Below are positions 1 through 64,000 of a DNA stretch of 64,000 bases, one piece after another. The position numbers and the translations under genes were made by a program. The notes under the pieces are model-generated. The model searched no databases. It was not told the DNA's origin and was given only the letters and a program-made list of their open reading frames with translations. The stretch covers positions 1 through 64,000 of the forward strand of contig JAMOUV010000015.1 in the NCBI GenBank assembly GCA_027067965.1. Reading direction: 5' to 3'. This stretch comes from Flavobacteriales bacterium. GTDB lineage: Bacteria > Bacteroidota > Bacteroidia > Flavobacteriales > Flavobacteriaceae. The stretch's first letter is position 1. Each line of letters begins with the position of its first letter.

Positions 1-78
1 TATTTGGCTGCAGGTACTTATCTGTTGCAAATCGGGTTTGAAAATCAAACCACCGCCACGGAAAAAATTATCAGGTAA
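1..78 (+). CDS. C-terminal end of a T9SS-sorted secreted protein (5' truncated by window)
   Basis: The window opens inside a reading frame (frame 1) that ends with a stop codon at 76-78. The last 25 residues contain the pattern A-G-T-Y-L-L-Q-I and end in K-I-I-R, which is typical of the end of a type A C-terminal sorting domain used by the Bacteroidota type IX secretion system. Such domains direct cargo across the outer membrane, after which they are removed. The cargo part lies outside the window, so its role cannot be stated. The frame is followed within 30 bp by a strong hairpin terminator, which supports this being a true gene end. Confidence 0.75.
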   Translation, partial: YLAAGTYLLQIGFENQTTATEKIIR

Positions 79-101
79 AATAAATGTAGAATGTACACCC
101 G

Positions 102-128
102 AAAAACCCGGCGTACGCCGGGTTTTTT
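102..128 (+). terminator. Rho-independent terminator of the T9SS cargo gene
   Basis: A perfect GC-rich palindrome, CCCGGCGTACGCCGGG (107-122), is flanked by an A run and followed by a run of six T. It lies 24 bp after the stop at 78. The A/T symmetry means it could also act from the other side. Confidence 0.85.
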
Positions 129-180
129 GTTTTTATAATCAGGATTCAAGATAGGTCTATACCAAAATAGTAAAAGTAAA

Positions 181-570
181 AGTCAAGGTCAAAGTTAAAA
201 ATTGAGATCCCTCCTGCCTGAGGCGGACATGGCGTCGCTGCGTTTATCAATCCGAAGGGTGAGTCGCACCGACCTTTGTCCGCAGGTCACAGTCGCAGAC
301 TCAGTGAGACTCGTATCGAGATCCTCCATAGGAGTCGTATCGACCTTCGGGGGGATGACAGTAGGGATTAACGATTAACGATTGCAGATTTCAGATTGCA
401 GATTTAAAATAATCAAGGTCAAGGTCAAGGTTAAAGTCCGGAAATGAGATGTCTCCCGCCTGAGGCGGACACGGCGTCGCTGCGTTTGTCAAACCCGAAG
501 GGTGAGTCGCATTGACCTATGGGGATGACAGAAGGGATAAACGATTGCAGATTGCAGATTGCAAATTTTA
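181..570 (+). repeat. Two copies of an intergenic repeat family (copy A 181-408, copy B 413-570)
   Basis: This gene-free stretch holds two diverged copies of the same element. Each has a GTCAAGGT-rich lead-in, then GAGAT and the palindrome-containing motif GCCTGAGGCGGACA, GGCGTCGCTGCG, CGAAGGGTGAGTCGCA, and a tail ending in GGGATGACAG and AACGATTGCAGATT direct repeats. Copy A also has a middle part (CTTTGTCCGCAGGTCACAGTC, then CTCCATAGGAGTCGTATCGACC) that copy B lacks. Inverted relatives lie at 13741-13965 and 14575-14665. Any reading frame here is short and repeat-derived, so I regard the stretch as non-coding. Confidence 0.85.
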
Positions 571-623
571 TAGATAATATGGGGAGAATTACTATTTACT
601 TGACTTGGATACTGCCATCATCT

Positions 624-2345
624 CTAAAAATTTGTCATCGACGGATGCAATTTCTCCAATGCTTCTTGCCTCAATTCATTTTCTTTTTTCCTTGCTTTTT
701 TAAGCAAATCTTCGCCCCGATTTATCAATTTCTTGGCTTTTTCCTTGTTATTCAAATCCTTGGCGTTGATTAACACATTAAAATAAGCCCCTTCCACTGC
801 GGTAGCCAAAGCCAAAATACCCACCATGGCATCCGACAAAGAAGTTTGCAAGCCCTCCCTGAGCATGGCTTCGTTGACTTCCATGGCTTCGTAAGCCGTT
901 TGCATCACTTCCAAGGGCACTTCAATGGCATAAATCGTGGCTTCTTCAATGGCGCGTTGGCGGGCTTCTTTTTCTTCGTCCGTTTTCTTGGGCAAGCGGA
1001 ATGCTTCCATGATGCGGTTAAACGCTTCGGTATCCGCATCCGTCAATTCCAATAATTTTTGTTTGAACCGCTCGCCCTTCACGGCCCAAGCGGAATAATA
1101 GTCCCATTTTTCGTCCCAACCGCGTTTGTGGGAAGACAAATTGGCCACCATGGTACCCAAAGCGGCTCCCAAACTTCCGATGTATGCCGATACGGAACCG
1201 CCGCCCGGTGCGGGATTTTCCGAAGCCGTCAAATCGGCAAAATCCTGTAAACTCAAATCAATCAGCCGCCGGCCGCGCGTATCTTTTGCCAATTGATATT
1301 CGATGATTTTTTCTTCGGGATTAAAGGGTTTCAAATCGTCCAATCCCAAGGATTTCACAGCGATTTTGATTTTTTCTTTTTCTGGAATACCCAAGGAACG
1401 TTGTTGTTTGGTCAGGAAATAATCGGCGGCGTCGAGCAAGACCTTTTTGGGTACCAGTCCCACGATTTCCGAGCCGGTCACCCGCACGCCGCGTTTATCG
1501 GCGCTTTTTACCGTTTCGTCGAAGACCAAATGCACCGGTGCTTTATTGATATCGGTGATGTTGTAGGAAACTTGGGCAATGCCGTATTCGTCGATATACC
1601 AACCGATGCCTTTCACGCCTTTGAATTTACCGGGAATCCGCACGGGATTGCCGTTTTCGTCCTTCACGATTTCGCCCGTGAGCGGATGGCCTTTGCGCTT
1701 CACACGGCCGGCTTCGCGAATGTCAAAAGCAATGGCATTGGCCCGGCGCGTGGAAGTGGTGTTGAGATTGACGTTGTAAGCCACCAAAAAATCACGGGCG
1801 CCGATAGCCGTGGCGCCGGAGCGGGCTACTTCTTCGTTCCATTCGGAAGGGCCGAAATCGGGCTTCCATGCCGGGTCTTGTATTTTATCTTTCAATCCTT
1901 CATATTCACCCTTGCGCACATTGGCCAAGTTGCGTCGTTTTTCTTCCGTGGCGGCATTTTCATAGAGATACACGGGAATGTTTAATTCCTTCCCCACACG
2001 TTCACCCAACCGGCGGGCATATTCGGCGGTTTCTTCCATACTGATGCCCGACACGGGAACCAAGGGGCATACGTCCGTGGCGCCGAAGCGGGGATGTTCG
2101 CCGTGGTGATGCCGCATGTCGATGAGTTCTTTGGCTTTTTTGATTAAACGAAAAGCCGCTTCGGTAACGGCTTCGGGCTCGCCCACAAAAGTAATCACGG
2201 TACGGTTGGTGGCTTTTCCGGGGTCGATATCCAGGAGTTTTACCCCTTCCACCGTTTCCACTACTGATGCAATTTCCTTGATTTTATTGAGATCGCGCCC
2301 TTCGCTGATGTTGGGAACGCATTCGATGAGTTTCTTTGGGTTCAT
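624..2345 (-). CDS. ftcD: Bifunctional glutamate formimidoyltransferase / formimidoyl-THF cyclodeaminase
   Basis: Predicted cytoplasmic enzyme of histidine degradation. The N-terminal half moves the formimino group from formiminoglutamate to tetrahydrofolate. The C-terminal half deaminates the product to 5,10-methenyl-THF. The 573 residues fit a full-length fusion. The transferase part (about 1-340) starts with IECVPNISEGRD and has the histidine-rich active-site stretch MRHHHGEHPRFGATDVCP (about 77-94). The cyclodeaminase part (about 375-565) has the glycine-rich motif ENPAPGGGSVSAY and an LTDADTEAF helix. The ATG at 2345 gives the family N terminus directly. No hut genes are nearby, so the rest of the pathway must be elsewhere. 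Downstream is the repeat region, with no clear terminator. Confidence 0.93.
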   Translation of the reverse strand: MNPKKLIECVPNISEGRDLNKIKEIASVVETVEGVKLLDIDPGKATNRTVITFVGEPEAVTEAAFRLIKKAKELIDMRHHHGEHPRFGATDVCPLVPVSGISMEETAEYARRLGERVGKELNIPVYLYENAATEEKRRNLANVRKGEYEGLKDKIQDPAWKPDFGPSEWNEEVARSGATAIGARDFLVAYNVNLNTTSTRRANAIAFDIREAGRVKRKGHPLTGEIVKDENGNPVRIPGKFKGVKGIGWYIDEYGIAQVSYNITDINKAPVHLVFDETVKSADKRGVRVTGSEIVGLVPKKVLLDAADYFLTKQQRSLGIPEKEKIKIAVKSLGLDDLKPFNPEEKIIEYQLAKDTRGRRLIDLSLQDFADLTASENPAPGGGSVSAYIGSLGAALGTMVANLSSHKRGWDEKWDYYSAWAVKGERFKQKLLELTDADTEAFNRIMEAFRLPKKTDEEKEARQRAIEEATIYAIEVPLEVMQTAYEAMEVNEAMLREGLQTSLSDAMVGILALATAVEGAYFNVLINAKDLNNKEKAKKLINRGEDLLKKARKKENELRQEALEKLHPSMTNF

Positions 2346-2669
2346 GGGATTTTGAATTTTGCTTAAAAATAGAAAAAAATCCCGTCACAAGGGCTGTGCC
2401 GGGATAGTTTTGAAAATAAATAATCTTTTGGGATTTTTCTTTTCCTTACCATGTGATACCTTTTATATTTTTCAAACTCCCCTATGCAATCACCGCATTT
2501 TCGTTTTAAAATACTTCCGGTTAATTCCCTCCTGAAACGGATTGTCTAAAATTAAGGTTAAAAATCGGGTATTATAAAAGAGACCCTTATATGGAACAAG
2601 GGTAACTTCGACCGGAAAAAATTACTTCCCGAACTTCCGAAGGAGCCGGAATCTTTATATCAAAGCAAT
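2346..2669. other. Gene-free AT-rich spacer between acyl-CoA dehydrogenase and ftcD
   Basis: No credible gene is seen in these 324 bases. A weak hairpin (ATCCCG at 2379-2384 with CGGGAT at 2400-2405) lies about 35 bp upstream of the ftcD start. The stretch must hold the end of the acyl-CoA dehydrogenase transcript and the ftcD promoter, but I see no exact TAnnTTTG box and no strong terminator. Confidence 0.5.
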
Positions 2670-3827
2670 TTATCTAATTTTTTCTTGGGCGATTTGCCGG
2701 GCAATCACGATTTGTTGGATTTCGGATGTACCTTCGTAAATTTGGGTGATTTTGGCATCACGCATCATGCGTTCCACATGATATTCGCGTACATAACCGT
2801 AACCACCGTGAATTTGCACCGCTTGGGTGGTCACCCACATGGCCATTTCGGCCGCATCGTATTTGGCCAAAGCGCTGCTAAGCGTGAAATCCATTCCTTG
2901 GTCTTTTTCCCAAGCCGCCCGCCAAATCAATAAGCGCGCCGCATCGATGCGGGTTTTCATATCGGCCAATTTAAAGGCGATAGCTTGATGCCGGATAATC
3001 GGTTTGCCGAATGCTTCTCTTTCTTTGGCATATTGAAGAGCCCGTTCAAAAGCCCCTTGGGCAATACCCAATGCTTGGGCGGCAATACCTATGCGTCCGC
3101 CATTGAGGGTTTTCATGGCAAATTTGAATCCGAATCCATCATCCCCTATTCTATTTTCCTTGGGCACTTTCACGTCTTGAAAAATCAAGGAATGGGTATC
3201 GGAACTGCGGATGCCCATTTTGTCTTCCTTGGGGCCGATGGTGAATCCTTCCCATCCCTTTTCCACGATAAAGGCATTGATTCCGCGGTGCCCTTTCTCG
3301 GGATGGGTTTGGGCAATAACGATGAAATAATCCGCATGGCCGCCATTGGTTATCCAGTTTTTTACGCCGTTGAGCAAATAATAGTCGCCCTTGTCTTCGG
3401 CCGTAGTGCGTTGATGGGTGGCATCACTTCCGGCTTCGGGTTCACTCAGGGCAAATGCGCCCAATTTTTTTCCCGAGGCCAAAGGAACCAAATATTTTTG
3501 TTTTTGTTCTTCCGATCCGTATTTTTCCAATCCCCAACAAACCAATGAATTATTTACACTCATAATCACAGCCGCCGAAGCATCGATTTTGGCAATTTCT
3601 TCCATGGCCAACACATAAGAAAGCGTGTCCATTCCACTTCCGCCGTATTCGGGTGAAACCATCATACCCATAAAACCCAATTCTCCCATCATTTTTACCT
3701 GACGGTCGGGAAATTTGGCATGAATATCTCTTTCTATTACATCGGGAAGTAATTCCGTTTCGGCAAAGGTTTTGGCCGCTTCTTTTATCATTTGATGTTC
3801 TTCTGTCAATGAAAAATCCATAATCAT
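2670..3827 (-). CDS. Acyl-CoA dehydrogenase (short/branched-chain type)
   Basis: Predicted FAD-dependent acyl-CoA dehydrogenase that makes the 2,3-enoyl-CoA in beta-oxidation or branched-chain amino acid breakdown. The 385 residues match the usual 380-390. Visible motifs: N-terminal helical domain starting DFSLTEEHQ, the FAD-binding strand FALSEPEAGSDA, the C-terminal ALQYAKEREAFGKPI signature, and the end motif IYEGTSEIQ. Its Glu (about residue 365) occupies the catalytic-base position of butyryl- and medium-chain dehydrogenases. Two in-frame ATGs occur (3827 and 3821); either is possible. The exact substrate cannot be told from sequence. It appears to be transcribed alone. Confidence 0.93.
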   Translation of the reverse strand: MIMDFSLTEEHQMIKEAAKTFAETELLPDVIERDIHAKFPDRQVKMMGELGFMGMMVSPEYGGSGMDTLSYVLAMEEIAKIDASAAVIMSVNNSLVCWGLEKYGSEEQKQKYLVPLASGKKLGAFALSEPEAGSDATHQRTTAEDKGDYYLLNGVKNWITNGGHADYFIVIAQTHPEKGHRGINAFIVEKGWEGFTIGPKEDKMGIRSSDTHSLIFQDVKVPKENRIGDDGFGFKFAMKTLNGGRIGIAAQALGIAQGAFERALQYAKEREAFGKPIIRHQAIAFKLADMKTRIDAARLLIWRAAWEKDQGMDFTLSSALAKYDAAEMAMWVTTQAVQIHGGYGYVREYHVERMMRDAKITQIYEGTSEIQQIVIARQIAQEKIR

Positions 3828-4024
3828 TAATTTTTATGCATTAAAAATACAATTAATCAATGAATATTCAAAATCAATGAAAAATCAATAAAATGAGGTT
3901 CAAAAAAAGCAATGAGATTATAAAATTATCAATAATTTACCGTTTTTGTTATTTTTCTTTTATTATAAAATTCCAAATGAAAATCGAAGGAAATATATTG
4001 TCAAACAAATTGTAAATAAATTCT

Positions 4025-4032
4025 TATTTTTG
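4025..4032 (+). promoter_or_regulatory. Candidate -7 promoter box for the TPR gene
   Basis: TATTTTTG matches the Bacteroidota -7 consensus TAnnTTTG exactly and ends 14 bp before the ATG at 4047, leaving a very short leader. No TTG is found at the usual 19-21 bp spacing upstream, so the -33 element is uncertain. Confidence 0.5.
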
Positions 4033-4046
4033 GAAAAAGTCCGAAA

Positions 4047-4790
4047 ATGAAAAAATTAATTTTATCCTTATTAATTATAATATGGTTCGGTTTGCCGGGT
4101 TTTTCTCAAAAAATAACCAAGCAATCATTATTGGCGACCTATAAGCAGAAAATGGAATTAGCAAAAAAATATAACGATGTAGTGGGCTACAAAACCGCGC
4201 TTTTCGATATTATTTCGTTGGAAGGAACCGGCTCGGTTTATATGGATACCCTTGCCGATTATTACTTCAAGTCCGGCGAACTTGTTTCATTTATTTTACT
4301 CACCGATGATTTGATTGAAAAACGTCCCGATGATATGAATTTGCTTTTAAAACAAGCCGTTGCTTATGAAAATTTAGGTAATCGTAAAGAGGCGGTCAAA
4401 TTATATGAACAAATTTATAGCCGGCAACCGGATAATATGAACGTGGGTTTTCAATTGGCATGGAATCAATATCAACTCAAGCGTATAGAAGAAGCCAATC
4501 AAACGCTTATGAGCATGAAGGATAAGAAATTTCCGGAAAAAGTGATGGTGCTTATGCCGGGAGTCAAAAATAAAAACGAACAGGTTCCTTTGAAAGCGGC
4601 TTATTATAATCTTTTGGGATTGGTTTCTTATGATTTGCATAATTTGGATGCGGCCATTCAATATTTCGATGAAGCCCTAAAAATTTATCCGCCATTCGAT
4701 ATGGCCAAACAAAACAAAGCGGCTTTGGAATTGATGAAAAAGAAACTGGAATCCGAACCGGAAAAACAGGAAACCAAACCGAAAAAATAA
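4047..4790 (+). CDS. Exported tetratricopeptide-repeat protein
   Basis: A 247-residue protein with a signal peptide (charged start, hydrophobic core, cleavage after GFSQ, about residue 21). The mature part has TPR-like helical pairs: one near residues 88-130 (NLLLKQAVAYENLGNRKEAV) and one near 180-225 (AYYNLLGLVSYDLHNLDAAI). It ends in a Lys/Glu-rich tail. TPR proteins act as binding scaffolds; the partner here is unknown. The gene has its own candidate promoter and converges with the PLP-enzyme gene, so it appears to be monocistronic. Confidence 0.8.
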   Translation: MKKLILSLLIIIWFGLPGFSQKITKQSLLATYKQKMELAKKYNDVVGYKTALFDIISLEGTGSVYMDTLADYYFKSGELVSFILLTDDLIEKRPDDMNLLLKQAVAYENLGNRKEAVKLYEQIYSRQPDNMNVGFQLAWNQYQLKRIEEANQTLMSMKDKKFPEKVMVLMPGVKNKNEQVPLKAAYYNLLGLVSYDLHNLDAAIQYFDEALKIYPPFDMAKQNKAALELMKKKLESEPEKQETKPKK

Positions 4791-4886
4791 TTTTTCGACC
4801 GGATTTTGCTGCATAAAATGCCTTTCATCTAATAATAAAGCGTATTAAACCGTCAAATTTCAAGTGACCTCGACGACAAACCCGGC

Positions 4887-5858
4887 TTAGCCGGGGACAA
4901 TTCCGGATGAATAGAATGACGGGATTTCCAACATGTCCTCACCCTTCTTTTTGAGCCGGATATTGATACCGTCATTCCCCTGCAAACCGCCGGTATGAAT
5001 GGCAAGGATTTGTGTACCCTTAGGAAAATATCCTTTTTTAATCATATCGAACAAACCGAAAAGCATTTTTCCGGTATAAACGGCATCCAATGGAATCCCG
5101 GTCCGGTGATAAAAATCATTGATAAACCGAATCAATTCCGGATTAATTTTGGCAAATCCGCCCATGTGATAATCACGAATTAAAGTCCAATTGTTTTTAT
5201 GTGCATAATGATTGATCTCATCGTGTAAAAAATTCTCTTTTAATGCGGGAAAACCAAGTATTTCTTGATGCGAAAAAGAACTGTTTATAATTCCCGCTAT
5301 GGTGCCGCCGGTCCCGACCGCACAAGTGACATAATCGAAATTTACATCCTCTTCCGATAAAATTTTTTCCGTACCCTTGACCGCCAATTCATTGGTGCCG
5401 CCCTGGGGAACCAAATAAAATTCACCGAACTTTTGTTGCAACCGGGCGATGAATGCCGGTTTGTCCTTTTCTTCCCGATAGGTTTTCCGATCGATAAAAT
5501 ATAATTTCATTCCTTGTGCGCGGGCAAACCGGATAGTCGGATTTTCTTTTCCGAGTTCATCCAAACGCCCTTTCCACTCGTCACCTCTAATTACGCCTAT
5601 GGTTTCAAAACCGAATTCACTACCCGCCGCAGCCGTAGCGGCAATATGATTGGAAAATACACCTCCGAAAGTCAGAATTTTGTTATGACCTAACCGCTTG
5701 GCTTCAAGCAGATTATAAAATAATTTTCGATACTTGTTTCCGGAAATATGCGGATGTAACATATCTTCGCGTTTGATAAATAATCTTATCGCTTTTCGAT
5801 TTAATAAGGGATGAAGGACTTCAATATTATGCGATTTTTTGGGTTTCAAAACATGCAT
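4887..5858 (-). CDS. PLP-dependent ACC deaminase / D-cysteine desulfhydrase family enzyme
   Basis: A 323-residue fold-type II PLP enzyme. The PLP lysine is in the motif SGNKYRKL (about Lys42), followed by FGGVFSNHIAATAAAG, whose Ser-Asn-His matches the substrate-carboxylate site of this family. The phosphate-binding loop AVGTGGTIAGI is near residue 180. Members either open the cyclopropane ring of ACC or release sulfide and pyruvate from D-cysteine; sequence alone does not decide, and D-cysteine desulfhydrase-like activity is the more usual guess in Bacteroidota. A GC-rich hairpin (4881-4895) overlaps the stop codon and, read on the minus strand, is followed by a short T run, so it may be the terminator. 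Confidence 0.85.
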   Translation of the reverse strand: MHVLKPKKSHNIEVLHPLLNRKAIRLFIKREDMLHPHISGNKYRKLFYNLLEAKRLGHNKILTFGGVFSNHIAATAAAGSEFGFETIGVIRGDEWKGRLDELGKENPTIRFARAQGMKLYFIDRKTYREEKDKPAFIARLQQKFGEFYLVPQGGTNELAVKGTEKILSEEDVNFDYVTCAVGTGGTIAGIINSSFSHQEILGFPALKENFLHDEINHYAHKNNWTLIRDYHMGGFAKINPELIRFINDFYHRTGIPLDAVYTGKMLFGLFDMIKKGYFPKGTQILAIHTGGLQGNDGINIRLKKKGEDMLEIPSFYSSGIVPG

Positions 5859-6111
5859 ATCCGCTGAATTTTAGATACTTAAAATTTAAATTCTCATCAC
5901 TAAAAGTAAGAAAAATTTTACATTCCATACCCGTGCAGAAAAATTCTTCGAAATAAAAAAATCATTAAAAATAAACAATTAAATAAAAATATTTTAAAAT
6001 AATTAACAAAGAAAAACTTGATTCATTATAAACTATGCAATAAATAATGGATAATTGGAATGATTTTTGTATGATTGTAGTTTGATCTTATTTCGATTTA
6101 AAAAATATTAT

Positions 6112-6555
6112 ATGAAATCATTTTCACCTCTATATTTTATTGCGTTTTTTATCACGCTTAGTTTTTTTTCATGCAAGAAACATGAAAAGGAAATTCCACC
6201 CCAGCCGGATTATATTGTAGGCGAATGGACTTTGGACAAAGTAATGATTTACGGCGTAGAACAAAATATCAGTGATTGTAACCGGCAAACGTTTATGATA
6301 TTCGAATCCAACCACGATGCGGAAAGCAAGTATTATACACTTTATCAAAGCACGGGCAATTGCGAATTACATTTGCATTACCGTGGAAAATGGTCCTATA
6401 ATAACGGTGTTTTTTATTTTCATGTAGAATACAGCAATACTTCCGAAACCTCTAATATTCAGAAAGAACTACATTTTATCAATACCGATTATTTATTTGT
6501 ATTCGAAAATTTTCAAGGCGTTCAAGCCAAATTTTATTTCCGCAAGGTTGATTAA
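6112..6555 (+). CDS. Small lipocalin-like lipoprotein
   Basis: A 147-residue predicted lipoprotein. I choose the ATG at 6112 rather than an upstream one because it gives a clean lipoprotein signal: a Lys, a hydrophobic core and the lipobox LSFFSC followed by KK. The mature part has the pattern IVGEWTLDKVMIYG, then alternating strands with paired Cys and Trp residues (NCELHLHYRGKWSYNNG), as seen in the lipocalin-like family of Bacteroidota that begins with a G-x-W strand. Ligand unknown. It ends only 15 bp before the promoter of the riboswitch transcript and is not part of it. Confidence 0.75.
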   Translation: MKSFSPLYFIAFFITLSFFSCKKHEKEIPPQPDYIVGEWTLDKVMIYGVEQNISDCNRQTFMIFESNHDAESKYYTLYQSTGNCELHLHYRGKWSYNNGVFYFHVEYSNTSETSNIQKELHFINTDYLFVFENFQGVQAKFYFRKVD

Positions 6556-6577
6556 GCGCCGGTTTTTTCTATTTTTG
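6548..6577 (+). promoter_or_regulatory. Promoter of the TPP riboswitch-TonB receptor transcript
   Basis: TTG at 6548-6550, a 19-bp spacer, and TATTTTTG at 6570-6577 match the Bacteroidota -33/-7 promoter pattern. The predicted start near 6582 is just upstream of the riboswitch aptamer, as expected for a leader-controlled transcript. The -33 element overlaps the last codons of the upstream lipoprotein gene. Confidence 0.7.
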
Positions 6578-6589
6578 CATCGACAAACA

Positions 6590-6665
6590 TGAAGGGGTGC
6601 CTTAACAAAACGGGCTGAGATCATACCCTTTGAACCTGGGCGGGTAATGCCGCCAAGGGATCGAA
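6590..6665 (+). ncRNA. Thiamin pyrophosphate (TPP) riboswitch, THI element
   Basis: The stretch shows the conserved blocks of the THI box in order: GGGGTGCC (6594-6601), GGGCTGAGATCATACCC (about 6612-6628), TGAACCTG (6631-6638), GGGTAATGCCGCC (about 6642-6654) and AAGGGATC. TPP binding normally switches downstream expression off. No terminator lies between the aptamer and the ATG at 6699, so control of translation is more likely. GAAGGG at the aptamer start can pair with CCCTTC at about 6678-6683, a possible alternative helix (inference). The controlled gene is the TonB receptor that follows. Confidence 0.93.
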
Positions 6666-6698
6666 GTAAATCTCCCTCCCTTCGCAAATAATTATGCG

Positions 6699-9050
6699 AT
6701 GAAAAAAATAATGGGATTAATCGGACTATTGCTCCATTCGTGGGTATGGAGCCAAAACTTTACCCTCCAAGTTCAAGTAACGGAAAATAACGCTGCCGTA
6801 TCCGGCGCGTCCGTCAAAATTATTGAAACCGGTCAAAGCCGAATAACCGACAAAAAAGGAACGGCCGTTTTTAATGTGCCGGAAGGAACTTATCACATAG
6901 TGGCCGAGAAAAACGGTAAATATGCCGAAACACGGGTGAAAGTAAATAAAAATCTTCGTATTAAAATCAAATTGCGAAAAAAAACGGAACAATTGGGCGA
7001 AGTGATAATTACCGCCACCAGAGCCGGTGAAGAAATGCCGTTTACACATCAGATTATTACAAAAAAAGATATAGCGGAAAAATATGTGACCCAAGACATT
7101 CCGTATGTGCTGAGCAACCTGCCTTCGGTTGTAACTACTTCCGATGCCGGCCACGGCGTGGGTTATACCGGTATTCGCATACGGGGCATCAGCCCGCAAC
7201 AAATCAACGTGACGCTTAACGGCATTCCGCTCAACGATCCCGAATCGCATTCGGTTTATTGGGTCGATATTCCCGATTTTGTTTCCTCTACCGAAAATAT
7301 TCAAGTGCAGCGAGGTGTAGGAACTTCCACATACGGCACCGGCGCATTTGGTGCCAATATCAATTTGCTTCCCGAAAAACCCGCCGATAGTGCCTATTTC
7401 GGGCTTTCGACCGCCGCAGGTTCGTTTAATACATATAAAATAACGGCTAAAGCCAATACGGGTCGGGTCGGTAAATATTTTGCATTCAATATGCGGGCCT
7501 CCAAATTGCATTCCGACGGCTATATAGACCGCGCTTTTGCCGATATGCAATCCTATTTCTTTTCCGGGCTTTTTCGTAAAGGAAAACACCGTATCCAATT
7601 GCTTCATTTCGGCGGTCATGAACGTACCTATCAAGCATGGTATGGCGTGGACAAGGAAACTTTCGAAAAAAATCCCCGATTCAATTATGCCGGTGCCATC
7701 TATGATGACGCTTGGAATATCATCGATTTTTACGATAATGAAGTGGATGATTATACCCAAAAACACTATCAATTACATTATCATTTCAATTCCCGCGAAT
7801 CGTGGGCATTCGGTGTGTCGGCATTTTACGTGAAAGGATACGGATTCTATGAACAATACAAACAAAATCAATCCTTTGATAAATACGGATTCCACCCCTT
7901 GGTTATCGGTACCCATGTCATCGATCATACCGATTTGATCAGACGAAAATGGCTGGATAATGATTTTTACGGCATGGTGGCCAATGCCCGCCTCACCACC
8001 GACCATACCACCTGGTTGTTCGGCTTGGGGGCCAATCGATATGCGGGGTGGCATTACGGTGAAGTCATTTGGGCCCGCTTTGCCGACGATTCGGAAATTC
8101 GTCATCAATATTACCGCAACCTGGGCGATAAGCGAAGCATAAACGGCTTTATTAAAAATACCTACTCACTTGCCGATAATTTGAAATTATATACCGATAT
8201 TCAGTTACGCTCCATCGATTATCAAATCGACTACGACCCGCAGGTTACTTACGATCCGGATGAAAAAATCAACCTCACCGACCGGTTGTTTTTCGTCAAT
8301 CCCAAGGCGGGATTAACGTATGAAATAAATCCGGACCAAACGGCTTATATTTCTATAGCCCAAACCCACCGGGAACCCAACCGGACGGACTATATTGAAA
8401 ATGTTCATAAACCCAAACCCGAAACCCTGAACGATTTGGAAGCCGGATATCGTTTACAGAAAAAAAATCTGCAATGGCACACGAATGTGTATTATATGCA
8501 CTATAAAGACCAATTGGTTTATAGCGGCCGCATAGACGAAGTGGGCAACCCTATCCGGGAAAATGTGGGTAAAAGTTACCGTGCGGGCTGGGAAAATCAA
8601 GTCAATTACCGGTATGGAAAATGGGAATGGGCGGGACATTTGACCCTAAGCCGTAACAAAAATATCGATTATCAGGCATGGGACGGCACGCAAATGAAAA
8701 ATTTCGGCCATACCGATATTTCCTATTCTCCTTCGGTGGTGGCCGGCTTTCAATTGAAATATCAAGTTGCCGAACCTCTTGCCGTACTATTTCGTACCAA
8801 ATATGTGGGTAAACAATATATGGACAACCGGAATATACCCGAATCTATATTGCCCGCTTATGCGGTATCGGGATTAGACATCCTGTTTTCCCCACAAATC
8901 AATCCGGCAAAGAAATTTGATATTCATCTGAAAATCAACAATTTGTTTAATAAAAAATATGCTTCCAACGGGTATATGTGGGGTGACACGGCTTATTATT
9001 TTCCGCAGGCGGGAAGACATTTTTATTTGGGAATGAATATTATACTGTAA
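6699..9050 (+). CDS. TonB-dependent outer-membrane receptor, predicted thiamin uptake
   Basis: A 783-residue TonB-dependent receptor. Order: signal peptide (about 1-19, ends VWSQ), a carboxypeptidase-regulatory-like beta-sandwich (about 22-95), a plug domain (about 105-225, with IRIRGISPQQINVTLNGIPLN and QVQRGVGTSTYGTGAFG) and a 22-strand-type barrel ending in an aromatic-rich last strand. The TPP riboswitch in its leader makes thiamin or a thiamin precursor the likely substrate. Thiamin-regulated outer-membrane receptors are known from Bacteroides, where they work with the inner-membrane carrier PnuT. Neither pnuT nor thiamin biosynthesis genes are in this window. A strong terminator follows. 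Confidence 0.92.
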   Translation: MKKIMGLIGLLLHSWVWSQNFTLQVQVTENNAAVSGASVKIIETGQSRITDKKGTAVFNVPEGTYHIVAEKNGKYAETRVKVNKNLRIKIKLRKKTEQLGEVIITATRAGEEMPFTHQIITKKDIAEKYVTQDIPYVLSNLPSVVTTSDAGHGVGYTGIRIRGISPQQINVTLNGIPLNDPESHSVYWVDIPDFVSSTENIQVQRGVGTSTYGTGAFGANINLLPEKPADSAYFGLSTAAGSFNTYKITAKANTGRVGKYFAFNMRASKLHSDGYIDRAFADMQSYFFSGLFRKGKHRIQLLHFGGHERTYQAWYGVDKETFEKNPRFNYAGAIYDDAWNIIDFYDNEVDDYTQKHYQLHYHFNSRESWAFGVSAFYVKGYGFYEQYKQNQSFDKYGFHPLVIGTHVIDHTDLIRRKWLDNDFYGMVANARLTTDHTTWLFGLGANRYAGWHYGEVIWARFADDSEIRHQYYRNLGDKRSINGFIKNTYSLADNLKLYTDIQLRSIDYQIDYDPQVTYDPDEKINLTDRLFFVNPKAGLTYEINPDQTAYISIAQTHREPNRTDYIENVHKPKPETLNDLEAGYRLQKKNLQWHTNVYYMHYKDQLVYSGRIDEVGNPIRENVGKSYRAGWENQVNYRYGKWEWAGHLTLSRNKNIDYQAWDGTQMKNFGHTDISYSPSVVAGFQLKYQVAEPLAVLFRTKYVGKQYMDNRNIPESILPAYAVSGLDILFSPQINPAKKFDIHLKINNLFNKKYASNGYMWGDTAYYFPQAGRHFYLGMNIIL

Positions 9051-9054
9051 AATA

Positions 9055-9081
9055 AAACCATGCCCAGTGCGGGCATGGTTT
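9055..9081. terminator. Bidirectional terminator between the TonB receptor and the LiaF-like gene
   Basis: An 11-bp perfect stem (AAACCATGCCC / GGGCATGGTTT) with a 5-nt loop, flanked by A and T runs on the two sides. It lies between the convergent genes ending at 9050 and 9109 and can serve both. Confidence 0.85.
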
Positions 9082-9108
9082 ATTATTTCAAAGTTTCCGG
9101 CTTGTTTA

Positions 9109-10086
9109 TTAATATCGATCCAACTCGAAACTACTGAGGGCGGAATTCACTTCGATATAAATTTTCTTATCCGCATTTTGGAAATTTTCGCTCCTGAACA
9201 AACCTTTATTCACTTTCTTTAGACCCGAAATATTGTTGATGCCCAATACATTGGAAGTTTTTACTTCCACACCGACGTTTTTAGGCACTTTGATGCGTAA
9301 TTGCGATACGCCTGAATTGATTTCGACCCGTTGTTTTTCCAACCGGTCACCCATTGTGATTTCCATATTGGATGCGCCGGAATCGATTTCGACCTTTTCC
9401 ATTTTGAACTTTCTCAAATCCAAATCCATATTCGCTGCGCCGGATTCTATATTGAGTATCCAAACGATATCCGGATTTAATTTCATTTCCATAAAAGAAT
9501 TCAAATGAGGCGGATTATTGAGATTAAAATGCACCGCTTTGGGCGGATAGAATTTCAAAATGGCCTTATCTTTCTTCATTTTCAATTCCTGTTTAATCTC
9601 AAACGGGATATCTTCGGCAATAAATTCATAAAGTTTTTCAGTAGGTTCTTCAATGGAAAATTCGGTGGCGGGAATCACCAAATCCACTTCGACCTTTTTT
9701 ATATCATCATTCAAATCGCCGATAAACAGGAATTCCTTTCCGTTTTCTTCATCTTCTTCATCTTCCGCTTCCGCTATAGCACCGGATTCGTCCTTGTCCT
9801 TATCGGTATGAACTATCCATGAATCGAAACCGGAATGATATCTTTTTCGCCATTTGTGTCCGGTTATCAATAACCCGAAAAACAACAACATCATGAACAA
9901 ATAAATCCATGTTTTGACATTTTCTTTAAGCGGAAGAAATTTGAACCCCAAAGCAATGAGCAAAAGCGGCCAAAGATTCAATAGGTCTCTCATACTAAAG
10001 TGTACCCAGCCCAAATTATCGGCCAGAAAGGCCAATCCGAGCAGAACCCAGAACAGACCGATGATTAAACTATTTTGATTTTTCAT
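9109..10086 (-). CDS. LiaF-like membrane protein with N-terminal TM domain and C-terminal beta domain
   Basis: A 325-residue membrane protein. I use the ATG at 10086 (MKNQNSLIIG) because the longer frame starts at a TTG with a Lys-rich leader. The first about 95 residues have four closely spaced hydrophobic helices (IIGLFWVLLGLAFLADNLGW, then LNLWPLLLIALGFKFLP) typical of the LiaI/LiaF-like (DUF5668) module. An acidic linker follows, then a repetitive beta-rich domain (about 150-325) with NIESGAANMDLDL, EIDSGASNMEIT and EINSGVSQLRI, resembling the toastrack-like domain of LiaF. It lies 33 bp downstream of the PspC gene and probably shares its transcript. Likely role: sensing or buffering envelope stress (inference). 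Confidence 0.75.
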   Translation of the reverse strand: MKNQNSLIIGLFWVLLGLAFLADNLGWVHFSMRDLLNLWPLLLIALGFKFLPLKENVKTWIYLFMMLLFFGLLITGHKWRKRYHSGFDSWIVHTDKDKDESGAIAEAEDEEDEENGKEFLFIGDLNDDIKKVEVDLVIPATEFSIEEPTEKLYEFIAEDIPFEIKQELKMKKDKAILKFYPPKAVHFNLNNPPHLNSFMEMKLNPDIVWILNIESGAANMDLDLRKFKMEKVEIDSGASNMEITMGDRLEKQRVEINSGVSQLRIKVPKNVGVEVKTSNVLGINNISGLKKVNKGLFRSENFQNADKKIYIEVNSALSSFELDRY

Positions 10087-10119
10087 CTTGATTGTAATTT
10101 TATTTTTTTTCAAATTGAT

Positions 10120-10683
10120 TTACGAATTATTCTCCTTGTTATTTTGCTCCGAGCTGTCTTCTTTACCGGTTTGCATCTCCTCTTTCTTTTCACCTTCGGT
10201 TTGCTTACCGTCTTCGTCTTTGTCGCCCGTAAAAATATCGGTGACCGAATCGATTAAATCGTCGGCGGTGGGTGTTTTTCCCTGATAAGCTTGCAGAATG
10301 ATATACACGCCGAGTAAAATTAATACCACGGGCCATAAGTCGCGCCAATTAATCCACCTGAAGTAGCGATCGAACAAGAATATCAATCCCACGGTGATTA
10401 AAAACAGTCCTAAAAAGACATTGGTTTCGTTTTTCGGTTCGTTTACCACCGGATTATGGTCGTCGGGCATTTCGGTTACATACTCCGTTCCCTTGTCTGA
10501 AGCAGGCATCAGAATTACAAAAAACAAATACATAATCAACGCAAAGGGTGCCGCGGCTATAAACCACAAAACCCATATAAACCGCATGAGCAACGGGTCT
10601 ATGTTAAAATACCGGGCCAAACCGGAACATACGCCGGCAATCCATTTGTCGGATAAATCGCGAGTGAGTTTTTTATTATTCAT
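10120..10683 (-). CDS. PspC domain protein (phage-shock type) with LiaI-like TM module
   Basis: A 187-residue inner-membrane protein. Residues about 4-60 are a PspC domain (KLTRDLSDKWIAGVCSGLAR, then a hydrophobic helix). A second pair of hydrophobic helices (about 88-130, FLGLFLITVGLIFLFDRYF and LWPVVLILLGVYIIL) has the same pattern as the DUF5668 module of the next gene. The tail is highly charged and low in complexity. PspC in other bacteria passes membrane-stress signals to PspA or a regulator. No pspA, pspB or regulator is seen here, so this looks like the reduced PspC/LiaF pair often met in Bacteroidota. Confidence 0.85.
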   Translation of the reverse strand: MNNKKLTRDLSDKWIAGVCSGLARYFNIDPLLMRFIWVLWFIAAAPFALIMYLFFVILMPASDKGTEYVTEMPDDHNPVVNEPKNETNVFLGLFLITVGLIFLFDRYFRWINWRDLWPVVLILLGVYIILQAYQGKTPTADDLIDSVTDIFTGDKDEDGKQTEGEKKEEMQTGKEDSSEQNNKENNS

Positions 10684-10741
10684 ATCTGGTATTGTTTTTG
10701 ATTTTTATGAATTATCATTAAAATTGCATAAAATAAAATTA

Positions 10742-11227
10742 ATGAAAATTTTTGTTCTTTCACTTACAGGATGGTTATTTTTCTCTTTTGTTACACTTTC
10801 GCCCTTACCCGAAGGGGAAATTTTGGATTTGAAAGCCAATACCCATAAGTTTACTCAAGTGGTGGAAAACGGTGATAAACCTGTTATTGTAAGTTTTTGG
10901 GCTACGTGGTGTGTGCCTTGTATCAAGGAGTTGGATGCCATTTCGGAGGTCTATCCCGACTGGCAAGAAGAAACCGGTGTGAAACTAATTGCTATCTCGG
11001 TGGATGATGAAAAAACGGCCAGACGAATCAAACCCATGGTCAATGGACGCGGCTGGACCGATTATGAAATTTATCACGACTACAAAGGCGAATTGCAACG
11101 TGCCTTGCATATCACTTCCGTACCTTATTTGATTGTTATTCATAAAGGAAAAATCGTTTACAAAAAGAACTCTTACACGCCGGGTTCCGAAGAAAAACTT
11201 TATGAAATAATTCAAAACCTCAAATAA
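10742..11227 (+). CDS. Exported thioredoxin-fold (TlpA-like) protein
   Basis: A 161-residue periplasmic thioredoxin-like protein. I start at the ATG at 10742, which gives a signal sequence (MKIFVLSLTGWLFFSFV); frames extending further upstream run antisense through the PspC gene. The active site is WATWCVPC, followed by the helix IKELDAI; the cis-Pro strand is TSVPYLIVIH. This is the TlpA/ResA type, which reduces or resolves disulfides outside the cytoplasm. The stop at 11227 is 3 bp before the next gene start, so the two are surely co-transcribed; its partner may be that outer-membrane protein, as this pairing is common in Bacteroidota. Confidence 0.9.
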   Translation: MKIFVLSLTGWLFFSFVTLSPLPEGEILDLKANTHKFTQVVENGDKPVIVSFWATWCVPCIKELDAISEVYPDWQEETGVKLIAISVDDEKTARRIKPMVNGRGWTDYEIYHDYKGELQRALHITSVPYLIVIHKGKIVYKKNSYTPGSEEKLYEIIQNLK

Positions 11228-11230
11228 TTA

Positions 11231-12844
11231 ATGAAACGCCCCCTCACTTATCTTTTCTTATTGACCGGATTATTTTTTTATGCGCAACAAAATAATTTTT
11301 CCGGCGGACTTTATTCGGTTTGGCAATATTATGTAGCCGATTCAGTTACCGAATTCGCTCCGCCCGAAGGCAATTGGCGAAGCATGAATTATTTTACGTT
11401 GTATTATAAAAAAGGAAATTGGGAATTGGGAACCCAACTGGAAAGTTATTTGCCTGCCGGCTTATTGGGCTACAATCCGGCGCTAAAAAAATACATGTTT
11501 AGCAACTATTATGCGCGCTACAGGCAGGAACATTGGGATGTGACAGCCGGATTTATTTTTGAGCAATTCGGTTCCGGATTGATTTTTCGTACTTGGGAAG
11601 ACCGTCAAATCGGGATTAATAACGGATTGGTCGGCGTGGGTATTCATTATGAATTGCCGGGAATTAAACTCGGATTCATAGCCGGCAATCCGCGTACAGC
11701 AATGAAAATTTCGGATGCATCGGTGGTAGCGGGCGATGTCCGGATCGATTTGGAAACACTAATAAAAAAATTCCCATCCATTCAACTCGGCTTTTCGGCT
11801 TTGAGTAAATTCGAAAAACCTCAAACCGAAACGCTTCCGGCAACGGTTCAATTATTTTCAGCCGGGACGAAAATTTTCCTGAATAATTTCGACTTGGTTT
11901 TCGAATATGTTTATAAAACACCGGATGCATTGTTTTTCAACGGTGTTTTGGATGATTTGGTCCTTTTTGATGGTGATGCCTATTTGTTAAATGTCGGTTG
12001 GTCCACGAAAGGATTCGGGACGAATATCAGCTTGCGGCGTGCGGAAAATATCCAACTTTTTGCCGAAAGGAAATGGTCGGATAATCCCTATAATACGGGC
12101 ATATTGAATTATGTGCCTTCCTTGACCAAACAACACGATTATTTGCTTACCAACCTCTTTGTGTATTCCGCCCGGACAAATATTTCTTTTGCCGACCGGA
12201 GTGTGGGCGAAATAGGCGGGCAATGGGATGTGTTTTATTTTTTAAAACGTAAATCACTTTTGGGCGGGAAGTACGGTACCCGCGTGGCGTTTAATTGGTC
12301 GCGATGGCACGGCTTGAAATCGGAATTCATTCCCGACTTGCATACCTACCGCCGCGCATTTCTCGAACCGGGAGAATTGTATTATCAAGATATTAATTTG
12401 GAAATCAAACGAAAAATCAACAAAAAATTCAAAACCGGTTTTTTGGTCATGATACAGGATTACAATCGGCAAAAAATAGAGGGACACGGCGGTATGCTGC
12501 ATAATTTTATTTTGGTGAGCGATTGGCAATATCGATTAAAAAAACGCTCTTCCGTACGCATGGAAATCGAACATTTATGGAACAGGCAACACGAAGGAAA
12601 TTGGTTGGCGGGTGCGGTGGAATACAATTGGAACGGCAAATGGGGCGTTTATACCTCGGACAGGTTTAATTACGGCGGTTCTAAAATCCATTATTATTCG
12701 GCCGGAATTTCTTACAATAATCAAGGAAACCGATTGGCGTTGAGTTACGGTCGTGAGCGTGGCGGGTTGATTTGCGTGGGAGGAGTTTGCCGCTATGTGC
12801 CGCCTCATACGGGCTTTCAAATATCTTTAAGTCTTAATTTCTGA
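11231..12844 (+). CDS. DUF6029-like outer-membrane protein
   Basis: A 537-residue exported protein (signal peptide ends LFFYAQ) with regular alternation of aromatic and polar residues, including NYFTLYYKKGNWELGTQLE, FGSGLIFRTWEDRQIGINN and YGRERGGLICVGGVCRYVPP near the C terminus. It ends in Q-I-S-L-S-L-N-F, a typical last barrel strand. The pattern fits the Bacteroidota DUF6029 family of predicted beta-barrels of unknown role. The Cys pair near the C terminus (C-V-G-G-V-C) could be a substrate of the thioredoxin-like protein encoded 3 bp upstream (inference). The M23 peptidase gene follows 6 bp later. Confidence 0.75.
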   Translation: MKRPLTYLFLLTGLFFYAQQNNFSGGLYSVWQYYVADSVTEFAPPEGNWRSMNYFTLYYKKGNWELGTQLESYLPAGLLGYNPALKKYMFSNYYARYRQEHWDVTAGFIFEQFGSGLIFRTWEDRQIGINNGLVGVGIHYELPGIKLGFIAGNPRTAMKISDASVVAGDVRIDLETLIKKFPSIQLGFSALSKFEKPQTETLPATVQLFSAGTKIFLNNFDLVFEYVYKTPDALFFNGVLDDLVLFDGDAYLLNVGWSTKGFGTNISLRRAENIQLFAERKWSDNPYNTGILNYVPSLTKQHDYLLTNLFVYSARTNISFADRSVGEIGGQWDVFYFLKRKSLLGGKYGTRVAFNWSRWHGLKSEFIPDLHTYRRAFLEPGELYYQDINLEIKRKINKKFKTGFLVMIQDYNRQKIEGHGGMLHNFILVSDWQYRLKKRSSVRMEIEHLWNRQHEGNWLAGAVEYNWNGKWGVYTSDRFNYGGSKIHYYSAGISYNNQGNRLALSYGRERGGLICVGGVCRYVPPHTGFQISLSLNF

Positions 12845-12850
12845 ACCTTT

Positions 12851-13723
12851 ATGATGAAAAATAAGAAAAATAAACGAAGTTTTTTTCAAAAATTAACCGA
12901 TCAGTACCGGTTAATTATCATTGACGAAGATACATTCGAACACAAAGTCGATTTTAATCTTTCGCGGCTTAATGTATTTGTAGTTTTAGGGAGTTTGTCT
13001 GTTCTTTTAATAGGATTAACCGCCTTTATAATCGCCGCCACTCCTTTGAGAGAATATATTCCGGGTTATCCTTCGGCCGGATTTAAAAGAGAAATATATA
13101 AAATGAATACCGAATTGGATTCATTAAAAAAAGAACTGGAGATTAGAAATTTGTATTTGGACAATTTAAAGCGTGTCTTGACAGGTGAAGTCAAACCTAC
13201 TGAAATTCAACATTTAACCGATACTAATGCCATCCCGGAAATAAAAGTCGATACCCTTGCTCTTCAGCCCTCGGAGGCCGATTTAGAGCTCAGAAAAGAA
13301 ATTGAAGAAAAAGAAAAATTTACCACTAAAGATTTTACCGGCGGTTCATTGGGTTTTCTTCCTCCGCTTCATGGAATGATCAGTCAGGGATTTGATATTT
13401 CCAAACGTCATTTCGGAACGGATATTATCGTCAAAACCAAAACACCCGTTAAATCCATTGCCGACGGTACCGTGATATTTTCGGGTTGGACACCCGAGGA
13501 TGGAAATGTAATCATTATTCAACATCAAACTCCTTGGATTTCAGTTTATAAGCATAATCAGAAACTACTGAAAAGGAAAGGCGATAAAATCAAGGCGGGA
13601 GAAGTCATTGCCATTTCCGGGGATGTAGGCACCAAATCAACGGGCCCGCATTTACATTTTGAATTATGGCGAAACGGCGAACCGGTCAATCCCGAACTTT
13701 ATATTGATTTTACAGACAAGTAA
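12851..13723 (+). CDS. Membrane-anchored M23 family metallopeptidase
   Basis: A 290-residue predicted cell-wall endopeptidase or LytM-type regulator. A basic cytoplasmic tail is followed by one TM helix (about 41-64), a coiled-coil-like stretch (about 80-110), a linker, and an M23 domain (about 170-285). Zinc ligands are visible: His187 and Asp191 in RHFGTD, and His267/His269 in PHLHFELW. A complete ligand set argues for an active enzyme rather than an EnvC/NlpD-like activator. It is the last gene of the thioredoxin/DUF6029 operon. The double ATG at the start leaves the exact first residue open. Confidence 0.9.
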   Translation: MMKNKKNKRSFFQKLTDQYRLIIIDEDTFEHKVDFNLSRLNVFVVLGSLSVLLIGLTAFIIAATPLREYIPGYPSAGFKREIYKMNTELDSLKKELEIRNLYLDNLKRVLTGEVKPTEIQHLTDTNAIPEIKVDTLALQPSEADLELRKEIEEKEKFTTKDFTGGSLGFLPPLHGMISQGFDISKRHFGTDIIVKTKTPVKSIADGTVIFSGWTPEDGNVIIIQHQTPWISVYKHNQKLLKRKGDKIKAGEVIAISGDVGTKSTGPHLHFELWRNGEPVNPELYIDFTDK

Positions 13724-13740
13724 AAGCGTTTGAAGTAGTC

Positions 13741-13965
13741 TCAATATGTCATAATGACCCCTGTGGGGAGTCTCACCGTCATTGACCCTGTGGGAGTCTC
13801 ACCGAGTCTGCGACTGCGACTGTGACCTGCGGACAAAGGTCGATGCGACTCACCCTTCGGGTTTGAGAAGTGAGGAACGAACGACGCCGTGTCCGCCTCA
13901 GGCGGGAGGGATCTCATTTTTTGAACTTTAACCATCACCTTGACTTTAACTTTTTTGGAAAAAGA
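13741..13965 (-). repeat. Inverted copy of the 181-408 intergenic repeat
   Basis: Read on the minus strand this contains, in order, GAGATCCCTCC, GCCTGAGGCGGACACGGCGTCG, CGAAGGGTGAGTCGCAT, CGACCTTTGTCCGCAGGTC and GTGAGACTC, matching copy A near the start of the window but in opposite orientation about 13.4 kb away. A short duplicated tail (GTGAGACTCCCCACAGGG-like) follows. A 65-codon frame on this strand is repeat-derived and not a credible gene. Confidence 0.85.
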
Positions 13966-14070
13966 ATTGCCTCCAATCCTAAGTATAAGATTCTTACGTC
14001 GCTTTGCTCCTCAGAATGACAGATGCTCAGAAATCTTTTTGTCATTCTCTATAAGAGTCTTCGATCGAGG

Positions 14071-14422
14071 GTCGATACGAGTCTAGGACCTGTGGAGAAC
14101 CCACCGGTGCCCTTGTTTTGGTAAAAAGATGGGGAAATTGTATGAAAATAAAGCGGTGGGAGGGGGATTCCTCCATAGGGTCGATACGACTCCTATGGAG
14201 AGTCTCGATACGAGTCTAGGACCTGTGGAGAACCCACCGGTGCCCTTGTTTTTGGTAAAAAGATGGGGAAATTGTATGAAAATAAAGCGGTGGGAGGGGG
14301 ATTCCTCCGTAGGGTCGATACGACTCCTATGGAGAGTCTCGATACGAGTCTAGGACCTGTGGAGAACCCTCCGGTGCCCTTACTTTTTTGGTAAAAAGAT
14401 GGGGAAATTGTATGAAAATAAA
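14071..14422 (+). repeat. Tandem array of interrupted tRNA-Ser 3' halves plus flank (period 134-136 bp)
   Basis: The array abuts the true tRNA-Ser gene. Each unit, on the plus strand, has a 38-40 bp flank (GGTAAAAAGATGGGGAAATTG, TATGAAAATAAA), the tRNA 3' end GCGGTGGGAGGGGGATTC (14153-14170, 14287-14304, and the genuine one from 14423), a 60-bp insert (14171-14230 and 14305-14364), and then AACCC(A/T)CCGGTGCCCTT, which is the other part of the tRNA T-arm and variable arm. The insert sits exactly in the T loop, starts CTCC(A/G)TAGGGTCGATACGACT and ends CTGTGGAG. Its palindromic core CTCCATAGG/CCTATGGAG also occurs in the repeat near 330. A partial insert remains at about 14071-14097. Confidence 0.85.
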
Positions 14423-14423
14423 G

Positions 14424-14510
14424 CGGTGGGAGGGGGATTCGAACCCCCGGTGCCCTTGCGAGCACAACGGTTTTCGAGACCGCCCCGTTCGACCGCTCCG
14501 GCATCCCACC
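14424..14510 (-). tRNA. tRNA-Ser (anticodon CGA)
   Basis: An 87-nt class II tRNA on the minus strand. Acceptor arms GGTGGGA and TCCCACC pair, with discriminator G73 as usual for tRNA-Ser. The anticodon stem GCGGT/ACCGT closes the loop CTCGAAA, giving anticodon CGA (reads UCG). A long variable arm (GTGC...GCAC) is present, and the T arm is GGGGGTTCGAATCCCCC. The 3' CCA is not encoded. Upstream on the minus strand there is an exact -7 box. The 3' end abuts the tandem array of damaged partial copies. Confidence 0.95.
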
Positions 14511-14520
14511 GTTTCAGGTG

Positions 14521-14528
14521 CAAATGTA
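14521..14528 (-). promoter_or_regulatory. Candidate -7 promoter box for tRNA-Ser
   Basis: CAAATGTA on the plus strand reads TACATTTG on the minus strand, an exact match to TAnnTTTG, 10 bp upstream of the tRNA 5' end. A -33 TTG at the usual distance is not clear. Confidence 0.6.
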
Positions 14529-14574
14529 AAACTTTTCGGTCAATTTGTCCTTATTGACCGGAGAATAGTTAGAG

Positions 14575-14665
14575 GTGGATTTTTTGGACTTTAACCTTTA
14601 CCTTGACTTTCACTATTTTAAATCTAAAATCTGCAATCTGAAATCGTTAATCGTTAATCCCAATG
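14575..14665 (-). repeat. Inverted copy of the 360-440 repeat tail
   Basis: The minus strand reads GGGATTAACGATTAACGATT, TCAGATTGCAGATTT and AAGGTAAAGGTTAAAGTCC, matching 361-440 in inverted orientation. With the 13741-13965 copy it forms a split inverted partner of the repeat block at the start of the window. Nothing else is seen between the tRNA and the next gene. Confidence 0.75.
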
Positions 14666-14727
14666 GCTACCGGAACTGCAATCCTCATTATTAAAAATCC
14701 CCTCTCCAAGCATCATCATCCGGCAAA

Positions 14728-15180
14728 TCAATCCACACTGCACGACCCGTGATGATGATCATGATCGCCGGGGTCCTTTCGACGTGCACCTTCCATCAAC
14801 CATGCCGTGAGTTTTTCCGGAGAAGTGAAAACCCGTACGGGAATATCTTTTTCATTCAAGCGGATATGTCCGGGAAGCGAAAAATCGGGCAATTTTTCAA
14901 GTAAAATACCCAACTTATGCGGATGATGAGAAAAAATCTTCGGAAAAATATATTCTTCAAGCCACGGTAAAGTTTCAGGTTCTATTAAATGGGATATATG
15001 CCGCCAATCCAAATAAATTTGATCGGCCCGGCGTTTGACACGTTTTTCGGCAAATCGGGCGGTTTCATAATAAATCCCTTCCCTGTCCATATAAGCGGCA
15101 AAACGGCTCCAACGGAAATGCATGAGATATTGCAATTCCAAATAATTTACTTCCAAAAATTTAGAATGATAAATAATCAC
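14728..15180 (-). CDS. Hypothetical STAS/SpoIIAA-like protein
   Basis: A 150-residue cytoplasmic protein, apparently started by GTG at 15180 (reads MIIYHSKFLEV). No firm family is recognised. The layout resembles the SpoIIAA/STAS-like proteins common in Bacteroidota: an opening strand MIIYxSKFLxV, a central LDWRHISHLIEPETLPWLEEYIFPKI, which corresponds to the D-x-R...P-E...W...I-F-P pattern, and a closing FTSPEKLTAWLME helix. The C terminus is His/Asp-rich (DPGDHDHHHGSCSVD) and might bind metal. The role is unknown; STAS-type domains usually mediate protein contacts. It is followed by the tRNA-Ser region. Confidence 0.55.
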   Translation of the reverse strand: MIIYHSKFLEVNYLELQYLMHFRWSRFAAYMDREGIYYETARFAEKRVKRRADQIYLDWRHISHLIEPETLPWLEEYIFPKIFSHHPHKLGILLEKLPDFSLPGHIRLNEKDIPVRVFTSPEKLTAWLMEGARRKDPGDHDHHHGSCSVD

Positions 15181-15225
15181 CCGAATTCTTTTTTGCGAAT
15201 ATAAGGATTAATATGTTGTGCACTA

Positions 15226-15257
15226 TTTTCCGGGTTTGCGTATTCCGATTAAATTTG
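15226..15257 (+). promoter_or_regulatory. Promoter of the 1102-residue outer-membrane protein gene
   Basis: TTG at 15226-15228, a 21-bp spacer and TAAATTTG at 15250-15257 match the Bacteroidota -33/-7 pattern. The gene start is at 15295. Confidence 0.65.
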
Positions 15258-15294
15258 TAAAAAATAAATTACCTGTCCGAGCGATATATAATTG

Positions 15295-18200
15295 ATGAAG
15301 CATCCTTATCAGAAATATTTCTTTTGGTTTTCCCTTCTTTTTGTTTTCCATATGCAAGGACAGACCGATTCGCTGTTCAAAAAAAAGGACACCCTGATTC
15401 GCTTGGATAAGCCCGTCATGAAATTTTATGATTTTTCCATTCTTCCCGATTATTTTCAGATGCAAGATAGCACCGGAAAAACAATAACCGACTCCCTCTA
15501 TAAGGTCGATTATGTCAAAGCCAAGATAGTACTAAAAGATTCGACTTTATTACACCGGACCTACAAGATATCCTTTTTGACTTATCCCGAATATTGGATT
15601 TACCCGCAAGGCAAAATACTTTCCGTCCGCAAACGGGAAGAGCCGGAATTTCCATCTCCCGATCATACAAATCGCCAAACCGATTTTTTTGACGGCTTGA
15701 AAACGGACGGTTTTCTTAGCCGGGGCGTAATAAGCGGAAATAATATGAACACCTCGCCCGTATCGAAATTAGATCTCAAAATTAAAGGAAAACTCACCGA
15801 TCAAGTTCGCTTGGACATATCGATTTTTGATGACAATGCGCCCTACGGATACGAAGGCGTAACCACCACCTTTAAGGATATTAATCGAATATATATGCGC
15901 ATGTCGGCCGAGAATTGGAACATCCATGCCGGCGATACCACATGGCAATATACCTCTCCGCTATTTGTTATGAAACGCGATAATAAAGGGGCGGGAATGG
16001 AATGGACAACCGAACGGACGAAATTCCGCATGCAAGCGGCGGTAGTCAAAGGAAAATTTGCCGAAAACCGGTTTTATTTAATCAAAGGAAATTACGGTCC
16101 GTTTCCGCTTAGCGTAAAAGGAAAACACATGGTATTTATCATTCCGCATAGCGAAGAAGTTTATTTAAACGATAAAAAATTAATTCCCGGAAAAGATTAT
16201 AAAATCATACACGAAACCGCAGAAATAATACTTTTGCCCTCGGTTGAAATCAATACCCACGACTTGCTGGTCATTAAATTCAATTATGCCAACAGGTCCT
16301 ATCAGCGCTGGGCTTCATGGCAAACCTTTAGCACCGGATTCGGCAGCCATGAAATAGAGATTTTTCATTTCAATGAAACCGATTCCAAGTTCAAACCTTT
16401 GTTATTTGTCCTGGATAGCAATACGGTCCGGGCATTGCGTCAGGCGGAAAACGGTGAACCGCCCCACATACTTTCCGCCATACCGAGCGAATTCGATTCG
16501 GATAAGGTTTTATACCGGAAAATCCGGACCGGCGGGGATTTTTATTTTGAATTTGCCCCCCACCCCACACAAGACACGCTCTATGAAGTGCATTTCAATT
16601 ACGCCGGAAAAAATCTGGGCGATTATGTGCTGGACCGGTATGTGGCGCAAGGACCGGTGATGCGTTATGTAGGAACCGGAAACGGTGATTATACGCCTTA
16701 TTTTGTGCCGCCGGCGCCTCAAAACAATCATTTTACCGGATTTGCTTGGAAATTCCAAAACGAAAAATGGCAATTAGAAACCAACCATGTTTTTAACGCT
16801 TATGCACCGAATACTTTTGTCAGAAACCAAAAATTCAAACACGGATTGGCATCCCGGATAAAGGCCGATTATGCGATAAAAAACGACAGTTTATGGAAAT
16901 GGAATTATTTTATTCAATGGCAAAAATTACCTGCCGAATACCACCTGTCGGACCCTGTTTTTACGAACGGTTTCATCGATTCATGGCAATTGGATCCCGC
17001 TTATTTAAAAAATAATTTGGAATATTTCTTTACGGGAAGTCATTTTAAGAAAAAATCAACCGAATGGGCTATCGAATTCCGGCGGTTGCGCTTGCCGGGC
17101 ACGGCCTTGTTTAATCAAATTCACTGGCAACACCAATGGCAATCGAACAAATTGTTTTGGGCTTCAACCAATTACGCCACCACGGGAAATTATAAACTTT
17201 CCGCTTGGAAATTCCGGCATTTCGATCACCGGTTTTCCTACGATATCAAAAACGGAAAACTCGGTTTGGACTTGAATTATAAAAAAATATCCAAACAACA
17301 ATCCGGCCGGTTCGAAAAAAATTCCTTCGGATTTTTCAGAATTAAAAATTACATCGAAAAAACAACCGAAAATACCGCATGGAAAGCCGGGTGGCAGATA
17401 CTTTCGACCGATAGCATCAAAGACAATCATTTTGAGCGCGTATCGTTTGAACGCAGTATATTTGCACAAATCAGGACCGGAACCGAAAAAAATTTTTTGG
17501 GATTTCGAATGGATATCATGTCCGACACCTATCGTCCCGGACAAAAACATTGGAATTTATTGATAGAAGGACGCCATGCCCAAAAAAATCAAATCTATGA
17601 CTTGCATTGGAAAGCCGCCCGCTTCGGAAGCATGATTCCTAAATCGGAAGTAATTTATAAACGAGTGCCGGACGGGCAGGGACAATTTCAATGGATAGAT
17701 TACAACGGAAACGGAATTGCGGAACCGGAAGAGTTCGAACCGGCTTATTACAGCGACCAAGCCGATTATATCAGAGTCATCTTACCTTCGAAAAATTATG
17801 AACCCGCATTGAATAATGAAATCGGTTTTTCTTTTGTTTTCAAGCCCGAAAAAATCACCCAGGCGTCGCCTTTCATAAAAAATTGGAATTATCGAATCGT
17901 CACCGATATATCCAACCAAACTCCGAGAAAAATAGACTGGAAAGAACAAATTCTTCCGGGCAATCAAACGCTACACGGGAGGTATCAAGTCAAACAATGG
18001 CTCTATTATCGTTTTTCTAAAAATTGGAAGGCATCCTACCGGTTTACTCTCACCGGAAAAACCGAAAATCTTTACAACGGATTGATAAAAAATTTTTCAA
18101 GGAATCATATATGGAAATTATTATGGAAATGGAATGACCAATGGAAATTGCAACCCGAATATACCCAACGCTATTTTTCCTATTACTCGGCATATTATCC

Positions 18201-18603
18201 GGCCAAGAATTACGGCATTTCAACCATGGGTTACGAAATACCTTTAATTTACAGGAGCAAACCATGGTTTTTTCAATTATCCTTGGCGCATTATAAAAAA
18301 TCGAGCGCTTCCAACCTACTAAATCAAACCACCTACGGATTGCGCGGCGATTATACCGTAAAAAAAGGCAAGGCAAGTATCAAAATCCAATTAATCGATA
18401 ATAAATTTAGCGGTCAAAGTTTTTCGCCGGCCGGTTTTGTGATGCTGGAAGGATTGACCCCCGGAAAAAATTTCATAACGGATTTGAATGCGTCGATTAT
18501 ATTACAAAAAAATATACGATTGAACTTATTTTATCAATTTCGCAAGCCCGAAAGTTCAAGTGCCATACACGTAGCGAATCTTAATTTAACCGTAAGATTT
18601 TGA
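15295..18603 (+). CDS. Very large uncharacterised outer-membrane beta-barrel protein
   Basis: A 1102-residue exported protein (signal peptide ends VFHMQGQ). I start at the ATG at 15295; a TTG directly before it is possible. The N-terminal 120 residues hold a Ser/Thr-rich exposed segment. A domain near 250-345 has VFIIPHSEEVYLNDKKLIPG and YKIIHETAEIILLP, a module that also occurs in long Bacteroidota surface proteins as an E-x-V-Y-L-x-G/D-x-x-L repeat. The rest (about 450-1102) is barrel-like with many aromatic strands and ends NLNLTVRF. A segment near 800 has DYNGNGIAEPEEFEPA, an EF-hand-like calcium loop. No function is recognised. Its stop directly abuts the stop of the convergent gene. Confidence 0.7.
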   Translation: MKHPYQKYFFWFSLLFVFHMQGQTDSLFKKKDTLIRLDKPVMKFYDFSILPDYFQMQDSTGKTITDSLYKVDYVKAKIVLKDSTLLHRTYKISFLTYPEYWIYPQGKILSVRKREEPEFPSPDHTNRQTDFFDGLKTDGFLSRGVISGNNMNTSPVSKLDLKIKGKLTDQVRLDISIFDDNAPYGYEGVTTTFKDINRIYMRMSAENWNIHAGDTTWQYTSPLFVMKRDNKGAGMEWTTERTKFRMQAAVVKGKFAENRFYLIKGNYGPFPLSVKGKHMVFIIPHSEEVYLNDKKLIPGKDYKIIHETAEIILLPSVEINTHDLLVIKFNYANRSYQRWASWQTFSTGFGSHEIEIFHFNETDSKFKPLLFVLDSNTVRALRQAENGEPPHILSAIPSEFDSDKVLYRKIRTGGDFYFEFAPHPTQDTLYEVHFNYAGKNLGDYVLDRYVAQGPVMRYVGTGNGDYTPYFVPPAPQNNHFTGFAWKFQNEKWQLETNHVFNAYAPNTFVRNQKFKHGLASRIKADYAIKNDSLWKWNYFIQWQKLPAEYHLSDPVFTNGFIDSWQLDPAYLKNNLEYFFTGSHFKKKSTEWAIEFRRLRLPGTALFNQIHWQHQWQSNKLFWASTNYATTGNYKLSAWKFRHFDHRFSYDIKNGKLGLDLNYKKISKQQSGRFEKNSFGFFRIKNYIEKTTENTAWKAGWQILSTDSIKDNHFERVSFERSIFAQIRTGTEKNFLGFRMDIMSDTYRPGQKHWNLLIEGRHAQKNQIYDLHWKAARFGSMIPKSEVIYKRVPDGQGQFQWIDYNGNGIAEPEEFEPAYYSDQADYIRVILPSKNYEPALNNEIGFSFVFKPEKITQASPFIKNWNYRIVTDISNQTPRKIDWKEQILPGNQTLHGRYQVKQWLYYRFSKNWKASYRFTLTGKTENLYNGLIKNFSRNHIWKLLWKWNDQWKLQPEYTQRYFSYYSAYYPAKNYGISTMGYEIPLIYRSKPWFFQLSLAHYKKSSASNLLNQTTYGLRGDYTVKKGKASIKIQLIDNKFSGQSFSPAGFVMLEGLTPGKNFITDLNASIILQKNIRLNLFYQFRKPESSSAIHVANLNLTVRF

Positions 18604-19200
18604 TTATTTGAATTTGATTTTTCCTTTGAAGCGGACCACTTCCTTATGAGGCGCAAAACCTTCGGGAGTTTTTTCCAAAACCGTAAAAAACAAGTATAAC
18701 GGAAACCTGTTTTCCTCCACCTTCAGGATTTGATTTTTATCGGCCAGATTTAAATTTTCGACTTTTCTGTAGCCGATTAAACGCCCGTCTTTCTTTTCGA
18801 TTTTATTGAATTTAAACCAATTTCGTTTTTCATTGTAACCCAAATATTGAAAAAATTCCGGGTGAATTTTCAGTTCATTATTCGGATTGAATTTATATTC
18901 CGACAAAACTTTCTGAGGCAAATAACGAAAATCCGGAATTTCCTCCGAAGGAAAAAGTTTAAAATAATCCTGCGAATAAGAAGTATTGATATAAATACCG
19001 TTATATTTTTCGGGCCGTTTAAATATGAAAACCAACGTAAAAGGCGCCCGGTCGAGTTTGACGGTATTGTTATTGAGCAAATACCTGTTGCCGTATTGTT
19101 CTACATACACTTCCACTATATCCGTCGAAGACGTCTGAGCGGTTAGATGTATGCTTTGAATGATAAACAGAAAAAACAATAGATACCTCAAACTCTTCAT
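18604..19200 (-). CDS. Hypothetical exported protein
   Basis: A 198-residue exported protein of unknown family. I start at the ATG at 19200, since it gives a clean signal peptide (MKSLRYLLFFLFIIQSIHLTAQ); the longer frame adds an unlikely acidic leader. The mature part is beta-rich (VEVYVEQYGNRYLLNN, APFTLVFIFKRPEKYNGIYIN) with a conserved-looking GYNEKRNWFKFNKI segment. It converges with the large outer-membrane protein gene with no spacer at all and is divergent from the carbonic-anhydrase-like gene. I cannot assign a function. Confidence 0.65.
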   Translation of the reverse strand: MKSLRYLLFFLFIIQSIHLTAQTSSTDIVEVYVEQYGNRYLLNNNTVKLDRAPFTLVFIFKRPEKYNGIYINTSYSQDYFKLFPSEEIPDFRYLPQKVLSEYKFNPNNELKIHPEFFQYLGYNEKRNWFKFNKIEKKDGRLIGYRKVENLNLADKNQILKVEENRFPLYLFFTVLEKTPEGFAPHKEVVRFKGKIKFK

Positions 19201-19284
19201 ATATGCTTTTTCAACCACGAATATACGGAAAAAAAGCGACCTAAAGGATTACAAAAAAATTTACATCTTTGCAAAACAAAGTTC

Positions 19285-19656
19285 ATGAAATTTTTAACGC
19301 TCATTACTTGTATGGACGGCCGGATACAACAACCGGTGATGGATTACTTAAAACAAAAATATCCAAGCCATTATCCCGATACCGTCACCGAAGCGGGACC
19401 CGTAAAATATTTAAGCGAAAATTATTTTACGCCGGTTTTTTATTCTATCCTTAACCGGCTTGACATCTCGATTGAAAAACACGGTTCCAAACAAATATTT
19501 ATAGTAGCCCATCCCGACTGCGCCGGCAATCCGCAAAATAAAGAGAAACAAATAGAACAACTTCATTTAGCAAAAAAACGACTTCAGACATATTACCCGG
19601 ATTCGGATATTCACGGATTATGGGTGGAAAATAATCAAAAAGTAATTGAAATTTAA
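19285..19656 (+). CDS. Small beta-carbonic-anhydrase-like protein
   Basis: A 123-residue protein. It shows the two metal-binding motifs of beta-carbonic anhydrases: C-M-D-G-R near residues 9-13 (Cys-x-Asp-x-Arg) and H-P-D-C near residues 76-79 (His-x-x-C). These provide the Cys-His-Cys zinc ligands and the Asp/Arg pair. It is well short of the usual 190-220 residues and lacks most of the N-terminal arm and dimer parts, so hydration of CO2 cannot be assumed; short members may only bind metal. The frame starts directly at MKFLTLITCMDGR. It is divergent from the exported-protein gene and has no obvious partner. Confidence 0.7.
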   Translation: MKFLTLITCMDGRIQQPVMDYLKQKYPSHYPDTVTEAGPVKYLSENYFTPVFYSILNRLDISIEKHGSKQIFIVAHPDCAGNPQNKEKQIEQLHLAKKRLQTYYPDSDIHGLWVENNQKVIEI

Positions 19657-19851
19657 GTCTATTTTAGAAAAATAAGTCGTTTTCTTAGAAAAAAATCACA
19701 TATTCAAGTCGATTATTAAAGATTCAGACCCTTTTTAAGTCCCGTCAAGATATTGACCTAAATGGACTTAACATCAGTAGGTTAGAAAGAATAAATAAAT
19801 AATTTTTTAATTATTTTTTGGTAATTTAGTATAATTTATGAAATAAATTGT

Positions 19852-19859
19852 TATATTTG
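19852..19859 (+). promoter_or_regulatory. Candidate -7 promoter box for the S74 fibre gene
   Basis: TATATTTG is an exact TAnnTTTG match 27 bp before the ATG at 19887. No TTG is seen at the right distance upstream. Confidence 0.55.
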
Positions 19860-19886
19860 TTTCATCTAATTTTAAAAATTCAGGTT

Positions 19887-21557
19887 ATGAAAAAGATTGT
19901 TCTTTATCCTATTTTAATAATATTTTTACTTACAACAGGTCAATTATTATCTCAAGTAGCCATTAATAACGACGGGGCCAATCCGCATGCATCAGCCATG
20001 TTGGATATCAAAAGTTCCAATAAAGGATTATTGATTCCGCGCATGTCCAAACTACAACGTGACGGAATTAATTCACCTGCCACGGGTTTGTTAATTTATC
20101 AAACCAATAACACGCCCGGTTTTTATTATTTTGACGGCACGCAATGGGTTTTTCTGACCGATGCCAATCATTCCGCAGTTAAAATCGACGATTTACAAGA
20201 CGGAAAATCCGATAACGACGGCTCGCATAACGGTTCGTCTATATTTTTAGGTATTAATGCCGGACAAAACGATGACCAAAGCGATAACAGAAACATCGGT
20301 ATCGGTTTTGAATCCATGAAAAATAACAGTTCGGGATTTAACAATACGGCTATTGGATATAAATCATTATATTCCAATACAACCGGCCGTCATAATACCG
20401 CTGCCGGATATGCAGCTCTTTATGCTAATACCACCGGTTTTGATAATACCGCATTCGGTCAGGAAGCGCTCCGTAGCAATACTTCCGGGATTTCCAATAC
20501 CGCCATCGGTTATCGCTCCATGTATTCCAATACCACCGGAAAATTCAATACGGTTATTGGAAACGGCGCTATGTTTAGCAATACTACCGGTGAAAATAAT
20601 TCGGTAAACGGTTATCAAGCCATGTATTCCAACAAAACCGGATATCATAATACGGCTTCGGGTTTTAGGGCTTTGTTTAGAAATAATTCCGGATATAAAA
20701 ACACTGCATCAGGTAATCAGGCCCTTTATAAGAACACAACCGGATTTCACAATACGGCCACAGGTAACGAATCTCTTTTTGAAAATAAAACGGGGCATTC
20801 CAATACGGCAACCGGTCATAAAGCATTATATCATACCACCGGTGATCATAATTCGGCGCATGGTAACGGTGCGCTTTATTATAACAATACCGGAAGTTAT
20901 AATACCGCCTCGGGGTATCAAGCATTATATTCCAACACAACCGGAAATTACAATACGGCTATAGGTTATAAAGCATTTCATAGCGGCAATAATCACACCA
21001 ATTCTACAGCCATCGGTTACAATTCAGTGATTAATGCTTCCAATCAAGTCCGCATAGGAAATGCTTCCGTTACAAGTATAGGCGGATATGCGAATTGGTC
21101 CAATGTGTCGGACGGACGCTTCAAAACCGACGTCAATGAAAACGTACCCGGTATGGCCTTGGTAGAAAAACTACGGCCCGTGACTTACCGGTTGAATATC
21201 ACTACTTTAAATAAAAAATTACATCTTGATACGAATAAAAATGACGAAAAATCCATCCGGGCTAAAGAAAGAGAACTTCAAATCGGTTTTATAGCCCAAG
21301 AAGTGGAACAAGCCGCCCGGGAGTTGGGATTCGATTTCCATGCCGTGGACAAACCGAAAAACGAAAACGACATTTACGGACTGCGCTACGCGGAATTTGT
21401 ACCGGTTTTGGTCAAAGCATTGCAAGAACAACAAAATAGCATTTATCACTTACAAAACCAAGTGGAAAATTTAAAATCCGAGAATGCGGATATGAAAGCC
21501 AAATTTATGGAGCTACAACAACAAATCAACGAATTGAAGTCGGTTATAAACAATTAA
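19887..21557 (+). CDS. Exported fibre protein: head-type repeats and C-terminal peptidase S74 chaperone domain
   Basis: A 556-residue exported protein. I start at the ATG at 19887, which opens a signal peptide ending LLSQ; frames extending upstream have no signal. Order: an N-terminal cap (AMLDIKSSNKGLLIPRM, TPGFYYFDGTQW), then about 13 tandem 17-residue units of pattern NTAxGYxALYxNTTGxx (about 150-375), then a peptidase S74 domain (about 395-510, with VSDGRFKTDV and IGFIAQEVE), then a coiled coil. In phage tailspikes S74 domains help trimer folding and cut themselves off before the Ser of the Ser-Asp motif; here that would be near Ser408. Repeats of this kind form trimeric beta-rolls. No phage genes are near. 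Likely a secreted or surface trimeric fibre (inference). Confidence 0.85.
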   Translation: MKKIVLYPILIIFLLTTGQLLSQVAINNDGANPHASAMLDIKSSNKGLLIPRMSKLQRDGINSPATGLLIYQTNNTPGFYYFDGTQWVFLTDANHSAVKIDDLQDGKSDNDGSHNGSSIFLGINAGQNDDQSDNRNIGIGFESMKNNSSGFNNTAIGYKSLYSNTTGRHNTAAGYAALYANTTGFDNTAFGQEALRSNTSGISNTAIGYRSMYSNTTGKFNTVIGNGAMFSNTTGENNSVNGYQAMYSNKTGYHNTASGFRALFRNNSGYKNTASGNQALYKNTTGFHNTATGNESLFENKTGHSNTATGHKALYHTTGDHNSAHGNGALYYNNTGSYNTASGYQALYSNTTGNYNTAIGYKAFHSGNNHTNSTAIGYNSVINASNQVRIGNASVTSIGGYANWSNVSDGRFKTDVNENVPGMALVEKLRPVTYRLNITTLNKKLHLDTNKNDEKSIRAKERELQIGFIAQEVEQAARELGFDFHAVDKPKNENDIYGLRYAEFVPVLVKALQEQQNSIYHLQNQVENLKSENADMKAKFMELQQQINELKSVINN

Positions 21558-21581
21558 TCGGGTTTTGATTATCATTGTTTT

Positions 21582-21618
21582 AAAAACATACCCCGGCTCA
21601 TCACCGGGGTATGTTTTT
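21582..21618. terminator. Strong bidirectional terminator
   Basis: A 15-bp perfect stem (AAAAACATACCCCGG / CCGGGGTATGTTTTT) with a 7-nt loop sits between the convergent fibre gene (ends 21557) and sortilin-like gene (ends 21636). A and T runs are on both sides. Confidence 0.92.
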
Positions 21619-21635
21619 GGATCAAATTAAGGAAA

Positions 21636-24600
21636 TTATTGCTTGCAAAGTCCCGTGTCGATATAAGGAATTTCCAAGCGTTTCATGGCATCTTGAATAC
21701 CAATTAATTTATCGCGGAGCGTGTTGAGTTCCGAATCAAGTGCTTGATACTCTTTTTCCACTATGCGATAAATTTTCAAGTCGGTTCCGGTCGGGCCGTA
21801 TGTGGTCATGAGTATATTCATTTGCAATTTATTCATCCGGCTGAAAATCGTAGGGTGCACCGCCTCCCCTACTTCATTTTTTGAAGGACTACCGAACATG
21901 CGTTTTTCCAATTTCACCAGTGATTGATTCGTTTCCCTTAAATTTTTCAATAGATTCGCATCCGGTTTTTTGGCTTGCGTATAGGCCTGTTCGAGTGTTT
22001 TGTAAGCCCGGGAAAACTTTTCGAATTTTGTTCTCAACTGTGAAACCCTTGCCCGCATGTCGTCCACTTTGTTTAAAAACTCATTGACTTCTTCATCCGG
22101 CCGGCCGGACAAACTGCCTTTTTTCAGGCGTTTCACTTCAAAACTCACCGTATCGGTCAGAATGCGGTGTTCGCCCGAGGGCTCTATTTTCATCATATAA
22201 GCCCGGTAAGTACCCGGCATCACCTTCACGCCTTTGCCTTTGATGTAATATTCTTTGTTGTTGTAAATGGATTTGGTGAAGCGCGTATGATCCCAAGTGG
22301 CGCGGTGAAATCCTTTGGTCATCTTCACCGGCACGCGGTTGACCGCTTCTCCGTTCCGGTCGATGATTTCAATGTACATTTGCGGTTTTACTTCCTTGAC
22401 TTCTTCATCCAATTTCTCCCAACCGGGAAAATCGATGTCTTCGCCTTTATTTTCCAATGGTTTTTCTTTTTCCCGTCGTTGTTTGGTCAAAGATTTATAC
22501 GTATCTCTCACGTAATAGGTAAATGTGGTTCCATAAGGCGGATTGGGTGCCACAAAATAGGAGGCGCCTTGCGTGCCTTTTTCGTTGAAGCCCACTACGG
22601 GGCGCGGAATGTACCACCAACTGTCTTTGGGACGGAATAATCCGGCTTCTTTCTTCAACATATTTTCGCCGGCTTCTCTCAAAAACGAATAATCGTCCAA
22701 GATAAAGAAACCGCGTCCGAAACTGGCGCCCACCAAGTCGTCTTCACCTTTTTTGATGGCGATGTCGCGGAAGGAAATATTGGCGCCGGTATTGAGTTTA
22801 AACCATTTTTTGCCGCCGTTTACCGTGGCGTATATGCCGAATTCGGTACCCAAAAACATCAAATCGGGGTTTTGATAATCTTGTGCAAAACGCCATACGA
22901 TCAAAGGCGCTTTCAAATTGCCCGCGATGCTTTTCCAGGTTTTGCCCCGGTCGGTACTTTTATATACATAAGGTGTATAGTCGCCGGTTTTGTGGTTGTC
23001 CAAGCATACATACACGGTATTTTTATTGAACAAATCGGCCTTGATGTCATTCACATAAGCCCTGGCCGGTGCGCCGGGCAATTTGCTCACATCGATGCGC
23101 CGCCAGTTTTTTCCGCCGTTTTCGGTAACTTGAAGCAATCCGTCGTCGGTGCCCACGTAAATGAGGCCTTCTTGCACGGGCGATTCGGAGATGGAAGTGA
23201 TGGTATTGAAATTGGACATGGCATACACGTCCCAGGGAGAATCCCAACTTTGTTTACGCCCCATGATGGGCATGTCGAAGCGTTCTTCGGAACGGGTCAA
23301 ATCACCCGATACGGGTGTCCAGTCGTCGCCCCGGTTATCCGAACGCCACAAGCGGTATGAACCCACATACAAGCGCGTGGGGCTATGCGGACTGACCAAG
23401 ACCGGTGCGTCCCAATTGAAGCGTTCGTAGGGTTCGCCTTCGCCGGGTTGGGGTTGGATGTAGGTAATTTCCCCGGTTCTCATGTCGATACGGGTCAAAT
23501 TGCCTTGTTGCCACTGGGCATACACGATATCGGGATTGCCCGGTTCGGTGGCGGGTTGGTGTCCGTCGGCATGCAACACGATTTGCCAATCGCGGTTGGC
23601 TATGCCGTGCACATTGTCCGTTTGCGAAGGTCCGCGTTGGGTGTTGTTGTCTTGCGTGCCGCCGTAAATGTAGTAGAAAGGTTTCGAATCGTCCAAGGCC
23701 AATTTGTAGAATTGCGTTACCGGCAAATTGTTGATAAACCGCCAGGTTTCGCCGTCATCGAAACTTTCGTAAATGCCGCCGTCCGTGCCGGCTAACATAT
23801 AGCCCGGAGTGTCTTTTCTAAATACCAACACATGGTTGTCCACGTGCTTGAATTTGTCGCGTTCATTCAAGGCACGAAAATCTTTTCCGCCGTTGTCGGA
23901 AATGAGCAATTGCACGTTGGCCAAATAAATGCGGTCGAATTTATGCGGACTGGCCCAAAGTTCCTGATAATAATGCGGACCGGTAGCACCGGAAACTGTA
24001 TTGGATTGTTTGACCCAGTTTTCGCCGCGGTCGGTGGATTTATACACGGCGCCTTTGCGGCGGTTGTGTTCCACGGCGGCATAAATCACATCGGGTTTAA
24101 CGGGCGAAACGGCAATTCCTATTTTTCCGTTTTTCTCGCTCGAGATGCCTTTCATGATTTTTTTCCAGGTTTCCCCGCCGTCTTCCGAGCGGTAAATGGC
24201 CGAATTTTTTCCGCCGCCCATGTAGTTGGCAATGGTACGGTGGCGTTCCCAAGTGGCGGCATAAATGCGGTCGGGATTACGCGGGTCGATGGCAATATCG
24301 GTTACGCCGGTCCAGCGGTCGTCGCCCAAGGTTTTTTTCCAGGTTTTACCGCCGTCGGTGGATTTATAAAAACCGCGTTCACCGCCGGGAGACCAAAGCG
24401 GACCCTGAACCGCCACATAAATGATATCGGAATTTTGCGGATGCACGATAATTTCCGAGATATGTTCCGATTTTTTCAACCCCATGTTTTTCCAAGTTTT
24501 TCCGTCGTCATAAGACACGTAAATGCCGTCGCCGAAACTCACATGGCGGCCGCCCACGTTTTCGCCGGTGCCCACCCAAACGGTATGCGGATTGTTGGGG

Positions 24601-24887
24601 TCCACCGTCACGCAACCGATGGAGAAACTTTTTTGTCCGTCAAATACGGGTTTCCAAGTAGTCCCCGCCGTTTCGGTTTTCCACACGCCGCCCGAACCCA
24701 CTGCTACATACCAAACGGCCGGATCTTCGGGATGCAAAGCAATGTCGGCAATCCGTCCCGACATCAAGGCGGGACCGATGTTGCGGAATTTGATGTCTTG
24801 CGTTAAAGACTGCAAAGATTTTTTTTCTTGTGCATGAAAACCGAATGCAAATAAAATTAAAAAGAATGAGAAGAGTAATTTTTTCAT
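21636..24887 (-). CDS. Secreted sortilin/VPS10-like beta-propeller protein (BNR repeats)
   Basis: A 1083-residue exported protein (signal peptide ends AFGFHAQ). The first about 700 residues are built of BNR/sortilin-type blades with repeated S-x-D-G-G-x-T-W (GFYKSTDGGKTWKK, IYRSEDGGETWKK, VYKSTDRGENWVK, LQVTENGGKNWRR). The start FRNIGPALMSGRIADIALHP is typical of a family often called glycosyl hydrolase or VPS10 in Bacteroidota, but no hydrolase active site is evident. A beta-sandwich-like part (about 800-900) and a helical C-terminal part (about 910-1083, coiled-coil-like with RMFGSPSKNEVGEAVHPTIFSRM) follow. Probably a large secreted binding protein or peptidase-associated protein; substrate unknown. 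Confidence 0.85.
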   Translation of the reverse strand: MKKLLFSFFLILFAFGFHAQEKKSLQSLTQDIKFRNIGPALMSGRIADIALHPEDPAVWYVAVGSGGVWKTETAGTTWKPVFDGQKSFSIGCVTVDPNNPHTVWVGTGENVGGRHVSFGDGIYVSYDDGKTWKNMGLKKSEHISEIIVHPQNSDIIYVAVQGPLWSPGGERGFYKSTDGGKTWKKTLGDDRWTGVTDIAIDPRNPDRIYAATWERHRTIANYMGGGKNSAIYRSEDGGETWKKIMKGISSEKNGKIGIAVSPVKPDVIYAAVEHNRRKGAVYKSTDRGENWVKQSNTVSGATGPHYYQELWASPHKFDRIYLANVQLLISDNGGKDFRALNERDKFKHVDNHVLVFRKDTPGYMLAGTDGGIYESFDDGETWRFINNLPVTQFYKLALDDSKPFYYIYGGTQDNNTQRGPSQTDNVHGIANRDWQIVLHADGHQPATEPGNPDIVYAQWQQGNLTRIDMRTGEITYIQPQPGEGEPYERFNWDAPVLVSPHSPTRLYVGSYRLWRSDNRGDDWTPVSGDLTRSEERFDMPIMGRKQSWDSPWDVYAMSNFNTITSISESPVQEGLIYVGTDDGLLQVTENGGKNWRRIDVSKLPGAPARAYVNDIKADLFNKNTVYVCLDNHKTGDYTPYVYKSTDRGKTWKSIAGNLKAPLIVWRFAQDYQNPDLMFLGTEFGIYATVNGGKKWFKLNTGANISFRDIAIKKGEDDLVGASFGRGFFILDDYSFLREAGENMLKKEAGLFRPKDSWWYIPRPVVGFNEKGTQGASYFVAPNPPYGTTFTYYVRDTYKSLTKQRREKEKPLENKGEDIDFPGWEKLDEEVKEVKPQMYIEIIDRNGEAVNRVPVKMTKGFHRATWDHTRFTKSIYNNKEYYIKGKGVKVMPGTYRAYMMKIEPSGEHRILTDTVSFEVKRLKKGSLSGRPDEEVNEFLNKVDDMRARVSQLRTKFEKFSRAYKTLEQAYTQAKKPDANLLKNLRETNQSLVKLEKRMFGSPSKNEVGEAVHPTIFSRMNKLQMNILMTTYGPTGTDLKIYRIVEKEYQALDSELNTLRDKLIGIQDAMKRLEIPYIDTGLCKQ

Positions 24888-25018
24888 AACAAGTACTTTT
24901 AAATAATTATTCCTTGCGGAAGAAAGAAAGAAATAACGGAAATTAAATTTATAAAAAATTTATATAAGAAATGAAGTCACCGAAAAAAATAATTAATATC
25001 TATCCTTTTATATTTATG

Positions 25019-27628
25019 CTAGAAAAATCTATTGAAATTTTCTTTGCGTTTCTCGTATTTAATATCACGCAATACCGAAGATTTTATACCTATATAAAAA
25101 TACCAACTGGTATAAGGCGGAAGTGGACGCCAAGTCAAGGTCATGTACCAACTTTTCAGATCGCGTCTAAAATTTAATACGGTATAAGTCAGCCCTTTCT
25201 TTACCAGATCATACCCGGAATTAAAACCCATGGACCAGCCGGGTGAAAATTGAATATGACCGTTGAAATTAATCGTATGAGGCGAAATGGGTTTAAACAG
25301 AGGATTTCTCGGAAAATATTTTTTATTGGTATAAGTAAAATTATAGGAAATATTCAATCGCCATTTTACCGGATTTCGATAAGCCATGTCTTCTTCGGCC
25401 GGTTTGCGGTTTTGATTTTGGCCGATAAAATCGGAAGATTCTTCTTTGTTGTCATCCCATCCCAACCATTTACGCAATTTGACATCATCCAATGAAAATG
25501 AAGTACTCAAACGAATATTTTTCAAACGAATGAGTCCCTGTCCCGCTTGGTAAGCCCACGTATCAAGGGTTTTCCCCATCGTATCAACCGCATAAGGATC
25601 CCACAACCCGGTAATGCGGACCGGTAATCCCTTTACCGGTTCGATGCTTCCGCTCATATTGATTAGTCCTAATTTCAAGGAATCGGCCTTGAAATTATAG
25701 AAGGTAGAGAGATTGAGGTTTTTAATCAAAGCGATTTTCTTATCTTTTCCTTCTTTATCTTTTATTTTTGCTTCAAAAGTATTGGAAAGCGTCAAATTTA
25801 ACATACTGGAGGGCGTCAATCCCGGCTGACCGTACATACCGCCTTGAAAATAGGTATATTCCCTTAAATCGTTCGGGTCGTTGGATGCCTGATAATATCT
25901 GATATATTTATCGGCGGAAGGCGTAAAGTTATAAGTCACCGAAGGCCGAATCGTATGGCGGATGGCTTTGAGTTTAGCGTTGCCGAATTTAAAAATACCG
26001 TATATGGCCGTATTCATTCCGACGCGCCAATTCCAATCGGTAAAGGAAACGGGTTTCTTTACCAAAGAATCCATTACGGCTCCGTTGCCGTTATTCGCCG
26101 CCGGATCCCAATATTTGTAGGTATATTGCCCGTAAGTAACCTGGCGAATAGAAGCGGAGGTGTTAAAATTAAAATATTTAAACAATTTAAAATTGGTGGA
26201 AAGCGGAATTTTTTGAGATAATCCCCATTGGGAAGAATCCCACATTTCTTTTTTCAAGAAATACCGGTCGTAGGTGGAAATACGATTGGACGCATTAAAA
26301 GTATAATCGAAAAAGAGCCGGTGCAGTATATTTTTCTTTATACCCGATTTTGGCGCAAACGGATATAAACGATCGAGTTTGAAATAAAACTGAGGCAAAT
26401 TCATATTCATCCTTTCCGTATTGACATTTTGATTGTGAGTAACGGATAAACTCATACCGGCCGGAATCACATGTAATCGCTTGGACAAATTTATCGAAGA
26501 ATTAAAAGTATTGTTTAAAACATGCGGAATATTTTGTTGGTTGAACGATGTACGGAAATACTTGCTACTTCCGATATTGACATTAGCCGAAAAATTAAAA
26601 TGAGGATTCGATTTGGGGTCCTTGTTATGCGTCCAAGTCAAATTCCAAATATTTCGCCGGACATAATCGGGAGCACCCGGTTCGCCCAAAATAATTTTCT
26701 CGTTCTTGAAACTTAAGCGTCCTTGGTAAGCATATTTTTTTACATAATTGCTATGCAAGCTTATTCCGAAACTTCCGTTGGTATAGACATCACCCAAAAC
26801 CGCTAAATCGGCATATTTGGAGAGGACCAAATAAAACCCGGCATTTTGAATACCGAAACCCCTTTCGCTTTCGTTCCATGTAGGAATGATAAAACCCGAA
26901 GTTCTTTTATCCAATAAAGGAAAATAACCGAAAGGCAACATTAATGGCGTGGGAATATCTTCGATATACATCACACTGGTGCCCACTACAATTTTTTTTC
27001 CGGGAACAATTTTTCCTCGCTTGGCCAATATATAATATTCGGGGTCGTTGATATCTTCGGCCGTGGTAATTTTCAAATCCTTAAAAAAATTCACACTATC
27101 GTTGACTTTCTTTGTAATCCCGCTGATAAGTGAGATATCTCCGTCACGTGTATAGGTATTCCATACCAATGCCTTTTTGGTTTCGAAATTAAAACGAATG
27201 GAATCATTTTCCGTTTCGGTTTTGCCTTGTTTAAATTTCGGCCGTTGTGTTAATTTACCCGTCGAATCGGGTATTCGCCCCGCATAGACTTCTTTCTTGG
27301 CATAATCCACTACTATAATTCCCGATTCCAATTCAATATCACCGTATTTTATCCGCGCCTGATCATAGAGGACAATCCGCTTGTTTTTGCGGTCGATCAA
27401 TTGATAGCGATTCGCCGATTTGAATAATTCGTGTTCCAACGCCCCCTTTTCATTTTTTAAACTATCCTTCGTTTTTTGGCCTGCTTTTTGAACTGTTGCC
27501 GTAGAATCCTTTTGCTTGTTATGCATGCGGAGCGAGTCGAGGCGTTGATTTTTACCGGCGTCAATTTGAGCAAATACCGGTAAAAACATAAGGAAGGCAA
27601 GCAAAAAGATTCCGGTTTTAAAATGCAA
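25019..27628 (-). CDS. lptD: LPS-assembly outer-membrane protein LptD
   Basis: Predicted outer-membrane translocon that inserts lipopolysaccharide in the outer leaflet. It has an OstA-like beta-jellyroll (about 75-260, including ANRYQLIDRKNKRIVLYDQA and IELESGIIVVDY) and a large barrel (to 869), with the LPTWNESERGFGIQNAGFYL-type junction conserved in Bacteroidota LptD (here as FIIPTWNESERGFGI). I propose the TTG at 27628, because it gives a normal signal peptide ending FLPVFAQ. A longer frame to 27742 would overlap the divergent amidase and add an odd polar leader. The TTG lies inside a TAATTTTG box, so the true start or promoter needs mapping. Confidence 0.88.
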   Translation of the reverse strand: MHFKTGIFLLAFLMFLPVFAQIDAGKNQRLDSLRMHNKQKDSTATVQKAGQKTKDSLKNEKGALEHELFKSANRYQLIDRKNKRIVLYDQARIKYGDIELESGIIVVDYAKKEVYAGRIPDSTGKLTQRPKFKQGKTETENDSIRFNFETKKALVWNTYTRDGDISLISGITKKVNDSVNFFKDLKITTAEDINDPEYYILAKRGKIVPGKKIVVGTSVMYIEDIPTPLMLPFGYFPLLDKRTSGFIIPTWNESERGFGIQNAGFYLVLSKYADLAVLGDVYTNGSFGISLHSNYVKKYAYQGRLSFKNEKIILGEPGAPDYVRRNIWNLTWTHNKDPKSNPHFNFSANVNIGSSKYFRTSFNQQNIPHVLNNTFNSSINLSKRLHVIPAGMSLSVTHNQNVNTERMNMNLPQFYFKLDRLYPFAPKSGIKKNILHRLFFDYTFNASNRISTYDRYFLKKEMWDSSQWGLSQKIPLSTNFKLFKYFNFNTSASIRQVTYGQYTYKYWDPAANNGNGAVMDSLVKKPVSFTDWNWRVGMNTAIYGIFKFGNAKLKAIRHTIRPSVTYNFTPSADKYIRYYQASNDPNDLREYTYFQGGMYGQPGLTPSSMLNLTLSNTFEAKIKDKEGKDKKIALIKNLNLSTFYNFKADSLKLGLINMSGSIEPVKGLPVRITGLWDPYAVDTMGKTLDTWAYQAGQGLIRLKNIRLSTSFSLDDVKLRKWLGWDDNKEESSDFIGQNQNRKPAEEDMAYRNPVKWRLNISYNFTYTNKKYFPRNPLFKPISPHTINFNGHIQFSPGWSMGFNSGYDLVKKGLTYTVLNFRRDLKSWYMTLTWRPLPPYTSWYFYIGIKSSVLRDIKYEKRKENFNRFF

Positions 27629-27639
27629 AATTAAAATAT

Positions 27640-27647
27640 TATCTTTG
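27640..27647 (+). promoter_or_regulatory. Candidate -7 promoter box for the amidase gene
   Basis: TATCTTTG matches TAnnTTTG and ends 18 bp before the amidase ATG at 27666. The opposite strand has TAATTTTG at 27626-27633 facing lptD, so the 40-bp divergent spacer may hold both promoters back to back. Confidence 0.55.
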
Positions 27648-27665
27648 TTTAAACTTATCACTGTG

Positions 27666-28835
27666 ATGCCAAAATTACGTAAAAATATTGTTTCGGTTTT
27701 ATTATTTTCCGTCGGGTTGACTCTATTTTTTCTTCCGCACAAAATTTATGCCCAAAAGTCCGATAAATTCACTGTGGTTATCGATCCGGGGCATGGTGGC
27801 AAGGATTCGGGCACAAAAGGAACCGGAAAAACCAAGATTTACGAAAAAGACGTGGTGTTATCGGTAGGAAAAAAAGTAGCCGAAAATCTACGTAAACATA
27901 AAGATATTAATGTCATCATGACCCGCGATTCGGATAAATTTCTCGAACTACACCAACGGGCGAGAATCGCCAATAAAAACAAAGCGGATGTATTTGTATC
28001 CATCCATTGCAATGCGTCGAAGAACCCTAAAGCCAAAGGTTCCGAAACTTATGTATTGGGTATTCACCGAAATAAAGACAATCTGGAAGTAGCCAAAAGA
28101 GAAAATGCGGTAATTCTGCTGGAAGACGATTATCAGTTACATTACGAAGGTTTCGACCCCAATGCCCCTGAAACTTTCATCGGATTGGAATTGTTGCAAG
28201 AAGAATTCTTGGAACAAAGCATTCTTTTGGCTTCCATGATGCAACGTGAATTCGAAAAACGCATTCCCACCAAAAACCGGAGCGTTCAGCAAGCCGGTTT
28301 TGCCGTGCTCCGCCTGACCTACATGCCAAGCGTGTTGACGGAAATTGGTTTTCTGTCCAATCCGGCCGAAGAAAAATTCCTGCACTCGGAGTCCGGTCAA
28401 AATAAAGTGGCGCAAGCCATTTCCAAAGCCATTTTGGATTACAAAAAAATCTTTGAAGAAAACACGGTGCGCCCCACCGAAATAAATAATTCGACGAGTT
28501 CTACGGGCACCACGGCGAGTGAAATTAACAAACCGGAGCCAAAACCAGAAACCCATACCGCTGAAAACAAGGCCTTCTTTAGCGTACAAATCAAATCCAG
28601 CACCAAAGATATTCCGGCTACACCGGAAAATTTTCACGGACTTTCACCGCTTTTCAAGAAAAAAATAGACGGTATTTATAAATATTTTTACGGCAAAACG
28701 CCAAATCTCGATGAAGCCAAAAGACTCCTTCGAATTGCCAGAAAAAGCGGATATCACGACGCCTTTGTTGTGGGATTTATTAACGGCAAACGGGTTAGTG
28801 TCAAGGAATTGTTATCACATCAAAAAAACAATTAA
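27666..28835 (+). CDS. N-acetylmuramoyl-L-alanine amidase (Amidase_3) with C-terminal SPOR-like domain
   Basis: A 389-residue exported cell-wall amidase that cuts the bond between muramic acid and the peptide stem, usually at division. The signal peptide ends HKIYAQ. The Amidase_3 domain (about 35-260) has VVIDPGHGGKDSG (zinc His and the following Glu-bearing region), VFVSIHCNAS (second zinc His) and VLTEIGFLSN (catalytic Glu). A low-complexity Thr/Ser/Pro/Glu linker leads to a SPOR-like domain (about 300-389, FFSVQIKSS...YHDAFVVGFINGKRVS), which in other bacteria binds denuded glycan at the septum. I use the ATG at 27666; a TTG upstream is less likely. It is divergent from lptD, a common Flavobacteriia arrangement. 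Confidence 0.93.
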   Translation: MPKLRKNIVSVLLFSVGLTLFFLPHKIYAQKSDKFTVVIDPGHGGKDSGTKGTGKTKIYEKDVVLSVGKKVAENLRKHKDINVIMTRDSDKFLELHQRARIANKNKADVFVSIHCNASKNPKAKGSETYVLGIHRNKDNLEVAKRENAVILLEDDYQLHYEGFDPNAPETFIGLELLQEEFLEQSILLASMMQREFEKRIPTKNRSVQQAGFAVLRLTYMPSVLTEIGFLSNPAEEKFLHSESGQNKVAQAISKAILDYKKIFEENTVRPTEINNSTSSTGTTASEINKPEPKPETHTAENKAFFSVQIKSSTKDIPATPENFHGLSPLFKKKIDGIYKYFYGKTPNLDEAKRLLRIARKSGYHDAFVVGFINGKRVSVKELLSHQKNN

Positions 28836-29020
28836 TCCCGGCAATCACCTTCCGCTATATAATTTTATCTGTTTCCTTAAAACTCAACCGGAATAAAATA
28901 GGAAATTATTTCTATTAAAATTCCATTGACAAAATGAATGTCGAAGATGCAGATTTATGGACCTAGATAAAAAAATCATTCCGCTCATGTAAATAAATCC
29001 ATTTTAAACAAAAATTAATG

Positions 29021-29028
29021 TAAATTTG
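29021..29028 (+). promoter_or_regulatory. Candidate -7 promoter box for the GT117-polA transcript
   Basis: TAAATTTG matches TAnnTTTG 26 bp before the ATG at 29054. The 218-bp spacer upstream holds no gene. Confidence 0.55.
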
Positions 29029-29053
29029 TAAAATTCACGAATCCCATCGACCT

Positions 29054-32000
29054 ATGAGTTTTTCAGAAAAAATCAGCCAATTTTCTTTTATAAAAAAAAC
29101 AGGAGCCATTATAAGTTTTATCGTGGCTTTTATTACTTATGCCCTAACCGCCGAACCTACCGTAAGTTTTTGGGACGCAGGCGAATATATTTCCACCTCG
29201 GCCAAATTGCAAGTGGGACACCCGCCCGGGGCACCGCTCTATCAAATGTTAGGCGCCGTAATTGCGGGCTTTGCCCCTTCGGCGGATAAAGTGGCTTATT
29301 TTATCAATCTACTTTCGGGGCTGACAAGTGCATTGGCCGTGATGTTATTATTTTTGACCATCGTCGAATTACTCACTTACAACGATAAAGAAACGGAATA
29401 TCCTTCTCACAAATCCATCGCTTTGTTTTTTAGCGGTTTGGTCGGGGCCTTGGCCTTGGCTTTTTCCGATACTTTTTGGTTTTCGGCCGTGGAAGCCGAA
29501 GTATATGCACCGGCCACTTTTCTTTCGGCCTTAATGTTTTGGCTGGGCATCAAATGGTCTAAAAATTTCGAAAATCCCAGGGCGGACAAATGGCTTGTTT
29601 TAATTGCCTTTATTTTGGGATTATCCTTCGGGGTCCACTTTTTGGCCTTGCTGACCATACCCGCCATCGGTATGCTTTATTTTTTTAAAAAATATCCTCA
29701 TCCTTCCCGCAAACAATTCATCATTGCCAATATAGTGGTGGTATTAATACTGGTCGTGATTTTTAAAATATTAATGCCTTCCGTCTTAAAATACTTCTCG
29801 GCATTGGAAATATTTTTTGTCAATCAAATCGGATTGCCTTTTCATACGGGCACCTTTATCGCCGCTTTGATTTTGGCTTTCGTATTCTACAAACTCCTTA
29901 AAAAATCCAAGGAAGAAAACCGCCCGCTTTTGGAGCGTATCACTTTGATTTTCTTATTTTTACTTATCGGATTTTCATCTTGGATTATGTTGCCCATTCG
30001 TGCCAACGCCGGCACACCCATTAATGAAAACAATCCCGCAAGTGCCCGCGAATTACTGGCTTATTACAACCGGGAGCAATACGGAGAAACCTATCTTTTT
30101 TACGGCCCGTATTACACGGCTTACTTCGTCGGGCTGGACGAACAGGAACCCTATGTGGACGATAAGCCCAAATACGAACAGGATACGGTGGCAAAAAAAT
30201 ATGTAATTGTTAATAACTACAAGAAAGCCAAACAAAATCTTACTCGCAAACACAAAGGCATATTGCCACGTATGTGGGACCCCGGAAGTGCGCGAAACTA
30301 TGAAAAAATCATGGGCCGGCGACCGGGAAGCAAGAAAAAACCCACCCTTATCGAAAACCTGGTTTTCTTCTGGAAATACCAACTCGGCTATATGTATTGG
30401 CGCTATTTCCTTTGGAATTGGGTCGGACGCCAGGACGATATTCAAGGTCACCTGGACAATCACGGCAATTGGATTAGCGGCATAAAATTTATAGACAAAA
30501 TCATTACCGGACCGCAAGATAATTTGCCTTCCGATATGAAAAACAACCCTGCCAGAAACACTTATTTCTTTCTTCCCCTGCTATTAGGTTTAATGGGATT
30601 GTTGTTTCATTATAAAAACGATCAACAACGTTTTTATGCCGTGTTCCTGCTCTTTATTTTTACGGGAATCGGTGTTTTGTTCTATACCAATGTAAAACCC
30701 TTCGAACCGCGTGAACGCGATTATGCGGTAGTGGTTTCCTTCTATGCTTTTGCCATTTGGATCGGCATGGGAGTATTTGCAATTTATGATTATTTAAAAG
30801 ATAAATTCAAACCGCTTCCCGTCTCCATTGCCACGGGATTAATTTCATTAATTGCCGTGCCTGGATTGTTGGCCAAAGAAAATTGGTTCGATCATGACCG
30901 GAGCAAAAAATATTCGGCGCTCAATTCCGCCAAAGCATACCTCGAATCGGTTCAAAAAAACGGAATTCTTTACACCATCGGCGATAATGATACATTTCCG
31001 CTTTGGTATGCCCAAGAAATTGAAGGAATAAGAACGGACGTAAAAACCATCAATACTTCCTTGCTCAATACCGACTGGTATATCGACCAAATGAAGAAAA
31101 AAACCTATGATGCCGAAGGCGCACCGATTCAAATGCCTCATAAAAAATATGTTTATGGCACAAGAGAAATTTTGATTTATCAACCCATCGGTCCGGATAC
31201 TTTGGATTTGAAAACCTTTATGAAAATCGTACTGAGTGACAAAGAAATTCAGAAAGGCCGGCTGGGCTCTTACTTTATTAATCCGGATAACAATCAAAAA
31301 ATTTATGTTTATCCTTCGCGATACATCCGCGTACCGGTCAATAAGGAAAATGTATTGAAATACGGTATCGTCTCCCCCAAAGATTCGGCCAAAATCGTCG
31401 ATGAACTTATTTTGGATTTGAAAGGTGACGATATTTACAAAGCCCAATTGGCCATGCTTGATATATTGAACAATTCCGATTGGAAACGCCCGATTTATTT
31501 TAGCGGGGGCAGTTTCAAGGATTCGGATTATATCTGGGCCAAAAAATATCTTCAATTAGACGGCATGGCTTATAAATTGGTTCCGATAGAAACACCGTTC
31601 AAAGGAGCCGAACTGGGACGTATCGATACGGATGTGATGTATGAGCGTGTAAAAAAAATAGACTGGAAAAACAGTAATGCAGATATTTACCTTGATCCCG
31701 AATCACGCCGTGGAGCCATTTTGTACCGGATGAACTTATTCCGGCTTGCCAAAGCATTGGCCGATGAAAATAAAAAAGATAAAGCACTCGAAATCGTTGA
31801 CTTGGTGTTTGAAAAATTACCATTGGACAAATACGGCTATTATTATACTGCATGGGACGGGATGGAACTTTATTACAGATTGGGTCAAAAAGAAAAAGCA
31901 AGAGAAATTGCCCGTAAAATCGTTAATCACTACTTGGAATTCATTAATTATTACGCTTCGATGGACGAACCGGAAGTGATGAATCATTTGGATGATTTGG

Positions 32001-32122
32001 AAGATAAACTATATAAACTCAATGCCACGGTTAATATTATTAAACAATATGACCCGGAATTGTATAAAGAAATAAAGGAACAAACCGACAAAGCCCTAAA
32101 ACCTTTCCTTAATGAACAATAA
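29054..32122 (+). CDS. GT117 family (DUF2723) membrane glycosyltransferase-like protein
   Basis: A 1022-residue inner-membrane protein of the DUF2723 family, classed as GT117 and related to protein O-mannosyltransferases. The opening loop ALTAEPTVSFWDAGEYIS, followed by KLQVGHPPGAPLYQMLG, carries the acidic Asp-Ala-Gly-Glu position expected for the catalytic site. About 12 hydrophobic helices span residues 15-600. The C-terminal about 400 residues are soluble with DVKTINTSLLNTDWYI and DWKRPIYFSGG, and end in TPR-like helices (about 890-1000). Bacteroidota O-glycosylate many secreted proteins, and such an enzyme could serve that pathway (inference). The end overlaps the polA start by 11 bp, so translation may be coupled. 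Confidence 0.88.
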   Translation: MSFSEKISQFSFIKKTGAIISFIVAFITYALTAEPTVSFWDAGEYISTSAKLQVGHPPGAPLYQMLGAVIAGFAPSADKVAYFINLLSGLTSALAVMLLFLTIVELLTYNDKETEYPSHKSIALFFSGLVGALALAFSDTFWFSAVEAEVYAPATFLSALMFWLGIKWSKNFENPRADKWLVLIAFILGLSFGVHFLALLTIPAIGMLYFFKKYPHPSRKQFIIANIVVVLILVVIFKILMPSVLKYFSALEIFFVNQIGLPFHTGTFIAALILAFVFYKLLKKSKEENRPLLERITLIFLFLLIGFSSWIMLPIRANAGTPINENNPASARELLAYYNREQYGETYLFYGPYYTAYFVGLDEQEPYVDDKPKYEQDTVAKKYVIVNNYKKAKQNLTRKHKGILPRMWDPGSARNYEKIMGRRPGSKKKPTLIENLVFFWKYQLGYMYWRYFLWNWVGRQDDIQGHLDNHGNWISGIKFIDKIITGPQDNLPSDMKNNPARNTYFFLPLLLGLMGLLFHYKNDQQRFYAVFLLFIFTGIGVLFYTNVKPFEPRERDYAVVVSFYAFAIWIGMGVFAIYDYLKDKFKPLPVSIATGLISLIAVPGLLAKENWFDHDRSKKYSALNSAKAYLESVQKNGILYTIGDNDTFPLWYAQEIEGIRTDVKTINTSLLNTDWYIDQMKKKTYDAEGAPIQMPHKKYVYGTREILIYQPIGPDTLDLKTFMKIVLSDKEIQKGRLGSYFINPDNNQKIYVYPSRYIRVPVNKENVLKYGIVSPKDSAKIVDELILDLKGDDIYKAQLAMLDILNNSDWKRPIYFSGGSFKDSDYIWAKKYLQLDGMAYKLVPIETPFKGAELGRIDTDVMYERVKKIDWKNSNADIYLDPESRRGAILYRMNLFRLAKALADENKKDKALEIVDLVFEKLPLDKYGYYYTAWDGMELYYRLGQKEKAREIARKIVNHYLEFINYYASMDEPEVMNHLDDLEDKLYKLNATVNIIKQYDPELYKEIKEQTDKALKPFLNEQ

Positions 32123-34856
32123 CCAAGGGAAACGGGTTTTTCTACTCGACGCCTACGCTTTGATTTATCGTGGGTATTATGCATTTATTCGCAACCCGCG
32201 TATCAATTCCAAAGGGCAAAACACATCGGCCGTTTTCGGTTTTGTCAATACCTTGCTCGATATCATCCGGCGCGAAAAACCCGAATTGTTGGCCGTGGTA
32301 TTCGACAAAGGCGGTTCGGAAATTCGCGAACAACTCTACGAGAGCTACAAAGCCAACCGCTTGGAACAACCCGAAGCCATTGAATTGGCCGTGCCTTACA
32401 TCAAAAAAATTTTGGAAGCCATGCACATTCCCGTGCTGGAAAAAGAAGGTTGGGAAGCCGACGACTTAATCGGCACCCTGGCCAAGCAAGCTTCCGAAAA
32501 GGGCTACGAAGTTTTTGTGGTTACATCCGATAAGGATTTCGGGCAAATTGTCAGTGATAAGATTAAAATCTACCGGCCTTCGAGCAAAGGCGGCGGTTAT
32601 GAAATTTGGGATACGGAAAAAGTGAAGGAGAAATTCGGGGTGGAACATCCGCGACAAGTTATTGACTTTTTGGCCATGACGGGCGACAGCGTGGACAACG
32701 TGCCGGGCATTCCGGGCGTAGGCGAAAAAACCGCCAAAAAATTTATCGCCGAATTCGGAAGTTTGGAAAATCTCTATGCCAATACCGGTAAACTCAAAGG
32801 CAAACTCAAAGAAAAGGTGGAAAACGCCAAGGATTTGGCTTTCATGTCCAAGGATTTGGTCACCATCCGCACCGATGCGCCGGTGGAATTTCACGAAGAA
32901 AATTTCCGCATGGACCAACCCGATGCCGGAGCCGTATTGGAAATATTCAAGGAATTGGAATTTCGCCGTTTGGGCGAACAGTTCAAGGAATTGTTCGGCA
33001 TGGCGCCCAAAGAAAGCGTGCAACCCGGCATGCAATATTCCCTTTTTGACGATGCGGATTTCGGTCCGTCGCCGGCCGCACAGGAAACCGACGAAATGCG
33101 GCAAGCATATTTGGTTCAAGATTCGGGCACGCCCAAGGCCATGGAAAAACTCAAGTCCAAAATTCTTCAAAACGGGCGTTTTTCCTTTGATTTTTATCCC
33201 CACAATTTCGATTTCGACCAAGACATCCAAGCCATAAGTTTTGCCGTGTCGCCCGGAATTGTGCATCATATTCCCGTGGAAAAAGGGCGCACCAAGGAAA
33301 TGATTGCCGTTTTTGAAGAAATATGGCAAAATCCCGACCTTGAAATGCAAGGGCACGACCTGAAAGAATGGATGAAATTTTTGTTGGCTCAAGGCATCCG
33401 TCCCCGGGTCAAACTCCGCGACACCCTGATTATGCACTACCTGATCAATCCCGACATGCGGCACGACATCCGGCTGTTGGCCAAAAGTTATTTGAACACG
33501 GACATTCCGCAACCGGAAAAAAAGGAAATTCCCACCGCAGAAAAAATCAAAAAAATCACCGCCGCAAAAACCTACGCCATACATCAATTGGTCCCCGGTT
33601 TCCGGGAAAAACTCAAAGACGTCAAAGCCGAAAAATTGTTTGACGAAATAGAAATGCCATTGGTCAAAGTATTGGCCGAAATGGAATTGAACGGCATCGG
33701 CTTGGACACGGCGGCCTTGCAGAAATTATCGGCCGAAATCGAAAAAGATTTGAAACAACTCGAAGAAAAAATCTATGCCATAGCCGGCGAACGTTTCAAT
33801 TTGGCTTCGCCCAAACAACTCGGCGTGATTTTGTTTGAAAAATTAAAAATCGATACCAAACCCAAAAAGACCAAAACCGGGCAATATTCCACTTCGGAAG
33901 ATGTGCTCTCAAAATACAAATCCAAGCACGAAATCGTTCGTTATATTTTGGAATGGCGCCAGTTGCAAAAACTAAAAAACACTTATGTGGATGCCTTGCC
34001 CAAGCAAATCCATCCGAAAACCGGAAAAATTCACACGCATTTCAACCAAGCCGTGACGGCCACGGGACGCTTGAGTTCCACCGACCCCAATTTGCAAAAC
34101 ATTCCCATCCGTACGCCGCGGGGCAAACAAATACGGGCGGCCTTCGTGGCTTCATCTCCCCAAAACAAAATCATTTCCGCCGACTATTCTCAAATCGAAT
34201 TGCGCTTGGTGGCCCACTTGAGCGGCGATGAAAACATGCTGGAAGCATTCCGCAAAGGCGAAGATATCCACCGCGCTACGGCGGCCAAGGTTTTCGGCGT
34301 GCCCTTGGACAAAGTCACACCCGACCAGCGGGCCAAAGCCAAAGCCGTGAATTTCGGCATCATCTACGGCGTATCGGCCCATGGGCTGAGCCAACAAACC
34401 GGACTTTCGCGCACGGAAGCCAAACAATTGATCGACGCTTATTTCCAGACTTATCCGCGATTGAAAGAATTCATTCAAGAACTCATCGAAAAGGCCCGGG
34501 AAAAAGGATATGTGGAAACCATCATGGGACGCCGGCGCTACTTGCCCGACATTCATTCGCGCAATGCGGTGGTACGCGGGGCGGCCGAACGGATTGCCAT
34601 CAATGCGCCCATTCAAGGAAGCGCGGCCGACATCATCAAAAAAGCCATGGTTCAGGTGGACCGCCGGCTGAAGGAAGAAAAAATGGCTGTGCCCATGCTC
34701 TTGCAAGTCCACGACGAATTGGTATTTGAAGCCCCGGAAAAAGATGTAGAAAAAGCCGAACAAATCATCCGGTCCGAAATGGAAAACGCCGTGCAATTGA
34801 GCATTCCCTTGGTGGTGGACATCCACCACGGCGACAATTGGTTGGAAGCGCATTGA
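32112..34856 (+). CDS. polA: DNA polymerase I, with apparently degenerate proofreading site
   Basis: A 914-residue family A polymerase for Okazaki fragment processing and repair. Order: 5'-3' exonuclease (about 7-270, YALIYRGYYAFI, GWEADDLIGTLA, MTGDSVDNVPGIPGVGEKTA), a 3'-5' exonuclease-like domain (about 345-500), and the polymerase (about 510-914, TATGRLSSTDPNLQNIPIRT, SADYSQIELR with Asp691, KAVNFGIIYG, QVHDELVFE with Asp868). The E. coli proofreading motif F-D-T-E-T is here F-D-F-Y-P (Asp360 kept, the Glu replaced by Tyr), and the positions matching Asp424 and Asp501 also seem changed. The gene begins inside the end of the GT117 gene. A terminator follows. Confidence 0.96.
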   Translation: MNNNQGKRVFLLDAYALIYRGYYAFIRNPRINSKGQNTSAVFGFVNTLLDIIRREKPELLAVVFDKGGSEIREQLYESYKANRLEQPEAIELAVPYIKKILEAMHIPVLEKEGWEADDLIGTLAKQASEKGYEVFVVTSDKDFGQIVSDKIKIYRPSSKGGGYEIWDTEKVKEKFGVEHPRQVIDFLAMTGDSVDNVPGIPGVGEKTAKKFIAEFGSLENLYANTGKLKGKLKEKVENAKDLAFMSKDLVTIRTDAPVEFHEENFRMDQPDAGAVLEIFKELEFRRLGEQFKELFGMAPKESVQPGMQYSLFDDADFGPSPAAQETDEMRQAYLVQDSGTPKAMEKLKSKILQNGRFSFDFYPHNFDFDQDIQAISFAVSPGIVHHIPVEKGRTKEMIAVFEEIWQNPDLEMQGHDLKEWMKFLLAQGIRPRVKLRDTLIMHYLINPDMRHDIRLLAKSYLNTDIPQPEKKEIPTAEKIKKITAAKTYAIHQLVPGFREKLKDVKAEKLFDEIEMPLVKVLAEMELNGIGLDTAALQKLSAEIEKDLKQLEEKIYAIAGERFNLASPKQLGVILFEKLKIDTKPKKTKTGQYSTSEDVLSKYKSKHEIVRYILEWRQLQKLKNTYVDALPKQIHPKTGKIHTHFNQAVTATGRLSSTDPNLQNIPIRTPRGKQIRAAFVASSPQNKIISADYSQIELRLVAHLSGDENMLEAFRKGEDIHRATAAKVFGVPLDKVTPDQRAKAKAVNFGIIYGVSAHGLSQQTGLSRTEAKQLIDAYFQTYPRLKEFIQELIEKAREKGYVETIMGRRRYLPDIHSRNAVVRGAAERIAINAPIQGSAADIIKKAMVQVDRRLKEEKMAVPMLLQVHDELVFEAPEKDVEKAEQIIRSEMENAVQLSIPLVVDIHHGDNWLEAH

Positions 34857-34894
34857 GAGAGAAATCTCTCCCTATTTGAATACAAAATGTTAAA

Positions 34895-34920
34895 TTGCCT
34901 CGACTTTAAGGCAACTTTTT
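34895..34920 (+). terminator. Terminator after polA
   Basis: Stem TTGCCT / AGGCAA with an 8-nt loop, followed by CTTTTTATTTTTTTT. It lies 38 bp after the polA stop and also overlaps the end of the convergent hydrolase gene. Confidence 0.65.
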
Positions 34921-35869
34921 ATTTTTTTTCTTCAACTTCATAAAGAAATTCCCGAATGGCTTGCAAATCTTTTTCCGGATTATCTTGCATTGTCATATGA
35001 GCGGCATCAGGTATGATTGCCAGCCGGGCGTTCGGGACCAATCCGGCATAATAGGCCGTGGTCTCCGGACGGGCTTCGTCATATTGTCCGCATATAAAAA
35101 GGACCGGCACTTTTATACGAGGTAATTTTTTAGTGGCATCATAATATTGCATAGTACCCGTAAAAGTAAATTCGCTGGGGCCATTCATATATGTATAGAC
35201 CTCGTGGCCCAAATAGGCAAAAGTACTATCAATATCGGCCGACCATGGTTGCTTGCGGGCTACATGTTTTTTATAATATACCATCATGGCTTGTTGGTAA
35301 GCCGGTGCATCGAATTTTTTTAATCTTTCATAGTGATAAATAATACGTTGCAAAGAATCGGGCAATTGAGACAGCAATAACCGGGCATCACGAATCCACA
35401 ATTTACCGCTAAGGGCGGGACTGGCCAAAATGATGCCTTGAATACCTTCGGGATGAGCAAAATAATATTCCACTGCCAGAATGGTGCCCCATGATTGGCC
35501 GTATAGGTAGAATTTTTTCAAGCCCAAAGCATGTTTCACCCTTTCCACTTCATCCACATAAAAGGCAATATTCATTTGAGTGGTATCCATTTGACGGGTG
35601 GAACGACCACATCCCAATTGGTCGAAAAAAATAAGAGAACGATCGGCGGCTAAGGATTCCAAAGGACGCAAATAATAAGACGTAGCACCCGGTCCTCCAT
35701 GTAACATTAAAATAGGCGGCTTGGATCCTTTTCCTACTATTTTGTACCAAACTTTCCCGCCGGGCACATTAATATAACCTTCACGTGGAGACAAATCATG
35801 CAAGGTATGGCATTGAATTAATCCAATGTATAGTAAAATAAAAATGCTAATACGCTTTAATAAATTCAT
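34919..35869 (-). CDS. Alpha/beta-hydrolase of the proline iminopeptidase family, predicted lipoprotein
   Basis: A 316-residue S33-type hydrolase. Visible: oxyanion motif MLHGGPGATS, FFDQLGCGRS, nucleophile elbow YLYGQSWGT (Ser in G-Q-S-W-G), Asp in CGQYDEARP and His in PDAAHMTMQD, a full catalytic triad. The family releases N-terminal proline or splits other short peptides and amides. The start at 35869 gives a lipoprotein signal (MNLLKRISIFILLYIGLIQC), which would place it in the periplasm or outer membrane, unlike the classical cytoplasmic enzyme; an upstream ATG at 35893 is also possible. It appears to be transcribed alone. Confidence 0.85.
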   Translation of the reverse strand: MNLLKRISIFILLYIGLIQCHTLHDLSPREGYINVPGGKVWYKIVGKGSKPPILMLHGGPGATSYYLRPLESLAADRSLIFFDQLGCGRSTRQMDTTQMNIAFYVDEVERVKHALGLKKFYLYGQSWGTILAVEYYFAHPEGIQGIILASPALSGKLWIRDARLLLSQLPDSLQRIIYHYERLKKFDAPAYQQAMMVYYKKHVARKQPWSADIDSTFAYLGHEVYTYMNGPSEFTFTGTMQYYDATKKLPRIKVPVLFICGQYDEARPETTAYYAGLVPNARLAIIPDAAHMTMQDNPEKDLQAIREFLYEVEEKK

Positions 35870-36012
35870 TAATGTTTTTTTTATATAAAACATAAAAAAT
35901 TAATTTGATTTTTTTTATAAAGATAAATAAAAAAAACCGTATTTTCTTTTACAATCATTTGATTTTCAATTAACTTTTGAAATATGTGTTTACCTTATCA
36001 ATATACCTTAAT

Positions 36013-36047
36013 AAAATACCGGGACTTCCCGAATGAAATCCCGGTAT
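36013..36047 (-). terminator. Terminator of the seven-gene exported-protein operon
   Basis: Stem ATACCGGGA / TCCCGGTAT (9 bp) with a 14-nt loop, followed on the minus strand by TTTTATT. It lies 26 bp after the stop of the large S74 fibre gene, which marks the operon end. Confidence 0.75.
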
Positions 36048-36073
36048 CTAAACAGAGTACTATGATAAAAGAA

Positions 36074-38233
36074 TTATTCTCCCAAACGATTTTCCAATCT
36101 TCTTAATCGTTCTTCCAATTCTTCAATTTTAGCATTTTGTCGCTGAATTTTTTCTTCTTGCTCCTGCAATGCCTTTACCAGCACGGGCACAAATTCGGCA
36201 TAGCGCAGGCCGTAAATATCATTGGAATTTTTAGGCCTATCCACTGCGTGGAAATCGAAATGCAAACTCTTGGCCGCTTCTTCCACTTCTTGCGCAATAA
36301 AACCGATTTGCCATTCGGCGCCCTTGGCGGCTTCGGACTGTTTGCTGCGCAAACTGTCGGGAATTTGGTTCCACTTGGCCAAGGCATTCATATCCAACCG
36401 GTAGGTAACGGGGCGCAATTTTTTTATCAAGGCCATGCCCGGCACGTTTTCGTTCACATCGGTCTTGAAACGTCCGTCCGACACATTTGTCCAATTGGCA
36501 TATCCACCGATGCTGGTAACATCGATATTTCCTATACGTGCCTGGTAGGAAGCATGGACACGTGTGAGATAGCCGAGGGCAATGGAGTTATGAAAATCGG
36601 TTTCCAGGGGAAAGGCGCTGAATCCTACGGCAACATTATGATATCCGGAAATATTATCGCCCATGGCCAATCCTCCCAAGGCCACATTGCCGTAACCGGT
36701 GGTATTTTCGTGCAATGCCCTGAAGCCTAAAACCGAATTGGTTGATCCGGACGTATTATTTACGGCAGCTTCGTAGCCTAAGACCGAATTCATGTCGCCA
36801 TCGCCGTAGCTTTTTAAAGCATGCGCACCTACCACCGTATTATTGTCTCCTTTATTATCCTCCATGGTGCCCTTTCCGATGGCCACATTATTCGATCCGT
36901 TATTGGACATGAGTGTAAATGCTCCAACGGCCACGTTATAATCGGCCGAATCCGCCAAAAACATGGCGCCGTAACCTATAACGGTATTTGACGAACCTTT
37001 TTGGATTTTTTTCATTGCTGACGTCCCTATAGCCGTGTTTCCTTCGCCGGTAGTTATCTCTAAGAGGGCACGATTACCTACGGCCACATTCTGCCTATAA
37101 TATTGCATGTTCTTTAAGGCGCTGTGTCCTATGGCCACATTATCATGTCCTCCTTGCAAAGACAACAAAGCGCCCTGACCGATGGCCAAGTTATATTTGC
37201 CACGGTAGGAGTGATACAAAGCGGAATCACCAATGGCTATCGAAACGCTTTTGGTTGTATTGTCGTGCAATGCACCGTAGCCGATAGCCACATTGGAATT
37301 ACCGGTGGAATTGTTCATCAGCGCATATTTTCCAATGGCAATGTTATAATTACCCTCTGTATTAGAATATAAAGACATATGCCCTGTGGCAATGTTATTG
37401 GAACCCGTGGTATTGTTTTTCATGGCGTAGGCACCCGATGCAATATTACTCGAACCTGTGGTGTTGGCATATAATGCCTGAATGCCCAATGCCGTATTCA
37501 ATTCACCGCTAGTATTGTTATGAAGAGTAGAAGAGCCCAATGCCGTATTGTAATTAGCGGTATTATGAAATAACGCCGCATTTCCTACCGCTGTATTTTG
37601 ATAACCCGTATGATTAAGTTGGAGTGCTTGCGCACCTATGGCTATATTATTATCTCCATCCGTATTGTAACGTAAGGCATTATAGCCCATCGCCACATTG
37701 TACGAACCGGTAGTATTTTCGTTCAACGCATAATAACCAATGCCGGCATTTTTATTGTTGGAAAAATCATTGTTTACGCCGGCATATTTGCCCACAAAGA
37801 CGGAGCTGGATCCGGAAACGGCATCATCCAAATCATTCAATTCTTGCGCGCCGCCTCCGTTTTCGGCATACTTGGCATAAGGAACGGTTTTGAAATCCTG
37901 CATACCCATATCATGATAGGTATTCCCGCCATCGGTACTGAGAAAAACCTTATAACTATGAGATTGCGACCAATCCAAATCCGTAAATTGTCCCTGGGTG
38001 GCCGTGCCTTCACCCAGCGTAACGTGAAATATACCGTTGGCATCGGTGGTGGTCTCGTGGTGTTCGCTGTAAATAAGGCTTCCATTTTCGTAGAATTCCA
38101 CGTTGAGTTTCACCGGCTGATTGGCCAGAATTTGACCGTTTTCGCTCACCAGACCTTTGTAATTAAATCCGGTAGTTTGTGCCTTTACCCAAAAAGACAC
38201 AAAAAGAATGAGTAAGATTGTAAGTTTTTTCAT
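36074..38233 (-). CDS. Large exported fibre protein: head-type repeats and C-terminal peptidase S74 domain
   Basis: A 719-residue exported protein (signal peptide ends FWVKAQ). Residues about 22-125 form an N-terminal beta domain (FNYKGLVSENGQILANQPV, HVTLGEGTATQG) that is typical of Bacteroidota tail-fibre-domain proteins. About 24 tandem 17-residue units of pattern NxAIGxxALxxNTTGxx span about 165-565. The S74 chaperone domain follows (VSDGRFKTDV with the predicted cut near Ser585, IGFIAQEVE), then a coiled coil (about 680-719). The S74 part is nearly the same as in the gene at 19887 (VNENVPGMAL, RPVTYRL, NDIYGLRYAEFVPVLVKALQEQ). It is the last gene of a seven-gene operon and probably forms a trimeric surface fibre (inference). 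Confidence 0.85.
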   Translation of the reverse strand: MKKLTILLILFVSFWVKAQTTGFNYKGLVSENGQILANQPVKLNVEFYENGSLIYSEHHETTTDANGIFHVTLGEGTATQGQFTDLDWSQSHSYKVFLSTDGGNTYHDMGMQDFKTVPYAKYAENGGGAQELNDLDDAVSGSSSVFVGKYAGVNNDFSNNKNAGIGYYALNENTTGSYNVAMGYNALRYNTDGDNNIAIGAQALQLNHTGYQNTAVGNAALFHNTANYNTALGSSTLHNNTSGELNTALGIQALYANTTGSSNIASGAYAMKNNTTGSNNIATGHMSLYSNTEGNYNIAIGKYALMNNSTGNSNVAIGYGALHDNTTKSVSIAIGDSALYHSYRGKYNLAIGQGALLSLQGGHDNVAIGHSALKNMQYYRQNVAVGNRALLEITTGEGNTAIGTSAMKKIQKGSSNTVIGYGAMFLADSADYNVAVGAFTLMSNNGSNNVAIGKGTMEDNKGDNNTVVGAHALKSYGDGDMNSVLGYEAAVNNTSGSTNSVLGFRALHENTTGYGNVALGGLAMGDNISGYHNVAVGFSAFPLETDFHNSIALGYLTRVHASYQARIGNIDVTSIGGYANWTNVSDGRFKTDVNENVPGMALIKKLRPVTYRLDMNALAKWNQIPDSLRSKQSEAAKGAEWQIGFIAQEVEEAAKSLHFDFHAVDRPKNSNDIYGLRYAEFVPVLVKALQEQEEKIQRQNAKIEELEERLRRLENRLGE

Positions 38234-38285
38234 GACTTAATGTTTTTATTAGATGTTTATTTAAATGTTTCTATTAGATTTTTAA

Positions 38286-39704
38286 TTATTGTCCTATATA
38301 TCGGAATAGCATTGATTCGCCAATTACCAACCCGAAGTTGTTTCCTTTAAAATCAACCTTATAAACCCCTTCATCTTGAGATTGTGAAACTTCATATACC
38401 GGATACCAATTATTTCCGTTATCCATTGTATAATAAAGGGCGGGCAAATATTGCGAAGTATAGGTGACAGCATATACACGACCATTCTCTGCAATAGCAA
38501 TATCATTTAAAGCGCCGGTAAAGAATGATAATTTATGCGCCAAGGCCTTGATGTTCCATGTGTGGCCTCCATCCGTTGATACAGCTGCAAATCCTTCTAA
38601 AAAATCCCTTGTGTCGCCCCCACAGAGCCAAACCAAGTTACCTGAAATATCTCCATTATTCACTATATAATTATTCCTTCCTCCATTCCAAGCTTCAGGA
38701 GGCGCAATTTCAGCATTATTCCATGTTTGTCCTCCGTCATGACTTATCCACACGTATTGCATATTGTTTTGGTAATGTTCCATATTGCTGATTAATGCAT
38801 CCCTGCCGTGAAATCGCAATGAAAAAGTCCCGTAATTGATCTGTTCATTCACAATAAGGGTGGATTGCAAAACATTATTTTGGGCTAACCCCATGCGATA
38901 AATATATACCGGATCATCTCCGAGATCATAAGGGGTGGTGACAAAATATTCGTTGGATGAGGTACCGAAAGCCACATCGTAAGCATGGTTGAATAAGTTA
39001 ATGCCACTTGAAGGGTCGGTCACCAATATATATGACCTACCGCCATTAAAAGTTTTGTACACTTTGTCCGTATTGGAAATAGCCACACCGATTTGATTAT
39101 TATAAAAGGCAATGCGCTTGAGATTCAAATGATTATTGACCATTTGCCACGTAGCACCCCGGTCATCGGTACGAAGCAGAAAATAAGAACTTCCCCAATA
39201 ACCGCATATCCAGCCGGTATGCTCGTCGAGCAAATACATATCCCGTATGTAATAATTACTTTCTCCCAGAATAGGTGATAAATCAATTTTTTCCCATCGA
39301 GCCGGTACCACATTAATTCTTATTTCGTCACGCGCTACAATCCGGTTATCTAGAATAATTTCGGCTTTGAGGGTATGCGAACCCGGATTGATACCGCTTA
39401 CATTCCACAGAAAACCGAAATTATTACGAAATAATGCTATATCTTCGTTATCCATCGGTGTAGTTTGTATTTCGGTTCCGTCTAAAAAGAATTTCACTTG
39501 GGCTTCACCCAAACCGCCCAATTCTTCATCGGGTTCTACGGTAAGGGCTATGGTATTGCCCAAAGGCACCTCATAACCATCCAAGGGATTACTAATATGC
39601 AAATCATAAGAAATATCCTCACCTCCAGTACCCGGTCCTATGCAAGATACCGGTATAAATACGAGCCATATTATCAAGGTAATAATATTAATTCTGTCTT
39701 TCAT
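38286..39704 (-). CDS. Lipoprotein with Ig-like domain and BNR beta-propeller
   Basis: A 472-residue lipoprotein (lipobox FIPVSC). An Ig-like domain (about 30-130, ISNPLDGYEVPLGNTIALTV, GSHTLKAEIILDN) is followed by a sortilin/photosystem-assembly-like propeller (about 135-470) with blades LLRTDDRGATWQ, VYKTFNGGRSY, WISHDGGQTWNN, AVSTDGGHTWN and YTMDNGNNWYP. The fold is a binding platform, and the ligand is unknown. Its start follows the stop of the T9SS mini-protein gene after 2 bp, so the two are translationally close, and the fibre gene follows after 52 bp. Confidence 0.8.
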   Translation of the reverse strand: MKDRINIITLIIWLVFIPVSCIGPGTGGEDISYDLHISNPLDGYEVPLGNTIALTVEPDEELGGLGEAQVKFFLDGTEIQTTPMDNEDIALFRNNFGFLWNVSGINPGSHTLKAEIILDNRIVARDEIRINVVPARWEKIDLSPILGESNYYIRDMYLLDEHTGWICGYWGSSYFLLRTDDRGATWQMVNNHLNLKRIAFYNNQIGVAISNTDKVYKTFNGGRSYILVTDPSSGINLFNHAYDVAFGTSSNEYFVTTPYDLGDDPVYIYRMGLAQNNVLQSTLIVNEQINYGTFSLRFHGRDALISNMEHYQNNMQYVWISHDGGQTWNNAEIAPPEAWNGGRNNYIVNNGDISGNLVWLCGGDTRDFLEGFAAVSTDGGHTWNIKALAHKLSFFTGALNDIAIAENGRVYAVTYTSQYLPALYYTMDNGNNWYPVYEVSQSQDEGVYKVDFKGNNFGLVIGESMLFRYIGQ

Positions 39705-39706
39705 TT

Positions 39707-40195
39707 CTATTCGACTTTCTGAATTTTATACGTGACAAAACGCTTACTGAGCCGGTCCACTATGCTTAGTAAATACACTCCGGTTTTGTATTTCTTCATA
39801 TAAATGCTCAAAGAATTGTTATCGGAAATGCTTCGAAAAATCTCCTTTCCCGTCAAATCATGTAAGTACACTTCATAAATATGATCGTCGGGTAAATCCA
39901 CATGTAAATTTTCACTCACGGGATTTGGGAAAATACGAACACCTGTCAGTGAAGTGTAGTCTTCGACTTCCAGCATTTGGGAAATATCGGGCCCGATAAA
40001 ACCTTCGGAAAGATGAATATTGGCCGCGTCATTTTCGGCATTGAATATTTCACCGCCTGCATGGGTTAATTGAATTTGTGCCGCTATTAGAGTAACTTCT
40101 CCCATAGGGGATAAGGATATTTTCACCAGTTCGGGTTGCGAAAAAGCCGATGTATAAACCATAACGGCTAATAAAATTCCCAGTGTTTTTTTCAT
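39707..40195 (-). CDS. Mini T9SS-sorted protein (almost only a C-terminal sorting domain)
   Basis: A 162-residue exported protein (signal peptide ends TSAFSQ). The last about 75 residues are a type A sorting domain: VRIFPNPVSENLHVDL, VYLHDLTGKEIF, MKKYKTGVYLLSI and a basic end KRFVTYKIQKVE. Only about 60 residues remain as cargo (LVKISLSPMGEVTLIAAQIQ and so on), a small beta-rich segment. This cargo is unusually small for the system. It may act as a surface anchor or as a piece that joins others in the operon (inference). Confidence 0.8.
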   Translation of the reverse strand: MKKTLGILLAVMVYTSAFSQPELVKISLSPMGEVTLIAAQIQLTHAGGEIFNAENDAANIHLSEGFIGPDISQMLEVEDYTSLTGVRIFPNPVSENLHVDLPDDHIYEVYLHDLTGKEIFRSISDNNSLSIYMKKYKTGVYLLSIVDRLSKRFVTYKIQKVE

Positions 40196-40209
40196 TTTTG
40201 TTATATTTA

Positions 40210-41091
40210 TTATTTTCCGTTCATTTGTTTATATGCATGATATGCCTGCTTGATATATTCTTCGGGCATATCCGGACTATCTTTCAATATTTCCGCCTTA
40301 AATTCCTTGTAATTCAACACTTTACCGTCTGTGGCTTGGAGCATATCTTTCTTGAAATCCTCTCCTCCGATGGCGCCGAACATGGGATTGTCGGTGATCG
40401 GATAATCAGGTAAACGAAAATATTTCTCAGGAACTTTACCGCCGAATTCGGCTTTAACCGCTTCGCTTACATATTTAATTCCACCAATATTGGTTGCCGA
40501 TTTTAAAGGCACACCTTTATACATCCAGATCTTCACGCCATTCATATCCCACACATCACACGGATAACCCAAAATCTTTTCGGTACCGGTTTTTTTTGCA
40601 CCCATGGACTTCATCATTTCTTCTACACTACCGGCCACATCTCCCTTGGCAAAACTTTTGAAAAAACCCATGGCCGGATCTTGCATTTTGTAGATTTTCT
40701 TGGCTTTAAAATCCACCGAATAGGATACACCATTGTCCAATTTGCTCATTTTATGAGTTTTATCTTTCTGAACCTGATTTTGTCCGAACATTTTAATTGC
40801 CGTGGTTTGTTCAAATTGTTCTTCTTGTAATTCGACGGCGCCCCAATCTTTGAAATAAAGTTTCGAGACTCCATGACCACTAACCCTTCCTACACCCATA
40901 TTTCCGTTAATATCTATTTTATATTCCACCACTCCGGAAGGGACTTGATAACGTTTCAACCGAACTTCTTTTTTGGAGCCGGAAGCAGAGGAACCGGCTT
41001 CGGAGTCGGCAGTAGCAGTCGCACTGTTATTTTCATTTTGGCAAGAAAAAAACAATGCCGTTGTCAGTAATAAAAAAATTGTTTTTCTCAT
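40210..41091 (-). CDS. Hypothetical lipoprotein, DUF4412-like
   Basis: A 293-residue lipoprotein (lipobox LFFSC) with an Ala/Ser/Glu-rich linker after the Cys. The body shows the motif order VEYKIDINGNMGVGRVSGHG, KMSKLDNGVSYSVDFKAKKIYKM and ILGYPCDVWDMNGVKIWMYKG, resembling DUF4412-type exported proteins. In those, a strand carrying an I-x-G-Y-x-C motif is conserved. The role is unknown. It sits 14 bp upstream of the T9SS mini-protein gene and 12 bp downstream of the next gene in the operon. Confidence 0.65.
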   Translation of the reverse strand: MRKTIFLLLTTALFFSCQNENNSATATADSEAGSSASGSKKEVRLKRYQVPSGVVEYKIDINGNMGVGRVSGHGVSKLYFKDWGAVELQEEQFEQTTAIKMFGQNQVQKDKTHKMSKLDNGVSYSVDFKAKKIYKMQDPAMGFFKSFAKGDVAGSVEEMMKSMGAKKTGTEKILGYPCDVWDMNGVKIWMYKGVPLKSATNIGGIKYVSEAVKAEFGGKVPEKYFRLPDYPITDNPMFGAIGGEDFKKDMLQATDGKVLNYKEFKAEILKDSPDMPEEYIKQAYHAYKQMNGK

Positions 41092-41103
41092 AATAATTAT
41101 GAT

Positions 41104-41796
41104 TTAATTGTTTTTTCGTGTGGATTCCCATACTTTTCTCAACTCGTCTTCTTTTATATTCGGATCAAGCATTAAAAATGCTTTCCGAAATGTAGGATAA
41201 TCATATTTCTCTGGATGGGAAGCAATGTCGATGGCCTTCATTTGATTCATCTCATCGGGATTTTCTTCAGGCACCTTGACCGAGCGCCCATCCGATTGGT
41301 GCAGACGATTGTAACTCCGGGCTATTTGACTATCGGTAAAACCGGGATTCATTTCCCGTACATACGCGGCATATTCCCCATAAGACATTTGCTTAATTCT
41401 TCCTAATTGTTCATTCAGCGCTTGCATGCCCCGGGTGGTATCACGGCGATATTGTTCTTCTAATCGAAGTAATTGTTGCCTGATTTCCAGTTTTTTATCC
41501 TCCGATAACAAACCACCTCCGTCACCGCGGATATAGGCATCCACTATGCGGAATGCATTATCGCGATCTTTCTTTGAAAGGGAGGGATTTACACAATTAA
41601 TATAGTCATTAAATTTGGCCCTTCGTACCGGCTCGGGCCCCAAACGGCCGTCATATTCGGCATAAAAAGCCCGTAAGGTCCGGTCGGCACAAGCCAATTG
41701 TTCGTCGGTGTAGCCACCTGAAGATTGTGCTTGTATATAAAAAGGAAACAACACAATCATCAAAAGAAAGGAATTAAAAAGATTTTTTTTCATCAT
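41104..41796 (-). CDS. Hypothetical exported alpha-helical protein
   Basis: A 230-residue exported protein (signal peptide ends YIQAQ). It is mainly helical and charged, with two Cys (ACADRTL and YINCVNP) that may form a disulfide. Three similar-looking segments, FNDYINCVNPSLSKKDRDNAF, YAAYVREMNPGFTDSQIARSY and FRKAFLMLDPNIKEDELRKVW, share the pattern Y/F-x-x-x-x-x-x-NP/DP-x-h-x-x-x-x, so it may be built of three helical repeats. No family is recognised. It lies 1 bp after the stop of the upstream gene and 12 bp before the next. Confidence 0.65.
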   Translation of the reverse strand: MMKKNLFNSFLLMIVLFPFYIQAQSSGGYTDEQLACADRTLRAFYAEYDGRLGPEPVRRAKFNDYINCVNPSLSKKDRDNAFRIVDAYIRGDGGGLLSEDKKLEIRQQLLRLEEQYRRDTTRGMQALNEQLGRIKQMSYGEYAAYVREMNPGFTDSQIARSYNRLHQSDGRSVKVPEENPDEMNQMKAIDIASHPEKYDYPTFRKAFLMLDPNIKEDELRKVWESTRKNN

Positions 41797-41797
41797 T

Positions 41798-42967
41798 TTA
41801 AGGTTTTACGGTTTCCCAATAGGAAAATTCACGTATGTAATATACTTCGTCATTGCGGTCACCCGGATATTGAACCATGACCCGGGCATAAACGCCGGGA
41901 CGGTCGTTAATCATCCAATACCGGAATTTTTTATCACCATCAACTCCTTCGATCAACGTGCATTGAAAAGCAAAATCGGGTGTTTCGTAGAGTGTATCGG
42001 TTGAAACTATTCTAAACCGGTCGGGACGATCCATGGGAAAGAACGGGTTATGACTTTCCGCAACGAATCCTTTGCATTTTTCGGCAATTTGAGGGCGCTC
42101 ACCATGTGATTTAATCAAATGTTGCGAAATGCAGAAAGTCCTGTTGCGTCGGTTTATTTTATGCCGGTCCATTTCATTTACGATATGGAAACGTTCTAAT
42201 AAATCGATATAGGTGCGGCGTTGAAAATAATAAACCACTGACGTATCGTAATCATTCCATGCAATACCATTCCAAGGCAAACGACTTTCGTCTTCATCGG
42301 CAGGTAGATCCTCATAGGTAAATTGCAAAGCAGGTGGCGGTGCCGTTTCATCATCCTTAATCAGGTCATAATCACGTCCGTCACGATTAAAAGTCATATC
42401 TTGCTCATTCTCGCGTTCTACTTTATAAACACCGGTAAAATAGCCCGCAGGATTTTGAATAATAATTTTCTTTTCTTCAGGCAAATAAATGCCCGAAGCC
42501 ACACTCATTTCCGTTCCGTAATCGGTCAGAACAAACTCCGTAATGGTAGCGGAATCACTAATTTTAAGGTAAACCTCGGGATCATCATAGTATATCCATA
42601 CGCCGGCCAAAGGACGCAACAAAAAATCATCCGTCCAACGGCGAAACTCCATGCGCATACCGTCCAATTCCAGGCGCATGCGGTCATGGCCTTGCCATTC
42701 CACTCGTCCTTTCCCGTTAAATGTAGGATCCGCTTTTGATTGTAAAGTGAATTTATTGTTGCGGCAAGTCCATGTGGCTAATTCAAAACCGCCGAATAAC
42801 ATTTTTCCATCATCCGTAAATTCCACTTGCCGGTAAGGACTCTGTTTTTGTCCGTTTTGTGAGAAGGAAACCCATAACCATTTTCCGGGAATTTTTTGAG
42901 AAAATCCATCCGGCACAAATAGCATGATCAATAATAGGATCCACCAAATTTTATTCTTATTTAACAT
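41798..42967 (-). CDS. Hypothetical exported protein with lipocalin-like start
   Basis: A 389-residue exported protein (signal peptide ends DGFSQ). The N-terminal part (about 25-110) begins with IPGKWLWVSFSQ and ends a strand with EWQGHDRMRLELDG, a G-x-W lipocalin-like arrangement. A second beta domain (about 115-200) and a mixed C-terminal domain (about 220-389, with KCKGFVAESHNPFFPM and FQCTLIEGVDGDKKFRYWMIN) follow. I recognise no characterised family. It is 34 bp downstream of the OmpA-family gene and almost touches the next gene. Confidence 0.6.
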   Translation of the reverse strand: MLNKNKIWWILLLIMLFVPDGFSQKIPGKWLWVSFSQNGQKQSPYRQVEFTDDGKMLFGGFELATWTCRNNKFTLQSKADPTFNGKGRVEWQGHDRMRLELDGMRMEFRRWTDDFLLRPLAGVWIYYDDPEVYLKISDSATITEFVLTDYGTEMSVASGIYLPEEKKIIIQNPAGYFTGVYKVERENEQDMTFNRDGRDYDLIKDDETAPPPALQFTYEDLPADEDESRLPWNGIAWNDYDTSVVYYFQRRTYIDLLERFHIVNEMDRHKINRRNRTFCISQHLIKSHGERPQIAEKCKGFVAESHNPFFPMDRPDRFRIVSTDTLYETPDFAFQCTLIEGVDGDKKFRYWMINDRPGVYARVMVQYPGDRNDEVYYIREFSYWETVKP

Positions 42968-43001
42968 GATAAAATTTTTAATGATTTAGTTAACTGAACG
43001 A

Positions 43002-44306
43002 TTAGAATTTGACAAACTCCACGCGGCGGTTATTGGCTTTTCCTTCCGGCGTACTATTGTTATCTATGGGTTTGCTTTCACCCCAACCTTTGTATTTGAG
43101 CCGTGAAGGATCAATACCCATGGCGATGAGTTTGTCCATAACCACTTTGGCGCGGCGTTCGGATAATTTCTGATTAAAATCGGCATCTCCGTCGCTGTCG
43201 GTATGACCTTCCACGCTGAATCGCAGTTCGGGGTTGTCTTTCATTAATTTAAAAATGCGATTGATGGGCCCCATGCTTTCGGGTTTCAGGGTGGCTTTGT
43301 TCACGTCGAACTTAATGCCGTTGACGATGATTTTGCCGTCAGTCATGACTCGATCATAGTATTTCACGCCACCTTTGGCAATGCGTACGTTTTTGAAATA
43401 AAAGGGTTGTCCCTCACCTAAATCCGCCCAGTATGCTTGCAAGGTTACTCCCAAAGGATTACCCGGATAATGTGGAATATTAATTACCCGCGTTTCGTCC
43501 ATATATACCTTCAATTTGCCCCGGGTATAGGCAATGGCCACATGGATCCAACGGGCATCATTACGATTGGAATAATTGATGTAATCCAAGTTGGACGAAA
43601 TATCCGTCAAATGTTCATGTGCCCCCTCCGAACTAATTTCTATTTCCATACCCGCATCATAATCCGGATGACTTCGCTGGTTTTTATCGTCAAAAAGATA
43701 AACGGAAATCCGGTTGCCATTGCGCGGTTTATAAAAATCGAATTCAATGGTAAATACTTCGGGCAAATAATCCTTATCGGAATCTTTCAGATAAGGAACT
43801 ATAGTCGGTTGGCCGGAAATAAACATCATAACTTTTTCTCCGTCCGCTTCGGCTATTTCCACTTGTCCCTTAACCAAATCCCACCGCGACGGAAATTCAC
43901 CGTTTTCTTCATCCGGAGAGGGACCGTCCTCGAAAATCACCACATCGCCGGGCACAAAATCGTAACGACTCCATTTGAGTTCGGTATGATGTGGTTGTGA
44001 AGCGGCAGCGGCCTTATCATCCGCTCCGTTTGATTGGCTCCGTTCATTTTTAGAAGAATTATTATTATTTGTTTTATCATGCGAGCCGGACTCTTTGTCT
44101 TCCCTGTTTTTTCCATCTATTGAATCTTCTATTTCATCATACACTTTATCCACTCCTTTATCAATGCGTCTTTCCGCCCTTCTTTCGGCTTCATTTTTAA
44201 TCTTTTCTTTGGCATGATGTTTTAACCGTTTTAATATTTGTCCTTCTGCGGAGAAATAAATTCCCGGAAGGATGAGAAAAATCAAAATTAAAAATAGTTT
44301 TTTCAT
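43002..44306 (-). CDS. OmpA-family protein with central lectin-like (concanavalin fold) domain
   Basis: A 434-residue exported protein. I start at the ATG at 44306, which gives the signal peptide (MKKLFLILIFLILPGIYFSAEGQ); an ATG at 44345 adds a polar leader. Order: a charged helical coil (about 28-65), a Ser/Asn-rich linker, a LamG/concanavalin-like domain (about 110-310, VFTIEFDFYKPRNGNRISVYL, RWIHVAIAYTRGKLKVYMDE), and an OmpA C-terminal peptidoglycan-binding domain (about 320-434, VEGHTDSDGDADFNQKLSERRA with the usual Asp and Arg). It would anchor the operon products to the cell wall and may bind glycan outside (inference). It is the first gene of the seven-gene operon. Confidence 0.85.
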   Translation of the reverse strand: MKKLFLILIFLILPGIYFSAEGQILKRLKHHAKEKIKNEAERRAERRIDKGVDKVYDEIEDSIDGKNREDKESGSHDKTNNNNSSKNERSQSNGADDKAAAASQPHHTELKWSRYDFVPGDVVIFEDGPSPDEENGEFPSRWDLVKGQVEIAEADGEKVMMFISGQPTIVPYLKDSDKDYLPEVFTIEFDFYKPRNGNRISVYLFDDKNQRSHPDYDAGMEIEISSEGAHEHLTDISSNLDYINYSNRNDARWIHVAIAYTRGKLKVYMDETRVINIPHYPGNPLGVTLQAYWADLGEGQPFYFKNVRIAKGGVKYYDRVMTDGKIIVNGIKFDVNKATLKPESMGPINRIFKLMKDNPELRFSVEGHTDSDGDADFNQKLSERRAKVVMDKLIAMGIDPSRLKYKGWGESKPIDNNSTPEGKANNRRVEFVKF

Positions 44307-44778
44307 GGCTGAAGTGTTTTTATGGGTCAAATTTCCGGTATTCATTTTACCTATTTATCATTTTTTAGGGTGATTTTATATCATTCTCAAGGGTGAAATC
44401 CTATTTTTTTGTTAATAAAATTTACCAAATCTAATTTTCATAAAATTTAAAAAAATGAAGTAAAATCGGGTTCAGACCAAAAGTATTAAGGGGATTATCG
44501 CGAATAAATTTAAATTGTTTTATATCAACATTTTAAATTATTTTCACTACATGTCTCGTTGAAAAAAGAATAATGATGTAAAGTTGTTAATTTTTCTTGA
44601 TTTTCATTATTATTAATTAATCTTATTCATTTTTATCAGAAAAATAATATCAAAGGATGACAAAAAAGCTTGATTAAAATAAATCCTTTATTAAACGGAA
44701 ATAAAAAAATTTGATTTAATTTGATTTAGATTTTATAAAACGGTCATCATAAAGAATAATTTATTTCTAGTATAGGAT
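44307..44778. other. AT-rich upstream region of the seven-gene operon
   Basis: This stretch of about 470 bases holds no credible gene. It is very AT-rich with many short T and A runs. On the minus strand two exact TAnnTTTG boxes are present (44426-44433 and 44478-44485), both facing the OmpA-family gene and leaving leaders of about 110-170 nt. The long leader and low GC content would suit transcriptional control, but no operator or riboswitch fold is recognised. Confidence 0.55.
44426..44485 (-). promoter_or_regulatory. Two candidate -7 promoter boxes for the seven-gene operon
   Basis: CAAATCTA (44426-44433) and CAAAAGTA (44478-44485) read TAGATTTG and TACTTTTG on the minus strand, both exact TAnnTTTG matches. 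Neither has a clear -33 TTG at 19-21 bp. Confidence 0.45.
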
Positions 44779-45609
44779 TTATCGCATCGGCTCGCTTTTC
44801 TTCTTATAACGCTTTCTATTACTAAAAATTTCGGGTTTGAAATTATCAAAATCATCAAAAGCGATTCGGTCCGAAAATCGGAGAGTAAGCCAAACGTTTA
44901 GTGAAGTGGATGCAAAAATAACTACCAGAATCATGATTTGATATTTGACGGCCACCATCGGATCGCTACCACCGAGAATTTGACCGGTCATCATGCCGGG
45001 CAATGCAATTAAACCCATTATGGCCGTAGTGGCAATCAAGGGATTGAATGCCCGCTGTAAAGCATAACGAATAAAGGGTTGTAAGGCCTCACTGTGCGTG
45101 GCTCCATTGGCCAACTCCCACCTGTAGGTGACCATTTCGTCGTCAATTCTTTTGTAATAGGCATCCAAAGCAATAATGACATTTTTCAAAGAATTTCCTA
45201 GCAGCATGCCTGTAATGGGTATAAAATAACGGGCGGTAAGGATATTTTTCAGCCCGATTACCACGCCGAGAAAATAATAATCGATCAATACTATGCTCAA
45301 AATGGTAGCCAATAATACGGGAAAGAAAAAAAGTTTAAGCCGCAATCCGGTTCGTTTAATAATCGTGTAAGAAGCCACGATGGTCATCACAACAATCCAA
45401 AGTAAATTTATCCATGGATTATCCCATTTAAAAATATATTCCAAATATAATCCCACCAAAAGCAATTGGACGGTCATCCTAAACAATGCCCATAAAGTGG
45501 GTTTGACCAATCCGGTTCGGTAGGCATAAAAAATAATCAAAGGCACCAACATCAGGAAATAACCCGAAATCAAATAAAGCCAAGGGATATCGATAACACC
45601 TTTGTTCAT
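44779..45609 (-). CDS. fetB: FetB/YbbM-like ABC transporter permease (UPF0014)
   Basis: A 276-residue inner-membrane permease of the UPF0014 family, whose E. coli member FetB, with FetA, exports iron. About seven hydrophobic helices are visible. The conserved loop GLKNILTARYFIPITGMLLGNS is followed by the cytoplasmic helix WELANGATHSEALQPFIRYA, which should contact the ATPase, and by LIALPGMMTGQILGGSDP, the hallmark of the family. The start overlaps the ATPase gene end by 4 bp. The pair may export ferrous iron or another metal; the metal cannot be told from sequence. Confidence 0.88.
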   Translation of the reverse strand: MNKGVIDIPWLYLISGYFLMLVPLIIFYAYRTGLVKPTLWALFRMTVQLLLVGLYLEYIFKWDNPWINLLWIVVMTIVASYTIIKRTGLRLKLFFFPVLLATILSIVLIDYYFLGVVIGLKNILTARYFIPITGMLLGNSLKNVIIALDAYYKRIDDEMVTYRWELANGATHSEALQPFIRYALQRAFNPLIATTAIMGLIALPGMMTGQILGGSDPMVAVKYQIMILVVIFASTSLNVWLTLRFSDRIAFDDFDNFKPEIFSNRKRYKKKSEPMR

Positions 45610-46214
45610 AATTCGATTATTTTATCCGCTCTTTTTATAAATTCTTCATCATGAGTGGCTGCCAATACGGTAGCTTCGGTTTGCATGAGATAATCCAAAA
45701 TTTTGACGGCAAGTTCGCGATTAAGTGCCGAAGTAGGTTCGTCCAATAGCATAATCGGTTTATGGAGCAAAACAGCCGATGCCAGCATAATACGTTGTTT
45801 TTGTCCGCCCGAAATTTCCTTAATATTCCTGTTTAACAAATCGGTTGAAATTTCGAAGAGATCAAAAATCCGATTTATTTCTTCTTCGCCGGGCATGGTA
45901 TTCAATTTAAAACCGAAAGGGGCATAAAACATTTCTTTGACCGTCGGAAAAACGGTAAATTGAAGTTCTTGCGGTACAAAAGAAGTGTGTGTTCTGATCC
46001 GGCGTACATGTTTCACGTCCAACGGCATTCCGTTTATGATAATTTTGCCTTCGAAATCCGGAACGAATCCCAACAAAACATTAAGCAAAGTGGATTTTCC
46101 GCTTCCGCTTTCGCCTTTAATCGCGACTTTTTCGCCTTGTGCTACATTAAAATTCAACCCGTTGTACAAATCGGTATCATTGAAGCGAACATGAAGATTT
46201 TTTACTTGAATCAT
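45606..46214 (-). CDS. fetA: FetA-like ABC transporter ATPase
   Basis: A 202-residue ATPase subunit. Walker A is GESGSGKST (near 34-42), the Q loop is SFVPQE, the signature is EISGGQKQR, Walker B is PIMLLDEPTSA, and the H loop is AATHDEEF. It is short and complete, as in FetA. It overlaps the permease gene by 4 bp (translational coupling). A -7 box sits directly before the start codon, so the message may be almost leaderless. Confidence 0.9.
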   Translation of the reverse strand: MIQVKNLHVRFNDTDLYNGLNFNVAQGEKVAIKGESGSGKSTLLNVLLGFVPDFEGKIIINGMPLDVKHVRRIRTHTSFVPQELQFTVFPTVKEMFYAPFGFKLNTMPGEEEINRIFDLFEISTDLLNRNIKEISGGQKQRIMLASAVLLHKPIMLLDEPTSALNRELAVKILDYLMQTEATVLAATHDEEFIKRADKIIEL

Positions 46215-46219
46215 AAATA

Positions 46220-46227
46220 CAAAGTTA
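46220..46227 (-). promoter_or_regulatory. Candidate -7 box immediately upstream of fetA
   Basis: CAAAGTTA reads TAACTTTG on the minus strand, an exact TAnnTTTG match, and ends only 5 bp before the fetA ATG. Transcription from it would give a leader of 0-3 nt. Confidence 0.5.
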
Positions 46228-46242
46228 CTAAAAGAGTTGAAA

Positions 46243-46290
46243 GTGGCTAGTGGCTAGTTCCTAATGGTTAGTTGCTAGTGGTTAGATGAT
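46243..46290. repeat. Short degenerate tandem repeat (GTGGCTAGT-type)
   Basis: Between fetA and the peptidyl-prolyl isomerase gene, a 9-10-bp motif (AGTGGCTAGT, TGGCTAGTTC, ATGGTTAGTT, GCTAGTGGTT) is repeated about five times with changes. It is non-coding. It could be a remnant of slipped-strand expansion. Confidence 0.65.
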
Positions 46291-46472
46291 AGTTTTAAAA
46301 GTCGCGATATATTCCGGTTTGATGATTATTGCCCAATTTTTTTCATTTGCACCTTTTCCCGGCACATCATTTGAAATAACTTCGGGCTTGAAAAATACCG
46401 GGACGACGGGCCGTAAAAACTTTCATTTGTCGGTAATTTTTAGCAATTTTGCGCAGTTTTAAAATATATGGC

Positions 46473-48401
46473 ATGAAAAGGAACGCTTTGTTTGTTTTAT
46501 TCCTTTTGTTTTTCGGTTTGGGTTCGGCTCAAAATAACAATGACACACTGATGAAAATCGGTGACGAAACCGTTACTGCAGAAGAATTCGAATATATGTT
46601 TACCAAGAATCTCGATTTGGTTCAAGATCCGAAACAAAAAGATATCGACTACTATAAAGAATTGTTTATCAATTACAAATTACAATTAATCGATGCCAAA
46701 AAACAAGGGTTTGATAAAAACATCAATTTCAAAAGAGATTTCAGGCACTACCGTAAAGAATTGGCAAAAAAATATCTTTCGGACCCTTCGATCAAAGACC
46801 GGCTCGTGCGGGAAGCATACGACCGTATGAAAAAAGACGTAAAGGTTTCGCATATCATGGTCATGGTCCCCGAAGATGCCACGCCCGCCGATACCCTCAA
46901 AGCATACAGGAAAATCCATCGCATTTACCGGCAATTAAAAAAAGGTCTTCCCTTTGAAAAAGCCGCATTGAAATACAGTGAAGACCCGTCGGTTGCGCAA
47001 AATAAAGGTCATTTGGGATGGATTACCGTATTTCAAACGGTTTATCCCTTTGAAACCATGGCTTACGAAACACCTGTAGGTCACTTCTCGAAACCCTTTC
47101 GTACGCGCTACGGTTATCATATTGTAAAAAAAGAAGATGAAAGACCCGCCGTATATAAGGTGCAAGTAGCCCAAATTTTGGTAGCGAAAAAAAATAATCC
47201 CGAAGCGGCCAAGCAAAAAATTCATAATATTTACCGCCAATTACAATCCGGAGAAGATAGTTTCGAGAATCTGGCCCGAAAATTTTCGGACGATGTGCGT
47301 ACGGCCAAAAAAGGTGGCGTGATGGCTCCCTTCGGGTTGCGCGAAAAAATTCCGGCATTCGAAAAGGAAGTATTTGGCCTGAAAAATGCCGGCGATATAT
47401 CCAAACCCTTCGAAACGGACCATGCATGGCATATCGTCAAATTGATTAAAAAATTCCCGGTGCCGCCTTTTAGCGAAGTTAAAAAAACATTGGAAAATAA
47501 CATACTCAAAAGTGACCGTTCGCAACTGGGTCAAAAAAAATTACTGGAAAAACTCCGCAAGGAATTAAAAATTGAAATGAAAAATTCTTTGCAACCCGTT
47601 TACAAATCGGTCAATGAAGATTTTTTCAAACGACAATGGCAATTTCCCAAAGAATTTGAAAAAAGAGACGAGGTTTTATTTTTCATCAATAATGAATATC
47701 CGGTTACTTACGGAGATTTCATGACTTACTTATATCGTCATCAAATGAACAGACCGGAGGCGTTCAAACAAAAGAAAGCCGTCATTGACAGCTTATTTGA
47801 AAAATTCAAAGACGAACAGTTATTAAAATACTACGAAAAGAATTTGGAAAAATTCTATCCCGATTTTGCCCGGACTATTAAAGAATACTACGACGGATTG
47901 CTCCTGTTTAATTATAAATCCCAACAAATTTGGGAAAAAGCCATGAAAGATACCTTAGGTATTCAAAAATTTTACGAAGCCAACCGGTCTAAATACCAAC
48001 GGAAAGGAAAAATCAAATATGCAATCATTCAGACTTCAGATAAAAAATTGGCAAAAAAATTGTATCGTGCTCTTAAAAGGAAAAAAAGCGAAGAAGAATT
48101 GCGCCGGATAGCCGGAGACAAAGCGATTATCCATGTGAAAATATTGGATGAGCCCGAGCCGGGTAAAATTCAAACACTTAAAAAGCGGATTTTTGAGAAA
48201 AAAGACAATAAATACATGGTCAAAGGCGTTTTGGAGACAATTCCCGCTTATGTACCCCCTTTAAAAGAAATACGCGGCAAGGTGATCAGTGATTATCAAA
48301 CCGAATTGGAAAAACGATTGCTGGAAGATTTAAAGAAGAAATATCCCGTAAAAATTTATGAAGATACTTGGAAAAAAATACGTGCCAAATACAAACATTA
48401 A
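46473..48401 (+). CDS. Periplasmic parvulin-type peptidyl-prolyl isomerase with two PPIC domains
   Basis: A 642-residue exported foldase. I start at the ATG at 46473, which opens the signal peptide (ends GLGSAQ). After a SurA-like helical N domain (about 25-115), two parvulin domains follow: about 125-225 (VSHIMVMVPEDATPADT, VGHFSKPFRTRYGYHIVKKED) and about 230-330 (VAQILVAKKNNPEAA, GGVMAPFGLREKIPAFE, HAWHIVKLI). The C-terminal part is long and helical. Such proteins fold outer-membrane proteins. It is the first of four tightly packed genes; the next start lies inside its last codons. Confidence 0.87.
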   Translation: MKRNALFVLFLLFFGLGSAQNNNDTLMKIGDETVTAEEFEYMFTKNLDLVQDPKQKDIDYYKELFINYKLQLIDAKKQGFDKNINFKRDFRHYRKELAKKYLSDPSIKDRLVREAYDRMKKDVKVSHIMVMVPEDATPADTLKAYRKIHRIYRQLKKGLPFEKAALKYSEDPSVAQNKGHLGWITVFQTVYPFETMAYETPVGHFSKPFRTRYGYHIVKKEDERPAVYKVQVAQILVAKKNNPEAAKQKIHNIYRQLQSGEDSFENLARKFSDDVRTAKKGGVMAPFGLREKIPAFEKEVFGLKNAGDISKPFETDHAWHIVKLIKKFPVPPFSEVKKTLENNILKSDRSQLGQKKLLEKLRKELKIEMKNSLQPVYKSVNEDFFKRQWQFPKEFEKRDEVLFFINNEYPVTYGDFMTYLYRHQMNRPEAFKQKKAVIDSLFEKFKDEQLLKYYEKNLEKFYPDFARTIKEYYDGLLLFNYKSQQIWEKAMKDTLGIQKFYEANRSKYQRKGKIKYAIIQTSDKKLAKKLYRALKRKKSEEELRRIAGDKAIIHVKILDEPEPGKIQTLKKRIFEKKDNKYMVKGVLETIPAYVPPLKEIRGKVISDYQTELEKRLLEDLKKKYPVKIYEDTWKKIRAKYKH

Positions 48402-49218
48402 ATTCTTGATTATCCTTATCTTATTATGGATTTCGGGAAGTTGTACTTTATCTAACGAAAAGCCGAAAACACCGGTGGTAAAAGTATTTGACAAAATGTT
48501 ATATGCCGAAGATATTCCTGTTTCCATATACAAAAATTCCGACGACAGTATTCGTGCCGTCAAACATTATATTGATCAATGGATTCGAAATACCGTCTTT
48601 ATTCATTTTGCCGAAAAAAATGTGGATACCGCATATATTAATCGTTTATTGGAAGAATATCGTCAGGATTTGCTTCGGGACATGTATTCCAATAAATTGA
48701 AACAAAAATTAAGAGACGAGATACAAATTTCGGATAATGATATCGAAACATTTTACAACGAACAAAAAAAGAATTTTCCCGCCAAAGACACATTAATAAA
48801 ATGGCGTTTTCTTATAGTAGATTCAAAAGAAAAAGACCGGTATAAAATCAAAAAATTATTTTTTTCCAAAAAACAAGAAGATCAACAGGAATTGGAAAGT
48901 TACTTTTCCAAATTTTTGGCTTATAAAACCGACACCACCGGATGGCTTACATATAAAGAAGCAAAAAAAATAGTACCGGTCCTGCCCAAATTATATTCGC
49001 GAAAATATTCCCTTACGCTATCTCAAAAAAACCGTTTATATTTGATTCAAATTATCGATATGAAATTGCCCGGGGAGATTTTACCTTTGGAATATGTAAA
49101 AAGCCGTATAAAATCTTTCGTTATCGAAAAAAAATTAAACAAAAAAATTCACCAGATTCAAAACGAAATGCTCAATCAAGCTTATAAAAAACAAAAAATA
49201 AAACAATACAACCCATGA
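48358..49218 (+). CDS. SurA-like lipoprotein chaperone without visible PPIC motif
   Basis: A 286-residue lipoprotein (lipobox ISGSC near residue 29). The start at 48358 overlaps the upstream gene by 44 bp; a GTG at 48382 (MPNTNIKFLI) is an alternative with a shorter leader. The body is Lys-rich and helical (LRDEIQISDNDIETFYNEQKKNF is cut here to its start LRDEIQISDND). It resembles the SurA/PrsA N-terminal chaperone domain, but I see no G-x-L-G-W or H-I-V parvulin signature. It is flanked by two isomerase genes and overlaps the next by 4 bp, so it probably works with them. Confidence 0.65.
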   Translation: MKILGKKYVPNTNIKFLIILILLWISGSCTLSNEKPKTPVVKVFDKMLYAEDIPVSIYKNSDDSIRAVKHYIDQWIRNTVFIHFAEKNVDTAYINRLLEEYRQDLLRDMYSNKLKQKLRDEIQISDNDIETFYNEQKKNFPAKDTLIKWRFLIVDSKEKDRYKIKKLFFSKKQEDQQELESYFSKFLAYKTDTTGWLTYKEAKKIVPVLPKLYSRKYSLTLSQKNRLYLIQIIDMKLPGEILPLEYVKSRIKSFVIEKKLNKKIHQIQNEMLNQAYKKQKIKQYNP

Positions 49219-50582
49219 AATATTATACAGTCATATTGATTCTTTTATTATTTAGTCACAATTTACTTGCCCAGCAAAACAAAAAACGCATCAAAGTGGA
49301 CGGAATTGCCGCCATTGTGGGAAGCGAAGCCGTCTTTATGTCCGATATTCAAGCACTAAAGCTCCAATTAAAAGAACAGGGCTTGCTTACCGATGATACG
49401 GATGATTGTAAAATTTTGGAAACTATTCTCAAAGAAAAAGTATTGGTCAACGAAGCCCTTCGTGATACGACCATAACCAAAAATGTTACACGAGAAACCG
49501 TAAGAGAACAGGCCCGCCAACAATTAAATTACATTAAAGCCCAAGCCGGCGGATTGGAGCAGGTTTTGGATATGTATAACAAAAACTCGGAGGAAGAATT
49601 GCTCGAAGCCATTACCGATTTCAACTACAAACGCGAACTTGCTTCGGCCATGCAAAATAAAATTACCGAAAACATTGAAATAACACCCGACGAAGTAAAA
49701 GAATTTTTTGAAAGTATTCCTCAAGAAGAATTACCCGAATTTTCCACCCAAGTCGAATTACAACAAATCGTAATAAAACCCAAACCCGACAAAGAAGAAG
49801 AAGAACGTGTGGTCAAACGTCTGAATGAAATTAGAGAAGATATATTGAAAGGCGACAAAACCTTTCGCGCGCAAGCCGTCTTATATTCCGAAGATCCCGG
49901 CACGCGCATTAACGGCGGGCTTATGACCATTGATAAAAACACCCCTTTGGTTCAAGAATTCAAGGATATCGCTTTTATGTTGGAAGAAGGAGAAATATCC
50001 AAGCCATTCAAAACCGACTACGGCTGGCATATCGTGACCGTCGAAAAAATCAAGGGGCGAAAACGCGATATCAGACACATCCTGATGATACCTAAAATCA
50101 AACAAAAAAATAAAGACGAAGCCAAAAAATTGTTGCAAGACATTAAAGAAAAAATCGAAAAAGGCGAACTCACTTTTGAAGAAGCAGCCAAAAATTTTTC
50201 CGATGACGAACAATCGGCAAAACTCGGCGGATTACTCATTGACCCCAACAGCAATGAAAGTTTATTGGAAGTAACCCGCCTTGACCCTAAAATCCACGGG
50301 CAACTTATAGGAAGAAATGAAGGAGACATCACGGATATTATCGAAGAAACGGATCCGGCCGGACGTATTTCTTACAAAATTTATAGAGTTAAGAAAAAAA
50401 TCCCTGCTCATAAAGCCGATTTCATAAAAGATTATGCTAAAATCGCGCAAATGGCCTTGGAAGCCAAAAAACAAAAGAAAATAAAAGAATGGATTAAAGA
50501 CCGGATAAAAAACATTTATATCCGGCTGGCGGATGAATATAAAAATTGTAATTTTGAAATAAATTGGACAGCCAATGAATAA
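49215..50582 (+). CDS. SurA-like periplasmic peptidyl-prolyl isomerase
   Basis: A 455-residue exported SurA homologue (signal peptide ends NLLAQ). The N-terminal chaperone domain (about 25-170) starts KVDGIAAIVGSEAVFMSDI, the SurA-typical opening. Two PPIC domains follow: about 175-280 (VELQQIVIKPK, YSEDPGTRINGGLMTIDKNT, FKTDYGWHIVTVEKI) and about 285-390 (IRHILMIPKI, FSDDEQSAKLGGLLIDPN). It overlaps the lipoprotein gene by 4 bp (ATGA) and the MoxR gene by 8 bp. The role is outer-membrane protein folding. Confidence 0.9.
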   Translation: MKYYTVILILLLFSHNLLAQQNKKRIKVDGIAAIVGSEAVFMSDIQALKLQLKEQGLLTDDTDDCKILETILKEKVLVNEALRDTTITKNVTRETVREQARQQLNYIKAQAGGLEQVLDMYNKNSEEELLEAITDFNYKRELASAMQNKITENIEITPDEVKEFFESIPQEELPEFSTQVELQQIVIKPKPDKEEEERVVKRLNEIREDILKGDKTFRAQAVLYSEDPGTRINGGLMTIDKNTPLVQEFKDIAFMLEEGEISKPFKTDYGWHIVTVEKIKGRKRDIRHILMIPKIKQKNKDEAKKLLQDIKEKIEKGELTFEEAAKNFSDDEQSAKLGGLLIDPNSNESLLEVTRLDPKIHGQLIGRNEGDITDIIEETDPAGRISYKIYRVKKKIPAHKADFIKDYAKIAQMALEAKKQKKIKEWIKDRIKNIYIRLADEYKNCNFEINWTANE

Positions 50583-51528
50583 TGTCGAAAAGACATTCGA
50601 ATTGCTTTCGGAAAAATATCCGAAACTAAAATCCGAAATAGCCAAAGTTATTATCGGTCAGGAAGACATTATCCATAAAATCCTTTTATCGATTTTCTCC
50701 AACGGGCACAGTTTATTAATCGGCGTTCCCGGACTGGCCAAAACCTTAATGATCCAAAGCATATCCGAAGCGATGGACTTGACTTTCAATCGCATTCAAT
50801 TCACCCCCGACCTGATGCCTTCGGATATTTTGGGTAATGAAATCTTGGATGCCGACAGACGTTTCAAGTTTATCAAAGGACCCATTTTTGCGAATATTAT
50901 TTTGGCAGATGAAATCAACCGGACGCCACCCAAAACCCAGTCGGCCTTATTGGAAGCCATGCAAGAAAAAAAAGTGACGATAGCGGGAAACGATTTTATT
51001 TTGGACCAACCCTTCTTTGTTCTGGCCACCCAAAACCCTATTGAACAAGAAGGCACCTATCCCCTACCCGAAGCCCAGCTGGACCGTTTCATGTTTTCGC
51101 TCAATGTGGATTATCCTTCATTGGAAGAAGAAATAGATATAGTAACCCGCACGACGGGACAAAAAACCGGAAAAATAAATCCCGTCATGGGAAAAGAAGA
51201 GATTTTAGCCATTCAAGAATTGGTCCGGCAAGTTCCCGTAACCGCTCATGTAGTGGAATATGCCGTCAATGTGGTTCGAAGAACACGAACCGGAAAGAAT
51301 GCACCGGAAATTATTCAAAAATATATCCGCTACGGAGCCGGCCCGCGCGCTTCGCAATATATGATTTTAGGCGCCAAAGCCCATGCATTGACCCGCGGAA
51401 AATTGTCGCCCGACATCGAGGATGTGCAATATATTGCCGAGAATATATTATCGCACCGGATTCTTCGAAATTATAAAGCGGAAGCCGAAGGAATCTCCGA
51501 AAAGGAAATCATCGAAAATATTTTATAA
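50575..51528 (+). CDS. MoxR family AAA+ ATPase
   Basis: A 317-residue AAA+ ATPase of the MoxR family. Walker A is GVPGLAKT, Walker B is IILADEINRTPP, and the sensor-1 region is FVLATQNPIEQEGTYPLPEAQLDRF. The C-terminal lid ends GISEKEIIENIL. MoxR proteins act as chaperones for metal-dependent or von Willebrand-domain partners; no such partner gene lies directly here. The start overlaps the SurA-like gene by 8 bp, so it is made from the same operon. It converges with ridA without an obvious terminator between. Confidence 0.9.
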   Translation: MNNVEKTFELLSEKYPKLKSEIAKVIIGQEDIIHKILLSIFSNGHSLLIGVPGLAKTLMIQSISEAMDLTFNRIQFTPDLMPSDILGNEILDADRRFKFIKGPIFANIILADEINRTPPKTQSALLEAMQEKKVTIAGNDFILDQPFFVLATQNPIEQEGTYPLPEAQLDRFMFSLNVDYPSLEEEIDIVTRTTGQKTGKINPVMGKEEILAIQELVRQVPVTAHVVEYAVNVVRRTRTGKNAPEIIQKYIRYGAGPRASQYMILGAKAHALTRGKLSPDIEDVQYIAENILSHRILRNYKAEAEGISEKEIIENIL

Positions 51529-51613
51529 ATCCACAATTATACTACTTCCCGAAAGCGATATTCATGCAACCGGATTGATATACTTTATGAAAAAATTACA
51601 ACTAATTCAGCCC

Positions 51614-51994
51614 TTATTTAACGGCTATCACCGAAATTTCCACCGGCACATCTTTAGGTAAGCGGGCCACTTGGACCGTTTCACGAGCAGGTGGAATCGA
51701 TCCTTCAAAAAAACTGCCGTATATTTCATTCACTTTGGCAAAATCATTCATATCTTTTAAAAAAATGCTGGTTTTTACCACTTTATCCAAACTCGAACCG
51801 GCGGCTTTTAGAATGCTTTTCAGATGATTCATTACCAAATAAGTGGCTTTTTCGACATCTCCGGTTTCTATCTCACCGGTTACCACATCCAAAGGAATTT
51901 GACCCGATACAAAAATAAATCCTTGATACTCAATGGCTTGACTATACGGCCCGATGGGAGCGGGCGCATTTGAAGAAATAACTTGTTTTTTCAT
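51614..51994 (-). CDS. ridA: RidA family enamine/imine deaminase
   Basis: A 126-residue cytoplasmic trimeric enzyme that hydrolyses reactive enamines/imines made by PLP enzymes, such as 2-aminoacrylate. It shows the family pattern APAPIGPYSQAIEYQGFIFVSGQIPLD, the catalytic Arg in PPARETVQVARLPKD and the Glu in VEISVIAVK. The length is normal. It is transcribed alone, convergent with the MoxR operon and divergent from the SRPBCC-GyrI gene. Confidence 0.95.
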   Translation of the reverse strand: MKKQVISSNAPAPIGPYSQAIEYQGFIFVSGQIPLDVVTGEIETGDVEKATYLVMNHLKSILKAAGSSLDKVVKTSIFLKDMNDFAKVNEIYGSFFEGSIPPARETVQVARLPKDVPVEISVIAVK

Positions 51995-52044
51995 GATTTT
52001 TAATTAGTTTTGTTTCATAATATATTAAATTTTGATGGAAATCT

Positions 52045-53076
52045 ATGTGTGATTTCAGGAAGATTTTTAAATACGGAAACAAAAAACAATTTTTTGCCAT
52101 CGTTTCCCTGCTTGCTCTACTTGCCGCTGCGATTGGTTTCGTCATCTATCAATCAGCCCAAAAAAGAGTAAATATAACCAAAGAGTTTACAGTAAATGTT
52201 CCTCCCACCGTACTCTACACCACTTTGGATAGTAAACATCACCTAACCGAATGGAACGATATTTTAAGCGAACATCTGGATAGCATCGGTTTAGACAAAG
52301 TTTATCTTTCGCACGGAAAAAAGAAAATGGAAATTATTACCACCGAAAGAGAAGAATACACCCAACTTTCAAAAGAGGTATTTTTATCCAAATCGGGAAA
52401 CAGAATATTTTATTCGGAATGGCATTTTATTCCCATACAAGATACCGTAACCAAAGTCCGGGTTCATTTTAAAGGCGAATGCCCTTTTGTGTCCATTTTT
52501 AATCTTTCCATTAAAAAAGAAATCGATTCGTGCATGAATAATTTGATGGAAAATCTTCAGGACTTTTTGGAAACCAAGAAGAAATCCATTCGGTTTACAG
52601 TTCATGATCAATATAAGATTATCCCCGGCACTCCTTATTTATATCAAGAATTTCCTTACACCTTGGATTTCTTTAATATATTTAACGAGCATTCTCCATC
52701 TTTAATTTTATATACTTTTTCAAAAAATATTTATAACCGGGAATTCAAACCGTTTTTACTGTTTTATTTTGACAGAAAAGGAAACCAAATTTTAATAAAG
52801 AAATTCCGTGCCGCTTCTCCCCTGAGCCGCATTCCCGAAAAAATAGACAAAAAATATAAACTGGACACCCTTCAGCCGGGTTCATATTTCTGTGTGGGCT
52901 TTAACGGGAATTACAGTTGGCTTAAATATAATATTATTAAAACTTCCAAAATGATTCCCGATACCGTTCCTTTGGATGATTCACGCCCTTTTATGGTCAG
53001 GTTTATCAAGGGACATTCAAGTTCACCAAATCCCGAAGAATGGCTGACTGAAATTTATTATCCTGTCAAGAAATGA
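52045..53076 (+). CDS. Membrane-anchored SRPBCC plus GyrI-like effector-binding protein
   Basis: A 343-residue protein with one TM helix near the N terminus (about 16-38). Then comes a SRPBCC-type ligand-binding domain (about 45-180, VNITKEFTVNVPPTVLYTTL, HLTEWNDIL), followed by a GyrI/AraC-effector-like domain (about 190-343, ending PNPEEWLTEIYYPVKK). No DNA-binding domain is present, so it is probably not a transcription factor; it may bind a small molecule or peptide. It overlaps crcB by 4 bp, which links it to fluoride export in transcription if not in function. Confidence 0.75.
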   Translation: MCDFRKIFKYGNKKQFFAIVSLLALLAAAIGFVIYQSAQKRVNITKEFTVNVPPTVLYTTLDSKHHLTEWNDILSEHLDSIGLDKVYLSHGKKKMEIITTEREEYTQLSKEVFLSKSGNRIFYSEWHFIPIQDTVTKVRVHFKGECPFVSIFNLSIKKEIDSCMNNLMENLQDFLETKKKSIRFTVHDQYKIIPGTPYLYQEFPYTLDFFNIFNEHSPSLILYTFSKNIYNREFKPFLLFYFDRKGNQILIKKFRAASPLSRIPEKIDKKYKLDTLQPGSYFCVGFNGNYSWLKYNIIKTSKMIPDTVPLDDSRPFMVRFIKGHSSSPNPEEWLTEIYYPVKK

Positions 53077-53447
53077 GCAAGATTTTACTGATTTTCGTAG
53101 GAGGCGGATTGGGAAGTGTCCTCAGATACATGATAGGTCTTTGGTTAAATGCATCACCTTACTTCATGCCTTACGGCACCTTTACGGTGAATATTTTAGG
53201 AAGTTTTTTAATAGGTATCGCAGGCGGATTTGGAGCCAAACCTTCCTTTCACAATCCCTATTTGATGTATTTCGTCATGCTTGGTTTTTTAGGAGGATTC
53301 ACTACCTTTTCATCCTTCTCTTTAGAAACTTTACAAATGATCAGAAACAATGATTGGGCCATGGCATCGGTATATGTAACCACTAGTGTAATTACAGGAA
53401 TTTTTGCCGCAGCCATCGGTTTTTATACCGGAAAAAATCTCTTATAA
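53073..53447 (+). CDS. crcB: Fluoride ion channel CrcB/FluC
   Basis: A 124-residue, four-helix inner-membrane protein that lets fluoride leave the cell as an antiparallel dimer. Family motifs: GGGLGSVLRYMIG, YGTFTVNILGSFLIGI (the Asn in the pore), and GFLGGFTTFSSFSLE with the Phe-box and Ser/Thr fluoride path. The length is typical. Its start overlaps the SRPBCC-GyrI gene (ATGA). No fluoride riboswitch is evident upstream. Confidence 0.95.
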   Translation: MSKILLIFVGGGLGSVLRYMIGLWLNASPYFMPYGTFTVNILGSFLIGIAGGFGAKPSFHNPYLMYFVMLGFLGGFTTFSSFSLETLQMIRNNDWAMASVYVTTSVITGIFAAAIGFYTGKNLL

Positions 53448-53496
53448 AATACTTTTCTTATCCTCCCCCGTCTTATACGCTTTTTTATCTTTATAA

Positions 53497-55590
<2,094 letters not shown>

Positions 55591-55642
55591 CATGGCGTAA
55601 TTTTTGTTGTTTCATACCGGTAAGGTTATTCATTAAATTTTC

Positions 55643-56692
55643 ATGGCCATGAAAAGATATATTTTATGGATAATAATGCTATTAACCGGTTTAAATTCGC
55701 TTGGACAAAATTTTTTTGAAAACATCAAGCCGGATGTTAATACATACTTGACACATTACGCCGCTCCGCTTTTTGAAGCGAATATGATAAATTTTTCCGA
55801 CGGTTGGGCGCACCGGGCCAAAACCCTAAAAACTTTTCATTTTTCATTGGATTTGATGGCTGATTATACCTTTATTCCCAGTCAGAAACAATATTTTAAA
55901 TTCATTCCGACAGAATACGAAACCTTGTCCGTTTTGGATGAAAACGGAAATCCCGTAAACGAACCACTTACCCTGCCGACATTACTGGGCGGCGACTCGA
56001 ATTATCGAATATTAATGGAAACCGAAGGTTCACTTCCCGGCACCAAAAATCGTTTGATTATCGACGTTCCGAATGGGTATAAAAAGGAACTGGAAAATAT
56101 TATCGAAGGACTTCCGCTTGGCATGCCCGGTGCCATGATTCAAATAAGAGCCGGTTTACCTTTTCATTCGGAGATTATGTTTCGATACTTTCCGGCAATT
56201 CATATTCCCCCTACCAAAATCGATTTTATGGGAATCGGTTTCAAACACGATATCGGCCGGTTTTTATTCCGAAAAAGTCCTTTTCATCTGGCTATATTGG
56301 CATCATATACTTCGGGGCATATAAAAACGGCAGCCCCGGATTATCCGGACATGAAAGGCACTTTTCAAATCACCACCCTGAATTTTCAAACCTTTGCATC
56401 TTTTGATTGGAAATTCTTGAGCATTTACGGAAGTATGGGAATAATAAAAGGAAATAATAGTCTTCAACTATTAGGAGAAATACAATATGAATATGAAATT
56501 GTGGACAATAGCGGTCACGTAATAGGCATTAAACCGGAAACCATCAACAACCCAGTCGATTTAAATTTCTCTTTATTAACAGCCACAAGTTCCGCAGGTA
56601 TATTGTTGAATTTGAAATTTTTACATATATTTGTCCAGTATAACATACAAAATTATTCCGGGCTTCATGCAGGAATAAGCATTGTCCTTTAA
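55643..56692 (+). CDS. Exported beta-barrel-like protein, DUF6588-like
   Basis: A 349-residue exported protein; the signal peptide ends LNSLGQ, and the start at 55643 or the second Met at 55649 is possible. The body begins FENIKPDVNTYLTHYAAPLFEANMIN (cut here to its first part FENIKPDVNTYL), followed by HFSLDLMADYTFIP and long amphipathic strands, as in the DUF6588 family of predicted outer-membrane proteins in Flavobacteriia. It ends with a GLHAGISIVL strand. The function is unknown. A 44-residue lipoprotein gene follows 10 bp later. Confidence 0.7.
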   Translation: MAMKRYILWIIMLLTGLNSLGQNFFENIKPDVNTYLTHYAAPLFEANMINFSDGWAHRAKTLKTFHFSLDLMADYTFIPSQKQYFKFIPTEYETLSVLDENGNPVNEPLTLPTLLGGDSNYRILMETEGSLPGTKNRLIIDVPNGYKKELENIIEGLPLGMPGAMIQIRAGLPFHSEIMFRYFPAIHIPPTKIDFMGIGFKHDIGRFLFRKSPFHLAILASYTSGHIKTAAPDYPDMKGTFQITTLNFQTFASFDWKFLSIYGSMGIIKGNNSLQLLGEIQYEYEIVDNSGHVIGIKPETINNPVDLNFSLLTATSSAGILLNLKFLHIFVQYNIQNYSGLHAGISIVL

Positions 56693-56702
56693 ATATTTTA
56701 TA

Positions 56703-56837
56703 ATGAAGAAAATTGCAGCCATATTCGGAATCTTAGCCATCGTCATTTCCTTGAGTTCATGCGGTTCGTATGAAGATTGTCGGGGGGCGGATATTCAAAA
56801 AAACCAACCGCAAACCGAACAAAGCATTCCGGCTTAA
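56703..56837 (+). CDS. Small lipoprotein, 44 residues
   Basis: A small frame that starts at the ATG at 56703 and stops at 56837. It encodes MKKIAAIFGILAIVISLSSC, a textbook lipoprotein signal, followed by a 24-residue mature peptide, GSYEDCRGADIQKNQPQTE and a short end. A second Cys occurs in the mature part. It lies 10 bp after the DUF6588-like gene and probably shares its transcript. Tiny lipoproteins of this kind are common in Flavobacteriia; the role is unknown. Confidence 0.75.
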   Translation: MKKIAAIFGILAIVISLSSCGSYEDCRGADIQKNQPQTEQSIPA

Positions 56838-56895
56838 TTTACAGTAAAAATAAAGTTTCATCACCGTTTGCAGGATTACACAAGCGGTGATTTTG

Positions 56896-56903
56896 TATTT
56901 TTG
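56896..56903 (+). promoter_or_regulatory. Candidate -7 promoter box for the mnmA operon
   Basis: TATTTTTG is an exact TAnnTTTG match, 22 bp before the mnmA ATG. The nearest upstream TTG (56868-56870) is 25 bp away, somewhat too far. Confidence 0.55.
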
Positions 56904-56924
56904 CAACCGAACTAACAAAAGATA

Positions 56925-58121
56925 ATGTCCGAAAAAGGAAAAGTTGTGGTAGGCCTCTCCGGCGGTGTGGATTCGTCGGTGGCGGCTAAATTATTACTCG
57001 ATCAAGGATATGAAGTGATCGGGGCCTTTATGCTCAATTGGGATGACGAGCGCTATCTTAAAACCAACGAAATGCATTGGATAAAGGATAGCGAAGACGC
57101 CCGAAAAGTGGCGGAACAATTGGGCATTCCGTTTTATATTTTCGATTTCAGAAAAAAATATTTTCAACGCGTCATCGACTATATGTTTCGGGAATATGAA
57201 CGAGGTCACACGCCAAATCCGGACATACTTTGTAACCGGGAAGTAAAATTCGATTTGTTTTGGGAAGAAGCCAAAAAATATGGTGCGGATTATGTAGCCA
57301 CGGGCCATTATGCACGGAAAGACAGCATTATTAAAGACGGCCGGACCATTTATCGCTTGCTGGCAGGCAAAGACCCGAAGAAAGACCAATCCTATTTTCT
57401 TTGCCAACTCAACCAAGAACAACTCAAGCATGCCTTATTTCCCGTTGGAGAATTACATAAAACCCAAGTACGTGAAATTGCCGCCCGGTCGGGCTTAATT
57501 ACAGCGGAGAAAAAAGATTCCCAAGGGCTTTGTTTTGTCGGAAAGGTGAATTTGCCCGATTTTCTGCGCCAACAATTGGCCCCGAAAGAAGGCGATATCG
57601 TTTACATTCCCCGTAGTTTTTACGATCGCATTAAACGTCCGGACACCTTTCCCGACGAGCGTGCCCGGCTTGAATTTTTAGCCGAAAAATATACCTATTC
57701 GCCCGAAGACGGCCGCGTGGTAGGGAAACATCAAGGAGCACATTATTTCACTATCGGACAGCGTAAAGGGCTCCATATCGGCGGTTTCAAGCAACGAACC
57801 TTTGTTATCGGTACCGATACCCGGACCAATACGGTTTATATAGGAGAACATTATACCCACCCGGGGCTCTATAGGCAAGCATTAAAAATACCACTCGAAG
57901 ATGTCCATTGGATAAGAGAAGATTTACAACTCGAACCGGGCGAAAAAATGAATGTCAAAGTTCGCATCCGTCATCAGCAACCCTTACAAGACGCCAAGCT
58001 GCATCAATTTGACGACGTATTGTTTATTGAATTTGCCAAGCCCCAACAAGGAGTAGCTCAAGGTCAATTCGCTTCATGGTATGTGGATGACGAATTACTT
58101 GGATCAGCCGTGATAAACTAA
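56925..58121 (+). CDS. mnmA: tRNA 2-thiouridylase MnmA
   Basis: A 398-residue cytoplasmic enzyme that thiolates U34 of tRNA-Lys, -Glu and -Gln. It has the PP-loop GLSGGVDSS near the start, a catalytic Cys in NPDILCNREVKFD (about 101) and a second in SQGLCFVGKV (about 200), which form the reactive disulfide pair, and ATGHYAR, followed by the C-terminal beta-barrel domain (GQRKGLHIGG). The length is a little above 360-370, partly because of an insertion near 40-60 (DERYLKTNEMHWIKD), as in other Bacteroidota. Its last base is the first base of the prmC start codon. Confidence 0.95.
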   Translation: MSEKGKVVVGLSGGVDSSVAAKLLLDQGYEVIGAFMLNWDDERYLKTNEMHWIKDSEDARKVAEQLGIPFYIFDFRKKYFQRVIDYMFREYERGHTPNPDILCNREVKFDLFWEEAKKYGADYVATGHYARKDSIIKDGRTIYRLLAGKDPKKDQSYFLCQLNQEQLKHALFPVGELHKTQVREIAARSGLITAEKKDSQGLCFVGKVNLPDFLRQQLAPKEGDIVYIPRSFYDRIKRPDTFPDERARLEFLAEKYTYSPEDGRVVGKHQGAHYFTIGQRKGLHIGGFKQRTFVIGTDTRTNTVYIGEHYTHPGLYRQALKIPLEDVHWIREDLQLEPGEKMNVKVRIRHQQPLQDAKLHQFDDVLFIEFAKPQQGVAQGQFASWYVDDELLGSAVIN

Positions 58122-58984
58122 TGAAAATAGAAGCACAATTTTTACGCAAGCTTTTTGCAAAAGAACTTTCGGAACTTTATACTTCCACCGAAATAAACAG
58201 GATTTTTTTCTTTATACTAGAAAGTTTGTGCGGACTTTCTTATACACAATATTTTACAAATCCTTCCACGGAAATTGAAGCGGAAAAATGTATCGAGTCC
58301 TTATCTCGGTTAAAAACCGGCGAACCATGGCAATATGTAGCCGGCGAAACCGATTTTCTATCCTTGCGACTAAAGGTGGATCATCGGGTATTAATTCCAC
58401 GCCCCGAAACGGAAGAATTGGTTCTCCTCGTATTTGAACAATTAAAAAATAATCCGCCTCTTCATATATTGGATGTGGGTACCGGAAGCGGCGCCATTGC
58501 CCTGGCCCTAAAAAAACTGTTTCCCGGTAGTCAGGTTACGGCCATGGACTTTTCGAAAGAAATACTAGAATTGGTCGAAGAAAATGCCCGGCTAAACAAT
58601 CTTGAAATTCAAATACACCACGGCGACATAAATAAAAATGAATTTCCTAATAAAAATTTCGACCTCATTGTTTCCAATCCGCCTTATGTCATGGAAAGTG
58701 AAAAAAAATTCATGCAAAAGAATGTGCTTCATTTTGAACCGCACCGGGCATTATTCGTTCCGGATAATGATCCTATTGTTTTTTACCGGAAAATTATCGA
58801 TTTTTACAACTCGTCATCAAAGGGACTACTCTTTTTTGAATTGAATCCCGCTACTGCAAAAAAAGTAGGAGACTATGCAAAAGAGATTAATCTTCGAATA
58901 AATTTTTATCCTGATAGTTTTAAGCGGTTACGCTTTGCTAGAATCAACAAATCGAATGAAAAACAAAGAGAAGATAACGCTTAA
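58121..58984 (+). CDS. prmC: Release factor glutamine methyltransferase PrmC
   Basis: A 287-residue SAM-dependent enzyme that methylates the Gln of the GGQ motif in release factors. A helical N-terminal domain (about 1-90) is followed by the Rossmann methyltransferase (about 110-280): RVLIPRPETEELV, ILDVGTGSGAIALAL (SAM site) and the catalytic NPPY in FDLIVSNPPYVM. The stop of mnmA and the start share a base (TAATG), so they are translationally coupled; the acetyltransferase gene starts inside its last 29 bp. Confidence 0.95.
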   Translation: MKIEAQFLRKLFAKELSELYTSTEINRIFFFILESLCGLSYTQYFTNPSTEIEAEKCIESLSRLKTGEPWQYVAGETDFLSLRLKVDHRVLIPRPETEELVLLVFEQLKNNPPLHILDVGTGSGAIALALKKLFPGSQVTAMDFSKEILELVEENARLNNLEIQIHHGDINKNEFPNKNFDLIVSNPPYVMESEKKFMQKNVLHFEPHRALFVPDNDPIVFYRKIIDFYNSSSKGLLFFELNPATAKKVGDYAKEINLRINFYPDSFKRLRFARINKSNEKQREDNA

Positions 58985-59435
58985 AAAATTCGATGAATTA
59001 AACAAAGAAGAACTCTATCGCATTTTGCAAATGCGAGCGGAAATATTTATTAAAGAACAACAAGCCCCCTATCTCGATCCGGATAATAAAGATCAAATTG
59101 CCTGGCATTTATTTATCCGAAACCGAAAGGGAAAAATTGTCGGATACAGCCGGATTTTCGGTCCGGGCGGCTATTTTTCAGGTAGTACCTGTATCGGACG
59201 CGTATCGGTGGACAAATCTTATAGAAATCAAGGATTAGGATATGTGTTAATGCAAAAAAGCATTGATTTTCTAAGACAAAATTATCCGGAATATCCGGTG
59301 GAAATAAGCGCCCAGACCTACTTGATAAAATTTTATCAAAGTTTGGGGTTCGTTCAAATTAGCAATCAATATCTCGAAGACGGTTTGCCCCACGTGCGAA
59401 TGAAATTATATTTTAATGATGAAAATCGAAATTAA
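58956..59435 (+). CDS. ElaA-type GNAT acetyltransferase, first copy
   Basis: A 159-residue GNAT N-acetyltransferase. I choose the ATG at 58956 (MKNKEKITLKKFDEL), which overlaps the prmC end by 29 bp. The ElaA-like pattern LYRILQMRAEIFIKEQQAPYLDPDNKD is here given in parts: LYRILQMRAEIFIKEQQAPY, then the acetyl-CoA loop VSVDKSYRNQGLGYVLM and the C-terminal PVEISAQTYLIKFYQSLGF. The substrate is unknown. The next gene is a paralogue with about the same layout. Confidence 0.88.
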   Translation: MKNKEKITLKKFDELNKEELYRILQMRAEIFIKEQQAPYLDPDNKDQIAWHLFIRNRKGKIVGYSRIFGPGGYFSGSTCIGRVSVDKSYRNQGLGYVLMQKSIDFLRQNYPEYPVEISAQTYLIKFYQSLGFVQISNQYLEDGLPHVRMKLYFNDENRN

Positions 59436-59865
59436 AAATTGGGAAGCTTTATCGCTATATGAAGTTTATGACATTTTACGGCTTCGGGGAGAAGTGTTTG
59501 TGGTCGGACAGCAATGTACTTGTGTGGATCCGGACGGTAAAGACCCCTCGGCTTTTCATCTTATGATGCATGACGGCGAAAAACTTATCGGATACGCCCG
59601 GCTTTTCCCGCCCGGTATCTATCTGAAAGATGCTTCTTCCTTGGGTAGAGTGGCTCTATTAAAAGATTATAGAAATAGAGGATTGGGGAAAGAAATTATG
59701 AAGCAAAGTATTAATTTTTTCAAAGAAAATTATCCCGGCATTCCTCTCATTATCAGCGCCCAATCCTACTTGGAAAAATTTTATCGTAACTTGGGATTCA
59801 AAACCGTAAGTGAAGCATATTTGGAAGAAAATATGCCGCATGTACGGATGAAATTGAATTTATAA
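59416..59865 (+). CDS. ElaA-type GNAT acetyltransferase, second copy
   Basis: A 149-residue paralogue of the previous gene, overlapping it by 20 bp. It shares YDILRLRGEVFVVGQQCTCV, the acetyl-CoA loop VALLKDYRNRGLGKEIM, IISAQSYLEKFYRNLGF and the end GLPHVRMKL (here NMPHVRMKL). The two proteins differ at the pocket residues QQAPYLDPD versus QQCTCVDPD, so their substrates may differ. Two adjacent Met codons begin it. The SDR gene follows 11 bp later. Confidence 0.88.
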   Translation: MMKIEIKNWEALSLYEVYDILRLRGEVFVVGQQCTCVDPDGKDPSAFHLMMHDGEKLIGYARLFPPGIYLKDASSLGRVALLKDYRNRGLGKEIMKQSINFFKENYPGIPLIISAQSYLEKFYRNLGFKTVSEAYLEENMPHVRMKLNL

Positions 59866-59876
59866 AAGCAGTATTT

Positions 59877-60758
59877 ATGAAATATACAGAAATTATGTTG
59901 CGCGAAAACAGTTTGAGCGATAAGCACATTATCGTGACGGGCGGCGGAAGCGGATTGGGAAAATCGATGAGTGAAGTCCTATTGAAACTCGGCGCCAAAG
60001 TATTGATATGTTCGCGTAATGAAGAAAAATTAAAACAAGCCGTTCAAGACCTAAAATCAGCAACCGGCGGTCAGGTAAGCTATGCCGTTTGTGATGTGCG
60101 TTCATACGAAGATACACAAAAGGCATTGGATGAAGCCGTGAACCGTTTCGGCTACGTCAACGGATTAATTAATAACGCCGCCGGCAATTTTGTAAGCCCG
60201 ACGGAACGTTTATCGGCCCATGCTTTCGACGTGATAATCGACATCGTCTTAAAGGGTACGAAAAACATGACACTTGCCGCCGGCAAATATTGGATTAACA
60301 ACGGAATAAAACCCGTTTCGGTAGTAAATATAGTAACCACTTATGCCTTTACCGGGTCGGGATATGTGGTTCCTTCCGCTTCGGCCAAAGCGGGAGTGCT
60401 GGCCATGACCCGTTCCTTAGCGGCCGAATGGGCAAAATACGGCATGCGATTTAATGCCGTTGCGCCGGGCCCCTTTCCTACGAAAGGGGCCTGGGAGCGA
60501 TTGCTCCCGGGCGAATTAAAAAATAAATTCGACCCGGCGCAACGGGTTCCGCTCAAACGTGTAGGCGAACATATTGAACTGGCCAATTTGGTATCGTATC
60601 TCATCAGCGATTATTCGGCATACATCAATGGAGAAGTCATTACTATCGACGGGGGCGAATGGATATACAATGCCGGGCAATTCAATGCTTTCGACCAAAT
60701 CACACCCGAGCAATGGGATTTATTAGCCCAATTGATCAAATCAAAAAAGAAAAAATGA
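59877..60758 (+). CDS. Short-chain dehydrogenase, 2,4-dienoyl-CoA reductase type
   Basis: A 293-residue SDR enzyme. The cofactor loop is VTGGGSGLGKSM, the structural motif is LINNAAGNFVSPTERLS and the catalytic region is TGSGYVVPSASAKAGVLAMTRSLA, lacking the normal Tyr-x-x-x-Lys but with the Ser/Lys arrangement of 2,4-dienoyl-CoA reductases; GPFPTKGAWERL also fits that group. It would reduce dienoyl-CoA esters with NADPH when unsaturated fatty acids are broken down. Its stop overlaps the RNase H start (ATGA). Confidence 0.88.
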   Translation: MKYTEIMLRENSLSDKHIIVTGGGSGLGKSMSEVLLKLGAKVLICSRNEEKLKQAVQDLKSATGGQVSYAVCDVRSYEDTQKALDEAVNRFGYVNGLINNAAGNFVSPTERLSAHAFDVIIDIVLKGTKNMTLAAGKYWINNGIKPVSVVNIVTTYAFTGSGYVVPSASAKAGVLAMTRSLAAEWAKYGMRFNAVAPGPFPTKGAWERLLPGELKNKFDPAQRVPLKRVGEHIELANLVSYLISDYSAYINGEVITIDGGEWIYNAGQFNAFDQITPEQWDLLAQLIKSKKKK

Positions 60759-61255
60759 AAAACGACGACAAACGGATCATTATTTACACCGACGGTTCGG
60801 CTTTGGGAAATCCCGGTCCGGGCGGATACGGCATTTTGATGATTTTGGAAGATACGAATTACAAGAAAAGTTTTTCCGAAGGGTTTCGTCATACCACCAA
60901 CAACAGAATGGAGTTGAAAGCCGTAGTAGAAGCGTTAAAGAAAATCAAATGGCCCGACCAAAAAGTAATTGTCGTCACCGATTCCACCTATGTATCGAAT
61001 GCCATCAACAAAGGTTGGTTGGATAACTGGAAAGAAAGAAAATTCAAAAAAATAAAAAACCCCGATTTATGGAAACAGTTGGCCGAATTGCTCGACAAGC
61101 ACCGGGTGGAATTTTGGTGGACCCGCGGTCATAACAATCATCCCGAAAACGAATACTGCGATAAATTAGCCAAAAAAGCCGCCAAACAACCCAAACACCG
61201 CTTAAAAATCGATAAAGAATACGAAAAAATCAATCCGCCGGCACCAAAAAAATAA
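60755..61255 (+). CDS. rnhA: Ribonuclease HI
   Basis: A 166-residue RNase HI that cuts the RNA strand of RNA-DNA hybrids. I use the ATG at 60755, which overlaps the SDR stop (ATGA); the longer frame runs back into that gene. The catalytic set is visible: Asp in IIYTDGSALGNPGPGGYG, Glu in TNNRMELKAVVEAL, Asp in VVTDSTYVSNAI and Asp in ENEYCDKLAKK, with His in WTRGHNNHPENEY. A Lys/Pro-rich tail of about 20 residues follows. It is the last gene of the mnmA operon. Confidence 0.95.
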   Translation: MKNDDKRIIIYTDGSALGNPGPGGYGILMILEDTNYKKSFSEGFRHTTNNRMELKAVVEALKKIKWPDQKVIVVTDSTYVSNAINKGWLDNWKERKFKKIKNPDLWKQLAELLDKHRVEFWWTRGHNNHPENEYCDKLAKKAAKQPKHRLKIDKEYEKINPPAPKK

Positions 61256-61324
61256 AGATAACAAATTCATTTTCAAACTTTTTAGGCCTTCCCGTTTATC
61301 GAACAAAAAAATCAAAGAAAATAC

Positions 61325-61355
61325 TTGCCCGGATAATTAAAAAATTATATATTTG
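61325..61355 (+). promoter_or_regulatory. Promoter of tRNA-Asn
   Basis: TTG at 61325-61327, a 20-bp spacer and TATATTTG at 61348-61355 match the Bacteroidota -33/-7 pattern. The tRNA begins at 61369. Confidence 0.7.
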
Positions 61356-61368
61356 CACCCGGAAACAT

Positions 61369-61442
61369 TCCCCCGTAGCTCAGTTGGTTAGAGCAGTGGA
61401 CTGTTAATCCATGTGTCGCTGGTTCAAGTCCAGCCGGGGGAG
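61369..61442 (+). tRNA. tRNA-Asn (anticodon GTT)
   Basis: A 74-nt tRNA. Acceptor arms TCCCCCG and CGGGGGA pair, with discriminator G. The D arm contains GCTCAGTTGGTTAGAGC. The anticodon loop CTGTTAA gives GTT, and the T arm is GCTGGTTCAAGTCCAGC. The CCA end is not encoded (GCA follows). A terminator hairpin starts 6 bp downstream. Confidence 0.97.
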
Positions 61443-61448
61443 CAAAAC

Positions 61449-61472
61449 GGCACTTGAAAAGTGCCTTTTTTT
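61449..61472 (+). terminator. Terminator of tRNA-Asn
   Basis: Stem GGCACTT / AAGTGCC with a 3-nt loop, followed by seven T. The next about 220 bases up to the next gene hold nothing recognisable. Confidence 0.85.
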
Positions 61473-61691
61473 ATACCTAAAATCTCCTATTATAACTGAT
61501 TGGCGGTAAAGAAGCATTTCGTAAAAATTCCATTATGATATTATAAAAAAATCTTCATGAAACCGATTATATCAAAATATTTTATACCGAAAATATTAAA
61601 GATCCCTTTTTTAACAGAAGATTAACTAGGCCATATTCTTTAATTATTTTAAAAACTTGTATATTGCATAATAATTATAAATCATGGTAAG

Positions 61692-63953
61692 ATGAAAAAG
61701 ATCATTTTATTGCTGTTCATAGCGGTCGTTTTAACAGAAGGATTAAAGGCGCAAGTAGCCATAAATTCCACAGGAGACGACCCTAACCCCAACGCTATGT
61801 TGGATGTAAGTAGTCATGACAAGGGAATGCTAATTCCGCGAATGAGTACTGCCGAACGAACCGGAATGAATTTGGGTGCTGCTGAAAACGGGCTCTATGT
61901 GTATGATACCGATACCAATTCATTTTGGTATTGGGACGGAACCCAATGGAAAGCAATGGGTAGTGGTGCTGTTTCGGAAGACAAAGATTGGTATAAAGAA
62001 GGAACTACAACGGCTCCTACCGATATAACGGACAATATGTTTCATATGGGTAACGTAGCCATAGGAAAAAACACGGCTACAGATAAATTGGATGTATTTG
62101 ACGATCAGGCAAGTAATGTGCTAAAGGTAGAAAATGCAAGCACCGCCGAAGCAAAACGAACCGCCGGTATATTCAATATTGATGGTGCGGGATCCATCGG
62201 TATGAATGGAAAAATGGGAATTGTTTCTACAATAGGCGGACACGGTGCCAGCGACGGATTTGCTCCATTGGTTGGTGCTTATCACATGGTTATAGGAGAC
62301 GACACCAATACCCAGTACCAATACGGTACGGTGAACGAAATAGGAGGAACTAACAGTGCCTTTAAAATCGGTACTAATAATTATCTCTACGGAAATGTGC
62401 CCGAAAATACCTATCATTACGGTACCTTAAATATGTTTTACGGAACGGGAGACGGTACCATCTTCGGAACTTACGAATATTTTGTAGATAATGGAGACGG
62501 TTTACGCTTCGGTACATACAGACGTATGGGAGGTAGCGGTAATGGAAATCAATTCGGTGCCTTTAACCGTATTGTGAATAGCGGAACGGGAAAACATATC
62601 GGAACTATCAATGAAATTAAAAATAGAGGACCTGCCGCGCATATAGGTACTTTAAACGCCATCGGCGCAGGCGTACCTGAAGAAGATACCGATCATATCG
62701 TCCCCATCACCAATGACAGCGACGGAAAAAGAATTGGCGAAATTAACGTAGTGGCCGGTAACGGCGGTGGTATTCATGTGGCCGAAGCAAACAACATCAT
62801 CAGTACCGGAAACGGACTTCATGCCGGTGAAGTAACCGTTTTAGGACATGATTATACGACTAATGACAACACTTCTACTACCGGATTGCATGTCGGTTCG
62901 GTGATCAACTTAACCGATACCGGCAATCAAGACCGTTTCGGCTCGGTTAATCTTATGGGATTAATTATGAATCCTGCAGACCCGATGAATCCGGTTCATG
63001 TGACCGGCGATGCCGACGCCCGAAGAGTTGCCGAAGTAAATAGCATTGGTGGTGACGGAAACGGCATGCATATAGCCGAATCCAATAATGTCATCAGCAC
63101 CGGAAACGGTTATCATGCCGGGCAAATTAACATGTTGGGACATAACTACGTAAACAATACCAATACTTCTACCACCGGCATCCACACAGGTACCGTTAAT
63201 AACCTTACCGATACCGGTAATCGCGTACGTATCGGTGAAACCAATGTAATCGGATTGATTTTGAACCCGGCCGATTATACCAATCCTATTCCCGTAACAG
63301 GCGATAGCGATGCCAAAAGGATAGGCGAAATTAATACGGTTGGAGGTGACGGAAACGGCCAGCATTACGGCGTTATTAACAGTATTGTTTCCACTGGAAA
63401 CGGACTTCATGTGGCTTCATTCAATAAAGTAGGTCCCGGCGGAACCGGTCCGCATATTGCGGTATACGGCGAAGTCGATGACAACGACCCCACCGCCATG
63501 GCCGGTGTATTCAAAGGTGATGTAACGGCTCGAAACTATATTAGCATCATCAATATCGCAGCAGGTGTTTGGCTGGAAAATAATGAAACCAACTGGGCGG
63601 ACTTGCCTAAATACAATGTCGCCTTCTCTCCTCAGGATTATAGCAAAACAGGCATGGTCGAAATTAAAATTGTAGCCAAAATTTCCGGCTTCAATGGCAC
63701 GCAATCCGACCATCAATTCAGAGTTCGAGCATTACAAAACGGTGCCGCTTCCACCATAATTGCGCCCACCGATACTTGGACTTGGACGCAACTGAAATCT
63801 GACACTTACATGATTTCAACCGATTGGAAACCGTGGAATGCAGGTATTGCACCTTGGCTCTTGAGTTTCCAAGTAAAAAATAGCAACGGTGCATCGCTGA
63901 AATTCACTAATATTTATGTGATGGTGCGTCCCGTTCAAATTTCCGCACCTTAA
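61692..63953 (+). CDS. Exported fibre-like protein with 98-residue tandem repeats
   Basis: A 753-residue exported protein (signal peptide ends EGLKAQ). Its first 95 residues match the cap of the S74 fibre at 19887 (VAINSTGDDPNPNAMLDVSS, KGMLIPRMST, FWYWDGTQWKAMG). The middle is Gly/Asn-rich beta-repeat material. Two full 98-residue repeats (about 343-440 and 441-538) and a partial third are seen, with GNGxHxAExNNxISTGNG, NTSTTGxHxGxVxNLTDTGN and PVxVTGD in each. It lacks an S74 domain and instead ends in a beta-sandwich-like domain (about 610-753, VEIKIVAKISGFNGTQSDHQ, VMVRPVQISAP). Probably a surface or secreted fibre; partner unknown. A perfect hairpin follows at the window edge. Confidence 0.8.
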   Translation: MKKIILLLFIAVVLTEGLKAQVAINSTGDDPNPNAMLDVSSHDKGMLIPRMSTAERTGMNLGAAENGLYVYDTDTNSFWYWDGTQWKAMGSGAVSEDKDWYKEGTTTAPTDITDNMFHMGNVAIGKNTATDKLDVFDDQASNVLKVENASTAEAKRTAGIFNIDGAGSIGMNGKMGIVSTIGGHGASDGFAPLVGAYHMVIGDDTNTQYQYGTVNEIGGTNSAFKIGTNNYLYGNVPENTYHYGTLNMFYGTGDGTIFGTYEYFVDNGDGLRFGTYRRMGGSGNGNQFGAFNRIVNSGTGKHIGTINEIKNRGPAAHIGTLNAIGAGVPEEDTDHIVPITNDSDGKRIGEINVVAGNGGGIHVAEANNIISTGNGLHAGEVTVLGHDYTTNDNTSTTGLHVGSVINLTDTGNQDRFGSVNLMGLIMNPADPMNPVHVTGDADARRVAEVNSIGGDGNGMHIAESNNVISTGNGYHAGQINMLGHNYVNNTNTSTTGIHTGTVNNLTDTGNRVRIGETNVIGLILNPADYTNPIPVTGDSDAKRIGEINTVGGDGNGQHYGVINSIVSTGNGLHVASFNKVGPGGTGPHIAVYGEVDDNDPTAMAGVFKGDVTARNYISIINIAAGVWLENNETNWADLPKYNVAFSPQDYSKTGMVEIKIVAKISGFNGTQSDHQFRVRALQNGAASTIIAPTDTWTWTQLKSDTYMISTDWKPWNAGIAPWLLSFQVKNSNGASLKFTNIYVMVRPVQISAP

Positions 63954-63980
63954 AAAAATAAATATTTTTTCTTTATTACC

Positions 63981-64000
63981 GCCCGGAATTTTTTCCGGGC
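63981..64000 (+). terminator. Terminator at the right window edge
   Basis: GCCCGGAA / TTCCGGGC form a perfect 8-bp stem around TTTT. It lies 27 bp after the stop of the 753-residue fibre gene; the T run, if present, lies outside the window. Confidence 0.7.

What the first reader, a model, noticed from the sequence alone, without database searches (positions are those of the whole stretch)
14071..14510. tRNA-Ser 3' halves repeated in tandem, each with an identical-size 60-bp insert in the T loop
Next to the intact tRNA-Ser(CGA), two further copies of its 3' half lie in a 134-136 bp tandem array. In both copies the T loop (ATTC / AACCC) is split by a 60-bp palindrome-rich segment, and both segments are exactly 60 bp. 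The genuine tRNA lacks it. This looks like insertion of a small repeat element into a tRNA fragment, followed by tandem duplication with the flank. A part of the same element (CTCCATAGGAGTCGTATCGACC) is in the repeat block near 330, so the element seems mobile or was spread through the genome. It might be a non-autonomous element that targets tRNA T loops.
Basis: partly seen in the sequence, partly recalled or inferred. Interest (0 to 1): 0.72.

Follow-up and report, generated by a model that had tools for sequence, protein, structure and literature searches.

The report
Relic of a tRNA-invading nuclease element
The odd repeats beside this tRNA gene look like the worn remains of a very small selfish DNA element, found in many Bacteroidota, that breaks into tRNA genes, gives the host a replacement piece so the tRNA still works, and leaves a hairpin-marked tRNA fragment behind.

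Summary
In detail: two more 3'-half fragments of tRNA-Ser(CGA), plus a partial third, form a 133-136 bp tandem array; both full inserts are 60 bp in the T loop, one base apart. It is not isolated. In this genome 7 of 39 tRNA genes have hairpin-bearing fragments of themselves alongside, three with small GIY-YIG nuclease genes. Of 130 related GIY-YIG loci, 110 have a same-strand tRNA within 500 bp and 89 of those carry a partial copy of that tRNA beyond the ORF, mostly with a hairpin in or replacing an arm (controls). Comparison with syntenic empty sites in Flavobacterium suggests insertion inside the tRNA gene: the flank after the displaced copy fits empty sites better in 9 of 14 loci, the flank after the intact tRNA in 5. 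The window array is best read as a nuclease-less, amplified relic. The insert is not a discrete mobile element: its core is a dispersed repeat with other ends. My searches listed no paper on such bacterial elements; fungal mitochondrial mobile ORFs and phage SegB are closest.

The parts
14423..14510 (-). intact tRNA-Ser(CGA)
   Evidence: ARAGORN; Rfam RF00005 55 bits (14424-14510)
14383..14422 (-). spacer copy next to the intact tRNA 3' end
   Evidence: read directly; repeat family D3
14365..14382 (-). tRNA fragment, variable-arm side and T-stem 5' strand (copy nearest the gene)
   Evidence: repeat family D4
14305..14364 (-). 60-bp hairpin-rich insert in the T loop, copy 2
14287..14304 (-). 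tRNA fragment, T-arm 3' strand and acceptor 3' strand
   Evidence: 100% match to tRNA positions 71-88
14249..14286 (-). spacer copy
14231..14248 (-). tRNA fragment, variable-arm side and T-stem 5' strand
14171..14230 (-). 60-bp hairpin-rich insert in the T loop, copy 1
14153..14170 (-). tRNA fragment, T-arm 3' strand and acceptor 3' strand
   Evidence: 100% match to tRNA positions 71-88
14116..14152 (-). spacer copy
14098..14115 (-). outermost tRNA fragment
14071..14097 (-). truncated outermost insert, where the array runs into other intergenic repeats
307..345 (+). dispersed intergenic repeat that shares 39 bases with the insert; not at a tRNA
   Evidence: 95% identity

Best explanation
The array is a nuclease-less, tandemly amplified relic of a tRNA-invading GIY-YIG element. 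A complete element is a cassette of about 0.4 kb. It sits inside a tRNA gene and supplies a replacement tRNA part (usually the 3' half with a terminator) that keeps the tRNA intact. Then comes a GIY-YIG ORF of about 80-105 codons, then the host's displaced tRNA part, in which the anticodon or T arm is replaced or split by a hairpin. Shown here: the linkage, the partial copies, the hairpins, occupied and empty alleles at one syntenic place, and tandem arrays with and without the ORF. Supported but not settled: that the copy beyond the ORF is the host's original part. Inferred: (a) the nuclease cuts the tRNA gene and the cassette spreads by break repair (homing); (b) cutting inside an occupied locus drives tandem amplification, as shown for SegB in phage T6; (c) the hairpin destroys the nuclease target in the displaced part; (d) the Ser(CGA) array lost its ORF, and its hairpin was enlarged by a dispersed genomic repeat.
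For: In the same genome tRNA-Ser(TGA) has 5 GIY-YIG ORFs in 376-bp units, and its T-loop insert starts with almost the same word as in the window (TTCTCCACAGG[A/T]CCT). GIY-less fragments with a hairpin in place of the T arm also adjoin tRNA-Arg(TCT) (41-bp unit x13), Ala(GGC) and Pro(AGG). Over 130 loci: a same-strand tRNA within 500 bp in 110; a partial copy in 89 of 110; a hairpin stem of 6 or more in 73 of 89 against 8.7 expected from shuffles. Controls: of 94 loci with the tRNA upstream, 76 have the copy, against 2 of 81 in a region 600 bp further on and 1.65 of 94 when regions are swapped between tRNA identities; large-ORF GIY proteins have a tRNA nearby in 0 of 11 loci. Empty sites: in 7 of 14 occupied Flavobacterium loci the flank beyond the copy matches an empty site strongly (local score 45 or more of 60; F. 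resistens 60 of 60), in 0 of 14 the flank after the intact tRNA does. Two tRNA-Val genes of one genome, about 1.6 Mb apart, carry the cassette at 98% over 440 bp, while their upstream flanks are 66% alike (54% for shuffled sequence). Precedents: SegB (PMC13096335, passages) and mitochondrial mobile ORFs (PMC3630166, passages).
Against: The window array has no GIY-YIG ORF; no match lies on contig C15. Its hairpin is not of the common TCCCGA type, and its core is a dispersed intergenic repeat. Its outer end runs into other repeats, so no displaced native flank can be shown there. In 5 of 14 Flavobacterium loci the flank after the intact tRNA, not the one beyond the copy, fits an empty site better (L097, L098, L099 with L254; L102, L111); L254's terminator looks element-like, so it may be a secondary loss, but these are contrary cases. 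The link between nuclease clade and disrupted arm is modest: with automatic labels only, 1 to 12 of 300 shuffles reach it. The tRNA halves kept in proximal and displaced copies are often identical, so how an occupied gene escapes cutting is unexplained. 21 of 110 loci show no partial copy, and 20 of 130 show no tRNA. In one search, 4 of 13 small-ORF GIY loci have no tRNA in the stretch.
Confidence: 0.65

Rival explanations
1. A mobile palindromic repeat (a MITE, REP or double-hairpin type) inserts into tRNA loops, and the hit fragment is then duplicated in tandem.
For: Part of the insert is dispersed: 11 other partial matches in the genome at E<=1, and seven matches in genome G001 (contexts).
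Against: Nine of the 11 dispersed copies start inside the insert rather than at its end, and ten of 11 are not at tRNAs. In F. ustbae and F. tagetis the hairpin of the tRNA-Asp element occurs once in the whole genome, so it is not a dispersed repeat there.
Confidence: 0.13
2. Plain tandem duplication of the tRNA 3' end by slippage or unequal recombination, with hairpins arising by template switching at palindromic arms, and no selfish element involved at this array.
For: tRNA arms are natural palindromes. Loops of 23 anticodon-arm hairpins resemble the original loops (mean common stretch 3.30 against 2.56, p 0.0002 without regard to relatedness), which suits a stem change in place. In the window no ORF is present.
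Against: The linkage to GIY-YIG ORFs in 110 of 130 loci and the strong flank matches to empty sites in 7 of 14 loci are not expected.
Confidence: 0.16
3. The fragments act as RNA, for example as decoys or as an RNA antitoxin for the GIY-YIG protein, in the manner of the tandem RNA arrays of type III toxin-antitoxin systems (recalled).
For: Tandem arrays of short hairpin units (41 bp x13 at Arg, 97 bp at Asp), and an unchanged hairpin stem with a variable loop in 14 of 16 scored Flavobacterium-type tRNA-Asp copies.
Against: The copies printed mostly lack the 5' acceptor strand and could not form a full tRNA. The closest solved relatives are UPF0213 proteins and SLX1 structure-specific endonucleases.
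Confidence: 0.06

Closest known systems
Mobile endonuclease ORFs (mORFs) of fungal mitochondria that form gene hybrids (Allomyces atp6; Glomus atp6, atp9, cox2, nad3; PMC3630166, passages read)
   Same: An endonuclease ORF inserts inside an essential gene together with a replacement gene end, and the native end stays downstream as a displaced fragment that matches the close relative.
   Different: Here the hosts are bacterial chromosomes, the genes are tRNA genes, the nuclease is a minimal GIY-YIG protein, and the displaced part carries a hairpin. The atp6 example in the passages has a LAGLIDADG ORF.
Phage T4/T6 SegB, a free-standing GIY-YIG homing endonuclease of the tRNA region (PMC13096335 passages; PMC2988022 passages)
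   Same: A GIY-YIG gene beside tRNA genes, and tandem amplification of units with a tRNA and the nuclease gene.
   Different: SegB lies between phage tRNA genes. No displaced tRNA half with a hairpin appears in the passages read. No relative was found in the viral or phage collections with the queries used.
UPF0213 and SLX1-type GIY-YIG proteins (PDB 1ywl, 1zg2, 6seh)
   Same: Sequence family of the nuclease.
   Different: Not known to me as tRNA-linked selfish genes (recalled).
Integrative elements that use tRNA 3' ends as attachment sites (recalled)
   Same: The tRNA 3' end is restored by a copy that the element brings, and the old end is displaced.
   Different: The cassettes printed hold a GIY-YIG ORF in about 0.4 kb and no integrase.
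Double-hairpin elements of Allomyces mitochondria (recalled)
   Same: Two adjacent short hairpins, as in the T-loop type.
   Different: Here the hairpins sit in tRNA copies beside a GIY-YIG ORF.

Membership tests
Free-standing GIY-YIG homing endonuclease genes (SegB type) | GIY-YIG domain with conserved catalytic residues | tested here: met
   For the family, not the window: PF01541 at 51-65 bits in 5 of 5 proteins scanned; Y7, Y18, G20, R28 and E64 invariant in 8 of 8 (catalytic roles recalled).
Free-standing GIY-YIG homing endonuclease genes (SegB type) | Nuclease gene present at the locus | tested here: not met
   For the window array: no GIY-YIG match on contig C15, so the window is at most a relic.
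Free-standing GIY-YIG homing endonuclease genes (SegB type) | Enzyme cuts the unoccupied allele and is inherited by repair | not testable with these tools
   Needs biochemistry and a cross.
mORF gene-hybrid elements | Element brings a replacement gene end, and the native end with its native flank is displaced downstream | tested here: inconclusive
   Flank beyond the copy fits an empty site better in 9 of 14 occupied Flavobacterium loci, strongly in 7; the reverse in 5, none at score 45 or more. One of the 14 (L253) may repeat a named species. Leaning met.
mORF gene-hybrid elements | The same architecture at the window array | tested here: inconclusive
   tRNA 3' fragments are present, but there is no ORF and no native flank at the outer end.
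Dispersed palindromic repeat or MITE | Many copies bounded by the same ends | tested here: not met
   9 of 11 dispersed matches start at query base 9, not at the insert end.
Integrase-type integrative element at a tRNA gene | Integrase gene and attachment-site duplication | tested here: not met
   In the cassettes printed the GIY-YIG ORF and tRNA pieces fill the about 0.4 kb, by eye.
Type III toxin-antitoxin | RNA array neutralises the protein | not tested
   No RNA or toxicity data.

The most novel reading that the evidence does not exclude
A widespread, undescribed class of minimal selfish element in Bacteroidota (and, by four loci, in Neomarinimicrobiota and Patescibacteria). It homes into the arms of essential tRNA genes, restores each gene with a carried tRNA half, and brands the displaced half with a hairpin in the arm that its nuclease recognises. 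It also generates ORF-less satellite arrays such as the one in this window.
Probability: 0.55. Interest if true: 0.85.

Novelty: new variant of a known kind. Interest (0 to 1): 0.73.

Why it matters
It suggests how a gene of about 80 codons can live inside essential tRNA genes of bacteria without killing the host, something known to me only from fungal mitochondria and, loosely, from phage tRNA regions. It explains a family of strange tRNA pseudogenes and tandem arrays that annotation tools miss or call odd tRNAs. It makes homing into tRNA genes testable in culturable Flavobacterium species. It also links SLX1-like nucleases to hairpins in tRNA arms.

Tried and rejected
Discrete mobile repeat: rejected because 9 of 11 dispersed copies do not share the end of the insert and because the tRNA-element hairpin is unique in two Flavobacterium genomes. 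Two other genomes (G041, G044) have 2 and 1 matches to that hairpin pattern although the elements fetched there use another hairpin. TCCCGAT..ATCGGGA hairpins are themselves numerous in F. ustbae and F. tagetis (73 and 45 per strand), mostly with loop AGCT among the listed ones.

Assembly artefact: unlikely, since the architecture recurs in many genomes, named isolates among them.

Phage or plasmid carriage: no relatives confirmed in viral contigs (113 pattern matches), none in phages with one query, 3 weak matches in plasmids with one query.

Nuclease clade and arm: the first tree (arms labelled by hand) gave 2 changes over 50 rows. With more loci, 11 labels overridden and 6 added by hand, it gave 9 over 79 rows, below all 300 shuffles. 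On checking, automatic labels alone gave 10 over 66 rows (1 of 300 shuffles as low; within tRNA identity 2 of 300) and, with single-arm rows only, 9 over 50 (2 of 300; within tRNA identity 12 of 300). I therefore call the link modest. The tree has few well supported branches.

Empty sites: my first comparison took five occupied loci. L252 there is probably the same genome as F. resistens L114 (shared 150-mers; same flanks), so it counts once. I then took all Flavobacterium tRNA-Asp loci that the script could read (14, with 2 more lacking the anchor); this brought the contrary count from one to five.

Literature: the rows listed showed no paper on such bacterial elements; several listings were short parts of longer results (20 of 266, 15 of 62, 15 of 51, 10 of 25), titles and abstract starts only, and only open-licence PMC papers are held. 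PMC1564403 passages discuss neighbours of SLX1-like nucleases, not tRNA genes.

Not tried: structure prediction, RNA models, and a named identity of the window's species.

Full report
Observation. The tRNA-Ser(CGA) gene is at 14423-14510 on the minus strand. Beside its 3' end lie two full units of 134-136 bp and one partial unit. A unit is a spacer of 37-40 bp, an 18-bp tRNA piece (acceptor 3' strand and T-arm 3' side), a 60-bp insert, and an 18-bp piece (T-arm 5' side and variable arm). Both full inserts are 60 bp and differ at one base; the outermost insert is truncated. The first insert plus ten following bases folds well as single-stranded DNA (z = -4.0).

The insert elsewhere. A 78-base query (insert plus 18 bases) finds 14 places at E<=1 in the genome, 3 of them in the array. 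Of the other 11, nine begin at query base 9, so the dispersed repeat does not have the ends of the insert. All 11 are printed: by eye ten are intergenic mosaics of short palindromic words, and the one at C10:346513 belongs to another tRNA-Ser array. Genome G001 of the same genus has seven matches to the insert, intergenic by eye.

The same thing at other tRNA genes. I fetched the surroundings of the tRNA genes of this genome; ARAGORN finds 39 in the stretches read, and Rfam's tRNA model also finds 39 over its cut-off in the whole genome. Seven have fragments of themselves alongside: Ser(CGA); Ser(TGA), with a 376-bp unit x4.8 on one side and a 120-bp unit x4.2 on the other; Asp(GTC), with a 97-bp unit at an end of contig C10 and at an end of C11; Arg(TCT), a 41-bp unit x13; Met(CAT); Pro(AGG); and Ala(GGC). 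In all seven, hairpins sit inside or in place of tRNA arms. In Arg, Ala and Pro the T arm is replaced by a hairpin such as TCCCGACGAATGTCGGGA.

The nuclease. The 376-bp units each hold an ORF with a GIY-YIG domain, about 80 codons where it follows the intact tRNA. Similar ORFs follow tRNA-Asp and tRNA-Met. Of 10 GIY-YIG matches in this genome, 8 adjoin these three tRNA genes (5 Ser, 2 Met, 1 Asp); the other two are a 596-codon frame and one stand-alone small ORF. Profiles place the family with UPF0213 and, more weakly, SLX1 structure-specific nucleases.

Generality. One scan of 84,980 genomes gave 80 loci, the best of 181. Two searches of 296 genomes of the phylum each found relatives in 101 and 113; they returned 57 loci, of which I read 50 after dropping the window's own genome and six that repeat another locus. 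No GIY region is shared between the two sets; one pair within the first set is identical. Of these 130 loci, 110 have a same-strand tRNA gene within 500 bp. Of the 20 without, 14 end within 500 bp of the ORF on one side, and one has a tRNA at 759 bp. Large-ORF GIY proteins have a tRNA in 0 of 11 stretches, and of the 13 small-ORF loci scanned in the same one search have none. tRNA identities include Asp, Met, Val, Leu, Lys, Arg, His, Ala, Pro, Asn, Ser and Gln. In 89 of 110 a partial copy of that same tRNA lies on the far side of the ORF (chain score of 17 or more). Control: of 94 loci with the tRNA upstream 76 have the copy, against 2 of 81 in a region 600 bp further on and 1.65 of 94 with regions swapped between tRNA identities. 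When the intact tRNA precedes the ORF the copy is mostly the 3' part; when it follows the ORF, mostly the 5' part. Internal stops occur in 8 of 80 and 2 of 50 ORF matches.

The hairpins. In inserted or leading parts of the copies a hairpin with a stem of 6 or more occurs in 73 of 89, against 8.7 expected from dinucleotide shuffles. It often abuts kept tRNA segments: for example tRNA-Leu positions 14-27, hairpin, 45-85 (L173), or Ala 20-27, hairpin, 45-75 (L139). Of 23 anticodon-arm cases picked by rule 18 start TCCCG, and their loops resemble the gene's own anticodon loop more than expected (3.30 against 2.56, p 0.0002); relatedness was not taken into account, so that p value is optimistic. 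In 14 of 16 scored Flavobacterium-type tRNA-Asp copies the stem TCTCGTC/GACGAGA is unchanged while the loop varies. In two of those genomes that hairpin occurs once in the whole genome.

Nuclease clade and arm. On a tree of 128 proteins the disrupted arm changes less often than chance, but the strength depends on labelling: 9 changes over 79 rows with 17 labels set by hand (minimum 11 in 300 shuffles), 10 over 66 rows with automatic labels (1 of 300 shuffles as low), and 9 over 50 single-arm rows (2 of 300; 12 of 300 when shuffled within tRNA identity). The first, smaller set gave 2 changes over 50 rows. I read this as a modest link.

Empty sites. In Flavobacterium the tRNA-Asp locus is occupied in some species and empty in others at the same place, before the same downstream gene. 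For 14 occupied loci I compared the 60 bases after the intact tRNA and the 95 bases after the copy's T arm with the flanks of eight empty alleles. The flank beyond the copy fits better in 9, with local scores of 45 to 60 (of 60) in 7: L104, L109, L110, L112, L114, L115 and L253. In F. resistens (L114) it is 60 of 60 with L259. The flank after the intact tRNA fits better in 5: L097, L098 and L099 (37-40, all with L254), L102 and L111 (29 and 31); none reaches 45. L254's terminator resembles those of elements, so it may be a former occupied site, but these cases stand against the reading. The species are related, so the 14 are not independent insertions, and L253 may repeat a named species. The plainest reading of the strong matches is that the cassette went into the tRNA gene and brought its own 3' half and terminator, so the copy beyond the ORF is the host's original 3' half. 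In genome G026 two tRNA-Val genes with different upstream flanks (66% against 54% for shuffled sequence) carry the cassette at 98% over 440 bases, which speaks for spread within a genome.

Amplification. GIY copies stand in regular tandem in several genomes: five at 315-bp steps in G337, five at 450-bp steps in G279, four at 322-bp steps in G229, three at 323-bp steps in G176, and five in the window's genome. In phage T6 the GIY-YIG enzyme SegB was needed for tandem amplification of a unit with tRNA-Tyr and segB (PMC13096335, passages).

Mechanism and window. I take the family as selfish homing cassettes of tRNA genes, which work like the mobile endonuclease ORFs of fungal mitochondria (PMC3630166, passages). 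The window array fits as a relic: same genome, same position in the T loop and the same starting word as the GIY-bearing Ser(TGA) units, and other GIY-less arrays in the genome. It lacks the ORF, and its hairpin holds a dispersed repeat. Within the genus the Ser(CGA) gene has no such array in 5 of 5 relatives whose 3' flank could be read, within the bases printed; for a sixth, G002, the contig ends at the gene. G003 and G004 have no small GIY-YIG ORF at all (drafts, 88-89% complete). These relatives are not in the same gene order, so they are weaker than the Flavobacterium comparison. How an occupied gene escapes its own nuclease is open. One possibility is recognition of an arm together with the native 3' flank, which neither copy in an occupied locus has.

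Limits. Counts rest on detection thresholds stated in the calls. The loci were found by GIY similarity, so more distant tRNA-free members may be missed. Nothing here shows cutting or mobility in the laboratory.

Noticed in passing
window 6583-6677: TPP riboswitch (55.3 bits) just upstream of a TonB-dependent receptor-like ORF at 6699-9050 (naming by eye).
   Followed up: no
window 164-568, 13760-13960 and 14579-14661: Intergenic mosaics of short palindromic words and AATCTGCAATCTG/CGTTAATCG runs recur in inverted orientation about 14 kb apart and at other places in the genome.
   Followed up: partly
window 20638-21443 and 36146-36648: Inverted repeats of 165-175 bp, 76-78% alike, about 15 kb apart; the first lies in a 569-aa ORF rich in repeated NTA motifs.
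   Followed up: no
L152, L153, L161 (Patescibacteria contigs): A GIY-YIG ORF lies upstream of an intact tRNA, with a partial 5' copy before it; the same design in another phylum.
   Followed up: partly
L119 (Neomarinimicrobiota contig): tRNA-Asp, GIY-YIG ORF, and a tRNA copy with part of the T arm replaced by TCCCGACGTGTCGGGA.
   Followed up: partly
G040 and G045 (Flavobacterium ustbae and F. tagetis genomes): The palindrome TCCCGATAGCTATCGGGA is dispersed in tens of copies (73 and 45 matches of the wider pattern per strand); a separate repeat family.
   Followed up: no
L123 3231-3309, L061 1733-1810, L070 1405-1484: ARAGORN calls these hairpin-bearing copies tRNA-Stop or tRNA-SeC, so such relics can enter annotations as false rare tRNAs.
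   Followed up: yes
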